This document shows, one piece after another, positions 1 to 64,000 of a DNA stretch of 64,000 nt (the first letter of the stretch is position 1; each line of letters begins with the position of its first letter). Source of the stretch: Paenibacillus lutimineralis (GTDB taxonomy: Bacteria > Bacillota > Bacilli > Paenibacillales > Paenibacillaceae). Both the position numbers and the translations under genes were made by a program. Where the stretch lies: positions 3,075,501 through 3,139,500 of the forward strand of contig NZ_CP034346.1 in assembly GCF_003991425.1 (NCBI RefSeq), written 5' to 3'. The notes beneath the pieces were generated by a model. It was not told where the DNA came from and did no database searches. It worked only from the letters and a program-made list of their open reading frames with translations.

Positions 1-1
1 A

Positions 2-271
2 GCTGAGAAGGCGGTTGATCTGCTGTATGACGGCAACGAATTTACCTTATATGAAGCGGATAAGCTCGACACGAATCATAATCATGGTGCAGGCTGTACC
101 TTCGCGGCTGCTATCGCTGCAGGATTAGCCAAAGGAATGAGCGTCAAGGATGCAGTCTCTAAGGCTAAACAATTCACAACAGCAGCTATTCAAGGCGGAT
201 TTGCTTTTAATCGCTTCGTAGGTCCTGTCTGGCATGGCGCATACAACAAGGCAGAGGCACGCATTGAATAG
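2..271 (+). CDS. Pyridoxine/hydroxymethylpyrimidine kinase, C-terminal part (PdxK/ThiD family)
   Basis: Only the last 89 codons are in the window and the start lies to the left. The reading frame carries NHNHGAGCTF, the anion-hole and catalytic-base region of the ribokinase-fold PdxK/ThiD kinases. The tail contains FVGPVWHGAY, which resembles the C-terminus of the Bacillus PdxK/ThiD-type enzyme. These cytoplasmic enzymes phosphorylate pyridoxine-type vitamers or hydroxymethylpyrimidine using ATP. I cannot choose between vitamin B6 salvage and thiamine synthesis from the C-terminus alone. The gene ends 89 bp before nhaC and belongs to the host chromosome. Confidence 0.75.
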   Translation, partial: AEKAVDLLYDGNEFTLYEADKLDTNHNHGAGCTFAAAIAAGLAKGMSVKDAVSKAKQFTTAAIQGGFAFNRFVGPVWHGAYNKAEARIE

Positions 272-360
272 CAAAGACTCCTTTTGTCCACTCTAAGATC
301 AATCCCTAAAATGATCACCCAATTCAACAGGTGTTTAATACATGATAAGGAGTTCAGCTT

Positions 361-1734
361 ATGAACAAAGAGGTGACTCTAAAAGAAAGCCTATTTCTTT
401 TAGTCGTATTGTTAGCTATTATTGGAGCTTGTATTATCGGTTTAGGAATGGATCCACAAATTCCAATATTAGTCTCACTGGGTGTTATTATCGTATTTGC
501 TAAAATTAAAGGGGCTTCCTGGGATCGGATTCATAAAGGAATCCAGAACGGCATTTCTCCAGGACTGATACCTATACTTATCTTTATGTTAATTGGCGCA
601 TTAATTAGTGTCTGGATTTCAGCAGGTACGATTCAGACTATAATGATATATGGTTTTAAAATTTTATCCGCTAAATACTTTTTGCCTTCCGTATTTGTCA
701 TTTGCGCGGTCGTAGGGATTACGGTAGGCAGCTCATTTACAACGATCTCAACCGTCGGCATCGCATTCTTCGGCATGGGGCAAATTATGGGCTACCATCC
801 TGCAATCACGACTGGTGCTATCATTTCAGGTGCCTTCTTGGGCAACAATATCTCTCCATTATCCGATACCACCAACCTGGCATCGGCCATTGCTGAGGTC
901 GATTTATTCGATCATATCCGTTATATGATGCGTGTTGTCATCCCGGCATTCCTCATCTCCTTAGTCTTCTTCGCAGTCACGGGACATGCCAAGGTATTGA
1001 CAACCGGACAGGAAGTCAATGAACTTGTAAATACACTAAGTACTTCATTCCCTATTTCTGTCGTAACTTTAATTCCCGTTCTCGTGCTCTTCTTATGTGC
1101 TTGGCGGAAGGTACCCGCTATTCCGACATTGCTGTTAAGCATACTGTTCACGATCGGTGTGATTTACATTTATTATCCGCATACCAGCTTATCGGATATT
1201 TCTGCGCTGATGCAAAATGGGTATGTAGCTAATACAGGTGTAGAGAGCGTGGATAAACTGCTTACACGCGGTGGGATTCAGAGTATGATGTGGTCGGTAT
1301 CCTTGATCCTCTTGGCGCTTGCTCTAGGTGGACTACTCGTCGAAATGAATATCATCAAGACGATCATCTCGCGTATTACCTCATTCGTAAGCACAAAAGG
1401 CAAGCTGATCCTTATGACAGGCTTAAGTTCGATAGGTGTCAATCTGCTGCTCGGTGAGCAATATTTGTCGATTATTTTACCAGGTGAAGCATTCAAATCA
1501 CAATACGATGCGATCCAATTGAACCGCAAAGAGATGTCAAGAATATTGGCCAACGGCGGAGCGGCTGTGAACGCTCTGATTCCTTGGGGAGTCAGTGGAG
1601 TATTTATCACGGGTACACTCGGCGTATCCACGCTTGAGTATCTACCGTTTGCTATCTTCTGTATTGTGGCGCCGATCCTAAATATTCTGTACGGGTTCCT
1701 GAGCAGCAGAAAATCGACAAAAACAGCGCATTAA
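361..1734 (+). CDS. nhaC: Na+/H+ antiporter, NhaC family
   Basis: A 457-residue polytopic membrane protein with about eleven to twelve hydrophobic segments, the usual NhaC length. The family hallmark is clear near residues 150-175: GAIISGAFLGNNISPLSDTT. NhaC proteins exchange cytoplasmic Na+ (or related cations or metabolites) for external protons. Some family members are malate/lactate antiporters, so the substrate is not fixed by sequence. An AAGGAG site lies 8 bp before the ATG. A strong terminator follows, so this is probably a single-gene unit. It is the last host gene before the prophage. Confidence 0.88.
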   Translation: MNKEVTLKESLFLLVVLLAIIGACIIGLGMDPQIPILVSLGVIIVFAKIKGASWDRIHKGIQNGISPGLIPILIFMLIGALISVWISAGTIQTIMIYGFKILSAKYFLPSVFVICAVVGITVGSSFTTISTVGIAFFGMGQIMGYHPAITTGAIISGAFLGNNISPLSDTTNLASAIAEVDLFDHIRYMMRVVIPAFLISLVFFAVTGHAKVLTTGQEVNELVNTLSTSFPISVVTLIPVLVLFLCAWRKVPAIPTLLLSILFTIGVIYIYYPHTSLSDISALMQNGYVANTGVESVDKLLTRGGIQSMMWSVSLILLALALGGLLVEMNIIKTIISRITSFVSTKGKLILMTGLSSIGVNLLLGEQYLSIILPGEAFKSQYDAIQLNRKEMSRILANGGAAVNALIPWGVSGVFITGTLGVSTLEYLPFAIFCIVAPILNILYGFLSSRKSTKTAH

Positions 1735-1741
1735 GTTCAAT

Positions 1742-1790
1742 TTTGACGTAAGAAAAGTTGGTAGTAGAGCCAACTTTTTTTACGTCAAAG
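1742..1790 (+). terminator. Terminator after nhaC
   Basis: A long inverted repeat has one arm TTTGACGTAA plus GAAAAGTTGG and the complementary arm CCAACTTTTTTTACGTCAAA, with an 8-nt loop. The T-run lies inside the right arm. It can work in both directions and would shield the prophage left end from nhaC transcription. Confidence 0.8.
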
Positions 1791-1816
1791 TCTAGGCAAA
1801 GTCAGTTTGGTAATAA

Positions 1817-1844
1817 TTGCAAGTGAAAATTATTGCTATATTAT
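1817..1844 (+). promoter_or_regulatory. Possible host promoter formerly driving yerC
   Basis: TTGCAA (1817-1822), a 16-bp gap and TATTAT (1839-1844) resemble a SigA promoter. It abuts the left att core. In the inferred unoccupied chromosome it would lie directly upstream of yerC, now at 54483. It is a weak match and this reading is inference. Confidence 0.35.
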
Positions 1845-1854
1845 GTTATACATA
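1841..1854. other. attL core candidate
   Basis: TTATGTTATACATA is repeated exactly and in the same orientation at 54432-54445. It lies about 100 bp outside the integrase stop codon, where a tyrosine-recombinase core site is expected. No tRNA gene overlaps it. The copies diverge immediately on both sides, so the shared core is 14 bp. Confidence 0.7.
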
Positions 1855-1925
1855 ATACAGGCAGTTGCTAAAAACCTCGCTAATACCAGTGTTTATAAGG
1901 CTCCGCAGGGAAGTGCTCGTAAAAT

Positions 1926-1955
1926 AAAATCACGTAAAAATCACATTCTCTGCAG
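1926..1955. repeat. Left arm-type integrase site candidate
   Basis: Thirty bases containing AAAATCAC twice and ending in TGCAG. A copy with 26 of 30 identities lies at 54300-54329 in the same orientation, inside the right end. Location inside the prophage at both ends fits arm-type binding sites for the N-terminal domain of the integrase rather than the crossover core. Confidence 0.5.
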
Positions 1956-1956
1956 A

Positions 1957-3189
1957 TTAAGCAGATTCGCTTATTTGATTGTTGAATTTAAAGCTCAGAA
2001 TATCGGCAAAATGAATTCTAATCTTCTCATCAGCGTTCTTTTTCATCTTGTTCGTGACATGAGTATAGATCTTAAGTGTTGTATTCGGGTCTTCATGACC
2101 AACCCGTTGCATAACGGTCTTAAGATCTATTTCCGCTTCAGCAAGCATACTCACATGAGTGTGACGCAAGACATGAGGGGTGGCTTTCTTCTTAATACCA
2201 GTTTTCTTCAATATCCTCCTCATCCGGTCCTGAACAACACTTGTGATATATGGGTACCCATTATCACGACAGAATATAAAACCTTCGTCATGAAAAGCTG
2301 GATCGATTTTTTTGTTAAGGGACATAATTGTATTACGACGATCCATTAAAGCTTTGATCAATACCATAACAGACTCATCGATCGTAACCACTCTAATAGA
2401 TCCGATGGTTTTAGGTGGAACCACTTCATATTCCTTCATATTCTTCTTTTCACTGTACAGAGTCTTCGATATACGCACTTCATTAGTCTCGAAGTTAAAA
2501 TCGTTGACTTTCAGAGCGCAAAGTTCACCTGGGCGCATACCGCTAAAAGCTAAAAGATAGAAACGTTCTAAATCTAGTGGCAAACCATGTGTGAAGACGG
2601 CCCCGAGAAACTCTGTTAATTCAGATCTTTCCAAATATTTCTCTTCGATAGGATTACTCTCTATTTCTGCTACCGTAGGAATTCGTTCTGGAATCACCGC
2701 ATCTTTACAAGGATTATCCTCTCTTAATTTATGTTTAATTGCATATTTAAAAATCATGTTAGCCGTAACATGTAAACCTTTCATGGTGTTAAGTGCATAC
2801 TCATCGTCATCTAGCTTATTAAGCATGTCCTGATACATCTTATGGGTAATTTTATTAATCATAACATTTGAGAAAAAACGAAGCAGCAAATTGATATCGT
2901 CAAGACGCTTTTTCTTAGTGGCAGGCTTGATTTTTCGTTTTGAAAAAGTAGCATGCCAGTCATTTGCGACTTCTTCGAAAGTAAGGGGCTTTTTATTTTT
3001 GTCAGCTTCTGCTTGATTCAACAACTTCTCTAATGCAGCTTCAGCCCTTTTCAAGGCTTCCTTCTGCGTAACACCACGCCGTGATATCTGCTTTCTTTTA
3101 CCCGTAATAGGATCAGACGGTCCTTCAATGACACAAACATATTTATAGCCTTGCTTATTTTTGGCTGGTACCTTAGTGTAGCTGGCCAT
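1957..3189 (-). CDS. int: Phage integrase, tyrosine recombinase
   Basis: A 410-residue tyrosine recombinase. Residues 1-60 form an AP2-like arm-binding domain with the pattern DPITGKRKQISRRG. Residues 70-165 form the SAM-like core-binding domain. The catalytic domain shows Arg219 (SGMRPGEL), Lys near 260, HVLRH (339-343), VGHEDPNTT with His365, and the nucleophile Tyr375 (LKIYTH). It would carry out integration and excision at the att cores. It lies at the left end reading outward, and its stop is next to the arm-like repeat. The start ATG has a GGAGG-type site upstream. Confidence 0.95.
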   Translation of the reverse strand: MASYTKVPAKNKQGYKYVCVIEGPSDPITGKRKQISRRGVTQKEALKRAEAALEKLLNQAEADKNKKPLTFEEVANDWHATFSKRKIKPATKKKRLDDINLLLRFFSNVMINKITHKMYQDMLNKLDDDEYALNTMKGLHVTANMIFKYAIKHKLREDNPCKDAVIPERIPTVAEIESNPIEEKYLERSELTEFLGAVFTHGLPLDLERFYLLAFSGMRPGELCALKVNDFNFETNEVRISKTLYSEKKNMKEYEVVPPKTIGSIRVVTIDESVMVLIKALMDRRNTIMSLNKKIDPAFHDEGFIFCRDNGYPYITSVVQDRMRRILKKTGIKKKATPHVLRHTHVSMLAEAEIDLKTVMQRVGHEDPNTTLKIYTHVTNKMKKNADEKIRIHFADILSFKFNNQISESA

Positions 3190-3204
3190 GATTAAAATCC
3201 TCCT

Positions 3205-3831
3205 TTATAACAGACCATGATCCTGATAACCAGGTAAGCCCTTCGCAATCAACTGGTGATCCAGCTGCTGCAGGATTCTTTTTGTTTCGCGTGACCAAGC
3301 AGGTTCATGGCTAAGGTTCTTTAGCTCGCTCCGTTTGCTTTGACGATAACCGTCTATTATTCGTCGTTTAATTTGTTCTATGCGCTTGACTGCAAGTTCA
3401 GGAGGAACGTCGAATACTTCCACCAGGCATGGTATCGCATCCGCCATAGTGGGCAAGATTGGGGTCAGCTGGAATACCATTGACGATGGCATAGCTGCAT
3501 ATAAAACAAACTGCTCGGCCTCGAGCTCTTGCATTTGGGTGTACGATTCAGGCATAGTCATTTGATTACCGGCATGCCTGAGAAGGTGACAGAGCTCATG
3601 GAGGAAATCCAGACGTTGTTGATCTTGTGGCAACCGGTTGTCGATAAACATGCTGTACATGCCGCTGACTGCTTCCAGGGCTCGACTGCCAACTTCTGCA
3701 TAATGGACCCATACATTTAACCGCGTAGACAGCTCATCAATGGTGATCTGATCGGGGGAAGTAATGCCGACACTTACATATGTATGCTCTATAAACTCTT
3801 CCAAAATAGTCATTCGATAATGTTTGACCAT
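3205..3831 (-). CDS. ImmA/IrrE-family metallo-endopeptidase
   Basis: A 208-residue protein with the zinc motif HELCH at residues 78-82, followed by an acidic segment (QELEAEQF, about 103-110) that could supply the third ligand. ImmA/IrrE peptidases cleave XRE repressors encoded beside them, as ImmA cleaves ImmR in ICEBs1, and so control induction. The XRE repressor is three genes upstream (4928-5332) on the same strand. The start has GGAGG 8 bp upstream. The long C-terminal helical tail after residue 150 is unassigned. Confidence 0.85.
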   Translation of the reverse strand: MVKHYRMTILEEFIEHTYVSVGITSPDQITIDELSTRLNVWVHYAEVGSRALEAVSGMYSMFIDNRLPQDQQRLDFLHELCHLLRHAGNQMTMPESYTQMQELEAEQFVLYAAMPSSMVFQLTPILPTMADAIPCLVEVFDVPPELAVKRIEQIKRRIIDGYRQSKRSELKNLSHEPAWSRETKRILQQLDHQLIAKGLPGYQDHGLL

Positions 3832-3916
3832 GGTGATAACCTCCAGCAGGGGAATGTATGTTCGTTTTTAATGTGAAAATAAAAGCCGTTACCGGCTTGA
3901 TCAAATATTTGGAATT

Positions 3917-4234
3917 TTAGTTCGCTTTAAGATGACGAATATCGGTTTCTTGCTCCAAGGATCGGACAGCGAGCGTTTCAAGAATTTTGTCTTGTCGTTG
4001 CTGACTCTTGTTTAGTTCGTCAATATTTTCTTTGATGGCCACCACAACTCCGTGCAGCTGGTGGACATCCATTGAAAGAGCTTCAAGTTTCGCATCAGTC
4101 TCTTCTTGGCGATCGCGGATAGCGCTTGTGATCTGCTGCAGCTCCGCTTGTCCAAATTCGAGGGACTCTAGTTTTTGCAAGATAAGGTCTAGCTTTTGGT
4201 CGTTCACTATTTGTTTCAACTCCTTATTGTTCAA
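3917..4234 (-). CDS. Small coiled-coil protein, function unknown
   Basis: A 105-residue protein that is almost entirely coiled coil, with heptad-like spacing of Leu and Ile from residue 5 to 100. It is rich in Glu, Gln and Lys, and has no membrane segment and no Cys. Its start overlaps the end of the lipoprotein-like gene by 11 bp, implying translational coupling. I do not recognise a family. Location in the lysogeny operon suggests expression in the lysogen. Confidence 0.6.
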   Translation of the reverse strand: MNNKELKQIVNDQKLDLILQKLESLEFGQAELQQITSAIRDRQEETDAKLEALSMDVHQLHGVVVAIKENIDELNKSQQRQDKILETLAVRSLEQETDIRHLKAN

Positions 4235-4910
4235 TTGATAATTCTTTATCTATTGAAGTTAAAATTAAAATAGCTTGCTGCATATATTCATCGGAGCCTT
4301 CTATTATTTGCTTAATCTCAGCTAATGTAGATGGTATGATTTTCCCTGTATCAAACATTTTCTTAGCCTTCTTGATTACTTCAATTCTTAATCCGATAGA
4401 ATCCTGAACTTCTACAGAGAAGGAACCAATCTGTTTTTTGCGATCTTTTTCTAACCCCTTATCAGGAACCTTGTTTAGACGATCATATAGTCGATCGTAT
4501 CTTTTTTCTGCTGTATCAAGTTTTTCATAGCCTTCATAAATATCCATTGAGCCATCTGAAATTTCTGTGAAGGTTTTTATCCAAAGACTATCCCATACTA
4601 AATCGAACTCATCAATAACGGAATCAATTTCCGGTTTAGTGAATTCTGTGTAGTATTCCTTTTGCTTGTCTAAAGGAATACTTGCTTCAGCAGCTTTATC
4701 TTCTGTAGGTGTGTTGGAATTGGAATCGTTCTGGTCCATTTTTTTTGTATTTGAACTACTTTTATCCTCAATTGTTACAGGATCATTCACTGCTTTATCT
4801 TTATTATTGTTTTTTCCTGAACAAGAATTAATAATTGCGAAAGCAATTATTAGAATGACAAACGCCTTGATGAAATTCTTCAAATTAATTCTATCCTTAC
4901 TTTTCCCCAT
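4224..4910 (-). CDS. Putative lipoprotein expressed from the lysogeny operon
   Basis: A 228-residue protein with a basic N-terminus, a hydrophobic stretch (AFVILIIAFAII, residues 15-26) and then NSCSGK. The cysteine fits an imperfect lipobox. A Ser/Asn/Asp-rich linker follows, then an acidic helical domain from about residue 80. It is predicted to be anchored outside the membrane. Lipoproteins beside phage repressors, such as Ltp of TP-J34, block DNA injection by superinfecting phage. The same role is plausible here but rests on position and topology only. Confidence 0.65.
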   Translation of the reverse strand: MGKSKDRINLKNFIKAFVILIIAFAIINSCSGKNNNKDKAVNDPVTIEDKSSSNTKKMDQNDSNSNTPTEDKAAEASIPLDKQKEYYTEFTKPEIDSVIDEFDLVWDSLWIKTFTEISDGSMDIYEGYEKLDTAEKRYDRLYDRLNKVPDKGLEKDRKKQIGSFSVEVQDSIGLRIEVIKKAKKMFDTGKIIPSTLAEIKQIIEGSDEYMQQAILILTSIDKELSIEQ

Positions 4911-4927
4911 CGGCTGGGGGATTTGCT

Positions 4928-5332
4928 CTATTCACCTTGTCTTTGTCCAGGCTTACGCCCCTTTTCTTTCTCCCTCAAGATACTCCATATTTTCCGCATT
5001 TCCTCACGACGCTCTTCAGGAGCGCTCAAGTAGTCTTTAAAAAAGATCCCGTATTCAGGGTTATTAATGAAAGCTTCAAATTCTGCTTGTTCTTTTTCAT
5101 CAAAATCAATTGTTCCACCTGATGAACGAGGTTTGTCAGTTCGTCCTAATAAATAATCTGCGTCAACATCATAAAGATCAGCAAGTTTCGATAACATACC
5201 AGTGTCGGGGTCTCGGTAGTCACGTTCATAATTAGAGAGTACGGTATTGGTTATCCCTAATCTTTCAGCAACGTACATCTGAGACCAACCTCTTTTTTCT
5301 CGTTCCTTTTTTAAACGACTCCCTAAACTCAT
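4928..5332 (-). CDS. XRE-family repressor (CI/ImmR-like)
   Basis: A 134-residue protein with an N-terminal helix-turn-helix in residues 5-65 (MYVAERLGITNTVLSNYERD, then DADYLLGRTD). The acidic C-terminus is rich in Glu and has no LexA-type peptidase, which fits inactivation by the ImmA-like peptidase nearby. It is divergent from the Cro-like gene across a 164-bp operator region. It is the most likely lysogeny repressor. Confidence 0.88.
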   Translation of the reverse strand: MSLGSRLKKEREKRGWSQMYVAERLGITNTVLSNYERDYRDPDTGMLSKLADLYDVDADYLLGRTDKPRSSGGTIDFDEKEQAEFEAFINNPEYGIFFKDYLSAPEERREEMRKIWSILREKEKGRKPGQRQGE

Positions 5333-5360
5333 AAATACATACCGCCTTGTTTATCTTCTT

Positions 5361-5418
5361 ACGTTAAATCATAACAACATTTCACGTTCCGTTAAACATA
5401 ATCCACGAAAAGTTAAAC
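5361..5418. promoter_or_regulatory. Operator repeats in the repressor/Cro intergenic region
   Basis: Two 17-bp direct repeats follow the pattern TYCACGNNNNGTTAAAC: 5381-5397 (TTCACGTTCCGTTAAAC) and 5402-5418 (TCCACGAAAAGTTAAAC), 21 bp apart. That spacing is two helical turns. A half copy, ACGTTAAA, lies at 5361-5368. A further near copy, TCCACGAAAAGTTGAA, lies inside the Cro-like gene at 5693-5708. They are the best operator candidates for the XRE proteins encoded on each side. Confidence 0.65.
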
Positions 5419-5424
5419 TAGTAG

Positions 5425-5453
5425 TTGACTTACACGATATGTGGAATTATAAT
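5425..5453 (+). promoter_or_regulatory. Early rightward promoter
   Basis: TTGACT (5425-5430), a 17-bp spacer and TATAAT (5448-5453), a near-consensus SigA promoter 44 bp upstream of the Cro-like gene. It lies just right of the 17-bp operator repeats, so a repressor bound there would block or overlap RNA polymerase. Confidence 0.8.
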
Positions 5454-5496
5454 AAAAACAACAAATCAACTTTACGTGGAATTGAGGTGATGCAGA

Positions 5497-5751
5497 ATGG
5501 AACTGTTTGAAAGAATTAGAGTTGTTCGTCAATCAAAAGGAATCACGCAAACTTTTGTAGCAACTGAAACGGGGTTGACGATCTCTAATTATAATATGAA
5601 GGAGAATGGCAAAAGAACAATTTCTGCAAATGAATTGGAGTTGATAGCGAAGGCTTTAGGAGTACCGGTTGGGATTTTTTTTGAAGAAAATATCCACGAA
5701 AAGTTGAATATTGAAAGCACATTGTCATCTACTCGAAAGGAGGTGGGGTAA
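5497..5751 (+). CDS. XRE-family regulator (Cro-like)
   Basis: An 84-residue helix-turn-helix protein (residues 5-60; GITQTFVATETGLTISNYN, then LELIAKALGVPVGIFFEE) with a short tail and no effector domain. It is first in the rightward early operon and divergent from the repressor, the usual position of Cro. A near copy of the operator repeat lies inside its 3' end at 5693-5708. The stop touches the TTG start of the next small gene. Confidence 0.85.
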   Translation: MELFERIRVVRQSKGITQTFVATETGLTISNYNMKENGKRTISANELELIAKALGVPVGIFFEENIHEKLNIESTLSSTRKEVG

Positions 5752-5898
5752 TTGGATCACAACATACAAGACATCAGAGAGGTTCGTGAAACACGAGATC
5801 CGGAAGAGGTCAATCAGCTACTGCAAGATGGTTGGGTGATCAATTACATCAACCACGAACCAAGCCGAAGCCGTTATGTTCTTGTGAAATTAAAATAG
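5752..5898 (+). CDS. Small early protein, 48 residues
   Basis: A 48-codon ORF starting at TTG directly after the Cro-like stop. An AAGGAGGTG site (about 5737-5745) supports this start. The product contains LLQDGWVINYI and a basic C-terminus (SRSRYVLVKLK). It resembles the small DUF1737-type proteins in motif only. It is co-transcribed with its neighbours. Function unknown. Confidence 0.6.
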   Translation: MDHNIQDIREVRETRDPEEVNQLLQDGWVINYINHEPSRSRYVLVKLK

Positions 5899-5910
5899 GG
5901 AGGCCACCTG

Positions 5911-6246
5911 ATGTCTACCAATATTTTTAAAATGGATTTCGATGTCGAGTTACTGCAGAAGATGATCAATACAGTAGTTGCTGATGCAGTTGATAAAGCA
6001 ATCGAACGTCACGCTTTTAAAAATACCCTGCCGCCAGTGCTTACAAAAGAACAATTGATGGATCTATTAGATATTAAGGTAACGAAGACAACAGAATTAC
6101 TGAACCGTGAAGATTTCCCAGTAACCAGAGAACTCGGTCGTCCGAGAGTCCTAACCCACCTCTTGTTGTTATGGATTGAAGATCATACAGATTGGGTTAG
6201 AGAAAATGTAGGTGAAAAATCACGTTTAAAGAAAGGCGTTGCCTAG
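5911..6246 (+). CDS. Helix-turn-helix (excisionase-like) DNA-binding protein
   Basis: A 111-residue protein. Residues 45-85 (LTKEQLMDLLDIKVTKTTEL, then FPVTRELGRPRVL) match the pattern of winged-helix excisionase/MerR-like domains that recognise DNA through a short helix and a wing. It lies in the early operon. It could be the excisionase or an early regulator. The sequence alone does not decide. Confidence 0.7.
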   Translation: MSTNIFKMDFDVELLQKMINTVVADAVDKAIERHAFKNTLPPVLTKEQLMDLLDIKVTKTTELLNREDFPVTRELGRPRVLTHLLLLWIEDHTDWVRENVGEKSRLKKGVA

Positions 6247-6248
6247 CA

Positions 6249-6494
6249 ATGCGATTCCGTTGGCTTAAACAGACGTCTCGATCAGCTTGCATCTCTGCGA
6301 TTGTAATCAGAAGTTTTGTAAAAGGAATGGATCTGGAAGAGGCTGTGAAATCTTCGCTTCCGCATTATTCGGTCAATCCAGAATCAATCTCTCAACTGGA
6401 ATATAGAAGGTTACTTAAGGATGCAAAGGTTGAGTTAAAGAGGGTAGAAGAAAGCCGCCGGAGTTGTACGGGCTACCAGCGGCGAAGGGGATAA
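6249..6494 (+). CDS. Small basic early protein, unknown
   Basis: An 81-residue protein starting 2 bp after the preceding gene. It is rich in Arg, Lys and Ser, with a helical middle (LEYRRLLKDAKVELKRVEES). No conserved domain recognised. Spacing and strand support a real gene in the early operon, but the ribosome binding site is weak. Confidence 0.45.
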   Translation: MRFRWLKQTSRSACISAIVIRSFVKGMDLEEAVKSSLPHYSVNPESISQLEYRRLLKDAKVELKRVEESRRSCTGYQRRRG

Positions 6495-6583
6495 GGGAAG
6501 GGGTACAACTTGAACTAAAAACAGCATACAACTAAATGCCTTCCCTGTCTGTTCGAATTTCGATCAAGAGAGGAGGTATCAAA

Positions 6584-6844
6584 TTGAAGATTGGATTTGG
6601 GTATGGAGTGATTGTAAAAGCGCTACGGACAAGAAAAGGATGGAGCCAAGAAGAACTTGCTCAGAATGTCCATATGTCTCGCAGCGCGATAAGTAAGTTG
6701 GAGAATGACCAGCAAACACTAGATGTCCCAACACTAATGCAACTCATACAGGCTACAAATGCACCAGAAGTTGTTGTAGCAATACTTTGCGGTATGGATG
6801 GGATCACTTTGATGCAACAATTAATGACTTTAGTAGGAGGATGA
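6584..6844 (+). CDS. XRE-family helix-turn-helix protein
   Basis: An 86-residue protein from a TTG start chosen because GGAGG lies at 6572-6576. A longer frame from 6536 lacks such a site. The HTH covers about residues 8-60 (GWSQEELAQNVHMSRSAISK and LENDQQTLDVPTLMQLI). A third XRE protein outside the immunity switch may regulate early or middle genes. The next gene overlaps at the ATGA junction. Confidence 0.8.
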   Translation: MKIGFGYGVIVKALRTRKGWSQEELAQNVHMSRSAISKLENDQQTLDVPTLMQLIQATNAPEVVVAILCGMDGITLMQQLMTLVGG

Positions 6845-7128
6845 TGGATTTGGATAGAGAGATGTTAGTAGCACAAGCGCTTGAAGCTGGACAAGCAGCT
6901 AAACATAACTTGGAGATGATTATGCGGGAACCGGAGCGGATGGTATCTTCCAAGAAATTAGTGGACGGTATCGCTTATCTGAACACTATGATCAAATTCG
7001 CGGAAGCAGAAGTGCAAACGAAAAACGACCGCCGGCCAGGGCAGTCGAATTTGAGAACACGTCTTAAGAGTCTCTTGCTGTCCATTTTACTTGTTGAACG
7101 TCGTGAAGGCAAGGGGGAAACAGCATAA
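6841..7128 (+). CDS. Hypothetical helical phage protein
   Basis: Up to 95 residues. The ATG at 6841 overlaps the previous stop and lies directly after GGAGG, so TTG 6850 may be the functional start. The N-terminal half is helical and acidic (LVAQALEAGQAAKHNLEMIM) and the C-terminus is basic. No family recognised. The stop overlaps the next ATG, so this is part of a tightly packed operon. Confidence 0.6.
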   Translation: MMDLDREMLVAQALEAGQAAKHNLEMIMREPERMVSSKKLVDGIAYLNTMIKFAEAEVQTKNDRRPGQSNLRTRLKSLLLSILLVERREGKGETA

Positions 7129-7415
7129 TGGACCGTCGTTGGATAGCTTTGCTCCACATTTTCAAGAATACACCGCGGTTAGAACCGTTTTTAACAACGC
7201 ATTACATGAACCCGAAGCGAGGGGTTCTTCATATTCAACGACTTCGGGCAGCTTCAAAAGGCTGGTCGCGGTCGGAGAAGTTCATGCTAGTTCTGGCTTT
7301 TCACTTTTACAATGAGTCAAACAAAGTGAACATTTCAGACATGGATTATCTGGACTTTCACCATAAGGAAGTGGCCTTCGAGGCGCTTCGCATTAGATTT
7401 AATAATAACTATTAA
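7128..7415 (+). CDS. Hypothetical phage protein, 95 residues
   Basis: Starts within the TAATG junction with the preceding gene. The product has a basic N-terminus (RRWIALLHIF) and a conserved-looking core with WSRSEKFMLVLAFHFYN and NISDMDYLDF. Its high aromatic content suggests a compact fold. I do not recognise a function. Confidence 0.6.
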   Translation: MDRRWIALLHIFKNTPRLEPFLTTHYMNPKRGVLHIQRLRAASKGWSRSEKFMLVLAFHFYNESNKVNISDMDYLDFHHKEVAFEALRIRFNNNY

Positions 7416-7430
7416 AAGGAGTAATTAACT

Positions 7431-7691
7431 ATGGCTATGAAATCAACTGGAATCGTAAGAAACGTGGACGAGCTTGGACGGGTAGTAATTCCTAAGGAGT
7501 TACGCCGCACATTGGGGATCGGTGAGAAGGATCCACTCGAGATCTTCACTTATGGAGAACAGATCATTCTTCGAAAATATGTGCCAGGTTGCATTCTTAC
7601 TGGTGATACTGAGGACCTTATTGATTTCAAAGGTAAGTTGGTCAGCAAGGCTGCCATTCGAGAGATGGCGGCTGCAGCAGGACTTCATTAA
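7431..7691 (+). CDS. AbrB/SpoVT-family transcription regulator
   Basis: An 86-residue protein whose first 45 residues are the AbrB swapped-hairpin DNA-binding domain: STGIVRNVDELGRVVIPKEL and RRTLGIGEKDPLEIF. The short C-terminus is helical. AbrB-like proteins bind DNA as dimers or tetramers. Phage copies may mimic or interfere with the host transition-state regulator. An AAAGGAG site precedes the start. A strong imperfect hairpin follows (7712-7763). Confidence 0.88.
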   Translation: MAMKSTGIVRNVDELGRVVIPKELRRTLGIGEKDPLEIFTYGEQIILRKYVPGCILTGDTEDLIDFKGKLVSKAAIREMAAAAGLH

Positions 7692-7711
7692 CAGACAAGG
7701 CTTCGGCCCTG

Positions 7712-7763
7712 TCTCCCGGCATCAGACGGTTTTCTAACCTTTTCTCCGTTTGGTGCCGAGAGA
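7712..7763 (+). other. Long RNA-type hairpin after the AbrB-like gene
   Basis: Arms TCTCCCGGCATCAGACGG (7712-7729) and CCGTTTGGTGCCGAGAGA (7746-7763) pair over 18 positions with four G-U type pairs on the plus-strand RNA, around a 16-nt pyrimidine-rich loop. No T-run follows, so this is more likely an RNA-stability or processing element than a terminator. Confidence 0.5.
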
Positions 7764-7805
7764 TGCGGCCGACCGCATCAATATCTTTAGAAAGGAGGAT
7801 ATTCA

Positions 7806-8096
7806 ATGGGAGTTAATGTGATTCAGCGCCTAACAGTGGTCAGTAATCCGACCCGGATCTTCGAAGTTGGAACCGAGCTTGATGGGCGAGAAGTGATTGA
7901 AATCAAGCAGGTAGGTTACGAGCTTGATAATGGGGTCTTTTCTGAGTTCCATGTATTTGACGAGAATGATCAACTGATTGCAAGCATTGAAAATTGTCCA
8001 GTGATTCTGGACTGGAAAGTGATAGTCGAAGACGGACCGGCGGAGGTGGCAAATGGGCGAGATTACGGAAATGATCTTGGACGGGCTGCTGTGTGA
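7806..8096 (+). CDS. Hypothetical phage protein, 96 residues
   Basis: A small acidic, beta-rich protein (FEVGTELDGREVIEIKQVGY, then FHVFDENDQLIASIENCPV). An AAAGGAGGA site lies upstream of the ATG. The 3' end overlaps the next small gene by 44 bp. No known domain. The position suggests an early or middle protein. Confidence 0.6.
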   Translation: MGVNVIQRLTVVSNPTRIFEVGTELDGREVIEIKQVGYELDNGVFSEFHVFDENDQLIASIENCPVILDWKVIVEDGPAEVANGRDYGNDLGRAAV

Positions 8097-8172
8097 GACT
8101 TGCGGCAGCTATATAGACGGCGAGGAGACTGGATATCCTCGAAAATGTGAGGATTGCGAAAACGAAAAATGA
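8053..8172 (+). CDS. Small zinc-ribbon-like protein, 39 residues
   Basis: A 39-codon ORF with GGAGG 6 bp before its ATG, overlapping the previous gene. It carries two Cys pairs, CETC and CEDC, separated by 15 residues, which is a plausible single zinc site. Such mini zinc-ribbons are common in phages of this group. Function unknown. Confidence 0.6.
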   Translation: MGEITEMILDGLLCETCGSYIDGEETGYPRKCEDCENEK

Positions 8173-8188
8173 CCAGCTGCAACTGGTC
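8171..8188. other. Short perfect hairpin
   Basis: GACCAG, six bases and CTGGTC directly after the small zinc-ribbon gene. No T-run follows. A second GC-rich inverted pair (GCCCC and GGGGC, near 8210-8239) lies downstream. Possibly a transcript 3'-end or processing structure in the 93-bp gap. Confidence 0.3.
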
Positions 8189-8265
8189 ATGTCTATTACT
8201 CAAATAATTTTCTTGCCCCTATCGTAGCAGATGGGGGCGCATCACACAAGAGGGAGGGGTTAGGA

Positions 8266-8535
8266 ATGAGCAAGGCTTACTCAACCTATTCGGTTGACCT
8301 GAGCGATCAGAATATTGAGACCACTATCGAGCCAGAAACGCCATTTCTTCCACCGATGGTGACTTTAAAAGGAAGTTTCGGTTCAATTCAAATCTATGCC
8401 GCAAACGAGCAGCTGGCGGAGATCGAATATGCTTTTCGGACTCATTTGAACGGGATTCGCTATCCTGAAACTCCGGATCAGCAAACTATTTTGAATAACG
8501 AGATTAATCAATCTATTGAGGAGGAAATCGCATGA
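8266..8535 (+). CDS. Hypothetical phage protein, 89 residues
   Basis: Starts with ATG after AGGGAGGGG and opens the recombination/replication operon. The product is acidic with a beta-rich middle (MVTLKGSFGSIQIYAANEQL) and a helical tail. It overlaps the next start by 4 bp. No recognised domain. Confidence 0.6.
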   Translation: MSKAYSTYSVDLSDQNIETTIEPETPFLPPMVTLKGSFGSIQIYAANEQLAEIEYAFRTHLNGIRYPETPDQQTILNNEINQSIEEEIA

Positions 8536-8861
8536 CAAAACAAGATATCGCAAACCGTTTATTAGCATTACCTGGGGAGATCGCTACAGCGGAAGACTCT
8601 GTACTTGAGGCAAATAGACAGGTGATTCTGGCCAAAGAGATTCTGCAGCAAAAGGAGGATGACCTACTGCTTGGGAATGCGATCGATGGTAAAAATGCAG
8701 AAATCCGTGCGGCCCAAATGCGTCAACATACGGAACATGAGCGATTGAATCTCTCTAATGCCGAACTACATTTGAAAAATGATGTAACTAGACTGGGAAG
8801 GCTAAAAGATGAATTCCGGGCGCTTCAGGCCGTAGCAAACTTGCTTCAGGGGGTGGCTTAA
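8532..8861 (+). CDS. Coiled-coil phage protein upstream of the recombination genes
   Basis: A 109-residue, nearly all-helical protein with long Ala/Glu/Gln-rich heptads. Translationally coupled on both sides (ATGA overlap upstream, TTG start of the next gene immediately downstream). Small coiled-coil proteins are frequent just before phage recombinase genes, but I cannot assign a role. Confidence 0.6.
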   Translation: MTKQDIANRLLALPGEIATAEDSVLEANRQVILAKEILQQKEDDLLLGNAIDGKNAEIRAAQMRQHTEHERLNLSNAELHLKNDVTRLGRLKDEFRALQAVANLLQGVA

Positions 8862-9896
8862 TTGACGGAAGGGAACCTGACTGTATTGCCTCAATCCTCT
8901 GGTGGAAACGCCGGAGGAGGGGCGATCGTCGATCTTGAATTCGGCAGCGCTGCCGATCTTCGGAGGAAATTAGACGCCATGAAACAAAAGCTTAATCTGA
9001 CCAAAGAATTTTTCCGTGAAGTGATGCAGGAAGGCGTTGATTACGGGACTATCCCAGGAACGGATAAGCCTACTCTTTATAAACCGGGAGCTGAGGGGCT
9101 TTGCGAGTTTTATAATCTAGCTCCAACGATTGGGGACAAAGTCGAGGATAAGAATCACGAAAGTGGATATTACAGCGTAGACATCACGATCCGGCTGATT
9201 CATCGAAATACAGGATCTATCATTGCTGAAGGTGTTGGCCATGCTAACACTTACGAGAATAGATACCGTTGGCGTTGGTATTCGGAATACAAGCTACCAA
9301 AAGGGTTAGACAAAGAGACCCTGTATTCCGAACAGCGAGACGAATGGAAGAACGGTCGGAAAACGGGCACTACGTACACCATGTATCGTGTTGAAAACGA
9401 TGATATGCACAGTATTTGGAACACGGTTCTGAAAATGGCGAAGAAGCGCGCGTTGGTTGACGCAGTCCTTTCGGCCACTAGGTCAAGTGGTATCTTCTCT
9501 CAGTCAGAAGAGGAACTCGAAGCATATTTGAACGGGGATGATCCGGAATCAGGGGATCAAGAAGGTCACGTAACTACTCGGAAAGCTTCTCAATCTACGA
9601 AGACTAGTAGAAGCACATCATCCGGTCGACCATCTAGCGGTTCTAGGGCTGGCGGCTCGTTTTCTGAAAAAAACCGTGCATTTGATCTTGCCAAACAATT
9701 CAATGGTGGGACTATGGACTGGAAATGGCTGACCGACAGAGCAGTTGAAGCGTTGGGCCGTCCGATCGGGAAGGTGGTACAGGACGTAGGAGACGCTGAG
9801 TGGAAGCAGGTTGCAGATTATCTCGAACAATATGGGGCGGGAGGAAATGATCCTGGCGAGTTGAGTTTTGATGATCTTCCGGAGGATTTGCGATGA
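8862..9896 (+). CDS. Phage recombination protein, putative single-strand annealing type
   Basis: A 344-residue protein from a TTG start. The core has VDYGTIPGTDKPTLYKPGAE (about 62-81) and MAKKRALVDAVLSATRSSGI (about 194-213), a pair of motifs seen in phage proteins next to exonuclease genes. The second resembles the Ala-rich AxKRAL-type helix of Rad52/Sak-like annealing proteins. Residues 235-270 are a Ser/Gly/Arg-rich linker and the C-terminus is a small acidic domain. Neighbouring SbcD/SbcC-like subunits support a recombination role. The annealing-protein assignment is inference. Confidence 0.6.
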   Translation: MTEGNLTVLPQSSGGNAGGGAIVDLEFGSAADLRRKLDAMKQKLNLTKEFFREVMQEGVDYGTIPGTDKPTLYKPGAEGLCEFYNLAPTIGDKVEDKNHESGYYSVDITIRLIHRNTGSIIAEGVGHANTYENRYRWRWYSEYKLPKGLDKETLYSEQRDEWKNGRKTGTTYTMYRVENDDMHSIWNTVLKMAKKRALVDAVLSATRSSGIFSQSEEELEAYLNGDDPESGDQEGHVTTRKASQSTKTSRSTSSGRPSSGSRAGGSFSEKNRAFDLAKQFNGGTMDWKWLTDRAVEALGRPIGKVVQDVGDAEWKQVADYLEQYGAGGNDPGELSFDDLPEDLR

Positions 9897-11080
9897 AAAT
9901 TGCTCATATAGCAGATGCACATTGGGGTTTCGGGTATCCCGGCCCCAATCCGGCTGCACGGTTTGAAGATATCACTCGTTCGATGGATTGGGCTGCAGAT
10001 CGGATTATTGCTGAGGGATGCGAACTGGTCTTGTTCGCAGGCGATGCGTTTAAAGACGCTAGGGTCTATATTGACCGGGCGACAGCGGAGATCAGGGCGT
10101 TCGTTTCGTGGCTTCGTCGGCTATCAGACGCTGGCATCGAGGTCATCGTAATCAGTGGTACCCCGTCGCACGATGCTATCAGTGCGTACCATCTAATCAG
10201 AGAAATGCAGATTCATGGAGTTCAAGTCTTCACCGAACCGGAGATTGCTTCACTTCCAAGCGAGGGAGGAGCAATAGTTGCCTGTCTCCCCGGAATGAAT
10301 CGCTCGTCCTTTGCGCTTCAAGACGATTTTGCGGGGCTACCACCACACGAATTTCATTCCAAAATGACAAATTGGATTACGGACACTTGCAGGGAGCTTC
10401 GTGCTGGCCTTATTGGCCCGGTAATCCTCGTGTCTCACTTGACTTATGACCTGGCCGATACAGGTTTTGAGGATGCACTCCTTCAGAATGAACCTATCCT
10501 GACGGACGAGGCGGCCCGCATGTTCGACATCGTTTGTCTTGGCCACATTCATCGTCCGCAGCTCGCTGGTAGCAATGTATATTATAGCGGAGCTCCGGAG
10601 CGGCATAACTTTGGTGACGAGCGGACGGTGCCGGGATTTTGGATTCATGAATACACCGGTCTATCATCTATTCACGAAATAAATGGTTTCCGTTCTACAT
10701 TTGTTGAGACGCCAGCTCGCAGTTTCAAAACAATTGATTGGTGCGATATGGACATCGAAGCTTGGTTAGATGGCCAAGTAGATGATTTTACTTCTATTAA
10801 AGATGCGATTGTCCGTGTACGTTACGAGTGCTCAGAAGAATTGCAAAAACGGTTTGATCGTCGATCGTTAGAAAAAGCACTGTACGAAGCCGGAGCCTTC
10901 TTTGTAGCCGAGATTCGAGCAGAAGTCCAACGCTCGGAGCGGATCCGGGATACAGAAGTGACAGAAGGATTAAACCCGCTGACGGCACTGACTGCTTGGG
11001 GTAACAATCAAGGTTATGAACCTGAGGAGATTTCTGAGCTACAGGTATTGACGACGGAACTATTGGAGGGAACGAACTGA
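9893..11080 (+). CDS. SbcD/Mre11-like metallophosphoesterase
   Basis: A 395-residue nuclease subunit. Metal-binding motifs in order: IADAH (Asp8, His10), FAGDAF (Asp51), SGTPSHD (His93), HLTYD (about 183-187) and GHIHRPQ (about 219-225). The usual GNHD is replaced by GTPSHD. With the SbcC-like ATPase encoded 470 bp downstream it would form an ATP-dependent double-strand exonuclease/endonuclease. It could process phage ends for recombination-dependent replication or packaging. The ATGA start overlaps the previous gene. Confidence 0.88.
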   Translation: MKIAHIADAHWGFGYPGPNPAARFEDITRSMDWAADRIIAEGCELVLFAGDAFKDARVYIDRATAEIRAFVSWLRRLSDAGIEVIVISGTPSHDAISAYHLIREMQIHGVQVFTEPEIASLPSEGGAIVACLPGMNRSSFALQDDFAGLPPHEFHSKMTNWITDTCRELRAGLIGPVILVSHLTYDLADTGFEDALLQNEPILTDEAARMFDIVCLGHIHRPQLAGSNVYYSGAPERHNFGDERTVPGFWIHEYTGLSSIHEINGFRSTFVETPARSFKTIDWCDMDIEAWLDGQVDDFTSIKDAIVRVRYECSEELQKRFDRRSLEKALYEAGAFFVAEIRAEVQRSERIRDTEVTEGLNPLTALTAWGNNQGYEPEEISELQVLTTELLEGTN

Positions 11081-11553
11081 TGGCTAATCTTACAGAATCA
11101 TCGACCGCAGGAGAAGCTAAAAACTTCCTACTATTTCATATGGATTCAACTGAAGCAAACGATGGGGTTTCTGAGGAACCACGTTCCACCGTAAACCCGG
11201 GCCTGACAAAAGAACAGGCATGGAACGTCTTCTTTGGAGCAATCATTCAAAAAGAGGATAACGAGCCCATTCATTATCTAGCTCTCCGAAATATGATCAG
11301 GGAATTCGGTTCTTATTATGATGACGGATCTCCAGAGGAAGAAATAACTAACCAGATGACTTGCATCGGATGTGGACTCCCTCCCGATCAAATCGAGGAA
11401 TATATTGAGATGGCGCGAGAAGAAGGAACGACTCCTAAGCAAATTGTTTTAACGGAGGAAGGCACGTATAACGGTTTCGAACCCGGGCGGTTTTACTGCA
11501 CTTCATGTTACATCAAAGCTGGTATGCCGATTGTCGAGGAGGGCAGCGCATGA
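11080..11553 (+). CDS. Cys-rich phage protein between the SbcD-like and SbcC-like genes
   Basis: A 157-residue acidic protein. Two Cys pairs, CIGC (about 105-108) and CTSC (about 148-151), could bind one zinc. The N-terminal 50 residues look disordered. Both ends overlap the nuclease genes by one to four bases, so it is made with them and may be an accessory factor. No family recognised. Confidence 0.65.
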   Translation: MANLTESSTAGEAKNFLLFHMDSTEANDGVSEEPRSTVNPGLTKEQAWNVFFGAIIQKEDNEPIHYLALRNMIREFGSYYDDGSPEEEITNQMTCIGCGLPPDQIEEYIEMAREEGTTPKQIVLTEEGTYNGFEPGRFYCTSCYIKAGMPIVEEGSA

Positions 11554-14084
11554 TTCCTCTTCGTTTTATCCTCAAAAATTTCAGAGCAATTGAATATGCC
11601 GACATTGATTTGTCGGCTGTAACATTGGCAGCGATTGCCGGGCGGAACGGTGCCGGCAAGTCGTCGGCCTTCACGCTGGCGCCACGATTTGCTCTCTTTG
11701 GTGATGTTATCAAAGGTATCAGCCTGGATGACCTAGTTCGCAGGGGAGCACAGGAAATGTCCGTCACCTTCGTTTTTGAGCACCAGGGCAGCGTATATCG
11801 GGTAATCCGTACGCGGTCAACGAAGGGCAAGGGCAAATCCACGCTCGAGCTGCAGCAACAGGTTAACGGTACCTGGGAAAGCAGATCGGCCGAGAAAATC
11901 GGTGATACGGAGGCTAAAATCCGCATTTTGCTCAACTTGGACGACGAGACGTTTACGGCCAGCAGCATGATCCTACAGGGTCAGGCTAACGCCTTCACTG
12001 GTTCGACTGCCGGGAAGCGGAAGGAAATCTTATCACAGATTCTTGGGTTGAACGTATATGAGCAGCTTCTGGAGCAGGCCCGGCAGCGGGCCGGGCTGCT
12101 GAACATAGAGATCGAGAAATCCAAGGATAAGCTATTGATAATTGACGAGCGACTAGCCGGTCGCCCAGCGAAGGTAGAGGAGCTGCGGATTGTAAAGAGC
12201 CAGCATGACTTAACTCAGACTATGGTGGCTGAGGATGAACGAGCGGTCCGGGAAAGCGAGGCGCAGCTTGCCGTACTCCAGGTAAAGCGGTCCCGTATTC
12301 TGCAAATCAATCGGGATATGTCGATGATCGACGACGAGATCACGGCCCTGCAACAGGAACGGTCTGGCCATCTTGAACGCCTCGAGCGTGCCGAGAAGAT
12401 TCTTGCCAACGAGGCGGGAATTTTGGCCAAGGCTTCCGAGTGGGAGGAGGTCAAGCAGCAGATTGCCACTCTGGAAGCCAGGAAGCCCGAGAAGGATCGC
12501 ATTCTCCGCGAAATGTCAGCAGCGGGAGCGGAACAGTTCCAACTTGACGAAGATATGATCAACTTGGCTACTCGAATCGTTACACTCAAGCGACAGCTTG
12601 CCGATCATGAGACACTTCAGCTGCGAGCAACAGAATATGAAAGAGAGTCGGCAAGGCTGCAGGAGTACGAGAAAAAGGCTGACAAGTGGAATCTGTTGGC
12701 TGCTGAAATCCGAAGCCTTGACACTCAGCGGGATAAAGAAGAATCCCGGTTGAAGCTTGAAGAACAGCGTTTGACGGATAAGATTACCGTACTCGAACAG
12801 CAGGAAGCACATATTCACGACAGCGGCTGTTTACCAACCTGTAAGTTCCAGCAAGCTGCCGCCTTCGCTATCGCAGAGCTTCCGGACTTACGGAAGCAAT
12901 TAGAAGAACTTGACTGGAGTTCAGCGTTTGATCTGACAGCAAGAATCGCAGTATTTGAAGCTGACCAGGCTAATATCGGATATAACTCTTCAGCTCACCA
13001 AGATTGCAAAGTCAAAGTGAACGAATTACGTGAGGCCGCTACCGCCTTCGCTCAGCTATTAGGAAAGGGTGAACTGCTACAGCAGTTAGAGCAACAGTAT
13101 CGTGATCTCAAGGCACGAAAAGATAACAGCATAGAACGTGTTGGTGATCTTTTGCAGCAACAGGCAGGTCTTGATGTTCTTCTCATGCCGCTGCCAGAGT
13201 TGACAGCACGTGCCACTGATCTGCAGCGCTGGGCAAAGCTTAAGGACGAGATCAGCGCATCCCGTGAGGCAGCCGCGAATGCGAAGGAGCGCATCGCCGC
13301 CATTGATCGGGAAATCTCCAGCAAGCAAGCCCGCAAGGAAGAATTAGAGAGTGAGAAAAACAGCCTGGTAATTGACACTCTTGAGTATGATTCCTTGCAT
13401 CGAGAATTGGACAAATTGCAGACCGTATTACAAGACCGTCGCCGGCAGCTCGCTGCTCTGGCCGAACAAATCGGCGGCATCAAAGCGGTATTGACTGAGC
13501 TCGAGGCAGATCAGCAGGAACGTGACCGGCTAGCCGCTGATTTGGAACCGAAGACGGTCCGCTGGACCCGTTATCAGACACTGATCAAAGCGTTCGGACG
13601 CGACGGGATCCCAGCGCTCATTATCGAAAACGCCGTGCCACAGCTCGAACGCATCGCCAATGAGATACTCGGACAGATGTCGAAGGGCAAGCATTACGTC
13701 CGCTTTGAAACGCAGCGAGAACTCAAATCCCGCGACGGGGTCGCCGAAACGCTAGATATAATGATCGGCGACTGGTCTTCTGAAAGACCGTATGAGACTT
13801 TCAGCGGAGGCGAGCAGCTCCGTATCGATTACGCCATCCGCTTCGCGCTAGCCGAATTACTTGCACAACGAGCCGGCAGTAAGGTCGAATGGCTAACGAT
13901 CGACGAAGGTCTTGGCAGTCAGGACGCGGAGCACCGTGCGCTTGTACTCGAATCTATCAAATCTGTGGCCAATCGATTTAAGAGGGTCCTTGTTATCACG
14001 CATATTGAGGATGCTCAGGCTGCATTTGACCAGGTCATAAGGTTCGAAAATGCAGACGGTGGCGTGGAAGTGCTTGTGGCGTGA
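11550..14084 (+). CDS. SbcC/Rad50-like AAA ATPase
   Basis: An 844-residue SMC-type ATPase, start chosen at the ATGA overlap with the preceding stop. Walker A GRNGAGKSS is at residues 31-39. Long coiled coils run from about 180 to 700. A central cysteine hook (GCLPTCKF, about residue 426) is CxxxC rather than the usual CxxC. The signature ETFSGGEQLRIDYAIR and Walker B WLTIDEGLGSQD are near the C-terminus. It would drive the SbcD-like nuclease. The gene is more GC-rich than its neighbours. Confidence 0.9.
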   Translation: MIPLRFILKNFRAIEYADIDLSAVTLAAIAGRNGAGKSSAFTLAPRFALFGDVIKGISLDDLVRRGAQEMSVTFVFEHQGSVYRVIRTRSTKGKGKSTLELQQQVNGTWESRSAEKIGDTEAKIRILLNLDDETFTASSMILQGQANAFTGSTAGKRKEILSQILGLNVYEQLLEQARQRAGLLNIEIEKSKDKLLIIDERLAGRPAKVEELRIVKSQHDLTQTMVAEDERAVRESEAQLAVLQVKRSRILQINRDMSMIDDEITALQQERSGHLERLERAEKILANEAGILAKASEWEEVKQQIATLEARKPEKDRILREMSAAGAEQFQLDEDMINLATRIVTLKRQLADHETLQLRATEYERESARLQEYEKKADKWNLLAAEIRSLDTQRDKEESRLKLEEQRLTDKITVLEQQEAHIHDSGCLPTCKFQQAAAFAIAELPDLRKQLEELDWSSAFDLTARIAVFEADQANIGYNSSAHQDCKVKVNELREAATAFAQLLGKGELLQQLEQQYRDLKARKDNSIERVGDLLQQQAGLDVLLMPLPELTARATDLQRWAKLKDEISASREAAANAKERIAAIDREISSKQARKEELESEKNSLVIDTLEYDSLHRELDKLQTVLQDRRRQLAALAEQIGGIKAVLTELEADQQERDRLAADLEPKTVRWTRYQTLIKAFGRDGIPALIIENAVPQLERIANEILGQMSKGKHYVRFETQRELKSRDGVAETLDIMIGDWSSERPYETFSGGEQLRIDYAIRFALAELLAQRAGSKVEWLTIDEGLGSQDAEHRALVLESIKSVANRFKRVLVITHIEDAQAAFDQVIRFENADGGVEVLVA

Positions 14085-14269
14085 ATGATGAGTTCGGTCG
14101 GCCACTGTTGCGAAGTATGATGGGCGACCAGATTTGGAAGCTCATGCGTGTTGACGAAGAGATGTTCAAACAGGAGACTCGGGCATATTTCGCTCTTAGG
14201 TATCCTGGATGGACGGTTGTAAAGGTTAAGTATCCGATTGTATTTCTTAGAGACGATAGGGGGACGTGA
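14081..14269 (+). CDS. Small hypothetical protein, 62 residues
   Basis: Overlaps the SbcC-like stop and the next start. The N-terminus is helical, followed by an aromatic strand region (YFALRYPGWTVVKVKYPIVF). The resemblance to short nuclease-like beta elements is too weak to call. Kept as a gene because of tight operon spacing. Confidence 0.5.
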   Translation: MNDEFGRPLLRSMMGDQIWKLMRVDEEMFKQETRAYFALRYPGWTVVKVKYPIVFLRDDRGT

Positions 14270-14271
14270 GC

Positions 14272-14499
14272 ATGGATAAGAGCGTTGTTCAACTAGATTT
14301 GTTTGATCTAGAACAGCCTGCAGAGAAATCTTTCAAACAGCCAGTGCGAAGCCCTCTACTAAATGGAATGTATTATGAGCGCAGTTCAAATAGATTTGTT
14401 TCATTCGTCCAGGGACGCAGGCACTTCGAAGTAACTCCAAGCCGCTGTCTGGGAGACAAAGCCTGGAAGGAAAAAATAATGAGGGAGCGTGTGATATGA
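14272..14499 (+). CDS. Small hypothetical protein, 75 residues
   Basis: Start taken at ATG 14272, with GGGGG about 9 bp upstream. A GTG at 14266 is the alternative. An N-terminal LDLFDLEQP segment resembles clamp-binding QLxLF-type peptides (VVQLDLFDL), which could allow contact with the replication sliding clamp. The rest is basic and unrecognised. It ends in an ATGA-type overlap. Confidence 0.5.
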   Translation: MDKSVVQLDLFDLEQPAEKSFKQPVRSPLLNGMYYERSSNRFVSFVQGRRHFEVTPSRCLGDKAWKEKIMRERVI

Positions 14500-14777
14500 G
14501 CGTAATGACGAAGGAAGAAAAATTAGCACAAACAACAGAAATCGTTAAATTTCTTACCGAAAAGAACGAGGAGGCAAAGAAGGCGGGTATTGAACAACAT
14601 GCCCACTTTATAACATCTATTGCTTACACCCTTGGATCGTTAATCGGTTTTGACCTCAAGCCTATGGGATATGGTCCGATGTTAGGCACAATAATTGAAT
14701 CACTTACGGATGGGCTTCAAATGGCAGCCACCGAAAAAGGTGTAGAAGGAACTTTCGTAAAAATCGTTCGAGATTGA
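14496..14777 (+). CDS. Hypothetical phage protein, 93 residues
   Basis: A helical N-terminus with many Glu and Lys, then a hydrophobic stretch (FITSIAYTLGSLIGFDL) and a Gly-rich tail. No motif recognised. It is the last small gene before the replication initiator. Confidence 0.5.
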   Translation: MSVMTKEEKLAQTTEIVKFLTEKNEEAKKAGIEQHAHFITSIAYTLGSLIGFDLKPMGYGPMLGTIIESLTDGLQMAATEKGVEGTFVKIVRD

Positions 14778-14799
14778 TGTATGTAAGGGGATGAAGCAT

Positions 14800-15747
14800 A
14801 TGCCCGAAGGCAGTTACCCTTTTCCGATGTACTCAGGGCTTTTAGAGCCAGAACACTATAAGAACATAGGCAGCGCGATATGGCTTTTCCTCTGGTGCAT
14901 CAGCTCCACGACACAAGAGCTTAGGGAGGAGGAAACGGTCTGGGGCATTGTCCTCGGTGGTAAGCCAATGAAACTGTCTGAGATAGCAGGGTATTTCGGA
15001 GTCAATGACAAGACCGTTAGTCGCTGGTTGGACACCTTAGAGCAACACGAGTACATACGAGTTACCAGGGCTGCACGCGGGTTGATCTTGTCGGTTCGAA
15101 ATTCGAAGAAGTGGACGGACAAAAATGTCCGATCACATGAAAGTGAACAGACAAAAATGTCTGATCATGAAGTTAGTGATAAGACATATATGTCCGATCA
15201 GTCGAGCAGTGAACAGACAAAAATGTCCGATCATGAGCAGAAATTAGCCAGTGATCGGACAAAAATGTCTGATCTAAAAGATATTAAAGATCTTACTACT
15301 ACTCCTATTACTGTTACGGATTGGCTTGAGGAAGAAAATCCTGATTCTCAGGCTAACGGAATTTTCGAGCTTTTAAACGCTTATTGCAAACTGCATGGGA
15401 AATTCGATATCCACGTTTCCCCAAACGAACGCATAGCCATGGGTAAGATGGTCGCCGGAGGTACGCCTAACCCTTTTACCATCCGAACTATGGAGAGCCT
15501 TCTGGAGGCAAAGCGACTTCGTGAGGGGGCAAGGTTTAAACTGCCTAAGAGCTTTTTATACTACGTGGACGGTATCGAGGAGGCCTGGCAGAACCATCTG
15601 GCTGCTTTGGACAAGCCAGATGAAATGAAGCCAACTCATACGCCGCCTGAACAGCCCAAACGAATGACCAAGCAACAACGCGAGCTAGAGGATTTACGCA
15701 GAAGAGCAGAGGAGGCGCGGAAACGTGGACAGGGCAGAGGTTATTGA
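14800..15747 (+). CDS. Replication initiator (winged-helix, lambda O-like) with an internal origin
   Basis: About 315 residues from ATG 14800 (ATG 14791 directly abuts AAGGGG and is less likely). Residues 25-105 form a winged helix (MKLSEIAGYFGVNDKTVSRW and LDTLEQHEYIRVT). Residues 108-160 are repeats of the type (T/K)KMSDH, encoded by five palindromic DNA iterons. The C-terminal half (about 180-265) looks like a DnaD/helicase-recruiting helical domain, then a charged tail. The next two genes are a helicase loader and a DnaB helicase, so this is the origin-binding protein by position and architecture. Confidence 0.8.
   Translation: MPEGSYPFPMYSGLLEPEHYKNIGSAIWLFLWCISSTTQELREEETVWGIVLGGKPMKLSEIAGYFGVNDKTVSRWLDTLEQHEYIRVTRAARGLILSVRNSKKWTDKNVRSHESEQTKMSDHEVSDKTYMSDQSSSEQTKMSDHEQKLASDRTKMSDLKDIKDLTTTPITVTDWLEEENPDSQANGIFELLNAYCKLHGKFDIHVSPNERIAMGKMVAGGTPNPFTIRTMESLLEAKRLREGARFKLPKSFLYYVDGIEEAWQNHLAALDKPDEMKPTHTPPEQPKRMTKQQRELEDLRRRAEEARKRGQGRGY
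15116..15275 (+). other. Phage replication origin: five palindromic iterons
   Basis: Five 20-bp units begin at 15116, 15148, 15181, 15214 and 15256. The consensus is CRGACAAAAATGTCYGATCA and the first 16 bases form a palindrome (CGGACAAAAATGTCCG). Spacings are 32, 33, 33 and 42 bp, close to three and four helical turns. An AT-rich stretch follows at 15276-15320. Iterons inside the initiator gene, next to an AT-rich tract, match the layout of the lambda O/ori region. Confidence 0.8.
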
Positions 15748-16063
15748 ATTGCTCATAGTCATCAAAGAGAATTACCCGAACTTCGATGTCAGCGACGATA
15801 ATATCGATCGACACATGAAATACCTTCATGATTTTCCTTTTGACGTGGCTATGCGAAACGTGGACGAGCACATTCGGACGAATAAGTATCCGCCAAACAT
15901 AGCGGAGATCCGCGGTAGTCTGGGTGAACAGATCGAGCGGGACCGGATGAAGGCTGCTACGGATGAATATTTCAGAGCACGGGAGAAAGCACAGGAACAG
16001 GCATGTCCTCCACCTCCTGGCTGGAAGGAGGATATCTTTGCAAAACTTAGACGGTCATCTTGA
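15725..16063 (+). CDS. Helicase loader, G39P-like
   Basis: A 112-residue protein from a GTG start overlapping the initiator by 23 bp. The N-terminal helical domain (EVIELLIVIKENYPNF and FDVAMRNVDEHIRTNKYPPN) matches the fold and length of SPP1 G39P-type loaders. The tail is disordered and Pro-rich (CPPPPGW), fitting the flexible helicase-binding C-terminus of that family. It would deliver the DnaB-type helicase encoded next. Confidence 0.75.
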   Translation: MDRAEVIELLIVIKENYPNFDVSDDNIDRHMKYLHDFPFDVAMRNVDEHIRTNKYPPNIAEIRGSLGEQIERDRMKAATDEYFRAREKAQEQACPPPPGWKEDIFAKLRRSS

Positions 16064-17456
16064 GGTGATGATGCCGCATGATTTAGCAGCTGAGTGTTCG
16101 GTGATCGGAGCGGTTTTGGTAGATTCAGAGGTTTACGAGCAGGCGGAGTCGTTAACATCGCAAGCTTTTTATAACGATGAGAATCGGATCATCTTTGAGC
16201 GCATAGTGGAGCTTGCTGACGAAGGAGAGCCCATTGACTTAGTCACTCTGACATCACGTCTACAGGATTGGGGTGAGCTGGAGAAGATCGGCGGGGTCAG
16301 CTATCTATCCAAGTTGGCTCATGCGGTTCCAAAGACGGAGAATATCGAGTCTTATGTTTCCGCAGTTCAAAACAAATTCTTGTTACGAGAAATCATTCAG
16401 TCGGCACAGTCTCAAATTGCCGCAGCTGCATCCGGTGGAAATATTCAAGCACTTCTGACTGACATGCAGACGTCGGCTGCTAAATTAACGGATAAGGCAG
16501 CACCACCGCAGGATTTTAAGCGCATCGACAATGTGTTGATGGAGGTCATCGAAGCAACCGAGACCAAATCAGAAGTCTTTAAGACTGGCGAAGTAACGGG
16601 TCTTCAAACTGGATATAAGGATCTGGATGCAATCACTGCGGGGCTTCAAAGGAGCGATCTTATCATCGTCGCAGCTCGTCCATCCGTCGGGAAGACGGCT
16701 TTTGCACTGAATGTTGCTCAGAACGTGGCTGCACGATCTTCAGAGCCGGTTGCAATATTCAGCTTGGAAATGTCTGCAGCTCAACTTGTAACCAGGATGG
16801 TCAGTGCAGAGGGGAATATCGATGCTAGCAAGCTCAGGATGGGTGATATGGGTGCGGATGATTGGACTAAGATGGCGGATGCAGCAGGAGTCCTTGGCAG
16901 GGCTAATATCCGCATTGATGATTCAGCAGTCATCACGGTCCATGATATCCGGGCGAAATGCCGGCGCCTGAAAAAGCAGGAAGGGTTGGGGATGATCGTT
17001 ATCGACTACCTGCAGCTGATCTCTGGACCCAGCAAAGGGCGGGGAGCCGAGAACCGGCAGCAGGAGGTTTCTGAGATCTCACGTACCTTGAAGCAGATCG
17101 CCCGAGAATTGGAAGTGCCGGTTATCGCATTATCTCAGCTCAGCCGCGGCGTCGAGCAGCGCCAGGACAAACGTCCGATGATGTCCGATCTTCGGGAGTC
17201 AGGCTCTATTGAACAGGATGCCGATATCGTTGCTTTCTTGTACCGGGACGATTACTACAACCAGGATGCTGAGAAGAAGAACATTATCGAGATAATAATC
17301 GCCAAGCAACGGAACGGCCCGGTTGGAACGGTCGAACTAGTCTTCTTGAAGCAATTTAATAAATTCGCTAACTATGATCGGATTCATACTGATCCGGGGC
17401 CACAACCACCACCTCAGAAGAAGGTAACGGATATTAATAAGCGCCGCTGGGCGTAG
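16038..17456 (+). CDS. Replicative DNA helicase, DnaB family
   Basis: A 472-residue helicase. Start taken at TTG 16038, 6 bp after AAGGAGG and overlapping the loader gene. The N-terminal domain opens with MPHDLAAECSVIGAVLVDSE. The RecA-like domain has Walker A ARPSVGKTAF (about 215), SLEMSA, Walker B MIVIDYLQLI and the arginine-finger region SDLRESGSIEQDAD. It unwinds the phage origin together with the initiator and loader. Confidence 0.95.
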   Translation: MQNLDGHLEVMMPHDLAAECSVIGAVLVDSEVYEQAESLTSQAFYNDENRIIFERIVELADEGEPIDLVTLTSRLQDWGELEKIGGVSYLSKLAHAVPKTENIESYVSAVQNKFLLREIIQSAQSQIAAAASGGNIQALLTDMQTSAAKLTDKAAPPQDFKRIDNVLMEVIEATETKSEVFKTGEVTGLQTGYKDLDAITAGLQRSDLIIVAARPSVGKTAFALNVAQNVAARSSEPVAIFSLEMSAAQLVTRMVSAEGNIDASKLRMGDMGADDWTKMADAAGVLGRANIRIDDSAVITVHDIRAKCRRLKKQEGLGMIVIDYLQLISGPSKGRGAENRQQEVSEISRTLKQIARELEVPVIALSQLSRGVEQRQDKRPMMSDLRESGSIEQDADIVAFLYRDDYYNQDAEKKNIIEIIIAKQRNGPVGTVELVFLKQFNKFANYDRIHTDPGPQPPPQKKVTDINKRRWA

Positions 17457-17469
17457 GGGAGGAAAGGAT

Positions 17470-17637
17470 ATGGGGAAGCAAACACGACCAACAAGACCTA
17501 CACGTAAACAAAAGGCAGAAATGAAAGCCTGGAAGCTTGTACCTGAAAATTGGTTAGTTATACAGGACATACCGACAGTGATGATATTGGTTAGCAAAGG
17601 TGGTCTCAAAAAACGAGTCATCAGGCGGGGAGCATAA
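17470..17637 (+). CDS. Small conserved phage protein, DUF6906-like
   Basis: A 55-residue protein with GGGGAGGAAAGG directly upstream of the ATG. The N-terminus RPTRPTRKQKAEMKAWKL, then PENWLVIQD and a strand ending KRVIRR, follows the pattern of the DUF6906 small phage proteins. Family assignment is from memory of that pattern. Function unknown. Confidence 0.6.
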   Translation: MGKQTRPTRPTRKQKAEMKAWKLVPENWLVIQDIPTVMILVSKGGLKKRVIRRGA

Positions 17638-17825
17638 TGAGTAGTCCGTGGAGCAAATGGAGTGTGTACGAGTATATGAGGCACACATACATGCGATCTG
17701 GGCGCTGGCCAGACTTGCCAGAGTTAGTGGACAAGTTTCCAACGGTACCGCCGGCAGAGATTAAAGAGGGCATGGAAGAATTCGAACTCACCCTCACGAT
17801 CGGGGGCAATCGAATTGCGAAATGA
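17637..17825 (+). CDS. Small hypothetical protein, 62 residues
   Basis: Begins in a TAATG overlap with the previous stop. The product is WSVYEYMRHTYMRSGRWPDL followed by an acidic helix, possibly a small winged-helix-like fold (a Pro-initiated second helix PPAEIKEGMEEF). Not recognised further. Confidence 0.55.
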   Translation: MSSPWSKWSVYEYMRHTYMRSGRWPDLPELVDKFPTVPPAEIKEGMEEFELTLTIGGNRIAK

Positions 17826-18039
17826 AGAACTCATTGATCCATTCTTTCAAGACACTCCATGGGAATTGATTCATGATGACAATGGGCGCTTGTTGGGTGA
17901 AGTATATGTACTGGATTTATATATGCTTCCCGCAGCATTCATGAAGGAAGAGGGGAAACGGAATGATTCAATTCACAGTGTATGGCGAACCAGTAGCACA
18001 AGGAAGACCGAAGTTCAGCACCGCCGGAGGGTTCGTTAA
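17815..18039 (+). CDS. Small hypothetical protein, up to 74 residues
   Basis: TTG start overlapping the previous gene by 11 bp. The first 48 residues look protein-like (DPFFQDTPWELIHDDNGRLL). The last 26 overlap the rusA start and are basic. The long overlap with rusA lowers confidence in the full length. Confidence 0.4.
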   Translation: MRNEELIDPFFQDTPWELIHDDNGRLLGEVYVLDLYMLPAAFMKEEGKRNDSIHSVWRTSSTRKTEVQHRRRVR

Positions 18040-18376
18040 AGCTTATGATCCGGCTAAGTCTCGGGACTATAAAGATTACGTCCGTCTGGCTGCAACGGAG
18101 CACGCTCCAGAGGTGCCACTGGAGGGACCGGTCGGGATGGTGCTAACGGTTTACCGATCAACTCCAAAGAGCTTTAGCAAAAAGCGGGCGGCAATGGCTG
18201 AGGCAGGGCAAATACAACCAACTACAAAACCGGATGTAGATAACTATCTAAAAGGGGTCAAGGATGCGCTGAAAGGCGTTATCTGGAGAGATGACAGTCA
18301 AGTTGTTGAAGTGTTTGCTCGGAAGAGATACAGTGCGAGACCGCGTATTGAAGTAAAAATTAAGGAATTATCATAA
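17963..18376 (+). CDS. rusA: RusA-family Holliday junction resolvase
   Basis: 137 residues, typical RusA length. Motifs GEPVAQGRPKF at the N-terminus, KPDVDNYLKGVKDALKG (about 93-109) with the catalytic aspartates, and WRDDSQVVEV. RusA resolves four-way junctions symmetrically and, in phages, trims branched replication intermediates before packaging. AAGAGGGGAAA precedes the ATG. Confidence 0.93.
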   Translation: MIQFTVYGEPVAQGRPKFSTAGGFVKAYDPAKSRDYKDYVRLAATEHAPEVPLEGPVGMVLTVYRSTPKSFSKKRAAMAEAGQIQPTTKPDVDNYLKGVKDALKGVIWRDDSQVVEVFARKRYSARPRIEVKIKELS

Positions 18377-18396
18377 AAATCATGAGGGGAAAGTGA

Positions 18397-19194
18397 TTGG
18401 GTATGGTAAAGAATTTCGCTAGATTTACAGCAACAATAGGCAAAGGTATCAAAGTTGGTGATTCAGATGTAGAAATTAAGCTGACACTTCCGTTAAAAGT
18501 AGTTCAAGAGAATTTTATGTTTCTTAGTACTAACCAAGGTGAAAAGGTTAATGTTTTCTTAGGTGATCCACAAATGGCCTGGGATTTTAATGAAGAGGAA
18601 GAAGATATGTATAAGACTTATACTGGCGGTCGTCAAGTTACTGCAGATGCTTCAGGTGTGGTTACATCAGTGGAGCGGCCAGCTGAGGAAAAGGACGATA
18701 ATCAAACTGAATTGTTCGCCGAAGATGGGACTGCACCTGAAAGTGATGCGGAAACAGATAATGATCAAGTTGGTGAACAATCCGGAGAGCCGGATGGCGA
18801 GAACCCTGTGGGAAACGAGCTGGATGATTATGAAAGAGAGATTCTCGGTGAGATGGATAAATACAAGGAGTCAGGGGAAATGACATTCGAAGAAGGTCAT
18901 TCTTCAAATGATAATGGATCCGATCAGAAGGAGGTCACTCCTGTAGAGGATGAAAGTGCTGGCGAAGAGATCGAAATCAGCAAGGAACGACTCGAGGAGT
19001 ACATCCTTGATCAGCGTCCATCATTTCCGGAATTTGATTTGGATTTCGCAGACTTATTGAAGAAGCGCCGTGATGGTTCGACATGGCTAGGTTTGTCTAA
19101 GGAACTAGGTATTCCGAGCAGTCAACTGAATACCAAGTACCGGAAGTATAAAGACAAGGTTAAACAGATGATGAAGGACAATGGAGCTGCTTAA
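18397..19194 (+). CDS. Acidic phage protein with C-terminal helix-turn-helix-like segment
   Basis: A 265-residue protein from TTG 18397 (ATG 18403 possible). Residues 1-75 form a beta-rich domain (VGDSDVEIKLTLPLKVVQEN). Residues 90-190 are extremely acidic and likely disordered (EDGTAPESDAETDNDQ). The last 50 residues (GSTWLGLSKELGIPSSQLNT) look like a helix-turn-helix. Two GEM tripeptides occur at ILGEM and ESGEM. Function unknown. The acidic linker could mimic DNA. Confidence 0.6.
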   Translation: MGMVKNFARFTATIGKGIKVGDSDVEIKLTLPLKVVQENFMFLSTNQGEKVNVFLGDPQMAWDFNEEEEDMYKTYTGGRQVTADASGVVTSVERPAEEKDDNQTELFAEDGTAPESDAETDNDQVGEQSGEPDGENPVGNELDDYEREILGEMDKYKESGEMTFEEGHSSNDNGSDQKEVTPVEDESAGEEIEISKERLEEYILDQRPSFPEFDLDFADLLKKRRDGSTWLGLSKELGIPSSQLNTKYRKYKDKVKQMMKDNGAA

Positions 19195-19213
19195 ACTGTA
19201 GAAGGTAAAAATT

Positions 19214-19236
19214 GAAGGGCCCCTTGCGGCCCTTTA
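19214..19236 (+). terminator. Weak terminator-like hairpin
   Basis: AAGGGCC, six bases and GGCCCTTT in the 73-bp gap after the acidic-protein gene. Only three Ts follow, so it may be partial or an RNA-processing element. Confidence 0.45.
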
Positions 19237-19267
19237 ACCGAACATATGATCTTATGGGGGATGGGAA

Positions 19268-19504
19268 ATGAAAAACACTTTGGGAGATTTGAACAATCAT
19301 TTATTTGCTCAACTTGAGCGGTTAAGCGATGAGGATATGACTGGAGAAAAGCTGGCTGATGAAATCAACAGAGCGAAGGCAGTGACGAGCGTTGCCTCAC
19401 AAATTATTGCCAATGGTTCTCTTGTGTTGGAAGCCAGAAAGCTTGCGGATGACCGTATGAACGCAGATACAAAGATTCCTAAGATGCTTGAAGGTGGGAG
19501 CTAA
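19268..19504 (+). CDS. Conserved small phage protein, 78 residues
   Basis: An all-helical protein with DLNNHLFAQLERLSDEDMTG and EINRAKAVTSVASQIIANGS. I recall this pattern as a widespread phage family of unknown function, often found before HNH or recombination genes. The stop overlaps the next start. Confidence 0.65.
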   Translation: MKNTLGDLNNHLFAQLERLSDEDMTGEKLADEINRAKAVTSVASQIIANGSLVLEARKLADDRMNADTKIPKMLEGGS

Positions 19505-20292
19505 TGCATCGCTGGACGGATGAGCAGAAACAGTATATTCACGAGATTGCCCAAGGTAGGTACAACTCTGAGATTGCTGATTTGTTTAATTCAAGGTTTG
19601 GAACTGATATCTCAGAGGGACAAATTAAAAGTTTTAAGGCTAATCACAAGATAAAAAGTAATGTTCCAAGGAAACGGATAACTGGTGATGAGGGATTGTT
19701 CACTCAAGAACAAAAAGACTTTATTAGACGAAATGTCAGCGGCCGACTAAATGAAGATCTCGCGGATCTAGTCAATAAAAAGTTTAGTCTCCAAATCACA
19801 GCTAGGCAAATGAATACTTATAAAAAAAATCATGGTTTGGTAAGTGGATTGGATTGTCGCTTCTTGAAAGGATCTACTCCGGCAAACAAAGGGACAAAGG
19901 GATTGTACAATGTCGGAGGTAATCGAACTTCATTTAAGAAAGGGCAGCAGGCGCTGAATTACAAACCCGTGGGCAGTGAGCGAATCGATCGTGATGGGTA
20001 TACGCTGATTAAAGTTTCGGATGAAGGACCTTGGAACAAAAGATGGCGACATAAGCACAAGGTTATCTGGGAAGAAAAACATGGTCCAATTCCGAAAGGC
20101 CATGTAATTCTTTTTGCAGATCAGAACAGACGCAATATTGATCTGGATAATTTAATTATGATCAAACAAAGCCAACTTTCGGTTTTGAATAAAAAGGGCT
20201 TGCTCCATGATGATGCTGAGCTAACTAAGACCGGCATAATTATGGCAGACATATATCTAAAAATTGGTGAAAGAAAGAAACTGAGGAAATAG
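19504..20292 (+). CDS. HNH homing-type endonuclease
   Basis: A 262-residue protein. Two N-terminal SANT/HTH-like repeats (residues 1-50 WTDEQKQYIHEIAQGRYNSE, and 60-115 FTQEQKDFIRRNVSGRLNED) would bind DNA. An HNH nuclease core follows: RWRHKHKVIWEEKHGPIPKG, then VILFADQNRRNIDLDNLIMI. This layout is typical of free-standing phage HNH endonucleases. It looks like a mobile insertion between small middle genes. Confidence 0.85.
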   Translation: MHRWTDEQKQYIHEIAQGRYNSEIADLFNSRFGTDISEGQIKSFKANHKIKSNVPRKRITGDEGLFTQEQKDFIRRNVSGRLNEDLADLVNKKFSLQITARQMNTYKKNHGLVSGLDCRFLKGSTPANKGTKGLYNVGGNRTSFKKGQQALNYKPVGSERIDRDGYTLIKVSDEGPWNKRWRHKHKVIWEEKHGPIPKGHVILFADQNRRNIDLDNLIMIKQSQLSVLNKKGLLHDDAELTKTGIIMADIYLKIGERKKLRK

Positions 20293-20316
20293 TCCTTCGA
20301 AGGAGGATCGCTGACA

Positions 20317-20688
20317 ATGAACAATCATAATAAACCACTAACTCGGCGCCAAACCGAGGCGTTGCAATTCATAAAATCATTTGTTTCTAAAAACGGTTAT
20401 CCGCCGACGGTCCGAGAGATCGCCGATCATATGCAATATCAGTCTGCTTCGACGGCGTTTCAATTGCTGGAAGTTCTGGTACGTAAGGGATATATCAAAA
20501 AGGGAAGCCGTCCTCGTGAGCTGCAGATCGTTGGGTATGAATCCATGGCAGAGAAGGATGCGGAGATAGCACGGCTACGGGAAGCCCTGGTACGTATTGC
20601 TGGCATGAATATCATCGGTAGCTCGGCAATCACGATGAAGAGCATAGCGAACAAAGCTTTGGAGCTGATTGGAGGCAAGGCACAATGA
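20317..20688 (+). CDS. LexA DNA-binding-domain protein without the peptidase domain
   Basis: A 123-residue protein. Residues 7-70 match the LexA winged helix: LTRRQTEALQFIKSFVSKNG, PPTVREIADHMQYQSASTAF and VRKGYIKKGSRPREL. The LexA catalytic Ser/Lys domain is absent. A coiled coil (SMAEKDAEIARLREALVRI) and a short helical tail follow. It could bind SOS-type operators without being cleavable, or simply be a phage regulator. RBS GAAGGAGG. Confidence 0.82.
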   Translation: MNNHNKPLTRRQTEALQFIKSFVSKNGYPPTVREIADHMQYQSASTAFQLLEVLVRKGYIKKGSRPRELQIVGYESMAEKDAEIARLREALVRIAGMNIIGSSAITMKSIANKALELIGGKAQ

Positions 20689-21146
20689 AGGCAATTACGA
20701 TTCACCAGCCTTGGGCGACGTTGATTGCACTTAGGGAAAAGAAGTTTGAAACACGGAGCTGGCCTACTAAGCACCGTGGAGCGATCGCCATTCATGCCGG
20801 GAAGAAGATTGATAAGGCGGCATGTGAGGTGCCTGATATCAAGGCAGCACTCGCTAGGCATGGATATACAGCAGACAATCTTCCGACCGGTGCAGTAGTG
20901 GCAAAGGCTGAGTTGCTGGATAGTCATACTATTTTTAATACAGCTGACAATGGTATACATGTTATTCATTCGACTGATGCAAGGGTAGAGTGGATTTACA
21001 ACAATGAGAAAGCCTTCGGGTGGTACGATGAAGGTCGCTATGCCTGGGAACTGGATAATGTCCGGATGCTGCCGGAACCTATCCCAGCAAAAGGGCAACA
21101 AGGATTATGGAATTGGGATGGTGGTATCCATGAAGCATTGGTTTAA
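20685..21146 (+). CDS. ASCH-domain protein
   Basis: A 153-residue protein with the ASCH signature: KAITIHQPWATLIALREKKF, ETRSWPTKHRGAIAIHA and YAWELDNVRML. ASCH domains are beta-barrels related to PUA and several cleave or hydrolyse modified nucleosides or bind RNA. In phages the role is not settled. Overlaps its upstream neighbour by 4 bp. Confidence 0.88.
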   Translation: MKAITIHQPWATLIALREKKFETRSWPTKHRGAIAIHAGKKIDKAACEVPDIKAALARHGYTADNLPTGAVVAKAELLDSHTIFNTADNGIHVIHSTDARVEWIYNNEKAFGWYDEGRYAWELDNVRMLPEPIPAKGQQGLWNWDGGIHEALV

Positions 21147-21297
21147 ACGCCTATTTTGCAAACATGATTATAAGCCGTTTACGAAAAACTCTAAGTTTCA
21201 TCATATCCAAGGGGAAAGGGTTTATATTATCTGTACAAAATGTGGGCATGAAAAAGGTTCTATTTTCTATGAATATGAAGGTTCAGGCTACAAATGA
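21130..21297 (+). CDS. Small zinc-ribbon protein, 55 residues
   Basis: ATG at 21130 inside the 3' end of the ASCH gene. The sequence has LFCKHDYKPF, then IICTKCGHEKGS: Cys9 and His11 plus a CTKC knuckle can form one zinc site, as in small DUF1660-like phage proteins. Function unknown. Confidence 0.6.
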   Translation: MKHWFKRLFCKHDYKPFTKNSKFHHIQGERVYIICTKCGHEKGSIFYEYEGSGYK

Positions 21298-21309
21298 ATA
21301 GAAAAGCAA

Positions 21310-21342
21310 AGACCCCCATAACCTGGCCGGGCGCGGGGGTCT
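21310..21342 (+). other. Strong GC-rich hairpin before the ArpU-like gene
   Basis: AGACCCCC (21310-21317) and GGGGGTCT (21335-21342) around a GC-rich loop, with no T-run after it. Located 42 bp before the late-regulator start. It may slow or terminate transcription from the early operon, or regulate the next gene. Confidence 0.5.
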
Positions 21343-21383
21343 GTTGGTAAACCATTCCTCTTGACATTATAGCATAAAGGGGA

Positions 21384-21884
21384 ATGAGGGGAATGGCGAT
21401 GGCATGGGAACAGGGGGAACTTTTTCCGAAGGCATCAGAGCAGGAGATCCAGCGCACTAAATTCCTGCTCGGTAAATATACAAGTATGATTTCTTTGATG
21501 AAGGACTTTGAAGGATATGAACAGGAATTGAGACAGGTGGCCATTGATGGAGAAGTGGCACGTCGCATCGACCAGGAAGACCTGCATGCGGATAAGACAG
21601 CAAATGCAACGATTATGATTGAAAAGCAGCGCTGGGTATATCAGCGATACAAGTTTTATACCACGCAACTGCGGAGATCCTGGGCGCTCATCCAGGACGA
21701 GGACGAGAAGAAGGCAATTGATTACAGGTACATTCAAGGATATTCGTACAAGGAAACACTGCTGTTTTTTCGCCGTAGTCTGAGTGACAGTACTATTCGA
21801 CGGAAGATTGATGATGGCGCGAAAAGCATGGCCAACTCACTTAAACTGATGGGATTCTTTGAGCAGGATGATGCGGAGTTTTGA
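21384..21884 (+). CDS. ArpU-like phage late transcription regulator
   Basis: A 166-residue protein. The C-terminal third has a sigma-region-4-like helix-turn-helix: IDYRYIQGYSYKETLLFF, then SLSDSTIRRKIDDGAKSM. The N-terminus is a helical domain. ArpU/RinA-type proteins switch on late phage genes. Position at the middle-to-late border fits. Start may be ATG 21384 or 21393, both after GGGG tracts. Confidence 0.75.
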   Translation: MRGMAMAWEQGELFPKASEQEIQRTKFLLGKYTSMISLMKDFEGYEQELRQVAIDGEVARRIDQEDLHADKTANATIMIEKQRWVYQRYKFYTTQLRRSWALIQDEDEKKAIDYRYIQGYSYKETLLFFRRSLSDSTIRRKIDDGAKSMANSLKLMGFFEQDDAEF

Positions 21885-21924
21885 TGTGTAGTAGACCCAT
21901 ATTGCACAGGAAGGAGAGAAGACG

Positions 21925-22122
21925 GTGAGAAACTATTGTCTTAAAATGACCCCTTATCAAATGTTAATGCTGAAGGCTGATATGGAAGACCGACTTAAAT
22001 ATAACGGTGGATTTTCTGCTGATGAACATGCTCTTTGGTTGCAAATGGTGGAGTTTGAAAAACAGTTCGATATTGATGATGCTGAGTACAAACGTCGTGA
22101 AGCGGAAAAGGCTGCTGAATAG
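21925..22122 (+). CDS. Small hypothetical protein, 65 residues
   Basis: GTG start with AGGAGAGAAG upstream. A helical acidic protein (MTPYQMLMLKADMEDRLKYN). No domain recognised. It is the last gene of the middle block before a 255-bp gap holding the 11-bp repeats. Confidence 0.5.
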   Translation: MRNYCLKMTPYQMLMLKADMEDRLKYNGGFSADEHALWLQMVEFEKQFDIDDAEYKRREAEKAAE

Positions 22123-22154
22123 TACAAAAAAATTACGGATTTTTGGCCCTAAAA

Positions 22155-22203
22155 TGAACACAACATGAACGTAACTTGAACCTAAGTTGAGCACCACATG
22201 ACG
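22155..22203 (+). repeat. Five exact 11-bp-period repeats (TGAACNNAACN)
   Basis: TGA-starting units begin at 22155, 22166, 22177, 22188 and 22199: TGAACACAACA, TGAACGTAACT, TGAACCTAAGT, TGAGCACCACA, TGACG. The period is exactly 11 bp, so the copies lie on one face of the helix. Located in the gap between the ArpU-like gene block and the Mrr-like nuclease gene. Probably a multimeric protein-binding site. Confidence 0.65.
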
Positions 22204-22226
22204 GATTTTCCATGATACATTAGGAG

Positions 22227-22307
22227 CATAGAAAAAGGCGGGATGACACGCACGGCTGCATGAATGCGGCATTGAACCGGGGCGTAACTCTCTCGCCTTT
22301 TCTATTC
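22227..22307 (+). other. Long stem-loop after the 11-bp repeats
   Basis: CATAGAAAAAGGCGGGA (from 22227) and TCTCGCCTTTTCTATT (to 22306) pair over about 14 bases around a loop of about 48 nt, which itself can fold (GCTGCATGAATGCGGC). No T-run follows the outer stem. It may be a terminator of the middle operon or a structured 5' leader of the next gene. Confidence 0.45.
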
Positions 22308-22377
22308 CAATGCAGGAATATAGTCCCAATTGTCGAAAGATGTAATGTATAACAGTATTCGATGGGGGATTTTTGAG

Positions 22378-23100
22378 ATGGCAAGAAGAAAGAGCAAGGC
22401 AAAGCAGCAAGAAGAGTTTATTCAGGGGCTTTTAGGGTTGGTGTTATTTGCTTCAATATTTGGGACATTTGGTCTAACTAAGTCGTTTCAGGTGACCATT
22501 ATTGTTACAGTACTGGCCGTGGCTGTATTCATCGCTATATTGACTATGATTGGTATCAAGAGAACAGAGCGTCTAAAACGATCCGGAATCGCGGACATCG
22601 ATAAAATGGAGGGTGTGCAGTTCGAGCAGTACCTAGGCCATTTATTCCGGGCTCAAGGGTATAAGGCTGAAGTGACAAAAGCCACGGGGGACTACGGCGC
22701 GGATCTGCTCATCCAGAAGAATGGCAAGAAGACCGTTGTCCAGGCGAAACGATATAGTAAAAACGTCGGGATTAAAGCGGTACAGGAGGCACAGGCGGCC
22801 ATTGCTCATTATGGAGCTTCGGAGGCCTGGGTCGTCACAAATAGCGATTTCACCACAGCAGCATATGACTTGGCCAAGTCAAACCGGGTTCGACTGATTA
22901 ATCGTGAAGCATTGGTTGAAATGATTCTTTCTATGAACCCAGGGACCGCGCCGGCACCAAAAGCCGTCATGGCCACGACACCAGTGGACGAATTGACTTG
23001 CCCGAGATGTGGGAACAAACTTGTGCTTCGGAACAGTTCAAAGGGCCAATTTTACGGATGCAGCAGTTTTCCGAAATGCCGGTATATAAAGAAGAGTTAG
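22378..23100 (+). CDS. Membrane-anchored Mrr-like restriction endonuclease with topoisomerase zinc finger
   Basis: A 240-residue protein from ATG 22378. Two hydrophobic segments lie at about 17-36 and 40-58. The Mrr_cat nuclease fold follows: GDYGADLLIQKNGKK, then VVQAKRYSKN, giving the D-QxK-type catalytic set. At the C-terminus there is a CPRCGNKLVLR to CSSFPKC zinc ribbon of the topoisomerase IA type. The architecture suggests DNA cleavage at the inner membrane, possibly against incoming DNA. Chosen start follows GGGGG; a longer frame from 22330 lacks a site. Confidence 0.82.
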   Translation: MARRKSKAKQQEEFIQGLLGLVLFASIFGTFGLTKSFQVTIIVTVLAVAVFIAILTMIGIKRTERLKRSGIADIDKMEGVQFEQYLGHLFRAQGYKAEVTKATGDYGADLLIQKNGKKTVVQAKRYSKNVGIKAVQEAQAAIAHYGASEAWVVTNSDFTTAAYDLAKSNRVRLINREALVEMILSMNPGTAPAPKAVMATTPVDELTCPRCGNKLVLRNSSKGQFYGCSSFPKCRYIKKS

Positions 23101-23181
23101 GTTAGTTAGTGAAATAGTGAGGAAATGAGAGCAAACAAAAGAAGATATGGATTATGTCCAGCAGCCCGAGCAAAACACATT

Positions 23182-23377
23182 TTGACTTCATTTTCTAAAG
23201 CTCATTAAAATGGTCTTGTCATAAGTATCTAGTTACTAAGTACAGATGCTTTTATAGCAAAGAGCGAAGCGTTTTTGCGGCGGCCGTTCAGGACGCAATG
23301 ATCCAGCGGATCTCTTTGCATTGAATGAACTACATATATAATTCGAAGTCGTTCCTTCCGTGGAGTGGCTTTTTTTA
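23182..23377 (+). ncRNA. Candidate small RNA with promoter and terminator
   Basis: A 298-bp gap without a clear gene. TTGACT (23182-23187), 17 bp and TTAAAA form a plausible promoter. GCAAAGAG (23257-23264) and CTCTTTGC (23312-23319) form a closing stem with an inner GATCC-AGC-GGATC hairpin. The stretch ends in a stem at 23347-23370 followed by seven Ts. A transcript of about 160 nt would result. No homologue is recognised. Confidence 0.4.
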
Positions 23378-23398
23378 TTTTCACAGGAGCGTGATTGT

Positions 23399-23491
23399 AT
23401 GAAAATCCTTCGATGGTTAATCAAGGTCACATACGGTCGATCGGAGGCATCAAGAAATCGGGGTGAGCGAATACATGGCCGGGAAACGTAA
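23399..23491 (+). CDS. Possible 30-residue basic peptide
   Basis: ATG with CAGGAG upstream. The product MKILRWLIKVTYGRSEASRN is strongly basic. It overlaps the next small gene. Its position right after a terminator and with a ribosome site makes it possible, but its size prevents certainty. Confidence 0.3.
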   Translation: MKILRWLIKVTYGRSEASRNRGERIHGRET

Positions 23492-23621
23492 TAAGCTGCA
23501 GCAGCCACGATCGGAACCGAAGCAGCCGAGGAAGTGTAGAGGTTGTATATGGGGTTCATGGACCGGAACGAAGCAGTTTTGCAGTAAGCAGCAGTGTGTG
23601 AAGAAGGGAAATCCTTCCTGA
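23475..23621 (+). CDS. Small Cys-rich protein, 48 residues
   Basis: ATG after GGGGTGAG. Four cysteines are arranged CRGC (residues 21-24), FCSK and QQCV, a likely single zinc site, with a basic Lys/Arg/Gln-rich N-terminus. Similar short proteins occur in many Bacillales prophages before late genes. Function unknown. Confidence 0.6.
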   Translation: MAGKRNKLQQPRSEPKQPRKCRGCIWGSWTGTKQFCSKQQCVKKGNPS

Positions 23622-23653
23622 TGTCGAATTTTGAAAACAGGAGGGAAGTTGAT

Positions 23654-24169
23654 ATGTTTGACTTTATTGCGAATTTGAAAGAACTAAAAGACCTAAGTAT
23701 CTCAAAGGTTCTAATTTTCAGTTCTTTTATCTTACTGGTGCTAGCTTATGTCAGGAAGAATATGCCTGAAATGAATAGTGATTTTTTAGAAACCCTAGCT
23801 TTTTTCTCGAAAAAATTAGGGTATGAAGATTGGAAGTCACTTTTTTCAATTATTCAGATAATTAGTGCGGGAATAGTTTTAGTGCTATTTACCGTTTATA
23901 TTCTGTGCCTTATTCTTTATATGTTTTACTGGGAAAAGCAGAAAAATGCCCCATATCTAAATGCACAAAGAAAACAGTGGGTCCAAAGTAAAGCTCCTGT
24001 CTATCTTATGTTGTCTTGTGCGTTCTACTTAAACTTAGTTGGGTATTACTATGTATTGGAAATAGATATCATTAACTATTCTGTTCCACTTATTATTTCG
24101 ACATTAGTCTTAATGACTGGCGTATTAGGTATTCTAGGGAAATATGTCCTTCAAAATTATGATGATTAA
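23654..24169 (+). CDS. Four-helix membrane protein, unknown
   Basis: 171 residues from ATG 23654 with GGAGGG 8 bp upstream. Four hydrophobic segments lie at about 19-33, 68-92, 117-134 and 142-164. It is AT-rich compared with its neighbours and followed by its own terminator, signs of an accessory (moron) gene. Possible roles include exclusion of other phages, but nothing in the sequence proves it. Confidence 0.65.
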   Translation: MFDFIANLKELKDLSISKVLIFSSFILLVLAYVRKNMPEMNSDFLETLAFFSKKLGYEDWKSLFSIIQIISAGIVLVLFTVYILCLILYMFYWEKQKNAPYLNAQRKQWVQSKAPVYLMLSCAFYLNLVGYYYVLEIDIINYSVPLIISTLVLMTGVLGILGKYVLQNYDD

Positions 24170-24278
24170 CAGCAATTAACTGATGTTTTTTCTTCTGCTC
24201 ACATAACGAATACAATCCGACTTCAAGTTAATATGTTCTTGGTGTCCGATTACAACAACAACATCTGTAAACGTCTGG

Positions 24279-24313
24279 AGAGGGCCACAGCTTAGCTGTA
24301 CGGCCCTCTTTTG
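24279..24313 (+). terminator. Rho-independent terminator
   Basis: AGAGGGCC, an inner ACAG-CTTAG-CTGT stem and GGCCCTCT followed by TTTT. It closes the membrane-protein unit and separates it from the ParB-like gene. The preceding 109 bp hold no other feature I can support. Confidence 0.8.
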
Positions 24314-24359
24314 CATCTACGTATACGAAAACCAACTCAACACAAAGGAGGCGTCCATA

Positions 24360-24896
24360 GTGGACATCAGAATCATACCGATCGAACAGATTAACGCAGC
24401 TGCTTATAACCCTCGTGTCAATCTGCAGCCTGGCGATCCGGAGTACGAGAAGCTTAAACAATCAATTCTATCATTCGGTTACGTCGAGCCAATCGTCTGG
24501 AATGAACGAACCGGCAACATGGTCGGTGGGCATCAGCGGTATAAGATCATGGTGAATGAACTTGGCCACACAGAGTTAGTCGTTTCCGTCGTCAACCTGG
24601 ACGATCAGCAGGAACGGCTGCTTAATCTAGCTCTTAATAAGGTTTCGGGCGACTGGGACGAAGAAGCGTTGGCCGCTTTGCTGGATGAATTGCAGACAGC
24701 GGGGGCTGAGCTGGGGCTTACCGGGTTTGATGATACGGAGATCGACAGACTGCTAGCCGACTTTACTGAGCCGCCAGAGGATCAATTGGGCGATTTCAGC
24801 AACAAGGAACTGGACGTATCCGAGTTCGACGAATCACAGTTCGATTGCAAATGCCCGCGCTGTGGGTTTGTATTTGACAAGGAGGATACGTTATGA
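24360..24896 (+). CDS. ParB-like nuclease-domain protein with zinc knuckle
   Basis: 178 residues from a GTG start after AAAGGAGG. Residues 1-90 form a ParB N-terminal domain: INAAAYNPRVNLQ, YVEPIVWNERTGNMVGGHQR and LNLALNKVSGDWDEE. This GGHQR-type box is the CTP/nuclease motif. The C-terminus ends in CKCPRCGFVF, a zinc knuckle. Such phage proteins are often fused to or precede DNA methyltransferases, as here, where the next gene overlaps by 4 bp. Confidence 0.88.
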   Translation: MDIRIIPIEQINAAAYNPRVNLQPGDPEYEKLKQSILSFGYVEPIVWNERTGNMVGGHQRYKIMVNELGHTELVVSVVNLDDQQERLLNLALNKVSGDWDEEALAALLDELQTAGAELGLTGFDDTEIDRLLADFTEPPEDQLGDFSNKELDVSEFDESQFDCKCPRCGFVFDKEDTL

Positions 24897-25930
24897 CTCT
24901 CCCGGCATGGGATTGGCGCCTGTCTGATCTCGCTGGCATTCCGCATCATGGCAAGACTGTGTTCTCCTGTTTCTCGTGCGGCGGCGGCTCTACTATGGGT
25001 TACAAGTTGGCTGGATACAGGGTCCTTGGAAACGTTGAAATAGATCCACAGATGATGAAGATCTACCGGAAGAACCACAACCCGTCTCACCCGTTCCTGA
25101 TGCCCATACAAGAGTTCAAGAGCATTCCTGATGCGGATCTTCCGCCTGAGTTATTTAATCTGGATATCTTGGATGGATCGCCGCCATGTAGCGTATTTTC
25201 AACTGCCGGCGCACGTGAAGATAAATGGGGAGGGGAATATGCCTTCCGGGAGGGACAGGCTGTTCAGCAATTGGACGATCTGTTCTTTGAATTTTTAGAA
25301 GTGGCCGAGAAGCTTCAGCCGCGGGTGATCGTGGCTGAGAATGTCAAAGGTATGTTGATAGGCAAAGCACGAGGTTTTGTCAGTCTTGTTTTGTACAGGC
25401 TCCGAGAGATCGGCTACAGGCCGCAGCTATTTCTACTCAATAGTGCGACGATGGGCGTTCCCCAAAAGCGGGAGCGCCTATTCTTTGCTGCATCCCGTAA
25501 TGATCTGAAGTTCCCGCGTTTGAAGCTTGAATTCAATGAGCCGCCAATACTTTATGGAGAGGTTCGTCAGGGACGTGGAAAACCGATCAATCCGGAGAGC
25601 AGGACCTTCCAACGTTGGCATAGGAAGCGCCCGCCTGATCTAAACATGGGAGACGTAACCGAACGCGAAGAGGGAAAGGTGAGCAACTTCAACACTATTC
25701 TTCTTAAGGACCAAAAGGTCGCAAATACGCTGGCCAGTTCGTCGGTATTCCTACGTGATGATGTGCCGGAACATATCAGTGATACCGATGCAATTCACAT
25801 TCAGACTTTTCCGTCTGACTATGATTTCATGGATGCTGATGTCCAGTATGTATGTGGAATGAGCGTCCCGCCGATCATGATGCATCGGATTGCGGAGCAG
25901 ATCCATCTTCAATGGCTTGACCCAAAATAA
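24893..25930 (+). CDS. C5 cytosine-specific DNA methyltransferase
   Basis: 345 residues with the ordered motifs of the family: SCFSCGGGSTMGYKLAGY (I), GSPPCSVFSTAG (IV, catalytic Cys), VAENVKGM (VI), and PQKRERLFFAA (VIII). The target-recognition region is about 215-290 and the closing motif (IX-X) lies in IQTFPSDYDF to VPPIM. No cognate restriction gene is adjacent, so it is probably an orphan enzyme that protects phage DNA or marks packaging and transcription sites. Confidence 0.92.
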   Translation: MTLPAWDWRLSDLAGIPHHGKTVFSCFSCGGGSTMGYKLAGYRVLGNVEIDPQMMKIYRKNHNPSHPFLMPIQEFKSIPDADLPPELFNLDILDGSPPCSVFSTAGAREDKWGGEYAFREGQAVQQLDDLFFEFLEVAEKLQPRVIVAENVKGMLIGKARGFVSLVLYRLREIGYRPQLFLLNSATMGVPQKRERLFFAASRNDLKFPRLKLEFNEPPILYGEVRQGRGKPINPESRTFQRWHRKRPPDLNMGDVTEREEGKVSNFNTILLKDQKVANTLASSSVFLRDDVPEHISDTDAIHIQTFPSDYDFMDADVQYVCGMSVPPIMMHRIAEQIHLQWLDPK

Positions 25931-25933
25931 AAA

Positions 25934-26028
25934 GGAGGACGCGCGAACGTCCTCCCATTCATCCAGGGTATCCCCCGGCTGAGATAGCGGCCCGCCGCGC
26001 GCGGCATTTTGCAGACATCCGCTATCTC
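25934..26028. other. Dense palindromic region upstream of the terminase genes
   Basis: GGAGGACG-CGCGAA-CGTCCTCC (25934-25955) is followed by GAGATAGCGG (25981-25990) and CCGCTATCTC (26019-26028), which enclose the 12-bp palindrome GCCGCGCGCGGC (25994-26005). The first hairpin could terminate the methyltransferase transcript. The second can extrude as a cruciform and is a candidate packaging-initiation or regulatory site. Confidence 0.5.
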
Positions 26029-26064
26029 GCATTCCATCATAACGGAAAGCCGAGGGGAACAGCA

Positions 26065-26280
26065 ATGAGAACACCTGAAGACAATGACATCCTGCTGCAG
26101 CATGAGCTCGCAGTGATGGAAGGAATTTTGGAAAGCAAAGCACAATACCGGAAGATCGTTAAAGCTGGCATTGCGAAATGGGTCAAGGACTTTCAGGACG
26201 GCCGTATCGAGATTAAAACGGTAGACGATCTGAAAAAACTGATTGAAATAGATATTGAACTGCAAAAAGACGAGCTTTGA
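26065..26280 (+). CDS. Small helical phage protein near the terminase
   Basis: 71 residues, mostly one long helical region (ELAVMEGILESKAQYRKIVK and VDDLKKLIEIDIELQKDEL). It lies where small DNA-packaging accessory genes are often found. No family recognised. GAGGGGAACAGC precedes the ATG. Confidence 0.6.
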   Translation: MRTPEDNDILLQHELAVMEGILESKAQYRKIVKAGIAKWVKDFQDGRIEIKTVDDLKKLIEIDIELQKDEL

Positions 26281-26916
26281 TTAGCTCGTCTTATCTCTTG
26301 CCTCGATACCTTGTCTTTTACCTTCGGGTAATTTAGCAAACAGTTCACTTATTCTTTTATTACGAGAAATTCTTTCTTCTATTATGAAGTTTATAAGTTC
26401 GAAGAGTTGTAATGCTGTTTCTTGATCATCTCTTAAATCGAGTTCGCCAGGATGTACAGATTCGTTTCCAATAACGCGTACAATATCTAGGGCTTTTTGT
26501 ACTGCTTCTGGTAGCCCTTTGCTTACTAGTGAACCTATATCCTTGTTGATATCTTTTCCTGGTTCACCTAGTTCAACCATGAGTTTTTGAAGACAAAGTC
26601 TTAGTAAGGCAGCTGCCCCTCTTGGAGAGAGGTCGACAATACTTCTGGCTTCTTGAAAATCATCAAGTAGGGTTTCGGGCATGTCAGCATGAGGAGTTGG
26701 AGCTGTTTGTACATCTGGTACCACCATTCTATGCCCTTGCCAAATGGCATACTCCCTACAATGAGTACAGTAGGATATATTAAAACCCTTTAACATATCG
26801 GCATGACCAAGCACGTTGTGCATTACATTGCCCCATCTTTGATGTGCGAGCACTCCACAGTTAGGGCAATGAAAGGATGTCTTGTGTAAAGCAGGAGGAA
26901 AATAATCCGTTTGCAT
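26281..26916 (-). CDS. DUF4145 protein on the opposite strand
   Basis: About 211 residues from ATG 26916, with AAAGGTGA upstream (GTG 26925 overlaps that site). A zinc ribbon (HCPNC about 16-20, CTHC about 50-53) is followed by the DUF4145 helical core: SPRGAAALLRLCLQKLMVEL and ALDIVRVIGNESVHPGE. DUF4145 proteins often accompany restriction or other defence genes, and the domain resembles HEPN-type folds. It interrupts the late operon in antisense, so it is probably lysogeny-expressed cargo. Confidence 0.82.
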   Translation of the reverse strand: MQTDYFPPALHKTSFHCPNCGVLAHQRWGNVMHNVLGHADMLKGFNISYCTHCREYAIWQGHRMVVPDVQTAPTPHADMPETLLDDFQEARSIVDLSPRGAAALLRLCLQKLMVELGEPGKDINKDIGSLVSKGLPEAVQKALDIVRVIGNESVHPGELDLRDDQETALQLFELINFIIEERISRNKRISELFAKLPEGKRQGIEARDKTS

Positions 26917-27013
26917 TAAAATCACCTTTCAAGTTTGAGTATTTAATGAAGTAATTCTACTTTTCACTAAACAATTCCTCTATTAAATAAATCCGGAGGT
27001 GGTGATATATGTA

Positions 27014-27892
27014 ATGGCCAGAGAACGCAGTCCAGATCGGGACAAGGCTAAGCAAATGTGGATAGAGAGCGGCGGGACGATGAGGTTAAAGGACATCGCC
27101 GCCGCTCTTTCATTTGGTGATAGCAAGATCCGAAAATGGAAGTCCTTAGACAATTGGGAAGCAGAACTGAAAGGGAGCGCTCCATCTGAATCGAAAGGGA
27201 ACGCTCCACGTCGCGGCGCTCCTAAGGGGAACAAGAACGCAGTTGGTAATCGCGGTGGTGCGCCTCCTGGCAATCAGAATGCTCTCGGGAATAATGGTGG
27301 GCCCGGCGGGCCGAAAGGCAATAAAAAAGCGGTAACTACCGGCGAATATGAAACTATCTGGATGGATGCCCTTGAAGAGGACGAGCAGGAGCTGGTTGAC
27401 CAGGTTGATACCGATCCGATCCAGCAGGCTGACGAAGCTATCAAATTGCTAACGATTCGGGAACGTCGTATGCTGCAGCGGATTGGTAAACTCATAAACG
27501 GGTTGACAGAGAAACAACGGCGTGTCCTCAATGAACTCAAGGCGGTTAAGGATGTCATGACCGTTCATGACGAAAAGACTGGCGTTACTAAGACGATACC
27601 GATCACTCGTACCGAGATGGTAGAATCTGAGATAGAGGAAACAGAATTTCGTCCGCTCGACGACATTTTAAAGCTCGAAGAAGCGTTGACTCGGGTACAA
27701 GGGCAGAAGATCAAGGCGATAGAATTGATGAACAAGCTCATTGCTATCGATGAGGAGAAACAGGTTCGCACGGCTATCCTGCAGATCGAGCTGCAGAAAC
27801 TACAGGGAGCTGAGGGAGCAACGGCCAGCTGGACAGATGCTCTCAAGGAGATCGCGGAACGCCGCAGAGCGAAGGTGAAAGCTAATGGCTAA
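27014..27892 (+). CDS. Terminase small subunit
   Basis: 292 residues from ATG 27014, about 10 bp after GGAGGTGG. The N-terminal HTH (MRLKDIAAALSFGDSKIRKW) binds packaging DNA. A Gly/Asn/Pro-rich repeat region follows (NKNAVGNRGGAPPGNQNALG). The remaining helical part forms the oligomer and large-subunit contact. It overlaps the large subunit by 8 bp. The pattern matches PBSX XtmA-like proteins with the phage terminase small-subunit N-terminal domain. Confidence 0.85.
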   Translation: MARERSPDRDKAKQMWIESGGTMRLKDIAAALSFGDSKIRKWKSLDNWEAELKGSAPSESKGNAPRRGAPKGNKNAVGNRGGAPPGNQNALGNNGGPGGPKGNKKAVTTGEYETIWMDALEEDEQELVDQVDTDPIQQADEAIKLLTIRERRMLQRIGKLINGLTEKQRRVLNELKAVKDVMTVHDEKTGVTKTIPITRTEMVESEIEETEFRPLDDILKLEEALTRVQGQKIKAIELMNKLIAIDEEKQVRTAILQIELQKLQGAEGATASWTDALKEIAERRRAKVKANG

Positions 27893-29333
27893 GCCTTATA
27901 ATGTTGTGGCAGACCTGGTAGCCCTTATCGATCTCTATTGGGATGACCCGAATGCTTTTGTTGAGGATATTCTTCGGGCGGATCCAGACGAATGGCAAGC
28001 TGCTGTTCTTCATGATATTGCTTATCATCCTTTAGTAAGTGTGCGGTCTGGCCAGGGTGTCGGCAAAACCTCACTTGAAGCTTGGGTTGTCATCTGGTTC
28101 CTTTGTTGTCGGCCTAACCCGAAGGTAGTTTGTACTGCACCGACCCGACAGCAGCTGCATGATGTACTTTGGGCGGAAGTGGCCAAGTGGCTTGAAGGGT
28201 CAATGGTGAAGAATCTGCTCAAATGGACAAAAACTAAGATTTACATGATTGGCCATGAGGAACGCTGGTTTGCAACGGCGAGAACTGCTACCAAGCCGGA
28301 AAACATGCAGGGCTTTCACGAGGACTATATGCTTTTTATCGTGGATGAAGCTTCCGGTGTTGCTGATCCGATCATGGAAGCAATCGACGGTACATTATCA
28401 GGTCCAGAAAATAAATTGTTGATGTGCGGAAACCCGACTCGAACGAGCGGGTATTTTTATCGGTCACATCATCAAAATAGAGGAGATTACAGAACTCATA
28501 AAGTTTCTTCTCGTGACAGCAAGCGAACCAATCGGAAGAACATAGAGCGCCTTGAAAAACAGTATGGCAAGGACAGTGACGTTGTACGAGTGCGGGTTGA
28601 CGGAGAGTTTCCACGATCAGAGCCGGACACATTCATTCCGCTAGAGTTGGCTGAAGCTGCTGTAGTCCGGGAAGTTTACGTCAAGATTTTGGACGAGGAC
28701 ACGGGGGAATGGAGTCAACCGATTCCAGATACCGCCGAGATTGAAATTGGCGTTGACGTCGCTCGATTCGGTGATGACGTAACGGTAATTGTTCCTCGTA
28801 TAGGTAATCTTGTTCCGTTCATTCGGTCTTATTCCAAGAAGGACACCATGGAGACAACCGGTTGGGCAATTAACTTGGCAAAGGAACTCATGGCGAAATA
28901 CGGACGTCCGCGCTGCACAATTAAGATTGATGATGACGGTGTTGGGGGTGGGGTGACGGATCGACTTAGAGAAGTTGTCCGGGAAGAGGACTTATACATC
29001 GATGTGGTTGACTGTCACAACGGCGGTAAAGCTGACGATCATGAACATTATGACAATTGGGGGACAGAAGCCTGGGCGACCGTTCGGGATTTGCTTCAGG
29101 CCGGGGACATACAAATTCCGAACGACGAGGATCTGATTGGCCAACTCTCGACACGGAAATACACCGTGACTAGCAAAGGCAGAATAAAACTTGAATCAAA
29201 GAAAGAAATGAAAAAGCGGGGCCTCCGATCACCTGACCGGGCGGACGCGCTTGTTTTGGCATTCGCAAAAACCGGAAGGATTATTGATCCGGCTGCGGCT
29301 GGATTACTGAGAGGAGGGAGAATATATGGCTAA
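27885..29333 (+). CDS. Terminase large subunit
   Basis: 482 residues. ATPase: Walker A SGQGVGKTS (about 54-62), Walker B LFIVDEAS (about 149-156) and a coupling region with MCGNPTR. RNase H-fold nuclease: EIGVDVARFGDD (about 287-298), IKIDDDGVGGG and a closing acidic site near SPDRADAL. It pumps DNA into the prohead and cuts it. Next to the small subunit and portal, in standard order. Confidence 0.95.
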   Translation: MAKPYNVVADLVALIDLYWDDPNAFVEDILRADPDEWQAAVLHDIAYHPLVSVRSGQGVGKTSLEAWVVIWFLCCRPNPKVVCTAPTRQQLHDVLWAEVAKWLEGSMVKNLLKWTKTKIYMIGHEERWFATARTATKPENMQGFHEDYMLFIVDEASGVADPIMEAIDGTLSGPENKLLMCGNPTRTSGYFYRSHHQNRGDYRTHKVSSRDSKRTNRKNIERLEKQYGKDSDVVRVRVDGEFPRSEPDTFIPLELAEAAVVREVYVKILDEDTGEWSQPIPDTAEIEIGVDVARFGDDVTVIVPRIGNLVPFIRSYSKKDTMETTGWAINLAKELMAKYGRPRCTIKIDDDGVGGGVTDRLREVVREEDLYIDVVDCHNGGKADDHEHYDNWGTEAWATVRDLLQAGDIQIPNDEDLIGQLSTRKYTVTSKGRIKLESKKEMKKRGLRSPDRADALVLAFAKTGRIIDPAAAGLLRGGRIYG

Positions 29334-30822
29334 AATATGGGGCAAGATCAGCGGCGAGATGTCCAGGCTACGCGGAGGAATTGTAAACATGATGAACGGC
29401 CTTGGATGGAGCCTGACCGGCGGCACGATTGGCGGGACATATACGCTTAATACAACTCGTGTTAACTATGAGTTTGCCCGGAAGCTATATGACAACACAG
29501 CTGAAGACTATAAGCTTGGAGCTGGCTTTGCGAAAAAGATTATCAATTCAACAGTCGGATTCATGGGTTTACCGGACGTTAAGAGTTCAGATGCTGATGC
29601 CCAAGAGCGCCTGCAGGAGTTCTTTAAGCAAAATCGTAGTCGGATGCAGCGAACACATCTGAACGCGATCCGAGAAGCTGACTGTTTCGTCTGGTTGACT
29701 CGAGAGGACAACAACAACCCTCTCTATCCAGAAGAGCGCAAGCGGATCGTCTATAACATCATTCCACCGGAGCAAGTCAAAGGGATTAACCTGGACCCGA
29801 TCACTGGCGAACCGATCGAGTATATCCTCGAATCGACTAGTACTTGGACCGATGATTCTGGGGCAAAGCGACGGGCTGTTATTAAACAGCGGATCAACAA
29901 GGATCGCCGGATAATTGAAATAGAAGGTGATCAGCCGCCAAATTTGGTAGCGGGGGAGATTACTAATCCATGGGGCTTCATTCCAATCGTCCATTTTAAA
30001 AATGAAGCGGATGAAACAATGGCCTATGGTAAATCGGATCTCGAATCCGTTGAACCGTTCTTTAAGATTTACCACGATGTGTTTCTTCATGCTGTTCAAG
30101 GTTCTAAAATGCACAGCACACCGCGCTTGAAACTGAAGCTTAAAGATGTCGCAGCGTTTCTTCGTAATAATTTTGGTGTTAATGATCCGGCCAAGTTTGC
30201 AAAGGATGGCGGAACAATTAATCTGAATGGACATGAGTTAATCTTGCTGGAGTCAGAAGAGGATGCAGCATTCATTGAGGCCAAGTCAGCAACAGGTGAT
30301 GCTACGGCGTTGCTTAAATTCGTGTTCTATTGTATTGCCTCGGCTTCGGAAACGCCTGAGTTTGTATTCGGCGTTCATATGCCTTCGTCGCTTGCTTCTA
30401 CCAAAGAGCAGATGCCGGTATTTATTCAGAAGATCGAGCGGAAGCGCATGGCATTTACGGATAGTTGGCAACTCATGTGCCGGATGGTCCTGGCCATGAT
30501 CTCGCAGGCAGAGAACAGCTCCTTTTCCACCTATGAGACGGAGCTGATCTGGGAAACAATCGATCCACGGGATAGTAAGGACGTAGCCACAGAGATCAAG
30601 ACGATCGTCGAAGCACTGGACAAGGCGCTTGCTGGTCGCTTCATCAGCTTAGAAGCAGCTGTAGATTTCTTGAAAGCCTGGATCGACACTATGCAAGATT
30701 TCGAAACGGATGATGAAGATGTCCCGGGTGAGAAATCGCGGATTGTTCAAACTTCCTTGTTCCTCGCTCGTTTAGAGGATGGTGAAGGGCTGGACGAAGA
30801 AAAGCAGGAACTGGAGGTGTAA
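29326..30822 (+). CDS. Portal protein
   Basis: 498 residues, starting 8 bp inside the terminase stop. Position, length and the helical pattern (LGAGFAKKIINSTVGFMGLP, then ASETPEFVFGVHMPSSLAST) match the SPP1 gp6/PBSX XkdE-type portal. It forms the dodecameric vertex through which DNA passes. The N-terminus contains SGEM (residues 8-11), a motif repeated in the downstream protease/scaffold and capsid genes. Confidence 0.88.
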   Translation: MAKIWGKISGEMSRLRGGIVNMMNGLGWSLTGGTIGGTYTLNTTRVNYEFARKLYDNTAEDYKLGAGFAKKIINSTVGFMGLPDVKSSDADAQERLQEFFKQNRSRMQRTHLNAIREADCFVWLTREDNNNPLYPEERKRIVYNIIPPEQVKGINLDPITGEPIEYILESTSTWTDDSGAKRRAVIKQRINKDRRIIEIEGDQPPNLVAGEITNPWGFIPIVHFKNEADETMAYGKSDLESVEPFFKIYHDVFLHAVQGSKMHSTPRLKLKLKDVAAFLRNNFGVNDPAKFAKDGGTINLNGHELILLESEEDAAFIEAKSATGDATALLKFVFYCIASASETPEFVFGVHMPSSLASTKEQMPVFIQKIERKRMAFTDSWQLMCRMVLAMISQAENSSFSTYETELIWETIDPRDSKDVATEIKTIVEALDKALAGRFISLEAAVDFLKAWIDTMQDFETDDEDVPGEKSRIVQTSLFLARLEDGEGLDEEKQELEV

Positions 30823-30825
30823 GCT

Positions 30826-31842
30826 ATGGCAGAATTGCCATCTGCGCAGCAGATCCTCGAGCAGCTGAAACTGATTGCAGGCCCTTATGCCAAGTTTGCA
30901 CTCGCTGGTCGCAAGAAGTACGTCGATCTCCGACTTCGCCAAGATCAGGCAGTACGAAGTATATACATCCGAGCAGCTGACAAGGTGGCCAAGGAGATCC
31001 GGCGGTTGAAACGACTTGGCGCCGGCAGCCAGATGAACATAAGGTATTTGACTGCTGTAAGCGAGTCATTGCGCGAGAATGGTGTAGGTGAAGCTCTGAC
31101 TGACCTCTTAACAGGTGATATCGTCAAAGCGGTCGACGCTGGATCTACTTACAGTATGGAAGTAACACTGTCGCATATCAGCAAGACCAAACTTGCCAAG
31201 AAGCCGGTTAAACGAGCATTCTTCCGAGCTAACAATCAAGCGGTTGAAGCCTGCTGGGCGCGAACCGAGCGCGGACTGCACTTATCTGATCGGATATGGG
31301 ATAAAGATGAAAAATACCGAAAGGCTATGACGGAGATCATACAGGACGGCGTCGCTACAGGTGAGGACCCAGTCGAAACGGCCCGGCAGCTTGAAAAGTA
31401 CGTGCGCCGTGGCAAGAAGACTTTAGCAGTCGATTATCCTGAAATGATGGATCGGATCGGTAACAGGGTACCACAGGACATCAGTTATGAAGCGTTACGC
31501 CTTGTCCGGACAGAGACAGCTGCGGCATTTGGGGAAGGCACGATTGCTGCAGCTAGCGTCAGCCCGAGTTACAAGGGCATGAAATGGGTTCTTTCCGGCT
31601 CACATCCGGTTCCAGATATATGTGACGATCTGGCCAACGCCGACCATGGGCTTGGTAAGGGAGTCTGGCCGCCTGGTCAAGAGCCACCAATGCCGGCGCA
31701 TCCGAACTGTTTATGTGTTCTTATTTCCGTTCATGAGGATACAGACGACTTCATGAAGCGCTTGAACGAATGGACCAAGAACCCGCAGTCACATCCGGAT
31801 TTGGAAGATTGGTACACGAACGTATATTCCGAAGTGGCATAG
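30826..31842 (+). CDS. Minor head protein (Mu F/SPP1 gp7-like)
   Basis: 338 residues. The C-terminal domain has LVRTETAAAFGEGTIAAASV, HPVPDICDDLAN and PAHPNCLCVLI, the conserved Cys/His pattern of the phage head morphogenesis family. These proteins bind the portal and enter the procapsid. The start lies 3 bp after the portal stop. Confidence 0.88.
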   Translation: MAELPSAQQILEQLKLIAGPYAKFALAGRKKYVDLRLRQDQAVRSIYIRAADKVAKEIRRLKRLGAGSQMNIRYLTAVSESLRENGVGEALTDLLTGDIVKAVDAGSTYSMEVTLSHISKTKLAKKPVKRAFFRANNQAVEACWARTERGLHLSDRIWDKDEKYRKAMTEIIQDGVATGEDPVETARQLEKYVRRGKKTLAVDYPEMMDRIGNRVPQDISYEALRLVRTETAAAFGEGTIAAASVSPSYKGMKWVLSGSHPVPDICDDLANADHGLGKGVWPPGQEPPMPAHPNCLCVLISVHEDTDDFMKRLNEWTKNPQSHPDLEDWYTNVYSEVA

Positions 31843-31902
31843 ATTTCCTGCTAATGGTGATATATGATATATTCGTAGATTGCTATTTTAGGAGGTATGG
31901 CC

Positions 31903-32040
31903 ATGGATGGTGGTATCGAAATTGAGATCCCGTTAATGCCGACTGAAGAAGAACTCCGAGAGATGCGCAAGGAACAGACCAGGGAAAAGCTGCAACTGCT
32001 GGATGGCGGCAAAGATACAAATAATAATGATGAAGAGTAG
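31903..32040 (+). CDS. Small acidic protein, 45 residues
   Basis: ATG 31903 with GGAGG 7 bp upstream (ATG 31897 is too close). The product is EIEIPLMPTEEELREMRKEQ followed by an Asn/Asp/Glu tail. A terminator follows directly, so the early head genes end here. Function unknown. Confidence 0.6.
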   Translation: MDGGIEIEIPLMPTEEELREMRKEQTREKLQLLDGGKDTNNNDEE

Positions 32041-32067
32041 GCGCCTAATTATGGCGCCTTTTCTTTT
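32040..32067 (+). terminator. Rho-independent terminator inside the head module
   Basis: GGCGCC-TAATTAT-GGCGCC followed by TTTTCTTTT. It lies between the minor head gene block and the protease/capsid block, so it may attenuate to set different levels of portal and capsid transcripts. Confidence 0.8.
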
Positions 32068-32094
32068 GTCGGTTTTACCGGAGAGGGGGTGAAC

Positions 32095-33279
32095 GTGAAA
32101 ATGTGGAGCTCACAAATTTACGGGGAGATGGCAGCGGAGGAAAGTAGCCTTTTTCGTTTGTTTGCTGGCATTTCGGGAGAAATGAGTGTGAATGATATTC
32201 CCGTCGCTCCTGGGGTTGATGTTGATTTGATCAAACAGGGCGACAGTGATCCTCTGGAAGTGGTTGTAGAGGTTCCTGTCGGTAAGTCGAAGCGGGGTTG
32301 GAATTATACTCACAAGTCATTGCAAGACATCGTTAATGCCGTTAATACGAGGACGCTTGCCGGCTTCAAGGGGCACCAGAAACCGGAGGACGTATCCAAT
32401 CAGTTTATTGATCCGGCCACCCATTGGATCGGCGCTAAGATGACCGAAAAAGCAGCCTATTTCCGTGGGATTGTGGACCAGAGAGAACCAGACCTCAAAC
32501 GGTTTATTCGATCTGGACGAATCAAGCAAGTTAGTATCTTCGGGCGGCCAGCTCTTAAAAATGTTTCTGGCGAGACGCAGGTCGTCGGCTACGATCCTCT
32601 TAGTATTGATTGGACGCCGCTTGACCGGATGGGGATGCCGACACGGATTGTTGCTGCAAGCGGTGAGATGTGGGATTTAAACGGGGCAGGACCCGGAGAA
32701 ATGAAGGGAGATGATGAGCAAGTGGAATGGGCTCAAGTGATTGCGGAAATTAAGAAACGTTATGAGAATAAGACGATTACAGTTGGTATGCTTGCTGGCG
32801 AGATGGGGCTTACCAATGATCAAGTCATTGCAGAGTTGACTCCGGAGTTTGCCAAGGAGGTTCAACGGGCGCTGGAGATCAGCACAAAGGCTACTGAAAT
32901 CCTTGGTGTCAGCGGCGAAATGGATGTCGAGGCCTTGTTTAAGTCCTTGAAAGATGCTGCCGACAAAGAGGCCGGCGCAGGACGGGATAAGATTGTTGGT
33001 GAGATGATGGAAGGCAAGGTGACATCGGAGTCAGTCCGGAAGGAATTACAGAATCCTGAAACAACTCTTGGCAAGCTGTGGGCTTACCATGCAAAAGGCA
33101 TTGCTGCTGATGCAACTAAGGAGCAAATCGCGGGTGAAATGGATACATTCTTGGCTGATCCAGTTGTTAAAGGGATGGTAGATGTCATTCACACGGACAA
33201 GCCTGCTGGTACAGGTGGGGGCGGAGGCAGCAAGACAGGCGCTCCGAAAAACCTACGAGTTAAACGAGCATCGTTCTAA
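32095..33279 (+). CDS. Prohead protease fused to scaffold (XkdF/S78_2-like) with repeated GEM motif
   Basis: About 394 residues. GTG 32095 or ATG 32101 are likely starts after AGGGGGTG; residue numbers here count from GTG 32089. Residues 50-190 resemble the XkdF-type S78_2 serine protease: FKGHQKPED with a candidate His96, and KQVSIFGRPAL with a candidate Ser149. The rest is helical and acidic like a scaffold. The tripeptide GEM occurs eight times (12, 30, 192, 203, 237, 276, 304, 349). TSESVRKEL near 312-320 is also present in the capsid protein. Position before the decoration and capsid genes fits. Confidence 0.8.
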   Translation: MKMWSSQIYGEMAAEESSLFRLFAGISGEMSVNDIPVAPGVDVDLIKQGDSDPLEVVVEVPVGKSKRGWNYTHKSLQDIVNAVNTRTLAGFKGHQKPEDVSNQFIDPATHWIGAKMTEKAAYFRGIVDQREPDLKRFIRSGRIKQVSIFGRPALKNVSGETQVVGYDPLSIDWTPLDRMGMPTRIVAASGEMWDLNGAGPGEMKGDDEQVEWAQVIAEIKKRYENKTITVGMLAGEMGLTNDQVIAELTPEFAKEVQRALEISTKATEILGVSGEMDVEALFKSLKDAADKEAGAGRDKIVGEMMEGKVTSESVRKELQNPETTLGKLWAYHAKGIAADATKEQIAGEMDTFLADPVVKGMVDVIHTDKPAGTGGGGGSKTGAPKNLRVKRASF

Positions 33280-33304
33280 TTTATCAATTCGAGGAGGGAT
33301 TCAT

Positions 33305-33700
33305 ATGTCTTACAAAGGTCAACCAGTGCCAAGTACTGTGCATCAACTTAATCGTGCCAAGATTTCTGATGGTAAATCCGTTCGCGTTACAATTCCTGAA
33401 AAGATGACTATTGTCGCACAACAATTTTATCTTATCGAAGGCTTTTTCGGCGCGGCAATGCAGTCTGTTAAGACGGAAGAAGGTCAAACTGATGAAGTCA
33501 TTCTCAATATCGAACAAGCTGAATTTGAGACTGATCAAATCGATAAGACTCAATCGTTTGCTGTCGGAACATCAATTTATTGGGATGCTACTGCTGGTCA
33601 ATTAACTGAGACTGACGAAGACAATCGTCTCGTTGGTCGGGTTACTGCTCCCAAGGACGCTAAAAACGTAATATGGTTCCTTTTGGGACCACAAGTATAA
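33305..33700 (+). CDS. Capsid decoration protein (DUF2190-like)
   Basis: 131 residues from ATG 33305 with GAGGAGGG upstream; a longer frame inside the previous gene lacks a site. A beta-rich protein ending with AVGTSIYWDATAGQLTETDE and LVGRVTAPKDA, a signature of DUF2190 head proteins such as trimeric decoration or head-fibre bases. Located directly before the major capsid gene. Confidence 0.75.
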   Translation: MSYKGQPVPSTVHQLNRAKISDGKSVRVTIPEKMTIVAQQFYLIEGFFGAAMQSVKTEEGQTDEVILNIEQAEFETDQIDKTQSFAVGTSIYWDATAGQLTETDEDNRLVGRVTAPKDAKNVIWFLLGPQV

Positions 33701-33715
33701 GGAGGCTAATAACTG

Positions 33716-34780
33716 ATGGCAAAATTTCATAGTGCTGAATCGATTAAGGCCGCACGTCGTCAAGGAACCGTTGAAACTACGGTTCCTTTTTTGTTGAACG
33801 GTAAACAGGAGGAAGTCACCAAGAAGATCGTTAACGGTGAAATGGAGACGTATGAGCTCGATAAGCCGATTGGTGAGATGCTCACATCCGAAAGTGTCCG
33901 TAAGGAACTGTTGCAGAAGGTTGTCCTGGATGTGGAGTTGGGGCGCGAAGAGGTTCCATTGTTGTATAAACTTATCTACGATACTATCTCAGATCCGAAC
34001 TTCCCAAAGGAGTTTGAAGCAAAATGGGCGATGTACGGGGCTGTCATCTTCCTTGAACACTTGGAGGGTGAAGAAGTCAAATTCGGCAGCCTTAATGCAG
34101 AGGAGGGTCCGATTGCTCGGATTAAAGGTTATACAGCTGGATTTGAGTATACAAAGGAAATTCAATTGTTCAACCAGACTTTTAATTTTGAGGTGCTCAA
34201 TAAGGCTTTTGGAGAAGCTCACAATGCGTTGCTGAACCACTTACATTTGGCACCGATCATTAAGTACGCTTATAAGGCAGCTAACAAGACTTCTCCAGCA
34301 TATGTTGATGAGAAAGGAAAAGCACTATCTAATGCTACAAACTCTCATTTTGTCTTGTCGCTTCGTGAAACTCTGCGTAATGCTTTGCGTGATGCACGGA
34401 CAGCTAAGCGTGCTGGAACAATCCTTTTGGCTAACTCAGCAGATCAGGAGGATATTGCTGATGCTTTGTCCAGTATTAACATTCAGGCCACCCCATACCG
34501 GGCTTTGTCAGGCATTTCAGACATCATCTTTTATGACGGATGGGAAGCGCCAGTTGGTAAGAAATCTTATGTTTACACAGGCGTACCTGCCGGCAAGGCT
34601 TATCTGATCCGTCCGAAACGCGGATTTAAGGAGCTTATTAAACAGGCTCTACAGATCCAGGCGACTATGGGTGACCTGACCCGTCTGGTGGAAGCTCAGA
34701 TCGTTGGTGATGTATGGCGCGGGGTCTTTGCAGCGGTAGAAGAGAACGTCCAGGAGATCACTTTGCCTGGTAAAGCATAA
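33716..34780 (+). CDS. Major capsid protein
   Basis: 354 residues. Assigned by order (protease/scaffold, decoration, capsid, connector) and size. The pattern matches PBSX XkdG-like coats: FNQTFNFEVLNKAFGEAHNA, then YVYTGVPAGKAYLIRPKRG. GEM occurs at 41-43 and 53-55, and TSESVRKEL at 57-65 is identical to nine residues of the protease/scaffold protein. The N-terminal arm may be cleaved during maturation. Confidence 0.85.
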   Translation: MAKFHSAESIKAARRQGTVETTVPFLLNGKQEEVTKKIVNGEMETYELDKPIGEMLTSESVRKELLQKVVLDVELGREEVPLLYKLIYDTISDPNFPKEFEAKWAMYGAVIFLEHLEGEEVKFGSLNAEEGPIARIKGYTAGFEYTKEIQLFNQTFNFEVLNKAFGEAHNALLNHLHLAPIIKYAYKAANKTSPAYVDEKGKALSNATNSHFVLSLRETLRNALRDARTAKRAGTILLANSADQEDIADALSSINIQATPYRALSGISDIIFYDGWEAPVGKKSYVYTGVPAGKAYLIRPKRGFKELIKQALQIQATMGDLTRLVEAQIVGDVWRGVFAAVEENVQEITLPGKA

Positions 34781-34793
34781 GGCGGTGTATTAA

Positions 34794-35150
34794 ATGGAAC
34801 CATCAATTGCGCTTCGTGCCCGCTTGAGGAAGCTTCTTAACGAAGCCATCCCGGCTGGTGGCACCGAAGCAAATACCAATTTTCTTGACGCCGAGATCGA
34901 TCTACTCCTGACGGAGGCGGACAGCCTACACGGCGCCGCTTCTGCCGGATGGATGGAAAAGGCCGGACTCCTGCAGGGCGACATTGAGGGTTATAGCAGC
35001 GGTACTGAGAAATACGACCTAACGTCGTTGAAAGACCGGCTCAGTCATGCGCTTGCTATGTCCAAACAATATTCCGATATGGAGGCTGATGCAGCTGGTA
35101 AGGATGCATCAGGGTTTATGATCCGCGTCTGTCCGCCGGAGGTGTTGTGA
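34794..35150 (+). CDS. Head-tail connector protein
   Basis: 118 residues directly after the capsid gene. The helical pattern (LRARLRKLLNEAIPAGGTEA and FLDAEIDLLLTEADSLHGAA) matches gp6/gp15-type connector rings of the YqbG/XkdH neighbourhood. It would dock on the portal. Stop overlaps the next ATG. Confidence 0.75.
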   Translation: MEPSIALRARLRKLLNEAIPAGGTEANTNFLDAEIDLLLTEADSLHGAASAGWMEKAGLLQGDIEGYSSGTEKYDLTSLKDRLSHALAMSKQYSDMEADAAGKDASGFMIRVCPPEVL

Positions 35151-35539
35151 TGGTAGTAACGGACTTTGTTGCTACACGACGTAAACACATTGCCTGGAAT
35201 ATATCGCAGAACCCGACGACGATCACCATCCACCGCAAGGAGAAGATCCGGAAGGGTGGCGGGTACGAGGAGAACGAAAAGGATCTTCCTCCCGTTACCG
35301 TCCGGATTTTTATCTCTCGCTCTCAGATACCGCAGAACATATCCGTTCTGGCCGGCACGAAGCAGACTGATAAAATGTACAGCCTGCTGGCCGACGAACA
35401 TGCTGACATTAAAGCGGGTCCCAATGTAACAGATCGTTTCGAAGCTTTAGGCGAGACGTTCGAAGTCGTTTCCGTGCAACCGCAGGTTGTGCAGGGATTG
35501 ACTGTTGGTTTTCAAGCGGATCTCGAAAGGGTGAAGTGA
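35150..35539 (+). CDS. Head closure / head-tail joining protein
   Basis: 130 residues; ATG overlaps the previous TGA and GGAGGTG lies 7 bp upstream. A beta-rich protein with ITIHRKEKIRKGGGYEENEK. Size and order match the XkdH-type stopper or closure proteins that retain DNA until the tail joins. Confidence 0.7.
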   Translation: MVVTDFVATRRKHIAWNISQNPTTITIHRKEKIRKGGGYEENEKDLPPVTVRIFISRSQIPQNISVLAGTKQTDKMYSLLADEHADIKAGPNVTDRFEALGETFEVVSVQPQVVQGLTVGFQADLERVK

Positions 35540-35540
35540 T

Positions 35541-36047
35541 ATGGGCGACTTTGGTCAAGGCGCAATCGAGTACATGAAGAGGAAGCAGGCAGGGATTTAC
35601 GCTGTTGCAGACAATGTGGCAAGGGAAGCAGAAGGGTACATGAAATTAAACGCACCATGGAAGGATCGACTAGGTGGATCTGGAGCGAGAGGTGCTCTTC
35701 ACACGGGGATTGAGATTAAGAATAAAGAAAAAGTTCTTGTATATTTAGCTCATGGTGTAAGGTACGGGAATTATTTGGAGGAAGGAACGCCTCCACATAA
35801 GATCAGAGCAAAAAATAAGAAAGTTCTTGCTATCCCTATAGAAACATGGAATAAGGATAAGCGCGGACCGGTGAATGATCATAAATCGAAGCAGTTGCCT
35901 AAGTTATCTAAGGATGGAAAATTCGTAATTTTAGGTAGATCAGTTAACCATCCTGGGACAAAGAAACGCCCAATTGTTCTGCCGACTGCGAAGAAGTACA
36001 AAATAAAATTGAGGGATAAACTCATCAAATGGTGGTTGACGCCATGA
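35541..36047 (+). CDS. HK97 gp10-like neck/tail completion protein
   Basis: 168 residues. APWKDRLGGSGARGALHTGI and YGNYLEEGTPPHKIRAKNKK match the gp10/XkdI family (a His/Gly-rich insertion and a basic C-terminal core). These proteins sit at the tail top. The ATGA stop overlap couples it to the next gene. Confidence 0.8.
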   Translation: MGDFGQGAIEYMKRKQAGIYAVADNVAREAEGYMKLNAPWKDRLGGSGARGALHTGIEIKNKEKVLVYLAHGVRYGNYLEEGTPPHKIRAKNKKVLAIPIETWNKDKRGPVNDHKSKQLPKLSKDGKFVILGRSVNHPGTKKRPIVLPTAKKYKIKLRDKLIKWWLTP

Positions 36048-36880
36048 GAAACACTATTCGTGAAAAACTTCTCGCCGCCGTTCCCGAACTTAAGGACGTT
36101 TTTGAGCCACATTCAGCAGAGGAGAGCAGCCCCAAGCCATATGCTATTGTTCTTCAGGGGGATGATAGCGAAGAGTCTCCGTGGATCGGCTTCCGCCGTA
36201 TCGTCGAGATCTGGCCATATGTATCCCGGTCTACCTTTGGCAAGGTGGATGCGTTGTCGGATAAGATAATCGCCGCCTTGGACAAACAATTGCTGACAAC
36301 TGAAACCGGCGAGGTCTTTTCCTGCGTTTACCTCGGATCTGCTGGCCAGGACGTGGTTGACGAAGAATGGGATGCGATTACTCGAGGCATGCAATTTGCC
36401 GTCATGGCCTTGCAGCCAGTAGGGACTGATGGCCAGATCACAAGCGATCCTTGGGTGCCAGCCTTATCTGCATGGACTTCGAGTATTCTAGGGACGGATT
36501 GGGACATCTATAACGGTTTCTGGCCATTAGGCTACTTACGCCCTGCAGTGATGTGGAGAGTGACTAACGTTGAAATCAAGACATTAGCTTTTTCTAGCTA
36601 CCAGGTTACTAAGCGATTTACTGCTCATGTCCTTGGGAATGAGAAGCAGCCGGAACATTCGGCGGTATTTTCCTTAGTAGCGGCATTAGGCAGCGCCATT
36701 AAGATCCCATTCGATCTTGCCGATCGGCGTTATCTGACAGTAGTGGATCCCAAGGCGAACATTGGGGCCGATGGGCTCCGAGAGGGGCAGATTACAGTGA
36801 CGCTATCTCGAAGAGTCGCCCGCCCGCAAGAAGAGGTTCCACTGATCCGATCAGTGAATTACAAACCAAATATTAAGTAG
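36044..36880 (+). CDS. Tail terminator-like protein with extra C-terminal domain
   Basis: 278 residues from ATG 36044. Residues 1-135 look like tail terminator/XkdJ proteins (NTIREKLLAAVPELKDVFE, KVDALSDKIIAALD). Residues 145-278 are an additional beta-rich domain, roughly doubling the usual length. Located between neck and sheath genes, as expected. Confidence 0.65.
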   Translation: MRNTIREKLLAAVPELKDVFEPHSAEESSPKPYAIVLQGDDSEESPWIGFRRIVEIWPYVSRSTFGKVDALSDKIIAALDKQLLTTETGEVFSCVYLGSAGQDVVDEEWDAITRGMQFAVMALQPVGTDGQITSDPWVPALSAWTSSILGTDWDIYNGFWPLGYLRPAVMWRVTNVEIKTLAFSSYQVTKRFTAHVLGNEKQPEHSAVFSLVAALGSAIKIPFDLADRRYLTVVDPKANIGADGLREGQITVTLSRRVARPQEEVPLIRSVNYKPNIK

Positions 36881-36889
36881 GTGATGACT

Positions 36890-37081
36890 ATGGCTGAAAA
36901 GCCAGATAAGAAAATCGAATCGAAGTACCCCGTTGTAGAGCTTCTGGTAAATGCTGAGGCTCTTTTTTCTGTTCGAGGGGAAGTTGTGATTGGGGCTCTG
37001 CATGGCCATAACGAGGTAGAATTTACAGTCAGCGAAGTGAAACGGCTTGTTGACCAGTTTTTGAAAAGGAAGGTGAACTAA
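36890..37081 (+). CDS. Small tail-region protein, 63 residues
   Basis: ATG 36890, with AGGTG 7 bp upstream. The product (YPVVELLVNAEALFSVRGEV) matches the small XkdK-preceding proteins of PBSX-like phages in position only. It ends directly at the sheath GTG start. Function unknown. Confidence 0.6.
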   Translation: MAEKPDKKIESKYPVVELLVNAEALFSVRGEVVIGALHGHNEVEFTVSEVKRLVDQFLKRKVN

Positions 37082-38539
37082 GTGGCAGGAGGAAATTGGA
37101 GTCCGACAGATATGCCCGTGTTACCAGGGCTGTACATGAATTTCGTTGCTGCAGCTGGCACTGCTATCCAGCCTGGAGCTCGCGGCATTGTTGTTGCTGC
37201 TGTTAAAGCGCATTGGGGTCCGGTTGGGCAGTTTGTGGAGGTTTCAGACGAGGCCGCCATTAAAGAAATGTTTTCCGAGGGTGAGAACGGTGGTGCTACG
37301 GCATTTACGACGCTTTACCTAACCCTTTTGGGTGGGCCGAAGACGTTGCTAGCTTACCGGATTGCTTCGGATTCAGCAGCGGAAGCGACCATTTCCGTTA
37401 ACAATACGGATTCAGTGACTGCTTTAAAACTCACTGCTAAGTATCCTGGTATCCGCGGCAATGATTTCAATGTCACGATCGCTGATAGCTTGGCGGTAAG
37501 TGGTACCAAGGAATTGAAGCTGTATGAAGGCACCAAACTACTTCGAACCTTTGCGATCGGTAACGGTGATGTAACGGCGGCGCTAGCTGCTATCAATGAT
37601 GATGAAAGCAATAAATGGATTGTGGCAAGCAAAGTGGCAGATGGCACACTTACCGATGTATCGGGGCAATCCTTGACTGGTGGGGATAGCGGTATAGAAG
37701 GCATCACGAATGCCGACTATGTGGCCGCACTCGTCGCGTTCGAAGGGCAAGAATTTCATGTACTAACACTTGACGGGGTAACAGAGCCAGCATTGAGATC
37801 CAGTGTTGTTGCCTGGGTTAAACGCGTACGCAGCGAGGGCAAGGGTGTAATCGCTACTTTGGGCGGTATGGCATCGGAGGATACGGCTACCGATGCAGTC
37901 AGCAAGGCTGTGAACCGCAGTGCGGGCTGTAATCACGAAGGCATCGTCAATGTGGGCTCTGGCGCAGTTTTGGCGGATAAGGAGTATAGTTCGGCGCAGA
38001 TAGCAGCCTGGGTAGCTGGTTTGATTGCAGGGCAATCTCTAAGTCAATCCACAACATATGCCGAGTCACCATTTGATGACGTAACTCGGCGCTGGACGCG
38101 TTCTGAGCAAGAGAAGGCTATTCGTAGCGGTGTATTTTTGCTCATCCACGACGGCCGCAAGGTCAAGGTACTACGGGGAATGAACACACTGACGACCTTA
38201 CAGGTCGATCAGAATAACAGCTGGAAGAAGATTCGGACCATCAGGGTCATGGATGCGATTAATGGCGATCTGCAGAGGACGGCTGAAGATGTCTATATCG
38301 GTAAGGTTAACAACACGGAGGAAGGCCGACTTGCTTTGATCGGCGCCTGTAAGGAATATATGAGAACGTTGGCCCAGAGTAATGTTATTGAAGGGACCGG
38401 GTATGACGTTCTTCTTGATCCGGATTACTATGGCTCTTCTCCGGCCAAGAAGCCGGAACCTGACCAGGTATTCTTACGCTGGAACGCTCGTCTGACCGAT
38501 GTAATGGAACAAATCTTCGGGACATTTTACGTTGAATAG
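37082..38539 (+). CDS. xkdK: Contractile tail sheath protein (XkdK-like)
   Basis: 485 residues from a GTG start after AAGGAAGGTG. The N-terminal MPVLPGLYMNFVAAAGTAIQ, the inserted beta-rich domain (120-210) and the C-terminal conserved domain (NGDLQRTAEDVYIGKVNNTE and LRWNARLTDVMEQIFGTFYV) are those of phage tail sheath proteins. It contracts to drive the tube through the cell envelope. Its presence defines the myovirus type. Confidence 0.95.
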   Translation: MAGGNWSPTDMPVLPGLYMNFVAAAGTAIQPGARGIVVAAVKAHWGPVGQFVEVSDEAAIKEMFSEGENGGATAFTTLYLTLLGGPKTLLAYRIASDSAAEATISVNNTDSVTALKLTAKYPGIRGNDFNVTIADSLAVSGTKELKLYEGTKLLRTFAIGNGDVTAALAAINDDESNKWIVASKVADGTLTDVSGQSLTGGDSGIEGITNADYVAALVAFEGQEFHVLTLDGVTEPALRSSVVAWVKRVRSEGKGVIATLGGMASEDTATDAVSKAVNRSAGCNHEGIVNVGSGAVLADKEYSSAQIAAWVAGLIAGQSLSQSTTYAESPFDDVTRRWTRSEQEKAIRSGVFLLIHDGRKVKVLRGMNTLTTLQVDQNNSWKKIRTIRVMDAINGDLQRTAEDVYIGKVNNTEEGRLALIGACKEYMRTLAQSNVIEGTGYDVLLDPDYYGSSPAKKPEPDQVFLRWNARLTDVMEQIFGTFYVE

Positions 38540-38555
38540 AAGGGAGTGAGGCATA

Positions 38556-38975
38556 ATGGCAGAAATGACAGGAATGGATCCTACCAGGGCGATACTTGGC
38601 ACATTTGCCCAGGCTTTTATTGATGGGGAATGGCAGACTAACATCAACCACCTGGAAGCCAATGTAGAGATTGATAAACGGGAACTTAACTTGGTTGGTC
38701 ACAACTGGGTACAGTTTAAAATCGGTGCTAAGCGAGGAACTGGAACCATTAGCGGGTACAAAGTATCGTCAAAAATGATTCAGCGTGATTTTGGTAAATT
38801 TGATATTATTTCCAAGCTTGACGACCCCGAAGCGTATGGTTTTGAGCGAGTCCGTTTAATCCGATGCATGCCAGATAGAGTGCAGCTCGCAAACTGGACA
38901 GCGGGTGAAGAAGTAACTGAGGAAACGGCATTCACATTTGAAGATTACGAGCTGCTTGACCCTATTGAAATTTAA
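38556..38975 (+). CDS. xkdM: Tail tube protein (XkdM-like)
   Basis: 139 residues following the sheath gene. GTFAQAFIDGEWQTNINHLE, VGHNWVQFKIGAKRGTGTIS and QRDFGKFDIISKLDD match the XkdM core tail family. Hexameric rings of this protein form the inner tube. Confidence 0.93.
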   Translation: MAEMTGMDPTRAILGTFAQAFIDGEWQTNINHLEANVEIDKRELNLVGHNWVQFKIGAKRGTGTISGYKVSSKMIQRDFGKFDIISKLDDPEAYGFERVRLIRCMPDRVQLANWTAGEEVTEETAFTFEDYELLDPIEI

Positions 38976-38998
38976 AATTGAGAGGATGGACATATAAA

Positions 38999-39430
38999 AT
39001 GGCAAACGAACAATTGAATGAACAGGAAATTCTGGACAGTCTCTTCGAGACGGCGACGAATCTGCCGGAAGAGACTGTTTTTATTAAGCGACTTTCTTTG
39101 CGTATTACGCTTCGCGGGCTGACTTCAAGCAAGGTGGATGCTATCCGTGAACGTTGTACGGTCCGGAAGACTACTAAAGGGCAGGCTATCGAGAAAGTTG
39201 ATAGTGAACTGTTCAACGCTGCTTTGATAAAAGAAGCGACCGCTACTTTGGAAGTCAAGGGCTTGGAGCTTAGTGGCTGGGGTGACGATCGTTTGACGAG
39301 TCGCTTGAAGCTTTCCGGTGGCGAGGAAGTTGTTCGCCGGATGCTTCTGGCTGGAGAATTGGATGCTGTAGGTGATAAAGTCCTGGAGCTTTCCGGCTTT
39401 GGTGTTGACATTGCAGATATAAAAAACTAA
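38999..39430 (+). CDS. xkdN: Tail assembly chaperone, short form (XkdN-like)
   Basis: 143 residues in the zero frame from ATG 38999. EILDSLFETATNLPEETVFI, RLSLRITLRGLTSSKVDAI and LAGELDAVGDKVLELSGF match the phage XkdN-like tail chaperones. The gene ends in a classical slippery heptamer, and a second ORF in the -1 frame runs to the tape-measure gene, as in lambda G/GT. Confidence 0.88.
   Translation: MANEQLNEQEILDSLFETATNLPEETVFIKRLSLRITLRGLTSSKVDAIRERCTVRKTTKGQAIEKVDSELFNAALIKEATATLEVKGLELSGWGDDRLTSRLKLSGGEEVVRRMLLAGELDAVGDKVLELSGFGVDIADIKN
39421..39427 (+). other. Programmed -1 frameshift site A_AAA_AAC
   Basis: The heptamer A AAA AAC is in the correct phase relative to the zero frame (ATA AAA AAC TAA). 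It lies immediately before the stop codon. Slippage back by one base continues through the downstream open frame to 39624. Confidence 0.85.
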
Positions 39431-39624
39431 TACGCTCCGGGGGCACGACGACGATGCTGTATCACATGTGGGTGCGGCATCATTTGCGTCCCGGGGCTTT
39501 TTGGGCGTTGCCTAAAGGTGAGCGCACCTTGTTAATGGCTTTTACGCTTCATGAAATTGAGATGTTGAATAAACCAAAACCTGCTACGTCCGGAGATCGG
39601 AGAGGTGGTAAGCGTGGCAGATAA
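39427..39624 (+). CDS. Tail chaperone frameshift extension (T-domain)
   Basis: About 65 codons in the -1 frame (LIRSGGTTTMLYHMWVRHHL, then PGAFWALPKGERTLLMAFTL) give a long form of about 208 residues. It has no good start of its own and overlaps the tape-measure start by 11 bp. In lambda-type systems the extended form binds the tape measure and recruits the tube protein. Confidence 0.8.
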   Translation, partial: LIRSGGTTTMLYHMWVRHHLRPGAFWALPKGERTLLMAFTLHEIEMLNKPKPATSGDRRGGKRGR

Positions 39625-42163
39625 CAAAGAGTTTTATCGCCTAGACCTTGTCATTGGCACATCGGGAGCGGAAGAAGCCGAGCGGACGGTACGAGCCCTA
39701 GATAAGCTACTGGAGCAGACAGAACGTCGAACGGCAGCACTAGGCAAAACCAAGATCGCACCGGAGGTAATCTTAACCGATAAAACATCGACCCCGGCAA
39801 AAAAGGTGATTTCTAAACTAGCCGAAGTGGATCAGACGGTCGCGAACCCAGAAGTGGTTCTTGCCGACAAGACAGCAACCCCGGCAAAAAAGGTAATAAG
39901 TAAGTTGGCCACGCTCGATACTACTCAGGCAAATCCGGAAGTCGATCTCGTTGATAAGACGGCATCACCAGCCAGTAAAATCAAGAGCAGAGTTGAGAGG
40001 ATCAACCAAACAAAAGCCAAGCCAGAAGCTAAGTTGGTTGACAAGGTGTCAGGAGCTGCCAATAAAGTATCTAGCACATTAAGCGCTATGGCTCGTAAAC
40101 CTTATAACATAGTTGTTAGAGTTAAGGATATGGCAACGGGAGTAATCAAAAAAATCACGAGCGCTCTGACTAGTCCTTTAGCAATGTTAGGTGTTGGTGG
40201 TGGTGTTGCTGGTGTTACTACCGTTGGACTTGACATGGTTATGCAGGAGCAAGGCATAACATCAGCATTTAAGGTCATGTTAGGAAGTGCTGAAGCAGCG
40301 GCGCAGCGCGTTCAGGAATTAACAGCTTTTGCCGGGAAGACTCCTTATAAGCGGGAAGAAATATATGAAGCTTCCCGTGTTCTGCAGGTTTTTACTGGTA
40401 ATGCACTTTCTACCGGCGAAGGCTTGAAGATGGTCGGTGACATTGCAGCTGGAACCAAGCAAGAATTCGGTGACGTTGCCCTTTGGGTTGGCCGACTCTA
40501 CGACGCTCTTAAATCAGGTCGTCCAGTAGGTGAAATGACTTCACGCTTGCAGGAGATGGGGGCAATCGGCGGGGATGCTAGAGCCGGCATTGAAGCCTTG
40601 GCCGAATCCGGATTGAAGATCGACAAGACATGGCCACTCGTCACTCAAGCCTTTGGCAAATTTGACGGCATGATGGAAGACATGTCCGGAAACCTTCAAA
40701 ACCTCTTGCTTGGCACAAAATCCTTCTTTACTCAGAACGTAGTCAAACGTTGGGGATATGGTATCGAGAGTGCTCTTGGTCCAGCCCTTAAAAAGTTTCG
40801 GGAATGGCGTGGAGAAAACAAGGAAACCATTGCATCGATTGGTGAATGGTTCGAAGCCGCGGGTAAGAATGTGTCTACTTTTGTCCTGGATAAGGGACAA
40901 CGGGCCTTTAAGATTCTTACCGACCTTGCGAATGATCCTGCCTTTCAGAATGCAGATTTTTTCGGGAAAGTCAAGATCGCATGGGATAAGATTATCACGG
41001 AACCGCTGGGAGAATGGTTGGCTAGCGAAGGTGCTAACAAGTTGACTGAGATGGCGTCGAAAATCGGAGACATTCTTGGCGGCGGAGCTCATGGCCTGAT
41101 TATGGGAGGACTAGAAGTGCTTTCACCAAGCGGTGATGAGATAGTCAATGAGAACCCTTATGTTGAAGCTGGCAAACGAGCTGGGAAGGCTTTTTTCTCT
41201 TCTTTTATCGAAGCACTTGATCCTGGAGAGATTCTTAAAAGACTTGGAGAAGCAGGATTAAACATAAACAAGGACGCATTCACAGATCCTTCTTGGGGTA
41301 ACACCATTAAAGCAGGTGTTTTTGATGTTATGGCCATCGCGGGTATTAGTTCAGTTGTAGGTTGGTTTGTTAAAAACTTCGGATGGCTAGGAAAGTTGTT
41401 ACCTTCAGGAACAAGAGTAGCAGCAACTACTGCCGCAGCAGGGACTGCTGCTAGCACGGTAGCGAGTACAGCAACCGCAGCAACCGCAGCTGAAACTGCT
41501 GCAGGAGCACTTGGGTTATCAGCCTTAACCATATACGGCGGTTCTGCACTTTTGGCCGCTGGGGGTGGAATAGTTGCAGGCGAGGCAATGAATCAAGGTC
41601 TGGACAAAGTCACTGAATTACGAGAACAGAACACTCTACGTAAGGAGTCTATTGCTTCTAATTTGCCTAAACCTGAGGAAACGACCGATTGGGCCTGGGT
41701 AGATAATGACAAGCCTAAATGGTATGACTTCAAGAAGAAGTTTTGGAACTGGGTAGCCAATACCGAGATCGCCGGGGTTGACATGACGGATATCTTTGGG
41801 CAACCTGAATCGTTGACGAAGCAACCGACTATCAGTGAGTTTGCAAATTCCGAGTTCAACAAGTTCCCGGATGTATATAAACCTGTTCAGACTTACGATA
41901 AAGACTTGCTTCCTAATCTGCAGGCGTTTCCTACAGCTACGAACGAACCACAGCCAATTCAAATTCCAGAAGAGCAGATCGCTCAAATAGTCAATCCTCT
42001 AAATGAGCTGAAGCAGCAGATTGAGGTAAACATTACTATGTCGCCTGGTCTCGTCAATATGAATGTGACCAAGGAAGAGGTCTTGCCTGTTGAAGAAGTC
42101 GTGAGTCAAGTAGGACATAAAGTTAGAATGGCTATGTTAAACGCAGAAATTAACCTTAAATAG
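39614..42163 (+). CDS. Tape measure protein (XkdO-like)
   Basis: 849 residues from GTG 39614, about 8 bp after GGAGAGG. Residues 50-165 contain four 29-residue tandem repeats (start 50, 79, 108 and 137; PEV-L-DKT--PAKKV) and a degenerate fifth. Then come a Gly-rich hydrophobic segment (185-210), the tape-measure core (VMQEQGITSAFKVMLGSAEA), an Ala/Thr-rich transmembrane-like stretch (about 595-665) and a charged tail. Sets tail length and may help DNA cross the membrane. Confidence 0.92.
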   Translation: MADNKEFYRLDLVIGTSGAEEAERTVRALDKLLEQTERRTAALGKTKIAPEVILTDKTSTPAKKVISKLAEVDQTVANPEVVLADKTATPAKKVISKLATLDTTQANPEVDLVDKTASPASKIKSRVERINQTKAKPEAKLVDKVSGAANKVSSTLSAMARKPYNIVVRVKDMATGVIKKITSALTSPLAMLGVGGGVAGVTTVGLDMVMQEQGITSAFKVMLGSAEAAAQRVQELTAFAGKTPYKREEIYEASRVLQVFTGNALSTGEGLKMVGDIAAGTKQEFGDVALWVGRLYDALKSGRPVGEMTSRLQEMGAIGGDARAGIEALAESGLKIDKTWPLVTQAFGKFDGMMEDMSGNLQNLLLGTKSFFTQNVVKRWGYGIESALGPALKKFREWRGENKETIASIGEWFEAAGKNVSTFVLDKGQRAFKILTDLANDPAFQNADFFGKVKIAWDKIITEPLGEWLASEGANKLTEMASKIGDILGGGAHGLIMGGLEVLSPSGDEIVNENPYVEAGKRAGKAFFSSFIEALDPGEILKRLGEAGLNINKDAFTDPSWGNTIKAGVFDVMAIAGISSVVGWFVKNFGWLGKLLPSGTRVAATTAAAGTAASTVASTATAATAAETAAGALGLSALTIYGGSALLAAGGGIVAGEAMNQGLDKVTELREQNTLRKESIASNLPKPEETTDWAWVDNDKPKWYDFKKKFWNWVANTEIAGVDMTDIFGQPESLTKQPTISEFANSEFNKFPDVYKPVQTYDKDLLPNLQAFPTATNEPQPIQIPEEQIAQIVNPLNELKQQIEVNITMSPGLVNMNVTKEEVLPVEEVVSQVGHKVRMAMLNAEINLK

Positions 42164-42179
42164 GAGGTCGACTCCCTAA

Positions 42180-42830
42180 ATGAAGATCCATTTGATTGAT
42201 TCGGCGGGAAATGAATTCATATTTCCTGTGAATCCAGAGGAATTAAAAATAGCTCGTAGCAAGGGGATTGAAACAGTCAATATTCTATCTTTGGGTGAGT
42301 TCGATTTTCCAAGTGGGGAGAGGGTGAAGGAAATCACCTTCTCTTCTTTTTTTCCTATTGAGCATGATTCGGGTTATTGTAATAGTCCTGACATACCTGA
42401 CCCTATCGACGCTATGCAGATGCTGACGAAAATGACGGCTAGCAAACAACCGGTGAGGTTGATCATTACCGATACTCCGGTTAATGTATTGGTGCTTATC
42501 TCGGCCCATGATACAACATTTAAGGGTGGCGAGCCGGGGGACATATACTTTGACCTTACAGCTCGTACGTGGAGGCAGATGAAGGTCCATACCAAACTTG
42601 CTTCAGCATCGAAAACGACAGCTGCTAAGAAATCAACGACGTCTCGCACCGATACTAAAAAGACTCCTAAGACTTATACGGTTAAATCCGGAGATAGCCT
42701 ATCGAAGATCGCCAAGATGGAGCTCGGTAGCAGTGCAAAGTGGCAGGCAATCTATAACTTGAATAAGAAGACGATAGGTAAAGATCCGAACAAGATCAAG
42801 CCTGGAATGAAGCTGGTGATGCCGACATGA
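42180..42830 (+). CDS. xkdP: LysM-containing baseplate/tail hub protein (XkdP-like)
   Basis: 216 residues. The N-terminal 140 match XkdP (FIFPVNPEELKIARSKGIET). A Thr/Lys-rich linker leads to a C-terminal LysM domain (YTVKSGDSLSKIAKMELG, IKPGMKLVMPT). LysM binds peptidoglycan, or here helps hub assembly. The start follows GGAGGTCG and overlaps the next gene by 4 bp. Confidence 0.92.
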   Translation: MKIHLIDSAGNEFIFPVNPEELKIARSKGIETVNILSLGEFDFPSGERVKEITFSSFFPIEHDSGYCNSPDIPDPIDAMQMLTKMTASKQPVRLIITDTPVNVLVLISAHDTTFKGGEPGDIYFDLTARTWRQMKVHTKLASASKTTAAKKSTTSRTDTKKTPKTYTVKSGDSLSKIAKMELGSSAKWQAIYNLNKKTIGKDPNKIKPGMKLVMPT

Positions 42831-43957
42831 GTTACGAGGTAGTTTATCAGGATAAATACTATTTACGGGAGTTGATCGAGAGCATCTCTCTGAAAGATTC
42901 CCTGGATCAAATTTCGTACCAGGCTGATATACGGCTAAAGGTCACTTCCGATTTTCCAGACTTGCAACCTGGTCAGCCCATCCGGGTTAGCGGTATCCCG
43001 TATGGTAAGAACAGTATGGTCTATCTACTAAACCCAGGTGTTGTATGGGATTGTGATAGTACCAACAGAGAGACTAAACACATGACAGTGACTGTGTACG
43101 ATCGCACCATTTACTTAGCCAAGTCTGAGGATGAGTATCTATTACCTGCAGGGCAAACGGCAAGCCAACGGCTTAAGAAGTATGCTTCTGATTGGGGGAT
43201 TAAGCTTTCGACGGTGCCGGATACCAAGACGAAGCTTAAGAAGGCCGTTTACCGTGCTCGCCCGATCTACAACATGCTCAATGCCGATCTGCAGGAGACG
43301 GTTAAATCCGGAGGGGATATGTACATTCCACGGATGACTCCGGCAGGTCTCGAGCTATTTAGGGTTGGAAGCAATAAGGATGTTTACGTCTTGGAGGCCA
43401 TCGAGGAGACTACTCAAAGCCGTACTCTTGATGGGACAATCACCAAGGTCAAGGTGATTGGGACAGAAGACCGGAAAGAGAAGAAGAAATCTAAAAAGAA
43501 AGCCGGTAGTGGTAATGTTGAAATTCCGGATGGCATGACCCTTGAAGAAATAGGACGGTTGTACGGTGGCAAAGTTGATAAGAAATCGAAGAAAAAAGGT
43601 AAAAAGCCGAAGGTCAAAGCAGATTCGAAGGTTGAGCTTCCTAGCAAAATACTGGCCATCACAACTGGCCAGACTGATAAATTCGGTACTTTGCAGCGTA
43701 TGGTTCAGGATGAGGACGTTAAAACGCCAGCGGCGGCCAAAAAACTTGGAGAATCAATGCTTAGCGGCGTGCAGGAGACGTTCACCGTTTCTGGCCCTGA
43801 TCTCAATATTATTCGTGCCGGCGACGCTGTGATCTATAACAAAATGAATCTGATCGTAACAAGCGTTATTCACGACCTGGGCGAACCAGGTCATATGTCG
43901 CTCAATTTGGCATCACAAGAGTATGTCAGAAGGAGGTATTTCTTAAACTATGGCTGA
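42827..43957 (+). CDS. xkdQ: Tail hub protein (XkdQ-like)
   Basis: 376 residues. A gp27-type hub: SYEVVYQDKYYLRELIESIS at the N-terminus, DRTIYLAKSEDEYLLPAGQT in the middle and RAGDAVIYNKMNLIVTSV near the C-terminus. A long Lys-rich insertion (about 215-275) separates the halves, unlike shorter relatives. It links tube to baseplate. Confidence 0.9.
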   Translation: MSYEVVYQDKYYLRELIESISLKDSLDQISYQADIRLKVTSDFPDLQPGQPIRVSGIPYGKNSMVYLLNPGVVWDCDSTNRETKHMTVTVYDRTIYLAKSEDEYLLPAGQTASQRLKKYASDWGIKLSTVPDTKTKLKKAVYRARPIYNMLNADLQETVKSGGDMYIPRMTPAGLELFRVGSNKDVYVLEAIEETTQSRTLDGTITKVKVIGTEDRKEKKKSKKKAGSGNVEIPDGMTLEEIGRLYGGKVDKKSKKKGKKPKVKADSKVELPSKILAITTGQTDKFGTLQRMVQDEDVKTPAAAKKLGESMLSGVQETFTVSGPDLNIIRAGDAVIYNKMNLIVTSVIHDLGEPGHMSLNLASQEYVRRRYFLNYG

Positions 43958-44366
43958 TATTGATCCGTTTCAAGCAATTGCAAGGGGAATAAGAGACCAG
44001 ATGACGAAAAGCGCCGGCGCCGCCCTCTCTGGTATTCCAGCTGAGTTAGGCACAATCACGGAAACGGGACTGAAGCTCGATAATTTTAAGAATGAGATTC
44101 AGGATTACCTGGTAGCTGATTTTCTCACAACCCTTCATTTGCCGGCATTTTGGCTGATCGGGACAACCGTTCAACCCGATGCGGAGGACGAGCCTGTCGG
44201 AACTCCATCGCAGCGTACAAGATTCGATTTTGAGCCGACCTTGATCGAAGAGGTCAGGGTTAATCTTTCGGATGGACTGATGCCTGGGGAACGTGTTCTG
44301 GTGATTCCGACTAACGGCGGCGCAGATTTTGTTGTTATGTGTAGGGTGGTGAATGGCGGTGGCTAA
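43950..44366 (+). CDS. Baseplate protein (XkdR-like, DUF2577)
   Basis: 138 residues overlapping the hub gene by 8 bp. The C-terminal small beta-barrel (VNLSDGLMPGERVLVIPTNG, then FVVMCRV) is the DUF2577 signature. Position between XkdQ-like and XkdS-like genes supports it. Confidence 0.85.
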   Translation: MADIDPFQAIARGIRDQMTKSAGAALSGIPAELGTITETGLKLDNFKNEIQDYLVADFLTTLHLPAFWLIGTTVQPDAEDEPVGTPSQRTRFDFEPTLIEEVRVNLSDGLMPGERVLVIPTNGGADFVVMCRVVNGGG

Positions 44367-44817
44367 TCTATTTCCAGAGGGTATAGAAGAAGATTGGACA
44401 GTTGAACAGGGTGAAGTGGAGTCAAACGAAGAAGTGCCGTTTGGGCGAAGTTGGCGGTTTGATTTTACTGCAGGTGATTTTGTAATGACCCCAACCCGTA
44501 AGGTAGCCGCAGCTGATGAAACGGCAGCTTGGGTAATGTGGTGCCAGAAGGCTATCCGAACACCGCGATATAGACATCTGATCTATTCCAGGGGGCACGG
44601 CGAAGAATTCGACGATCTGATTGGCAAGGGATACAGCCGAGCTGTCATTGAGAGTGAGATCCAGCGGATTGTTACTGAGACATTAACTGTAGATCCGCGC
44701 ACGGCTAATGTTGATGGGTTTACATTTGCCTGGTCCGGTGACGGCTGCCATTTCACTTGCAGAATACAGAACGTTCGAGAGGAAACTGATACCATTGAAG
44801 GGAGGGTGGAAACCTAA
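44353..44817 (+). CDS. xkdS: Baseplate wedge protein (XkdS-like, DUF2634)
   Basis: 154 residues. RSWRFDFTAGDFVMTPTRKV, then YRHLIYSRGHGEEFDDLIGK and VIESEIQRIVTETLTVDPR, the DUF2634/gp25-like baseplate pattern with a conserved YSxxxGxEF-type motif. Overlaps both neighbours. Confidence 0.9.
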   Translation: MAVANLFPEGIEEDWTVEQGEVESNEEVPFGRSWRFDFTAGDFVMTPTRKVAAADETAAWVMWCQKAIRTPRYRHLIYSRGHGEEFDDLIGKGYSRAVIESEIQRIVTETLTVDPRTANVDGFTFAWSGDGCHFTCRIQNVREETDTIEGRVET

Positions 44818-45935
44818 TGGCGAATCTACCGTTATTCCTACAAAATCAAACCGAAGACGAAATTATGCAGCGCATGCTGGATCGAGTGCCCACAGATATC
44901 GATAAATCCGAGGGCTCTTTTATTTGGGATGCCCAGGCACCGGTTGCATTTTTATTATCCGAGGCTGCCATTTGGGCGCAACAGGTACTTGAACGGGGGT
45001 TCGCAAGTACAGCTTTTGGGGAATATCTTGATCTACGGGTAGCTGAGCATGGATTGACCCGGCGGGCTGCTGTTGCTGCAGTCGGGAATGTGCAGTTTAC
45101 AGGGACACCAGGCAAAACTGTACCCGTTGGGACTGGGGTGGCCACGCCTGCAGATGAAGTGTCTGGCGAATCATCGATAGAGTATGTAACAGCTGCCGAG
45201 GTTACATTGAATGATGAAGGTGTAGGTGTAGCACCAATTCGAGCAGTTGTTCCGGGGAAAGCCGGGAATGTTCCTGCTGGGGTAATCGATGTTATGTCTA
45301 CACCGATTAGTGGGATCTCGGCTGTGACAAATCTTGAACCCGTCACGGGTGGGGCGGATATTGAGTCGGACGAGTCACTTCTTGAACGATTCTATTCCCG
45401 AGTACGCAACCAAGGAACGAGTGGTAATAAGGCACAATACATCCAATGGGCTAATGAAGTTCCGGGCGTAGGTGGTGTTCAGGTCTCACCGCTCTGGAAA
45501 GGTCCCGGAACGGTTGGCATTTACTTGTTAGACATGGACAAGCGTGCTGCAAGTCCTGAGATCGTCCAGAATGCACAAGAGTATATTGATCCTACGATGG
45601 ATGGTCAAGGGGAAGGACAAGCGCCTGCGGGTCCGATCGTGACGATCATGGCTGCAGAAGAAGTGCCTATTAATATATCTGTGCAGCTCACGCTTGCAGC
45701 TGGAGCAACACTTAACGATGTAAAAACGCAGATTGAGAGCGGGGTCACTGCCTATTTGAAACTGCTTGCTTTCGTTGATCTTCTCGTTAGGTTTACCCGT
45801 ATTGCTGCCGTGCTGCTGGATATTCCGCCGATCATAGACTATTCAGATTTAATGGTTAACGGTGCGTCAGATATTAATATTCAGATTAGTCCGGGACAGG
45901 TTGCTGTTCTTGGGGCGGTGGAAGTGTATGAGTGA
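44817..45935 (+). CDS. xkdT: Baseplate J-like protein (XkdT-like)
   Basis: 372 residues. EIMQRMLDRVPTDIDKSEGS at the N-terminus, then FGEYLDLRVAEHGLTRRAA and the J-domain with VPGKAGNVPAGVIDVM and ESDESLLERFYSRVRNQGTS. Forms the wedge that surrounds the hub. The next gene starts 8 bp before its stop. Confidence 0.93.
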   Translation: MANLPLFLQNQTEDEIMQRMLDRVPTDIDKSEGSFIWDAQAPVAFLLSEAAIWAQQVLERGFASTAFGEYLDLRVAEHGLTRRAAVAAVGNVQFTGTPGKTVPVGTGVATPADEVSGESSIEYVTAAEVTLNDEGVGVAPIRAVVPGKAGNVPAGVIDVMSTPISGISAVTNLEPVTGGADIESDESLLERFYSRVRNQGTSGNKAQYIQWANEVPGVGGVQVSPLWKGPGTVGIYLLDMDKRAASPEIVQNAQEYIDPTMDGQGEGQAPAGPIVTIMAAEEVPINISVQLTLAAGATLNDVKTQIESGVTAYLKLLAFVDLLVRFTRIAAVLLDIPPIIDYSDLMVNGASDINIQISPGQVAVLGAVEVYE

Positions 45936-46506
45936 TCTTAATATAAGCAGTCCCATGGGCAGAGAAATGTTCTCTTATATGCCCGCTTATTACGAGAACT
46001 CACGGGTTATTCGTGCAGATCTAAATTCTAAGGGTGCGGAGCTAGACGGACTTTACAAAGCACTTAATGAAACACTAGATCAATTCTTCGTCCGAACAGC
46101 GACTTGGGGACTGGACAGATGGGAATTGGAACTCGGCATCGCTATTGAAAATGGTAAACCGATAGAGCAACGCCGTGCAGTTGTGGAATCCAAGCTGCGC
46201 GGGGCTGGACAATTCTCCGGACGGCTCGTGAAGAACGTGGCCGAAGCTTACGATGGCGGAACCGTTGATGTATCATTTCAGCCTGCCGAGTGGAGCTTCA
46301 CGATTAAGTTCGTGGATACGATCGGTGTCCCACCTAATCTAGATGATCTGAAGATGGTCATCGAGGAGATTAAGCCGGCGCATTTGAAGGTGGAGTATGA
46401 ATTCAGCTACTTATTGCTTAGAGACATTCATGGGGTGATAACGCTCAACCAAATAGAACAGATACCATTAAGTAAATTTGCAGGAGGTGGTCCGATTGGC
46501 AAGTGA
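45928..46506 (+). CDS. xkdU: Baseplate protein (XkdU/YmfQ-like)
   Basis: 192 residues from ATG 45928. MFSYMPAYYENSRVIRADLN, then ATWGLDRWELELGIAIENGK and QRRAVVESKLRGAGQFSG match the YmfQ/DUF2313 tail family. It caps the wedge and connects to fibre genes. The stop overlaps the fibre start by 11 bp. Confidence 0.9.
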   Translation: MSDLNISSPMGREMFSYMPAYYENSRVIRADLNSKGAELDGLYKALNETLDQFFVRTATWGLDRWELELGIAIENGKPIEQRRAVVESKLRGAGQFSGRLVKNVAEAYDGGTVDVSFQPAEWSFTIKFVDTIGVPPNLDDLKMVIEEIKPAHLKVEYEFSYLLLRDIHGVITLNQIEQIPLSKFAGGGPIGK

Positions 46507-47848
46507 AACTCCTAACCTTGGGTTGCTGAAAAAAGACCCAACTGTAGACGGAAACGACACATTTAATATTAAGACCATGCTTAATGACAACTGGGATAAG
46601 ATTGATGCTGCAATGGGCCAAGTCGATATTCCTGATGCTTCGCTGACGGTCAAAGGTAAAGTGCAACTTTCCAGCGCAACGGACAGCGCCGCCGAAGATC
46701 GGGCAGCGACCCCGAAGGCGGTCAAGGATGCAGCCTTTCAGGCGAAGTCCTACACTGATCAGCAGATTAGCCTGGTCACCGAGACAGGCATCCCGAAGCT
46801 GGTCAGCTACCCGTTGTTAGTGACGGCTACAGCCGACAATCAGAAGGTGTTCGAGATTCCGCTCGATCTGTTCGACGCCAACACTGACACTTTGCTAGTT
46901 GCGATTAACCGGGCAGTTTTGGACGCATCTCAGTACACCGTGACCAATACCGTCCGTGATGGAGCTGGACAGGTCACACAGCGGGCAAAGATCACTCTTC
47001 TATCTGGCGTGGCCGCAACGTCTGAGGTGACGATGGTCGTCCTGAAAAACGTCCCTATCGGCCCGGACGGCGCGATCAATGGCGCAGTGTTGGCTACAGG
47101 CAGCGTACCCATCAATCGGGTGGATGGACTTCAGGATAAGCTAGATCAGGCTTTTCAAGCTGGCAATGAGCGAAAAAAGGAAGTCGTGGACGCCCTCGTT
47201 GCCCTAGGAGTATCGGCGTCCACTTCGGATAGTTGGGACACGCTTATTAGTAAGATGGCCACCGTAATCAAAGCGACTGGTAATGCGGCAGTTGGGGATG
47301 TGTTGGCAGGGAAGACGTTTAGTAATGTATCAGGCAATTACTTAACAGGCACAATGCCCAATCTTGGCGCAGGCGGTACCATCACGCCGGGCATAGGTAA
47401 CCAAACGAAAGCAGCCGGGTACTATAGTAGCGCGATAACGGTATTGGGGGATGCCGACCTTGTTCCAGGAAACATAAAGGCCGGAGTTGATATATTCGGG
47501 GTACTAGGTTCATTAAACCCGTCTATGTACGCAAATGGCACGCTCAGATCAGAAGAATATTTCAATAAAGGGTCAATCACTATATCAGGCCTCGCGTTCA
47601 CTCCTGATTTGGTTTTCGCCACTCAGTGGAATGGAGACACGTTCTACAACGACATCCAACTCGTGATAAATGAGCAATACTTAGCTAACGGTAGAACTGG
47701 ACGGGTGATATTTAGAGGGAGTACCAGTTATAACGCTCCCGCAGCTCGCTATGTAGTCCAAACCGAGCCAATAGCACCTGGAGGGATTTTTTTAATGGAA
47801 GTTGAGTATTCCGGTGTAGGATACCGCTGGTTAGCAATAAAACTATGA
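46496..47848 (+). CDS. Tail fibre protein 1
   Basis: 450 residues from TTG 46496, 7 bp after GGAGGTGG. The N-terminus is a baseplate-binding module (FNIKTMLNDNWDKIDAAMGQ). A phage-fibre repeat follows (LTVKGKVQLSSATDSAAEDR, ATPKAVKDA). A beta-helical middle leads to a repeat block (VSASTSDSWDTLISKMATV) and a C-terminal domain (ITISGLAFTPDLVFA, then YRWLAIKL). The last two regions have counterparts in the next gene. It probably binds the host surface. Confidence 0.9.
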   Translation: MASETPNLGLLKKDPTVDGNDTFNIKTMLNDNWDKIDAAMGQVDIPDASLTVKGKVQLSSATDSAAEDRAATPKAVKDAAFQAKSYTDQQISLVTETGIPKLVSYPLLVTATADNQKVFEIPLDLFDANTDTLLVAINRAVLDASQYTVTNTVRDGAGQVTQRAKITLLSGVAATSEVTMVVLKNVPIGPDGAINGAVLATGSVPINRVDGLQDKLDQAFQAGNERKKEVVDALVALGVSASTSDSWDTLISKMATVIKATGNAAVGDVLAGKTFSNVSGNYLTGTMPNLGAGGTITPGIGNQTKAAGYYSSAITVLGDADLVPGNIKAGVDIFGVLGSLNPSMYANGTLRSEEYFNKGSITISGLAFTPDLVFATQWNGDTFYNDIQLVINEQYLANGRTGRVIFRGSTSYNAPAARYVVQTEPIAPGGIFLMEVEYSGVGYRWLAIKL

Positions 47849-47862
47849 GGTGGTGAACACAT

Positions 47863-48543
47863 ATGACAAAAGGAATCACTTTACAAGAGATTGATACATC
47901 AGCTACAAGCCGTCTTGTGATTAAGGACAGTGCCGGACGTGCTAAGGTTACCGCCCCTTCAGCTGCGGACGAGATCGCGCTCAAAAGCACAGTTGATAAT
48001 GCGGTAGGTAATCTCTCAACCTTGCAAACAATCGACAAGAGCAACGTAGTAAAGGCAATCAATGAGCTTTTTACAAATGTCAGTAATGGGAAGTCTTCAA
48101 TCGCTGCCGCTATTACTGGCAAAGGGGTAGCAGCATCAGGCAGCGATACATTTGACCAGTTGGCTGCTAAGATTGGACAGATTGTAATAGGAAAGAAGTA
48201 TGCAAGCGGTCTGCTGACATCATCAATTAGCATGCAAAAGTTTTATTACTATGAAAATAATAATTCAAACAATTATTACACATTAATCATATCTGGGTTG
48301 GATTTTGTTCCTTCTTTTATTTTTTGCAAGTCTGCAAGTGACTATGCACGGCCAGGCGGTATATTATACTCAACAACATTACCAACAAGAGAATATCCAA
48401 ATGCAAGAATCTCGATTGATTATTATTTGGGAGATTCGGGGCATCGTAACATGATTTGTAATTCAGATGTTTTGCTTGGGCCTAATTATGTGATGCCCAC
48501 TCAAGACGGTAACAAATCGCATCATTGGTTTGCCATTGAGTAG
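47863..48543 (+). CDS. Tail fibre protein 2 (short paralogue)
   Basis: 226 residues. The N-terminus differs from fibre 1. Residues 60-105 (INELFTNVSNGKSSIAAAIT and GVAASGSDTFDQLAAKIGQI) parallel the repeat block of fibre 1, and the C-terminal domain (LIISGLDFVPSFIFCKS, ending HHWFAIE) parallels its tip. The last 350 bp are visibly more AT-rich than the rest of the tail operon, suggesting a swapped receptor-binding tip. Confidence 0.8.
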   Translation: MTKGITLQEIDTSATSRLVIKDSAGRAKVTAPSAADEIALKSTVDNAVGNLSTLQTIDKSNVVKAINELFTNVSNGKSSIAAAITGKGVAASGSDTFDQLAAKIGQIVIGKKYASGLLTSSISMQKFYYYENNNSNNYYTLIISGLDFVPSFIFCKSASDYARPGGILYSTTLPTREYPNARISIDYYLGDSGHRNMICNSDVLLGPNYVMPTQDGNKSHHWFAIE

Positions 48544-48555
48544 AGGAGGATAAAA

Positions 48556-48960
48556 ATGCAAGTAGGTAGAAAAATATATTGGGATAAAGCTACAGGTAAT
48601 GTTCTTGTAGATACAGGGGAACGATCTGGAAGCGTACGCGAAACCACACAAGAAGAAGACTTTGCAGCATACCAGGCGCTTGCTGAGCGGGTACCGGATA
48701 CAGTAGGCTGCTTGCAGCTAGAGTACGGACAGTATACTAGAGACTTCGCGGAGTGCAATAGTTATCGGGTTAATCTGGATACTTTAGAGTTGGAGTTTAG
48801 TTATCCAGGCCCGGGCGAGACGGAGCCAACGGAGCCAGTATATCGCAAGCCGTTAAGCGTTGAGGTGGACGAGCTGAAGGCAGCCGACATCGAGAACAAG
48901 CAAGCAATTGCAGAGCTAACGATGATGATCGCAGCCCCGGTGGGAGGTGATGGACGATGA
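48556..48960 (+). CDS. Fibre-associated or fibre-assembly protein, unknown
   Basis: 134 residues following the fibres, with GAGGAGG upstream. WDKATGNVLVDTGERSGSVR, then YTRDFAECNSYRVNLDTLEL and a Pro/Glu-rich linker to a helical end. Found at the fibre-to-XkdX position in PBSX-type operons. It may be a small fibre chaperone, but I see no diagnostic motif. Confidence 0.65.
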   Translation: MQVGRKIYWDKATGNVLVDTGERSGSVRETTQEEDFAAYQALAERVPDTVGCLQLEYGQYTRDFAECNSYRVNLDTLELEFSYPGPGETEPTEPVYRKPLSVEVDELKAADIENKQAIAELTMMIAAPVGGDGR

Positions 48961-49097
48961 CATTCGATAAGAACAGCGGATTGGTTAAGGTTTGGGTCAG
49001 CCTGGTCATGGTAGGAACATACAAGATTGAACAAGTGCCAGCGCTGTATAATCTTAGGACAGTAGTAGCAGAAGTCGTTAACGGAACATCAGCTTAA
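48957..49097 (+). CDS. XkdX-like small protein
   Basis: 46 residues, ATGA overlap with the previous stop. WVSLVMVGTYKIEQVPALYN resembles XkdX-type small proteins (one helix followed by an IEQVP-type motif) at the same place in the operon. It is the last gene before the tail-operon terminator. Confidence 0.65.
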   Translation: MTFDKNSGLVKVWVSLVMVGTYKIEQVPALYNLRTVVAEVVNGTSA

Positions 49098-49128
49098 AGC
49101 ACGCTCAAACATGGAGCGTGCTATTTTT
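49098..49128 (+). terminator. Tail operon terminator
   Basis: AGCACGCTC-AAACATG-GAGCGTGCT followed by ATTTTTAT. It separates the tail operon from the lysis cassette. Confidence 0.9.
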
Positions 49129-49174
49129 ATGCCCTCGGGATACCGGGGGCTATTTGATTTAAGGGGGAAGGCGG

Positions 49175-49435
49175 ATGGACGGGGGACAAACTGAAGTGAT
49201 TCAACGGTTGGCGATAGTAGAAACGAAGGTGGACAACATGGACGAGAAGCTTGATAGAGCGATCACGGCCAATGAAACGGCAGTAGAAGCTCTATCATCG
49301 GCGCAATCGGCTCACCACCGATTGGACAAGATCGAGGACGCCCAGAAGTGGTTGTGGCGCACTATTGCGGCGTCGATCATTACGATTGTCGTCGGAGCTA
49401 TTTTAACGGTAATTAAATTGCAAGGAGGGGCTTAA
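49175..49435 (+). CDS. xhlA: XhlA-like lysis-associated membrane protein
   Basis: 86 residues. A coiled-coil N-terminus (VIQRLAIVETKVDNMDEKLD) and one C-terminal membrane helix (TIAASIITIVVGAILTVIKL) are the haemolysin XhlA layout. In PBSX, XhlA acts with the holin and endolysin. It is first in the lysis cassette. Confidence 0.92.
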   Translation: MDGGQTEVIQRLAIVETKVDNMDEKLDRAITANETAVEALSSAQSAHHRLDKIEDAQKWLWRTIAASIITIVVGAILTVIKLQGGA

Positions 49436-49436
49436 C

Positions 49437-50294
49437 ATGCAAGCACGTAAGTCAGGCAACGCACAGGGGATCGACGTATCACACTGGAACGGAACAATAG
49501 ACTGGCCTAAAGTAGCGGCTAGCGGGATCTCCTTTGCTTTTATCAAGGCCACCCAGAACAGCGTTGACAAGAAGTTTCTTGAAAACGTTAAGGGGGCGAA
49601 AGCTGCCGGTCTTTTGATTGGCGCTTATCATTATTTGGATAACTCAGTTACTACGGCAGATGCTGCTAAGGCTGCAGCCAAGAAGTTCTATAAGGCAATC
49701 CAGTCAGCTGCAGTGGACTTTGATCTCCCTCCGGTACTGGATTATGAATCGAAATCAGGTAGCTTGAGCGTGGCTGGAGCTACTACGGTTGCAAAGGCTT
49801 TTCTAAGTGAAATTGAACGATTAACTGGAGTCAGGCCGCTCCTCTACACTTATCCGGCGTTCATTGGCAACTTCATCGGATTGAGCCAATACCCTCTCTG
49901 GATTGCAAGATATAGCACTCAAGCCCCTGTTGACGCATCCGGTTGGACTCGCTGGACATTCTGGCAATATAGCGACGGTCAAAGCGGAGGCAAGCTGCCT
50001 AATGGTTCGAGAATCGTAGGCGGGATTAATGGACAGGTGGATTTGAATGAATTCGATGGTTCCGTGGCTGAGCTGAGAAATAAATACGGTCCAAAGAAGG
50101 AGGAAGCAAAGGTGACTAAGCGAGATATTAACAAGGTCAGTTCATGGGCGGCTGAGGACTGGAAGGAAGCTACAGAAAACGGTTATTTTGATGGTAGTCG
50201 TCCAGGAGCGCCGATCACACGGGAGGAGGCGGCCATTGTGATTAATAGGCTGAGGAATAACTTCCTGAAGCAGAAGGGAGGCGACGTGCAGTGA
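49437..50294 (+). CDS. Endolysin: GH25 N-acetylmuramidase with SLH-like segment
   Basis: 285 residues. The GH25 barrel has QGIDVSHWNGTIDWPKVAAS (catalytic Asp region), FAFIKATQNS, AYHYLDNS, VLDYESKSG (the second acidic residue) and WQYSDGQ. After residue 225 comes a single SLH-like repeat: VSSWAAEDWKEATENGYFDG and ITREEAAIVINRL, a domain that binds the secondary cell-wall polymer in Paenibacillus. No signal peptide, so release depends on the holin. Confidence 0.93.
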   Translation: MQARKSGNAQGIDVSHWNGTIDWPKVAASGISFAFIKATQNSVDKKFLENVKGAKAAGLLIGAYHYLDNSVTTADAAKAAAKKFYKAIQSAAVDFDLPPVLDYESKSGSLSVAGATTVAKAFLSEIERLTGVRPLLYTYPAFIGNFIGLSQYPLWIARYSTQAPVDASGWTRWTFWQYSDGQSGGKLPNGSRIVGGINGQVDLNEFDGSVAELRNKYGPKKEEAKVTKRDINKVSSWAAEDWKEATENGYFDGSRPGAPITREEAAIVINRLRNNFLKQKGGDVQ

Positions 50295-50515
50295 TGAACA
50301 AGAAAAGATGGCGTAACTACGCATTATGGGTCAGTATCGTATCACAGGTGTTATTGCTTTTGCAGCTTATTGGCCATTTGACAGGACTGTTTGACTTAAC
50401 CGATGTAATGAAGCAGGACCTACTTACCGTGGCCGATGTGCTGCTTGGATTGTTGGCTACGCTCGGGATTATTTCTAATCCAACCAAGCCAGATAGCGGC
50501 GGGTATAACCTATAG
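50294..50515 (+). CDS. Holin (phi LC3-like)
   Basis: 73 residues (GTG 50291 would add one). Two hydrophobic segments, residues 9-30 (YALWVSIVSQVLLLLQLIGH) and 43-60, with a short charged turn and a tail SNPTKPDSGGYNL. Size, NPTKPDSGG-type end and place next to the endolysin match the phi LC3 holin family. Confidence 0.88.
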   Translation: MNKKRWRNYALWVSIVSQVLLLLQLIGHLTGLFDLTDVMKQDLLTVADVLLGLLATLGIISNPTKPDSGGYNL

Positions 50516-50617
50516 TACAAGTATCTAATAAATAGACTATTTAATTGAAAGATGCCCAAACAGTTTATAGAAAATGGAATAGGATGGTGTGTACTTTAAA
50601 TACAAGGAGGTAAGCGC

Positions 50618-50770
50618 ATGGGATGTGAAGGTCTAGGCGGTGTAGAAGGTGTAGGCGAAGGCTATGGCGGTAGAGGTTTCAGCTGTGGCGGTGGATTATG
50701 GGGTTCAACTGGGGCGATTTTGGTTCTGTTCGTATTGCTTGTAATCATTTCAAGAGCCTTTATTTTTTAA
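50618..50770 (+). CDS. YjcZ-like Gly-rich small membrane protein, copy 1
   Basis: 50 residues; ATG with AAGGAGG upstream. A Gly/Tyr-rich N-terminus (GGVEGVGEGYGGRGFSCGGG), then one membrane helix (AILVLFVLLVIISRAFIF), the pattern of YjcZ-family small proteins of spore formers. Its 5' and 3' flanks are shared with copy 2 (51766-51888). It lies outside the lysis cassette and is probably expressed in the lysogen, perhaps in sporulation. Confidence 0.8.
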   Translation: MGCEGLGGVEGVGEGYGGRGFSCGGGLWGSTGAILVLFVLLVIISRAFIF

Positions 50771-50850
50771 TTACTCTAGCTATTGGCTTGCTGGGTCCAA
50801 TAATTAGGATACTGCATAAATGCGTGTGCAGACGCGCCGCCGCGCAGAGG

Positions 50851-50883
50851 AGCCCACTGACCTTGGTTGGTGGGCTTTTTTTC
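50851..50883 (+). terminator. Terminator of YjcZ-like unit 1
   Basis: AGCCCACTGACC-TT-GGTTGGTGGGCT followed by TTTTTTTC. Strong stem with a T-run. Confidence 0.88.
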
Positions 50884-50962
50884 TTTATAAATGATGACTC
50901 ACTATCATCTGAAAAATATGGTAGAATTTCGGTATACATAAGCAAGGGAGTTATTTATCAAA

Positions 50963-51166
50963 ATGAGGCAAAAATCACGTTTCATGAAGCCGCTAACCTC
51001 CGACATACACTTTTACACCGCTCAGATGGATCGGTTACCTATCATAGTTTTTATCGCGGGGGAGCTTGTGGGAAGCGGGAAGATTGAGGATATAACAAAA
51101 AATAGCGTGAAGATCAGCGGCGAGCGGTATCTTCGCGAGAGTTGTACGTTTAAATACGCTAGTTAG
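50963..51166 (+). CDS. Small Sm-like-barrel-type protein
   Basis: 67 residues. The C-terminal part (LVGSGKIEDITKNSVKISGE) reads as a small beta-barrel with the pattern x-G-x-I-x-x-I-x-x-x-x-V-x-I. AGGGAG lies about 12 bp upstream. Function unknown. Similar short barrels occur at 51386-51592 and 53849-54181. Confidence 0.5.
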   Translation: MRQKSRFMKPLTSDIHFYTAQMDRLPIIVFIAGELVGSGKIEDITKNSVKISGERYLRESCTFKYAS

Positions 51167-51174
51167 AGAGGATA

Positions 51175-51384
51175 GTGATATATACTGATGCAAGAGGTCA
51201 ATATAAAAAACCGGAAGGAACTCTTACATTAAATTTAGATCACCCAGATATGTGCCCACATTGTAGGATAATGACACAAAAATGCCTACATTCTAGCGGG
51301 AGACCTGTACTTATGTCGGCGGATAATGGCTCCGCCACAGTTTTGATTTCAAAAAAATCTCCTCTTGGCGAGGAGATTCAATAG
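51175..51384 (+). CDS. Possible small Cys-containing protein
   Basis: 69 residues from a GTG after AGAGAGG. MCPHCRIMTQKCLH could hold zinc. The 3' end overlaps the terminator of the opposing gene, which lowers confidence. Confidence 0.4.
   Translation: MIYTDARGQYKKPEGTLTLNLDHPDMCPHCRIMTQKCLHSSGRPVLMSADNGSATVLISKKSPLGEEIQ
51351..51378 (-). terminator. Terminator of the minus-strand Sm-like gene
   Basis: Read on the minus strand: AATCTCCTC-GCCAA-GAGGAGATT followed by TTTTT. It starts 8 bp after the stop of the gene at 51386-51592. Confidence 0.8.
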
Positions 51385-51385
51385 A

Positions 51386-51592
51386 TCAAATTAAGGCAAT
51401 CGCGAGCAGCGTGAACAGGCTTAATGTTAAAATGGAGTTGCGAGTTCCGAAAGATCCGTCTCTTCGATCTGTCTCCATGTACACGTTATCACTATCCACT
51501 CTTACGATTCTTCCTTCGTGTATACATCCGTCTCTTGTCCAAATGCGGACTCTCTGGTTCATGCATCGCATGCAGTTATAATAGGCGCCCAT
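51386..51592 (-). CDS. Small Sm-like protein with C-terminal membrane helix
   Basis: 68 residues; AAAGGGGTGATGAG precedes the ATG. An N-terminal CMRC pair, then a short Sm-like barrel (RVRIWTRDGCIHEGRIVRVD, DNVYMETDR) and a hydrophobic tail (LTLSLFTLLAIALI). This type is common in Bacillales genomes and is often linked to spores. Alone on the minus strand between the two YjcZ-like units, with its own terminator. Confidence 0.7.
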   Translation of the reverse strand: MGAYYNCMRCMNQRVRIWTRDGCIHEGRIVRVDSDNVYMETDRRDGSFGTRNSILTLSLFTLLAIALI

Positions 51593-51765
51593 CTCATCAC
51601 CCCTTTCTTTGACAAAGCATCATATGAACGCGTTGGACAAAAGGTCACGGCAGTTATACCAAAGTAACTACTAAATAGACTTTATCATAAGGGAATAACG
51701 TCCAATCTCTGTTACAAAGAATTGAATAAGATGGTGTGTACTTTAATTCAAGGAGGTATGCACAC

Positions 51766-51888
51766 ATGGGCGAAGCAGTTGGCGGTGTAGGCTATGGTGG
51801 CTATGGAGGAGGACTATTTACATCAACAGCGGCAATTTTAGTACTCTTCATTCTGCTTGTTATCGTTTCAAAGACATTTCTATATTAA
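51766..51888 (+). CDS. YjcZ-like Gly-rich small membrane protein, copy 2
   Basis: 40 residues. GGVGYGGYGGGLFTSTAAIL, then VLFILLVIVSKTFLY. The leader shares AYTAAATAGACT-like and GATGGTGTGTACTTTAA segments and the AAGGAGGTA site with copy 1, and both stop codons are followed by TTAATTACTCTA. It is therefore a diverged duplication of the whole transcription unit. Confidence 0.8.
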   Translation: MGEAVGGVGYGGYGGGLFTSTAAILVLFILLVIVSKTFLY

Positions 51889-51980
51889 TTACTCTAACTT
51901 GGTTGTTCCCAGAAATCAGGATATGATGTAATTACGTTAGCGGAAACACCGCAGCGCAATCCGAAAACATCGGTAAAAAA

Positions 51981-52015
51981 AGCTCCGTTGGCTAATGTTG
52001 GCGGAGCTTTTTTTA
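51981..52015 (+). terminator. Terminator of YjcZ-like unit 2
   Basis: AGCTCCG, a 14-nt loop and CGGAGCT followed by TTTTTTT. Confidence 0.88.
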
Positions 52016-52182
52016 ATTATTGATTAGAAATATCCTTATTAAGCTACCGAATTTGGCAGCGTTGAACTAACGAGCAGCATAGTGAAATGACTTGCTGTTG
52101 TTTATTTGTGAATTTATACAGGTGACCCCACATATAATGAAATTAGTCATTCGACTAGTTCTTAAGAATGTGGAGGTTAGAA

Positions 52183-52572
52183 ATGGAGCGACAGACGATA
52201 CCTCATCCAATTCTTTTGGAGGCAAGGCTAATTGCTTCGAATCAAATTTTATTGTCATATGATAAACGAACTGATTTAGCGTCAGCAACAAATGTTTCGA
52301 ATTATTGGATTAGAAGTAATATGGGTCCTGTTGGTATCGCAAGCGTAGGAATGTCGGATGCACTAACAGCAGAGAACGCAATACGCCCCGATATGGCAAT
52401 GATAACACCTGCTGACAATTCCATGATGAGATATGTCATGGGTTTCAGGGTAAATGCTATGCCTGGTATAATGTATACTGTACTCCCTTGTTTTGTTAAC
52501 TTAGAAGGCATGACTGGGTATAGAGGAGAAAACTGGGCTCCTTTCAGCAGAAATATGTTTTTTGGCATGTAA
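52183..52572 (+). CDS. Hypothetical protein, 129 residues
   Basis: ATG 52183, 7 bp after GGAGG. A soluble beta-rich protein with ATNVSNYWIRSNMGPVGIAS, RPDMAMITPADNSMMRYVMG and MYTVLPCFVNLEG. The pattern loosely resembles Ig-like extracellular domains but there is no signal peptide. Unusually rich in Met and Asn. Followed by a bidirectional terminator. Origin and role unknown. Confidence 0.6.
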   Translation: MERQTIPHPILLEARLIASNQILLSYDKRTDLASATNVSNYWIRSNMGPVGIASVGMSDALTAENAIRPDMAMITPADNSMMRYVMGFRVNAMPGIMYTVLPCFVNLEGMTGYRGENWAPFSRNMFFGM

Positions 52573-52662
52573 TTCAACCGTTGAACTTTCGAGGTCGGTT
52601 AGATTAAACTATATTTTCGCTGAATAACAAGTCAACTCGCCCAAATTAGAGAGAATATACGA

Positions 52663-52701
52663 ACAAGACCACAATGGATAATCCTAAGTGGTCTTGTTTC
52701 A
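52663..52701. terminator. Bidirectional terminator
   Basis: ACAAGACCAC and GTGGTCTTGT around a 15-nt loop, with TTTCATTT after it. Placed between two converging genes. Confidence 0.75.
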
Positions 52702-52715
52702 TTTATGAAATTGGT

Positions 52716-53390
52716 TTAATGGCTTATTTCATTTAACAACTCCGCATAATTATTTCTTACGTTGCCAACTGCGGACGACACTGGGTAGGCTCGCATCTTA
52801 TCTGCTTCATACGGAAGTAATAGTCTTAGTAGCGATGATACATCCGTATTCCCACGATCAAGCCACTCTGATTGGTCTTCCCGACGAAGGATCACCGGCA
52901 TACGATTGTGTATCTCGGCCATGAGGCTATTTGGTTCAGTGGTGATTATCGTGCAAGTTGATAACTTGTTTCCTTCTGCGTCCGCCCATATATCGTAAAG
53001 GCCTGCAAAGGAAAAAAGGCTCTCACCCTTCAACGTAATTCTATAAGGCTGTTTCGATCCATTACGCTGCTGCCACTCATAAAACCCATCAGATGGGATC
53101 ACACAACGTCGGGATGACAACAGGCGATTGAACGAAGGCTTTTCCATGATAGTCTCGGCGCGAGCGTTAATCATCTTGCTGCCGATTTTCGAATCTTTAG
53201 CCCAATTTGGGACGAGCCCCCAGCGCAGCTCTCCTAGCCTATTTCCATCCTTACCTTGAACAATGGCAGGAACATACTGCATTGGGGCCGCGTTATATAT
53301 GGGTTTATAGTTTATATTTGTATTTTTATCGACGTAGTACTGTATCATTATGTCCTCGATAGGGGCCGTGATAGTAAAGCGTCCGCACAT
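52716..53390 (-). CDS. SRAP-domain protein (YoqW/YedK-like)
   Basis: 224 residues. Begins MCGRFTI, so Cys2 becomes N-terminal and can cross-link to abasic sites in single-stranded DNA. Conserved elements: YNAAPMQYVPAI, LRWGLVPNWAKD, INARAETI, CVIPSDGFYEWQ (Glu) and EIHNRMPVIL (His). The SPbeta prophage carries a comparable gene (yoqW). It shields replication forks. The minus-strand start lies about 130 bp from the LexA-like box of the next unit. Confidence 0.93.
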   Translation of the reverse strand: MCGRFTITAPIEDIMIQYYVDKNTNINYKPIYNAAPMQYVPAIVQGKDGNRLGELRWGLVPNWAKDSKIGSKMINARAETIMEKPSFNRLLSSRRCVIPSDGFYEWQQRNGSKQPYRITLKGESLFSFAGLYDIWADAEGNKLSTCTIITTEPNSLMAEIHNRMPVILRREDQSEWLDRGNTDVSSLLRLLLPYEADKMRAYPVSSAVGNVRNNYAELLNEISH

Positions 53391-53492
53391 AATTATAACT
53401 CCTCAATAGTTATTACAGATATTATAATTACTCAATAATCTAAAATAAAGAATTCCCGCTTGCCTTTGATTGGTAGGTGGGCATTTTTACTA

Positions 53493-53537
53493 TTGATCAA
53501 GATTATCCATAAGGCATATAATACAAACATATGTTCT
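53493..53537 (+). promoter_or_regulatory. Promoter with LexA-like box
   Basis: TTGATC (53493-53498), an 18-bp spacer and TATAAT (53517-53522), then CAAACATATGTTCT (53524-53537). The last element differs from the Bacillus LexA consensus CGAACRNRYGTTYG by few positions. It would make the YolD-like unit SOS-inducible. Confidence 0.6.
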
Positions 53538-53554
53538 TATATGGAGATGATGTC

Positions 53555-53836
53555 ATGTTAAGTGATCTCGAACGAAAAGTGCTTCGAATTCTATTCAACT
53601 TCTCATCACAGAGGCACCGTATGCCGACTAAGCCTGAGTTAGAACGCACGACAGGCCGTCAATACCGAGATATTAAATCCGCTCTGGATGTGTTGGTCCA
53701 GCAGCATTATATCTTCTGGCCGGACAATCCCCGACTTGATACCATTGTCATCCTGGAGGGGTGGGAGAGGGATACATCTATGCCTAAACCCAAGCCAACA
53801 ATAACCAGTAATTTAGATTACTGGACTAAGTATTAA
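53555..53836 (+). CDS. Small winged-helix-like protein upstream of the YolD-like gene
   Basis: 93 residues from ATG 53555 with GGAGATGATG upstream. A helical N-terminus (LSDLERKVLRILFNFSSQRH), then PTKPELERTTGRQYRDIKSA and a wing-like end, resembling LexA/MarR DNA-binding folds. In Bacillales such genes often precede yolD-uvrX operons. Possible local regulator. Confidence 0.6.
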   Translation: MLSDLERKVLRILFNFSSQRHRMPTKPELERTTGRQYRDIKSALDVLVQQHYIFWPDNPRLDTIVILEGWERDTSMPKPKPTITSNLDYWTKY

Positions 53837-53848
53837 GGGGGAATAGTT

Positions 53849-54181
53849 ATGGCGGGCCTACTTGATGACGGGGGGATATGGGAGCGAAGCTTTATCTTGC
53901 CGGAACATAAGGAAGCAATGAAACGTCAAAGTCGGGAGGCAACAAGGAAGACAAGGCCGGTCCTGGATGTTCAAGAGTTGGAGCAGATCCAGCTGGTGTT
54001 GTCAGAATCGTTTCATGAGCATAAGCGAATCACGCTCCGATTGTATGATGAATATGAGGACGTAGAGATCAGCGGCATCGTGACAGTGATCCAAACATAT
54101 CGTCGAGAGATCAAATTTGCCACAACTCCAGGGGAATGGCAGTGGATTAGGATAGATGATATTTTGGGTGTATATTTATAA
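53849..54181 (+). CDS. YolD-like protein
   Basis: 110 residues. The C-terminal barrel is the YolD signature: FHEHKRITLRLYDEYEDVEI, SGIVTVIQTYRREIKF and WIRIDDILGVYL. YolD proteins are usually co-expressed with, and probably control, the UvrX/UmuC-type lesion-bypass polymerase. Here no polymerase follows; the right att region begins within 300 bp, so the module looks truncated. Confidence 0.85.
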   Translation: MAGLLDDGGIWERSFILPEHKEAMKRQSREATRKTRPVLDVQELEQIQLVLSESFHEHKRITLRLYDEYEDVEISGIVTVIQTYRREIKFATTPGEWQWIRIDDILGVYL

Positions 54182-54204
54182 GTTCAAGCAATTCACAGGA
54201 ATAA

Positions 54205-54240
54205 GCCCACTGGCATTGGCTAGTGGGTGATTTAAAATTA
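54205..54240 (+). terminator. Terminator-like hairpin after the YolD-like gene
   Basis: CCCACT, a 10-nt loop and AGTGGG with an AT-rich tail lacking a clean T-run. The 301-bp gap 54182-54482 otherwise holds only the right att elements. Confidence 0.5.
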
Positions 54241-54299
54241 TTAATATGAATAGTGATGTATCCAAAAGAGGATATTATGACTGTTCAAATGATCACAAA

Positions 54300-54329
54300 A
54301 AAATCACATAAAAATCACGTTTTCTGCGG
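54300..54329. repeat. Right arm-type integrase site candidate
   Basis: The 30-bp partner of 1926-1955 (26 of 30 identical), with AAAATCAC twice and TGCGG at the end. It lies 102 bp inside the right core. Confidence 0.5.
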
Positions 54330-54400
54330 TAGAATATGAAAGCTGGCGATATAAAAATAGAATTATTCGAGGTGACGCACAATAAAATAACGATAAACGG

Positions 54401-54423
54401 CATTTGACGAAACTTGTCGAATG
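54401..54423. repeat. Inverted repeat inside the right end
   Basis: CATTTGAC-GAAACTT-GTCGAATG, eight-base arms with one mismatch, 9 bp before the att core. It has no copy at the left end. It could be an excisionase or integrase accessory site. Confidence 0.35.
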
Positions 54424-54431
54424 CTTATGCC

Positions 54432-54445
54432 TTATGTTATACATA
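54432..54445. other. attR core candidate
   Basis: TTATGTTATACATA, identical to 1841-1854. The yerC ATG lies 38 bp downstream, so integration happens in the yerC leader and replaces its natural upstream sequence by phage DNA. Confidence 0.7.
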
Positions 54446-54482
54446 GAGAGGGAACTTGTCATGACTCGAGGAGGGACTATTA

Positions 54483-54800
54483 ATGCTTATTGATGAATTA
54501 AAAGGTAAAGCATTGGATGAATTTGTAGAAGGCATCCTAACTTTAGAGACAAAAGAGGAGTGCTATGCTTTCTTTGATGATCTATGTACTGTTAATGAAA
54601 TAAAGACATTAGTCCAACGTTTTCAAGTTGCAAAAATGCTATATAACAATAATACGTACAGTAAGATTGAATCGGATGCAGGAGCGAGTACAGCTACCAT
54701 CTCTCGTGTGAAAAGATCTCTGTACCACGGAAATAACAGCTATGAACTGATGTTCAGCCGCATGCATAACAACCCTGAGTCCAACAAGAAGACAGATTAA
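54483..54800 (+). CDS. yerC: YerC/TrpR-superfamily DNA-binding protein
   Basis: 105 residues. CYAFFDDLCTVNEIKTLVQR and NNTYSKIESDAGASTATISR form the TrpR-like helix-turn-helix of the YerC/YecD family. The host function is little studied; it is a transcription regulator by fold. GAGGAGGG precedes the ATG. The prophage sits directly upstream and may change its promoter. Confidence 0.9.
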   Translation: MLIDELKGKALDEFVEGILTLETKEECYAFFDDLCTVNEIKTLVQRFQVAKMLYNNNTYSKIESDAGASTATISRVKRSLYHGNNSYELMFSRMHNNPESNKKTD

Positions 54801-54935
54801 GCAAGCGGAAATTAGTATGAGGAATTTCTTAATATTGCAAACGGGATAAAACGCTTCCAAAATATATAATTTTGGTATAATAGGAAAGTATAGGGTTTTA
54901 TTTCTTATAGATGAAAATTAGCGGAAAAAAGAGGA

Positions 54936-54976
54936 AAGTCGAACATGATTCTATCCGAATCGTGTTCGACTTTTTT
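54936..54976 (+). terminator. Terminator after yerC
   Basis: AAGTCGAACATGATTC-TATCC-GAATCGTGTTCGACTT followed by TTTT. A perfect 16-bp stem apart from one A/T-to-G/T position. The gap 54801-55240 otherwise contains the promoter at 55094 and no gene with a credible ribosome site except a possible 11-codon GTG leader at 55151-55186. Confidence 0.9.
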
Positions 54977-55093
54977 ATTGGTACCTTTGGTTACTTATTC
55001 TTCAAGTTCATTATATGAATAATTACGATGTTAATGATTGCGATCGAAGGTCTACAGTAGCATCGTCAGGCAGATTTTTTATCGCATTAAATA

Positions 55094-55122
55094 TTGACAA
55101 AAAATAACATATTAAGGATAAT
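55094..55122 (+). promoter_or_regulatory. Promoter of the carrier-protein operon
   Basis: TTGACA (55094-55099), a 17-bp spacer and GATAAT (55117-55122). Near-consensus SigA type. The leader before the first gene is about 110 nt and contains an AGGAGGGG followed by a short GTG ORF of 11 codons (55151-55186) that could be a leader peptide. Confidence 0.7.
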
Positions 55123-55240
55123 AATTCTAATGGTAGAAAAAGGAGGGGTAGTGAAAATTCGACTGAATTGCAGAGCATTATTGTGAAAGTAAATACTCGG
55201 TTGTATCTTGACACATTATCCCAATAAAAGGAGTGTAGAG

Positions 55241-55516
55241 ATGTACGATAAAATCGTAGACATTTTATGTGCTATTAAAGAAGACCAACCGGAACTCCGC
55301 CATTCTCTTTCCCTTAATACGGATTTAAACAATGATGTAGGCCTCGATTCTTTGCAAATGATCCAGTTTATGCTCAAAGTCGAAGATCAGTTGAACGTGG
55401 TCATTGACTATGACCAATTCGATTATGAGCATCTCCACTCGATTGATGCTTTTATCTCTTTTTTGAAGAGCTGCCAGCCGCAAGAGCAGCCGTTGTACGA
55501 AGATGTCAACCAGTAA
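55241..55516 (+). CDS. Free-standing acyl carrier protein
   Basis: 91 residues from ATG 55241 with AAAAGGAG upstream. The phosphopantetheine site is NDVGLDSLQMIQFM, with Ser near residue 38, in a typical four-helix carrier. A short acidic tail follows. As the first gene of an operon with an ATP-grasp enzyme and no fatty-acid genes, it most likely carries an amino acid or a similar acyl unit as a thioester. Overlaps the next gene by 14 bp. Confidence 0.88.
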   Translation: MYDKIVDILCAIKEDQPELRHSLSLNTDLNNDVGLDSLQMIQFMLKVEDQLNVVIDYDQFDYEHLHSIDAFISFLKSCQPQEQPLYEDVNQ

Positions 55517-56894
55517 AGCCAGTGTAACTCCTAAAACTGTTATGGGGACCTTCGATCCGGAAACCCGTTGGAGAGATCCAAATCTGGCCCGGCTGCCCGC
55601 TATGCCCGACAAAGACCGAGAGTCGATTGTCCTCTGCATGGACGAGCTGCTCTTTCCGTTCTGCGGGCCGGACGGTATGCTTTACAGCCGATGTAAAATC
55701 GATCCAGTACTGCATGAGTACCTGATCGATTTGGGGTTTTCCTTTCGGACCCGTTATCACTATGATTTGAACGATCAGAATGAGCCGTTACCCGAACCAG
55801 ATGTTTTCAAGCGTTGTATGTTCAGACTTGCGATTGATCAAGCCCTGCCTCTTCAACCGCAGGGGGCAGGATCTGGGTGTCTGTCTCCGTACGCCATTAC
55901 GGCGGATACGGAAGCATATCTGCAAGCTGCCGGAACGTTTACTTCTTTGCCAGACCTTGAGACGGTTATACGCGTTAACTCAAAGTTATACCACAATCGG
56001 CTCCTTTCCAGAATCGGTGCGAAGTGCTGGGGCACTGAGGTGAACAGTGCAGCGGAGATGGAGGCGACCGGAAGTACACTTCTGAAGCGTGTGCCTTATT
56101 TACTGAAGGACCCCTTCGGTGTTTCGGGTAAAGGAAATCTGCTTATCGACAATGAGACTATGCAGCGAAGGATAGCGTCGCACTTGTATAAACAGGAGAG
56201 TAGCGGATTACACTCTCAATTCTTGCTAGAGCCCCTGCTCCAGAAAGAGACGGATTTCAGTTCGCACTGGTTCATCCGGGAAAGCGGCGAGAAGGAACTC
56301 GTTTCTATTCAGCGGATGATTAACCACCAGCAAAATTACTGCGGGTCTATCCAAGCAGATGAAGCTTTTATCCATTTGTTGGAGAATGCAGGCTATTTTG
56401 ATGTGATGGAGAATGCGCTCCGAGTTCTGGAGAAGGACGGCTACTACGGCTTCGTATGTTTTGACTCTATGATCCTTAAGGACGGTGAAGTCGTACCTAT
56501 TGTGGAAATTAACGCCCGCAAATCTATGGGTCTGCTTAACGCTTATCTTGATAAACACTGGGGTTCATACGGGTGTAAAAGCTGGCTTACGTTCTTGTCT
56601 CTTGGTCTTCCAGAAGGCTTCACATTCGAGAGGTTGCTGCACATTCTACGTGAATCTGATCTTCTGTTGACAGTCCCAGGTAGATACGGGATCGTTCCTC
56701 TTTCGTCCAATACTGTAATGGTGAATGAGATTCTAACCCGTCGCCGTATCGCTGATGGTATACAGATCAAGCAGGTCATGCCGAAGGGAAGACTGTATGT
56801 ATCAGTGGTAGGCCGTGACGACGAACACCGTAGCGAACTTCTCGAAAGCCTGCGTCAGGTGCTCGCCGACTTATCCATGAAAGTGTACAACTAA
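55503..56894 (+). CDS. ATP-grasp ligase (PGM1/BtrJ-like)
   Basis: 463 residues. ATP-grasp motifs: a nucleotide-binding Lys and Gly-rich loop LLKDPFGVSGKGN (about 201-213), the hinge region FLLEPLL (about 240) and the Mg-binding VPIVEINARKSMG (about 328-340). ATP-grasp enzymes form acyl-phosphates and join them to amines or thiols. With a carrier protein directly upstream, a role like BtrJ (amino acid to carrier-protein thiol in butirosin synthesis) is most plausible. The N-terminal 150 residues are unassigned. Confidence 0.8.
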   Translation: MSTSKASVTPKTVMGTFDPETRWRDPNLARLPAMPDKDRESIVLCMDELLFPFCGPDGMLYSRCKIDPVLHEYLIDLGFSFRTRYHYDLNDQNEPLPEPDVFKRCMFRLAIDQALPLQPQGAGSGCLSPYAITADTEAYLQAAGTFTSLPDLETVIRVNSKLYHNRLLSRIGAKCWGTEVNSAAEMEATGSTLLKRVPYLLKDPFGVSGKGNLLIDNETMQRRIASHLYKQESSGLHSQFLLEPLLQKETDFSSHWFIRESGEKELVSIQRMINHQQNYCGSIQADEAFIHLLENAGYFDVMENALRVLEKDGYYGFVCFDSMILKDGEVVPIVEINARKSMGLLNAYLDKHWGSYGCKSWLTFLSLGLPEGFTFERLLHILRESDLLLTVPGRYGIVPLSSNTVMVNEILTRRRIADGIQIKQVMPKGRLYVSVVGRDDEHRSELLESLRQVLADLSMKVYN

Positions 56895-56915
56895 ATCTGG
56901 AACTCGGAGGCTGCT

Positions 56916-58031
56916 ATGAATTCATCCCCGGTTACCTTGCTGGCGTCGGGAAATTCGCTCGGCGCATATATTCCAGCTATCCATCTGTACACTTACCTGC
57001 AAGGCAGAAATGTCTGTACAGACATTCATGTTCTGGAAAACTTGTATCACAAAGAAGTTCGGCTCAAAATCCGTTCGACCAAAGAAGCGTTTCATGCAGA
57101 TTTCTCCGTTGCTCGAATGGGGCATAAGCTGGCCAAGCCCGTTGACTCTTCGCTGGATGAGGAAGCGGTCCTGAGACTGCTGCATGGCTGGAAACAGGCC
57201 GGTGTCTTTCGATTTGTCGTGTTTACCGGCTTTTGGATACCTATATTGGAGCGCTACAAACAAGAAGCTGATGACTCCCTGGATATCCAACTGATCCGGT
57301 TGGATGCTTGGGACACACCATCGTTTAAGGTACACAAGCAGTTATACCCCGGATACGACAATGTCTGGTTATATGAGTCTTCGAAGCTGTCTCCGAGCAG
57401 TTATATCGCTTCGGATGATGTGGAGCCTCTACCCTACGCGCAGCGTGCCGGACGCATTCTGATTCATGGCGGCGGCTGGGGCATTGGGACTTATGCAAGT
57501 ACTATATCAGAACTTCGTAGACTTGGTTACGGCCTTGATGTGATCGTCTATGATCCATCTGAGGTGGATGAGGACGATGGTATAACGCGCTACTTTGGTA
57601 CGAAGCCTTCATGGGATCCGTGGAGCCGGGATGCGCTAGGGCGACATACGTTTCCGCCCATGGTCCGATATGTCCGTATAGGCGGCGTTCTCAGAGAGTT
57701 CCCGTTCGAGGATTACTCTGCATATACAGACCTGATGCGTAATTGCGCAGCGATCATCAGCAAACCAGGTGGAGCGACTCTCAACGACTCGCTGTCACAC
57801 GGAATCCCTTTTGTCATGCTGGAGCCGTTCGGTGACCATGAGCTTCATAATTCTGCCTATTGGGAATCCTGCGGTTTTGGCATCCAGTTTGCAGAATGGA
57901 AAGCCCAGGATTTTTCGAAGCATCATCTGGAGCGGATTTACCGACGTTTGCTGGAGCAGCGATCAAAAATCAACCATTTTGGGGAGGAATACTTATGCAG
58001 CCGAAAACAACAGTTGCGTTTGACCAAGTGA
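56916..58031 (+). CDS. Glycosyltransferase (GT-B, GT1/MurG-like)
   Basis: 371 residues. Two Rossmann-like halves: ILIHGGGWGIGTYASTISEL opens the second, and IISKPGGATLNDSLSHGIPF with FGDHELHN is the nucleotide-sugar-binding region of GT1/GT28 enzymes. It would add a sugar to the pathway product in the cytoplasm. The acceptor is unknown. It overlaps the radical SAM gene by 37 bp. Confidence 0.8.
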   Translation: MNSSPVTLLASGNSLGAYIPAIHLYTYLQGRNVCTDIHVLENLYHKEVRLKIRSTKEAFHADFSVARMGHKLAKPVDSSLDEEAVLRLLHGWKQAGVFRFVVFTGFWIPILERYKQEADDSLDIQLIRLDAWDTPSFKVHKQLYPGYDNVWLYESSKLSPSSYIASDDVEPLPYAQRAGRILIHGGGWGIGTYASTISELRRLGYGLDVIVYDPSEVDEDDGITRYFGTKPSWDPWSRDALGRHTFPPMVRYVRIGGVLREFPFEDYSAYTDLMRNCAAIISKPGGATLNDSLSHGIPFVMLEPFGDHELHNSAYWESCGFGIQFAEWKAQDFSKHHLERIYRRLLEQRSKINHFGEEYLCSRKQQLRLTK

Positions 58032-59170
58032 CATTCAGCAATATGAAAAGAACTCTGATTCCATTGGCGGAAACAGGAAGGAAACGCCGGGAAGATCCGA
58101 CTTACGCGGCTCCCGTGCCTTACGAGATCGGAATCAAGCTCAATAACGGCTGCAATTTGCGCTGCAAGCACTGTTTTGAATGGAATCCAGACGGCTTTCA
58201 TCATGACTTTACCAGAGAAGTGAAAAACGATGAAATCGAGATTCCCGTCGTGGAGAAGCTGCTAGAAGAGACAAGAGAACGCAAGTCGCGCGTATTTCTA
58301 TGGGGCGGGGAGCCGCTGTTCTACTCCAAGTTCGATGAACTAGCGGAGCTGCTAGCTAGAGAAGACCGCTATACGACCATTTGTACAAACGCGATTCTCA
58401 TTGAACAGAAGCTAGACTCCATTCTGAAGATGTCGGAAAATCTGGTCATGCTGGTCAGCCTGGAAGGTTTCGAGAAGGAGAATGACGCGATTCGGGGCAA
58501 AGGCACGTTCAAGAAAGTAATCCATGCGATACAACTGTTGCTGGATTTGCAGAAGGAGGGCGTGTACAAAGGCAAAGTTTCCGTAGCTCTGACAGTGAAT
58601 GACCAGATGGTCAGTCAACTCTATAACTTTATGGAATTTTTCGAAGAGATGGGAGTTGACTCCGTATACTTTTGCTTCCCTTGGTATATTCCTTCCGATA
58701 CGGCAGAGAAAATGGACAACTACTTCGATGCTCATTTCCCGCACCTTGCCTCCCGCTTAGAGAACGGCCATAAAAATAGCTGGCACTCCTTTACGTTCCA
58801 TATTTCACCGGACAATTTCGACACGCTGGTTGAAGAACTTAGGCGAGTTAATTCCCGCGCATGGAATGTACGCATCCGCTATCAGCCGGCGCTAGAGCCT
58901 GAAGAGGTGGAAGGATTTATTCGGGGCAGCGAGAAGACAGCCATGAACCGGACGAAGTGCTTCGCGATCTCGAATCGGATGGACGTGATGCCTGATGGCA
59001 AAGTGAATCCTTGTAAATTCTTCCCCGAATTTAGTGTTGGCAATTTGTACGAAGAGAGCGTGGCGGATATATTTCACGGCGAAGATCTCCGGAAACAGCG
59101 AGAGACTTTGGCCTGCGGTCTGATGCCGATTTGTTCGAAGTGCGTATTGCTATATAATAATGGAGTTTAA
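57995..59170 (+). CDS. Radical SAM/SPASM enzyme
   Basis: 391 residues from ATG 57995, 6 bp after GGGGAGGAA; the longer frame is inside the upstream gene. The radical SAM cluster is CNLRCKHC (about 53-60) and LWGGEPL follows. The C-terminal SPASM part has cysteines at RTKCFAIS, NPCKFFPE, ACGLMPICSKC, which can bind auxiliary clusters. SPASM enzymes modify peptides or amino acids, but no precursor peptide is visible, so the substrate may be the carrier-bound amino acid. Confidence 0.9.
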   Translation: MQPKTTVAFDQVTFSNMKRTLIPLAETGRKRREDPTYAAPVPYEIGIKLNNGCNLRCKHCFEWNPDGFHHDFTREVKNDEIEIPVVEKLLEETRERKSRVFLWGGEPLFYSKFDELAELLAREDRYTTICTNAILIEQKLDSILKMSENLVMLVSLEGFEKENDAIRGKGTFKKVIHAIQLLLDLQKEGVYKGKVSVALTVNDQMVSQLYNFMEFFEEMGVDSVYFCFPWYIPSDTAEKMDNYFDAHFPHLASRLENGHKNSWHSFTFHISPDNFDTLVEELRRVNSRAWNVRIRYQPALEPEEVEGFIRGSEKTAMNRTKCFAISNRMDVMPDGKVNPCKFFPEFSVGNLYEESVADIFHGEDLRKQRETLACGLMPICSKCVLLYNNGV

Positions 59171-59225
59171 GCGTTTAAACTTTAACCGTCCTAGCAACAC
59201 AAGCGATCATTCAGGAGGAGCGGAG

Positions 59226-60221
59226 ATGGACTTTAAGATGGACTATATCCGTGTGAGGGAGCTCCACAAATCATTCGTGTATTATCGAAAAGAAGCAGGG
59301 CTTAGGAACTCACTAAAAAATTTATTTGCTCGAAAGTCTCTGGTGAAGGAAGCGGTTAAATCCGTTTCCTTCGACATTGGTCCCGGCGAGTGTGTTGGAT
59401 TTCTCGGACCAAACGGAGCAGGGAAGACCACGACGCTCAAAATGTTATCTGGCATTTTGTATCCGACAAGCGGGGAGGCTAATGTCCTTGGCTATGTGCC
59501 ATGGGAGCGCAAAAATGAGTTCAAACGGCTTTTCTCCATTGTGATGGGCCAGAAAAACCAGCTTTGGTGGGATCTTCCCGCTATTGAGTCCATTTATTTG
59601 AACAAATGTATTTATGATGTAGCAGATGATATTTACCGACGGAGTCTTGACGAACTATCGGAAATGCTTGATGTTCAGGAACTTCTGAACGTACAAGTAC
59701 GCCGGCTTTCCCTGGGAGAACGGATGAAAATGGAATTGATCGCGGCACTAATCCACCGGCCTCGGTTGCTTTATCTTGACGAGCCGACGATCGGCCTTGA
59801 TTTTCCCTCCCAAAAGAAGGTCAGGGAGTTTCTGAAATACTATAATGAGCAATTCGGCGCAACGATCTTGCTGACGAGCCATTACATGAAAGATGTAGAG
59901 GATCTGTGCAAACGGACGATCATCATTAACGAAGGAAGTCTTCTCTATGACGGGGATCTTCACAAAATCAACGATCTTTTTGGCGAGCGGAAAATAATAA
60001 GGCTGCGGTTCTCCGAACCCGTTGCCACGCTGCAGTTGGCCAAATTCGGGAAAGTCGTCATGGAAGACGAATACAACGCCGTTCTAGAGCTGCCTAAGTA
60101 CCTATTGAAGGAAGTATCGCGCGCAGTGCTCGATTCGTTTCCAACTGTTGACTGGACGATTGAAGATGTGCCGATTGAGGAGAGCATTTCAATGCTCTAC
60201 CACAAGGAATCTGTCGGATGA
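59226..60221 (+). CDS. ABC transporter ATP-binding protein
   Basis: 331 residues from ATG 59226. Walker A GPNGAGKTTT (about 62-71), Q-loop region GQKNQLWWDLP, signature LSLGERMKMEL and Walker B LLYLDEPTIGLD. A long C-terminal extension after residue 240 is typical of the subfamily partnered with PF06182-type permeases (viologen-exporter-like). Together with the next two genes it forms an exporter. Confidence 0.93.
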   Translation: MDFKMDYIRVRELHKSFVYYRKEAGLRNSLKNLFARKSLVKEAVKSVSFDIGPGECVGFLGPNGAGKTTTLKMLSGILYPTSGEANVLGYVPWERKNEFKRLFSIVMGQKNQLWWDLPAIESIYLNKCIYDVADDIYRRSLDELSEMLDVQELLNVQVRRLSLGERMKMELIAALIHRPRLLYLDEPTIGLDFPSQKKVREFLKYYNEQFGATILLTSHYMKDVEDLCKRTIIINEGSLLYDGDLHKINDLFGERKIIRLRFSEPVATLQLAKFGKVVMEDEYNAVLELPKYLLKEVSRAVLDSFPTVDWTIEDVPIEESISMLYHKESVG

Positions 60222-61027
60222 ACAGGCGTAAATTATACACGGCTATATTTTCGATGGGCGTCCAGCATTCCATGGAATACCGATTTCATTTCTTCCTCAG
60301 TCTTATCGGGGCTGCATTTCCAATTCTTGTCCAGTATTTTATCTGGACTGCGGTGTATCGCAATTCCGGTCAGTCGGCGCTGTTCTCGTATTCATACGGA
60401 CAAATTATTCTGTATACCATCTTGGCGGGATTGGTGTCCAAGCTGATCTCTACCCAGTTTGAACAACAGATTGCAGATGATATCAAAAATGGTGGTCTTA
60501 ATAAGTATTTAATTAAACCGGTCAGCTACTTCGGGTATCGGCTGGCGTCCTTTTTCGGTCAGAAAGTGATCTATTACGGGATTACAGCTTTGCTGCTCGT
60601 CGGAATAATCTGGATCGCATCTACCAGGGGGGTGCTTGAAGTCCAGGCGATACGTCTGGTTGTATTTACCTTCACACTCTGGGGAGCGCTTCTGCTTAAC
60701 TTTCTTATCGTCTATTGCATCTGTGCCAGTGCTTTTTATCTACATGAAATCTCCTATTTTTTCGTCATTACAGGTCTGCTTGTCAATATTTTGAGCGGAG
60801 GTATGTTTCCGTTAGAGATATTTGGGGAGTCGGTTGTGAAGGTGCTTGAGTATACGCCGTTTCCATATACGATCTATTTCCCAGTCAATGTCCTTAGTGG
60901 CAAGACGGAAGCGGTGGGGATGTATCAGGGTCTACTCATTCAATGTGGATGGATTTTGCTGTTCTTCGGACTCTCCCGTCTGACGTGGCGGGTTTCCATG
61001 AAGAAATATTCGGCGGTCGGGGGGTAG
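60218..61027 (+). CDS. ABC exporter permease 1
   Basis: 269 residues with six hydrophobic segments and the family opening MGVQHSMEYRFHFFLSLIGA. It overlaps the ATPase gene by 4 bp and matches ABC-2/PF06182 permeases. Probably half of a heterodimeric membrane channel. Confidence 0.88.
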   Translation: MNRRKLYTAIFSMGVQHSMEYRFHFFLSLIGAAFPILVQYFIWTAVYRNSGQSALFSYSYGQIILYTILAGLVSKLISTQFEQQIADDIKNGGLNKYLIKPVSYFGYRLASFFGQKVIYYGITALLLVGIIWIASTRGVLEVQAIRLVVFTFTLWGALLLNFLIVYCICASAFYLHEISYFFVITGLLVNILSGGMFPLEIFGESVVKVLEYTPFPYTIYFPVNVLSGKTEAVGMYQGLLIQCGWILLFFGLSRLTWRVSMKKYSAVGG

Positions 61028-61039
61028 CGGACATTCCAT

Positions 61040-61843
61040 ATGTTTAAAACCATGAGAAAATACGCGCGCCTGTACGGCATGTTTATCAAAAATTGCCTCA
61101 TCGCCCAGATGGAGTTTCGTGGCAATTTTATGATGAGCCTGATTGTCGAATCCGTCTATTTGATCGCCAAGTTGTTGTATGTGCTGGTCGTGTTTCGCAC
61201 GGATCTTCACGTAGAGGGTATACCGCCAGAAGGACTGCTCCTATTTATAGGCATGCATACTGTGGTGACCGGAATCTATGTAGGTCTATTTTTTACAAAT
61301 TTCATGAAAATTCCGGAGTATATCAAAGACGGATCGCTTGATTTAATGCTGACAAAGCCGGTTTCCCTTCAATTTATGGCTTCCTTGCGTTACGTCGATC
61401 TGGCGTTACCGATCCCCGATATTCTGGTCGGGTTGGTCATGATCGGAATCGGCTGGCATGCGATGGCTATTCCGCTTATGTTCCCGCAACTCGCAGGGTT
61501 TGCGCTACTGCTACTAGTCTCGATTGTCATCACATACTGCTTGATGATCATCCCGGCGCTGCTTTCCTTCTGGTTCGTCCAGACGGGTTCTGTGTCAGAG
61601 ATTGCACATTCTGTCTGGGACGCCAACAATTTTCCTATGTATATTTATCCGGCATGGGTCCGTCGGATCGGCACCTTCATCATTCCTCTGTTTCTTATTA
61701 CAAATTTTGGACCGATGTTCCTGCTCGGACAGCTCAGTTGGCTTCACGTAGGACTGTCACTGGCTGGTTCGCTTCTGCTCTTCGCAGCCGTACGGCTCTT
61801 CTGGAAGCGGGCTGTGAGGGAATACAGCAGCGCAAGCAGTTAG
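61040..61843 (+). CDS. ABC exporter permease 2
   Basis: 267 residues, six hydrophobic segments, with LTKPVSLQFMASLRYVDLAL. Same family as permease 1 and probably its partner. Spacing of 12 bp from the upstream stop. It would export the operon product or confer self-resistance. Confidence 0.88.
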   Translation: MFKTMRKYARLYGMFIKNCLIAQMEFRGNFMMSLIVESVYLIAKLLYVLVVFRTDLHVEGIPPEGLLLFIGMHTVVTGIYVGLFFTNFMKIPEYIKDGSLDLMLTKPVSLQFMASLRYVDLALPIPDILVGLVMIGIGWHAMAIPLMFPQLAGFALLLLVSIVITYCLMIIPALLSFWFVQTGSVSEIAHSVWDANNFPMYIYPAWVRRIGTFIIPLFLITNFGPMFLLGQLSWLHVGLSLAGSLLLFAAVRLFWKRAVREYSSASS

Positions 61844-61880
61844 AAGCTTCCTAACCACTCGCTCGAAGGGGGAGAATCAG

Positions 61881-62933
61881 ATGAACGCAGTTCAGCTTCC
61901 GGTTTTGAATCCGCCACTTAAAGGATTTTTGCGGTGGGCCTACACGCTTTCGATTACTAGCGCCCACGAAGAGACCATACCGTGGTATTACAGTAATTTT
62001 ATCCAATTATTCTGTAACAAAAAATTCCTGGAACACGGCAGACAGTACTATATCGATTTTTTTCGGGGCAAGCCCAACGAATTGAACTTTAACAATCCAT
62101 TTCTTCTCACATGCTCCGTCAATTATACGATTCTGGAGAGTTTGGCATTAGAGTCCTGGCCGAAATTCTTCGCAGATCAAATCCGCAACGGCTATTATTG
62201 TGTCGTTTTTTTGGATGAAGCGAAGCTCTCTCCAGCGGCATCTTATCAGAAAGAACCGTTTCCGCATCATCTGTTTTTATATGGTTTTGATTGGGAAGCA
62301 AGTGTCTTCGATGCTTCGATGTTCGACAATACGGGAGTATATCGCAATTTGCAGATCCCGTTCCAGGAGTTGGTGGATGCTATCAAGTCTATGAGACAGC
62401 TCCTGAAAAACAACCTTACGTCTGATCATCATACGTATTTTTACAAATACGAACCCCATTCTCCTTATCCTTTCGATAAAATGGCTGCGATCGATCAGTT
62501 GCGTGATTACCTTAACGGAGAGACTCATCTAAACCGGATCAATTATAATCCCGATGAGGAAGAGGCTTTCGGAATCAAGGTATACGACTATTTGCAAATG
62601 TACTACGATGCTGTAGAGAACAACGACACCAGGTTAGTTGACCGTAATGATGTGAGGCATCTTCACGTCCTCTGGGAGCATAAAAGAATGATGAGTGAGC
62701 GTATTGAATTTCTGGTGGATGAGGGGATAATCCCTTACGATGGAGAGCTAGTGGAAGGCTACAAGGAGATGAGCAATAGAATGTTAAAACTGAGGGATCA
62801 GTACATTCGTCATGAGATCCGCGCAGATAAGGAAATGTATAAACGGCTGAGGCTTCGGATTAATGAACTCCGGGAGGAAGAGCCTGTATTATTGCAAAAG
62901 CTGATTACACTGCTCGAAGGTAGGCATCTATGA
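61881..62933 (+). CDS. Papain-fold/BtrH-like protein
   Basis: 350 residues. Residues 70-150 have a cysteine-peptidase-like arrangement: NPFLLTCSVNYTILESL (Cys78), GYYCVVFLDEAKL and FPHHLFLYGFD (His130), then SVFDASMFD (Asp144). BtrH and related enzymes in this fold move an acyl group from a carrier protein to an amine, without a nuclease or signal peptide. The remaining 200 residues are helical. Last gene of the operon, GGGGGAG upstream. Catalytic assignment is from pattern, not structure. Confidence 0.65.
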   Translation: MNAVQLPVLNPPLKGFLRWAYTLSITSAHEETIPWYYSNFIQLFCNKKFLEHGRQYYIDFFRGKPNELNFNNPFLLTCSVNYTILESLALESWPKFFADQIRNGYYCVVFLDEAKLSPAASYQKEPFPHHLFLYGFDWEASVFDASMFDNTGVYRNLQIPFQELVDAIKSMRQLLKNNLTSDHHTYFYKYEPHSPYPFDKMAAIDQLRDYLNGETHLNRINYNPDEEEAFGIKVYDYLQMYYDAVENNDTRLVDRNDVRHLHVLWEHKRMMSERIEFLVDEGIIPYDGELVEGYKEMSNRMLKLRDQYIRHEIRADKEMYKRLRLRINELREEEPVLLQKLITLLEGRHL

Positions 62934-62947
62934 TCTGAATACCACTA

Positions 62948-62990
62948 AAATCGCTTTGCTCTTCAACCGAGGGGCAAGGCGATTTTTTCG
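62948..62990 (+). terminator. Operon terminator
   Basis: AAATCGCTTTGC and GCAAGGCGATTT, one G-T pair, then TTTT. It closes the carrier-protein operon 15 bp after the last stop. The following gap to 63240 holds no supported gene. Confidence 0.88.
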
Positions 62991-63240
62991 CTAAAGCCTG
63001 CTGTATGAGGCACAAATTAAACACGAAGTTTACAGAATAGATATTATGTTAACTTAAAGGAGTAATTGGTAACTCTTTAGACTTTTCTATAAACAGAGCC
63101 ATCTTTCTTTCAGTTAACAGGTGGTCATACCCTGAGGAAACTAATGAAAGATAAAGGTATCTGAAGGATTTACCTGCGGTTGGTGGAATATTATTACTAT
63201 GCTAAGGAAGGCTTTATATACAGAAGAGGAGCTGGTAAAA

Positions 63241-63804
63241 TTGACACCTATTATTCTAGGAATTGCGGGCGGCTCGGGCAGTGGTAAATCAACTTACTGC
63301 GAAATTTTAGTAAAAGAACTTAAAGATTATCAAGTAGCTGTTATCTCAACAGATGATTTCTATAAAAATGATTTGCCAAAGATGATATCGCCTGTATCCA
63401 ATGTGGAATACGACGATTTTAACCATCCAGATGCATTGGACTATAACAAGTTAATGGAATACATAAACAACTTACTGAGTACTAAAAATCATCCTGAAGT
63501 AGTAATCTTAGAAGGCATTTTCACACTTTACTTTGAAGAGATAAGAGAAATGTTAGATTTAAAGATCTTTGTTGATCTTGATTCAGATGAACGTATGTAT
63601 CGAAGGATAAGCAGAAATGTGAAAACTTGGGGCATGGATTTTGAGGAAGTTGCAACATATTACCTAGATGCTGCAAAACATAGAGAAATAGAATTTGTAC
63701 TGCGTACTAAAAATTTTGCTGATTTAGTCATTAATGGCAACCAACTAGAGGGCATATCGAAAAATATTATCTGTAGTTGGATAAGTAGTATGATAAGGAA
63801 ATGA
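63241..63804 (+). CDS. Uridine kinase-like P-loop kinase
   Basis: 187 residues from TTG 63241 with AGAGGAG about 9 bp upstream (ATG 63199 would add 14 residues). Walker A GIAGGSGSGKST, STDDFYKND and DFNHPDALDYNKL, EGIF and RRISRNVKTWG match the uridine/phosphoribulokinase family. Shorter than standard uridine kinase and more AT-rich than the upstream operon. The substrate is uncertain. Confidence 0.75.
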   Translation: MTPIILGIAGGSGSGKSTYCEILVKELKDYQVAVISTDDFYKNDLPKMISPVSNVEYDDFNHPDALDYNKLMEYINNLLSTKNHPEVVILEGIFTLYFEEIREMLDLKIFVDLDSDERMYRRISRNVKTWGMDFEEVATYYLDAAKHREIEFVLRTKNFADLVINGNQLEGISKNIICSWISSMIRK

Positions 63805-63847
63805 GCCATCTTTAACTTATGGAAAAACGGATAGTGCAATATGGAAC

Positions 63848-63885
63848 AGCAAAGGCAGCGATCACTTTGATCAGCTGCCTTTGCT
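63848..63885. repeat. Perfect inverted repeat near the right edge
   Basis: AGCAAAGGCAGC and GCTGCCTTTGCT around a 14-nt loop. No T-run on either side. Beyond it, on the minus strand, a possible TTGACA and CATAAT promoter lies near 63976-63953 and precedes a 20-codon basic ORF (63949-63887, RBS weak). The remaining right edge (63886-64000) holds nothing else I can support. Confidence 0.4.
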
Positions 63886-64000
63886 CAACTCTAACGGGTA
63901 TCGATCACAGCCCTGATATCCGATCGCCGGCGCCGCTTGATGCCGTGTTTCATCAGGAGAATTATGACAAAGTTGGACAAGTGTCAAAATCTTTATTCAA

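Follow-up and report, generated by a model that had tools for sequence, protein, structure and literature searches.

The question raised by this locus is what could be made by an operon that combines a free carrier protein with an ATP-grasp ligase, a papain-fold protein and sugar, radical and export genes, and how its coupling step could proceed without modules of a nonribosomal peptide synthetase (NRPS). The operon lies near the end of a 64,000-nucleotide stretch of the Paenibacillus lutimineralis genome, called the window here.

Organization and conservation of the operon

A sequence-only reading had described the genes as one operon running from promoter to terminator, and this description held: the eight genes, the promoter and the terminator are real and lie where that reading had placed them, and the genes are under purifying selection. 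The features are as follows.

55094..55122, + strand: sigma-A-type promoter, TTGACA-17-GATAAT, matching the consensus at 11/12 positions
55241..55516, + strand: free carrier protein, 91 aa (PP-binding profile; DSL serine at residue 37)
55503..56894, + strand: ATP-grasp ligase, 463 aa (assigned by fold)
56916..58031, + strand: GT-B-like glycosyltransferase, 371 aa (sub-threshold profile matches)
57995..59170, + strand: radical SAM enzyme with a short SPASM/twitch-like C-terminus, 391 aa (Radical_SAM and SPASM profiles)
59226..60221, + strand: ABC transporter ATPase, DrrA-like, 331 aa (ABC_tran profile)
60218..61027, + strand: ABC-2 type permease 1, 269 aa (PF06182)
61040..61843, + strand: ABC-2 type permease 2, 267 aa (PF06182)
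61881..62933, + strand: papain-fold condensing-enzyme-like protein, 350 aa, lacking a papain-type cysteine at the inferred site (fold match)
62947..62986, + strand: intrinsic terminator hairpin, 18 pairs, 4-base loop, T run on the 3' side

In 22 of the 25 sequences compared (window included), the carrier gene is preceded by identical promoter hexamers with identical spacing. The terminator hairpin, which the pattern scan did not list, reaches -25.7 kcal/mol (z -6.37 against 200 shuffles). The carrier and ATP-grasp genes overlap by 14 bases, and the widest intergenic gap within the operon is 55 bases. An Rfam search for a riboswitch or structured leader over 54300-63400 gave a single chance-level match (JA03, E 0.58).

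The combination of a carrier protein and an ATP-grasp protein without NRPS modules, accompanied by sugar, radical and export genes, was also found to be a conserved unit in many Paenibacillus genomes. Orthologs of the last gene were compared at 39 loci. Of these, 13 carry the identical eight genes; in 11, additional genes for a zinc alcohol dehydrogenase and a family-3 glycosidase lie after permease 2, ahead of the papain-fold gene; and 10 are without the radical SAM and permease genes while retaining the ATP-grasp and glycosyltransferase genes. The two additional genes are missing from the window operon; elsewhere in the same genome, no close copy of the dehydrogenase was found (best match, 30 percent identity over part of the protein), and the best match to the glycosidase is 43 percent. 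Across the order, 296 genomes were sampled; an ATP-grasp ortholog scoring at least 700 bits is present in 30 of them, including that of the window, with a patchy distribution among relatives, and a paralog (322-430 bits) is present in 57 further genomes. In 39/39 sampled regions around the paralogous gene (score of 320 bits or more), genes for a carrier protein and for a radical SAM enzyme occur, and 36/39 also hold a glycosyltransferase gene. Within the portions of the open PMC papers covered by our search, no description of clusters with such gene content was found.

Carrier protein, ligase, putative tailoring enzymes and exporter

The carrier protein is recognized by the PP-binding profile (33 bits; cut-off 20.8), and its DSL motif is kept in 35/35 sequences; the nearest NCBIfam model is AsbD, with a score under the model cut-off. 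As for the proposed ATP-grasp ligase, the assignment is borne out by fold and not by sequence: the 463-aa protein gave zero Pfam matches, to ATP-grasp families or any other, and comparison of the predicted fold places it among ATP-grasp proteins, with peptide ligases as the closest folds. Its invariant residues across 20 sequences are K202, the G206-N212 loop except S208, E335, N337 and R339. Identity to the ATP-grasp peptide ligases 8ynd/8ynq (Streptomyces), 3wvq/3wvr, 7r8p and BesA is 12-17 percent, and the window gene differs from these in being overlapped by a carrier protein gene.

The assignment of the GT-B glycosyltransferase has weak sequence support. All profile matches are sub-threshold, including an EryCIII-like C-terminal match (E 6.4e-4), a UDPGT match and NCBIfam diglucosyl diacylglycerol synthase matches, and the PDB match is a processive diacylglycerol beta-glucosyltransferase (9wde, E 0.0046). 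The radical SAM protein is matched by Radical_SAM (74.9 bits) and SPASM (47.5 bits), and the cysteines of its CxxxCxxC motif (C53, C57 and C60) are present in 26/26 sequences. A full SPASM set comprises seven cysteines, whereas the C-terminal part here has five that are conserved in 26/26 (C322, C340, C374, C380 and C383). For export, the ATPase scores 83.3 bits with ABC_tran and 194 bits with the DrrA model, short of the model cut-off, and the permeases match PF06182 with 71 and 129.1 bits, respectively (cut-off 22).

Fold and conserved residues of the papain-fold protein

The placement of the last protein among NRPS-independent carrier-protein condensing enzymes is supported by fold, as the three nearest whole-chain matches are CcbD, CtaG and a chain of the AziU2-U3 complex. 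Residues 9..347 align with CcbD 10..357, and residues 9..345 with CtaG 4..309. The proposed catalytic residues, on the other hand, did not survive comparison with homologues, for which residues were counted in 40 close orthologs (window included) and in a wider family of 52. An acyl-enzyme transfer on Cys78 assisted by His130 and Asp144 had been suggested. Cys78 is a cysteine in 39/40 orthologs (serine in L066, a locus that holds all ten genes) and in 18/52 of the wider family, and it sits within a predicted strand (75-79) and not at the start of a helix. His130 is kept in 40/40 and 30/52, and the family-wide histidine is instead His129 (40/40 and 51/52). Asp144 is Asp in 18/40 and 8/52, compared with 40/40 and 34/52 for Asp149. 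D112 and E113 are conserved in 51/52 and 48/52 of the wider family, respectively.

At the position where a papain-type cysteine would be expected, Arg18 is found in 40/40 orthologs, and Cys in 4/52 of the wider family, all distant members. Since global profile alignment (hhalign -glob) aligned the N-termini too poorly to fix this column, it was deduced from the predicted helix start at residue 18, the ranges aligned with CcbD and CtaG, and the four distant members with Cys there. In three of 13 related proteins (L146, L157 and L180), a Cys falls within the helix-start segment or immediately ahead of it. Compared with the Cys-His-acid triad of CcbD and CtaG, the cysteine is absent at the inferred site, the histidine is kept as H129, and the acid D149 is kept in orthologs. 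The sequence-only reading had itself named homologues lacking the catalytic cysteine as evidence against it, and such homologues are what we find for the papain-type cysteine at this site.

Comparison with known systems

The butirosin side-chain system (BtrI, BtrJ and BtrH) comprises a free carrier protein, an ATP-grasp ligase and a papain-fold acyltransferase-like protein, and it also includes BtrN, a radical SAM enzyme whose auxiliary-cluster domain is short. These kinds of protein are encoded in the window operon too, whose papain-fold protein differs in lacking both a BtrH_N match and the papain-type cysteine at the inferred site. With BtrH_N (PF14399, cut-off 29.7 bits) no match was obtained at E <= 1, so that filing the protein under BtrH, as had been done, is too narrow; in the BtrH_N proteins of relatives, H24-C25 is invariant. 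Neither the decarboxylase nor the luciferase-like monooxygenase of butirosin biosynthesis was recognized among the eight proteins by profile searches; in the related locus L157, such a pair stands beside an ATP-grasp gene and a papain-fold gene of the window family.

In the lincosamide enzymes CcbD/LmbD, which act with the carrier domain CcbZ/LmbN, CcbD has a Cys-His-Glu triad with an acyl-enzyme, whereas the window protein has Arg18 at the inferred cysteine site, and thiooctose and alkylproline genes were not recognized in the operon. Compared with closthioamide CtaD/CtaE/CtaG, no match to an AANH thioamide synthetase (CtaC-type) was found among the eight proteins, and the CtaG cysteine (the PDB variants are named C11A, H128A and D144N) has no equivalent at the inferred site. 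The operon resembles petrobactin AsbD/AsbE in its carrier protein and in the profile similarity of the papain-fold family to DUF6005, the asbE gene being given as the DUF6005 gene in PMC11317620. AsbE-type sequences keep their N-terminal cysteines (C6, C10 and C12 invariant, n=8), and siderophore synthetase is absent among the eight proteins of the operon. DUF6005 membership was rejected at the Pfam cut-off (25 bits), with zero matches in the whole genome. Among 22 family members, DUF6005 matches two weakly (best E 0.0086) and BtrH_N matches two (best E 0.057), some distant relatives being picked up by both profiles, and these matches carry little weight because unrelated families rank equally (PspB, 2/22).

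Proposed pathway and alternative explanations

We propose, with about even confidence, that the product of the operon is a small glycosylated amide, an aminoacyl or short pseudopeptide compound, which is built by an NRPS-independent carrier route and then exported. The carrier protein would be converted to its holo form by a phosphopantetheinyl transferase of the host, and the ATP-grasp enzyme would activate a carboxylate as an acyl phosphate, loading the carrier or extending a carrier-bound unit. The papain-fold protein may then bring an accepting amine, probably that of an amino sugar or an amino acid, to the charged carrier and form the amide; His129/Asp149 could serve as the base with Asp112 at the amine, in a direct attack on the thioester and not through a classical cysteine acyl-enzyme. 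Tailoring of the sugar or acyl part would fall to the glycosyltransferase together with the short-SPASM radical SAM protein, and the product would leave through the DrrA-like ATPase and the two ABC-2 permeases.

Several other explanations bear on the coupling step. The papain-fold protein could be a partner that is non-catalytic or otherwise catalytic, such as a carrier-binding scaffold or an enzyme with AziU3-like chemistry, in which the substrate is carrier-bound and an acyl-enzyme is not required; the ATP-grasp enzyme itself would then make the amide. Arg18 throughout the orthologs with Cys rare in the family, the AziU2-U3 chain among the nearest folds and the peptide-ligase fold of the ATP-grasp protein all speak for this, but H129, D112 and E113 are conserved beyond the needs of a scaffold, and the two papain-fold kinds are seldom found together (1/40 sampled cluster regions), so we consider it rather unlikely. 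It is quite improbable that covalent transfer was right in essence and only the triad misassigned, with Cys78 as a non-classical nucleophile: its retention in close orthologs, with Ser in the remaining one, is favourable, and it may have a non-classical role there, but it is poorly kept in the wider family, lies in a strand instead of at a helix start, and would be paired with a variable Asp144.

Other explanations concern the product. The operon might decorate and export a cell-surface glycan or lipid-linked sugar, with the glycan receiving an acyl or aminoacyl group from the carrier, instead of a diffusible metabolite. The diglucosyl diacylglycerol synthase matches point that way, as do the nucleotidyltransferase (7/40) and PIG-L deacetylase-like (6/40) genes of related clusters and the epimerase/dehydratase-family gene in the L158 cluster. 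We hold this to be unlikely, however, as no flippase, polymerase or lipid-carrier transferase was recognized among the eight proteins, the transporter is DrrA-like with ABC2_membrane_6 permeases, and the cluster is patchy among relatives. Modification of a ribosomal precursor peptide (RiPP) by the radical SAM/SPASM enzyme is suggested by its NCBIfam matches, all under cut-off, in which peptide maturases figure beside maturases of other kinds, and by SkfB as its closest PDB sequence. Yet inspection of open reading frames found nothing resembling a small precursor gene between the closely spaced genes of the operon, the first gene encodes a carrier protein, and the ATP-grasp and glycosyltransferase genes stay in the loci without radical SAM; a RiPP pathway is therefore very improbable.

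Conclusion

In conclusion, the operon appears to be a new variation on NRPS-independent carrier-protein pathways, and its coupling step may proceed without a classical cysteine, as judged from residue conservation and the fold. It is a tentative and still doubtful extension that thiotemplated pathways working without NRPS form a large family in Paenibacillales, not described so far, to which the operon belongs, with a core of carrier protein, ATP-grasp, glycosyltransferase, radical SAM and often ABC export genes. In the branch of this operon, the amide-forming papain fold would have lost the catalytic cysteine and would use His-assisted direct aminolysis of the thioester, resembling the mechanism of NRPS condensation domains but evolved on a protease fold. 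Carrier-protein pathways free of NRPS/PKS modules are not known to contain the adenylation or condensation domains that the usual modular searches detect. If the family is real, the sampled genomes with the ATP-grasp ortholog or paralog would represent a source of unexplored glycosylated metabolites. If true, amide formation without a cysteine on a protease fold would be a new catalytic solution, in mechanistic contrast to CcbD and CtaG.

Organization of the operon and its upstream region

The window operon consists of a carrier protein, an ATP-grasp, a GT-B-like glycosyltransferase (GT), a radical SAM, an ABC ATPase, two ABC-2 permease and a papain-fold protein gene, in this order, with successive intergenic gaps of -14, 21, -37, 55, -4, 12 and 37 bases. 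Its surroundings were as follows; the prophage, integrase, NhaC-like and YerC-like labels are our presumed assignments from ORF reading.

361-1734, NhaC-like antiporter gene, flanking the prophage
1841-54445, contractile-tail-type prophage, directly upstream of the operon
1957-3189, minus strand, integrase gene within the prophage
54483-54800, YerC-like regulator gene, flanking the prophage on the operon side
55094, promoter TTGACA-17-GATAAT, upstream of the carrier gene
55241-62933, operon of eight genes, all in one direction (ORF reading)

The prophage is flanked by the 14-bp repeat TTATGTTATACATA (at 1841 and 54432), and in Paenibacillus sp. GM2 (locus L033) the antiporter and regulator host genes are adjacent, giving an empty site.

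In a pattern scan, promoter-like sites across the operon region occurred at about chance level (12 found vs 14.0 expected). When the sequence ahead of the carrier gene was compared between the window and 24 loci, 22 of these 25 sequences had the TTGACA and GATAAT hexamers at the same spacing; L062, L065 and L066 are the exceptions. Bases 3' of the -10 box are also conserved in most of the compared loci (consensus GATAATAATTGTAAC), and this stretch is possibly an operator. The operon ends in a hairpin of 18 pairs, with a T run at the 3' side; the hairpin is absent from the pattern-scan listing.

Conservation of the gene set

Pairwise comparison with L033 gave dN/dS values of 0.04-0.17 in each of the eight genes, and thus all of them look maintained. 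One scan over named bacterial genomes yielded 56 loci, and in 39 of them the papain-fold gene has an identity of at least about 49 percent; the other 17 hold distant papain-fold relatives only (13) or none above the threshold (4). Scored inside the fetched stretch only, 13 of the 39 loci have eight genes identical in kind to the window operon, and 11 have these eight together with genes for a zinc alcohol dehydrogenase and a family-3 glycosidase, a pair missing from the window operon, inserted between the second permease and the papain-fold gene (L037 7338-10041, for example, and 10 more complete clusters alike). L044 has this pair and no transporter. Ten loci keep the ATP-grasp, GT, ABC ATPase and papain-fold genes and have no radical SAM or permeases, the carrier protein being scored in eight of them. 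The last four (L034, L052, L053 and L054) are without most of the gene set; in L034 and L052 the dehydrogenase/glycosidase pair is retained together with the papain-fold gene, and L034 also has remnants of other genes.

All 26 of 26 radical SAM proteins have CxxxCxxC and five more C-terminal cysteines, which would be enough for one auxiliary cluster, comparable to twitch enzymes such as BtrN. The GT has its nearest sequence matches among diacylglycerol glucosyltransferases, and its assignment as a glycosyltransferase is weak.

The wider ATP-grasp family

A search of 296 genomes of the order with alignment A2 of the ATP-grasp gave scores of at least 700 bits in 30, own genome included; among the matches listed, paralogs at 322-430 bits occupy 67 more places, spread over 57 genomes. 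Over the phylum, 4 of 398 sampled genomes matched at E <= 1e-20: three of these, the window genome among them, belong to the window's own family, and the fourth, G640, belongs to a different family. Forty regions were taken out, 39 around paralogs of at least 320 bits plus L157 at 73 bits. Carrier-protein and radical SAM genes were present in all 39 paralog regions and the GT in 36; of the three regions scored without a GT, L159 did have one in a separate scoring. L178, the region from G640, is truncated by a contig end and has the same core. Further genes over the 40 regions, labelled from typed seed proteins, were ABC ATPase (26), Gfo/Idh/MocA oxidoreductase-like (21), PLP decarboxylase-like (10) and PIG-L-like (6).

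Of the 40 regions, 13 have a papain-fold gene from the window's family and 12 have a BtrH_N-like gene; L147 is the only region with both, and 16 regions have neither. The His-Cys motif is present in 12/12 BtrH_N-like proteins, and the first-helix segment is Cys-free in 10 of the 13 window-family proteins; L146, L157 and L180 have a Cys inside or just before it. At 6406-11154 of L157 (G132:C1), PLP decarboxylase, luciferase-like monooxygenase, ATP-grasp and window-family papain-fold genes are consecutive, an arrangement similar to that of the side-chain genes of butirosin.

The own genome also encodes a true BtrH_N protein with the His-Cys motif (G000:C1:6411269-6411655, L099). Among loci L098-L109, the BtrH_N gene is preceded in several fetched relatives by a small ORF, presumably of the PadR regulator type from ORF reading. 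Distant papain-fold relatives are a large expanded family, with up to 12 per genome in several relatives (for example G042, G060 and G097), some adjoining annotated NRPS genes (L001) or FkbH-domain and carrier-protein genes (L071).

Proposed pathway

The individual parts of the operon are of known kinds; in the portions of open PMC papers returned for the searched gene combinations, no description of this gene set was found, nor of the Cys-less papain fold. Related clusters contain sugar genes (PIG-L, nucleotidyltransferase, epimerase/dehydratase). Because of these genes and the parallel with CcbD, the lincosamide condensing enzyme, rather than the window operon alone, an amino sugar was chosen as the probable acceptor of the coupling step. 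The operon would provide for loading, coupling, tailoring and export.
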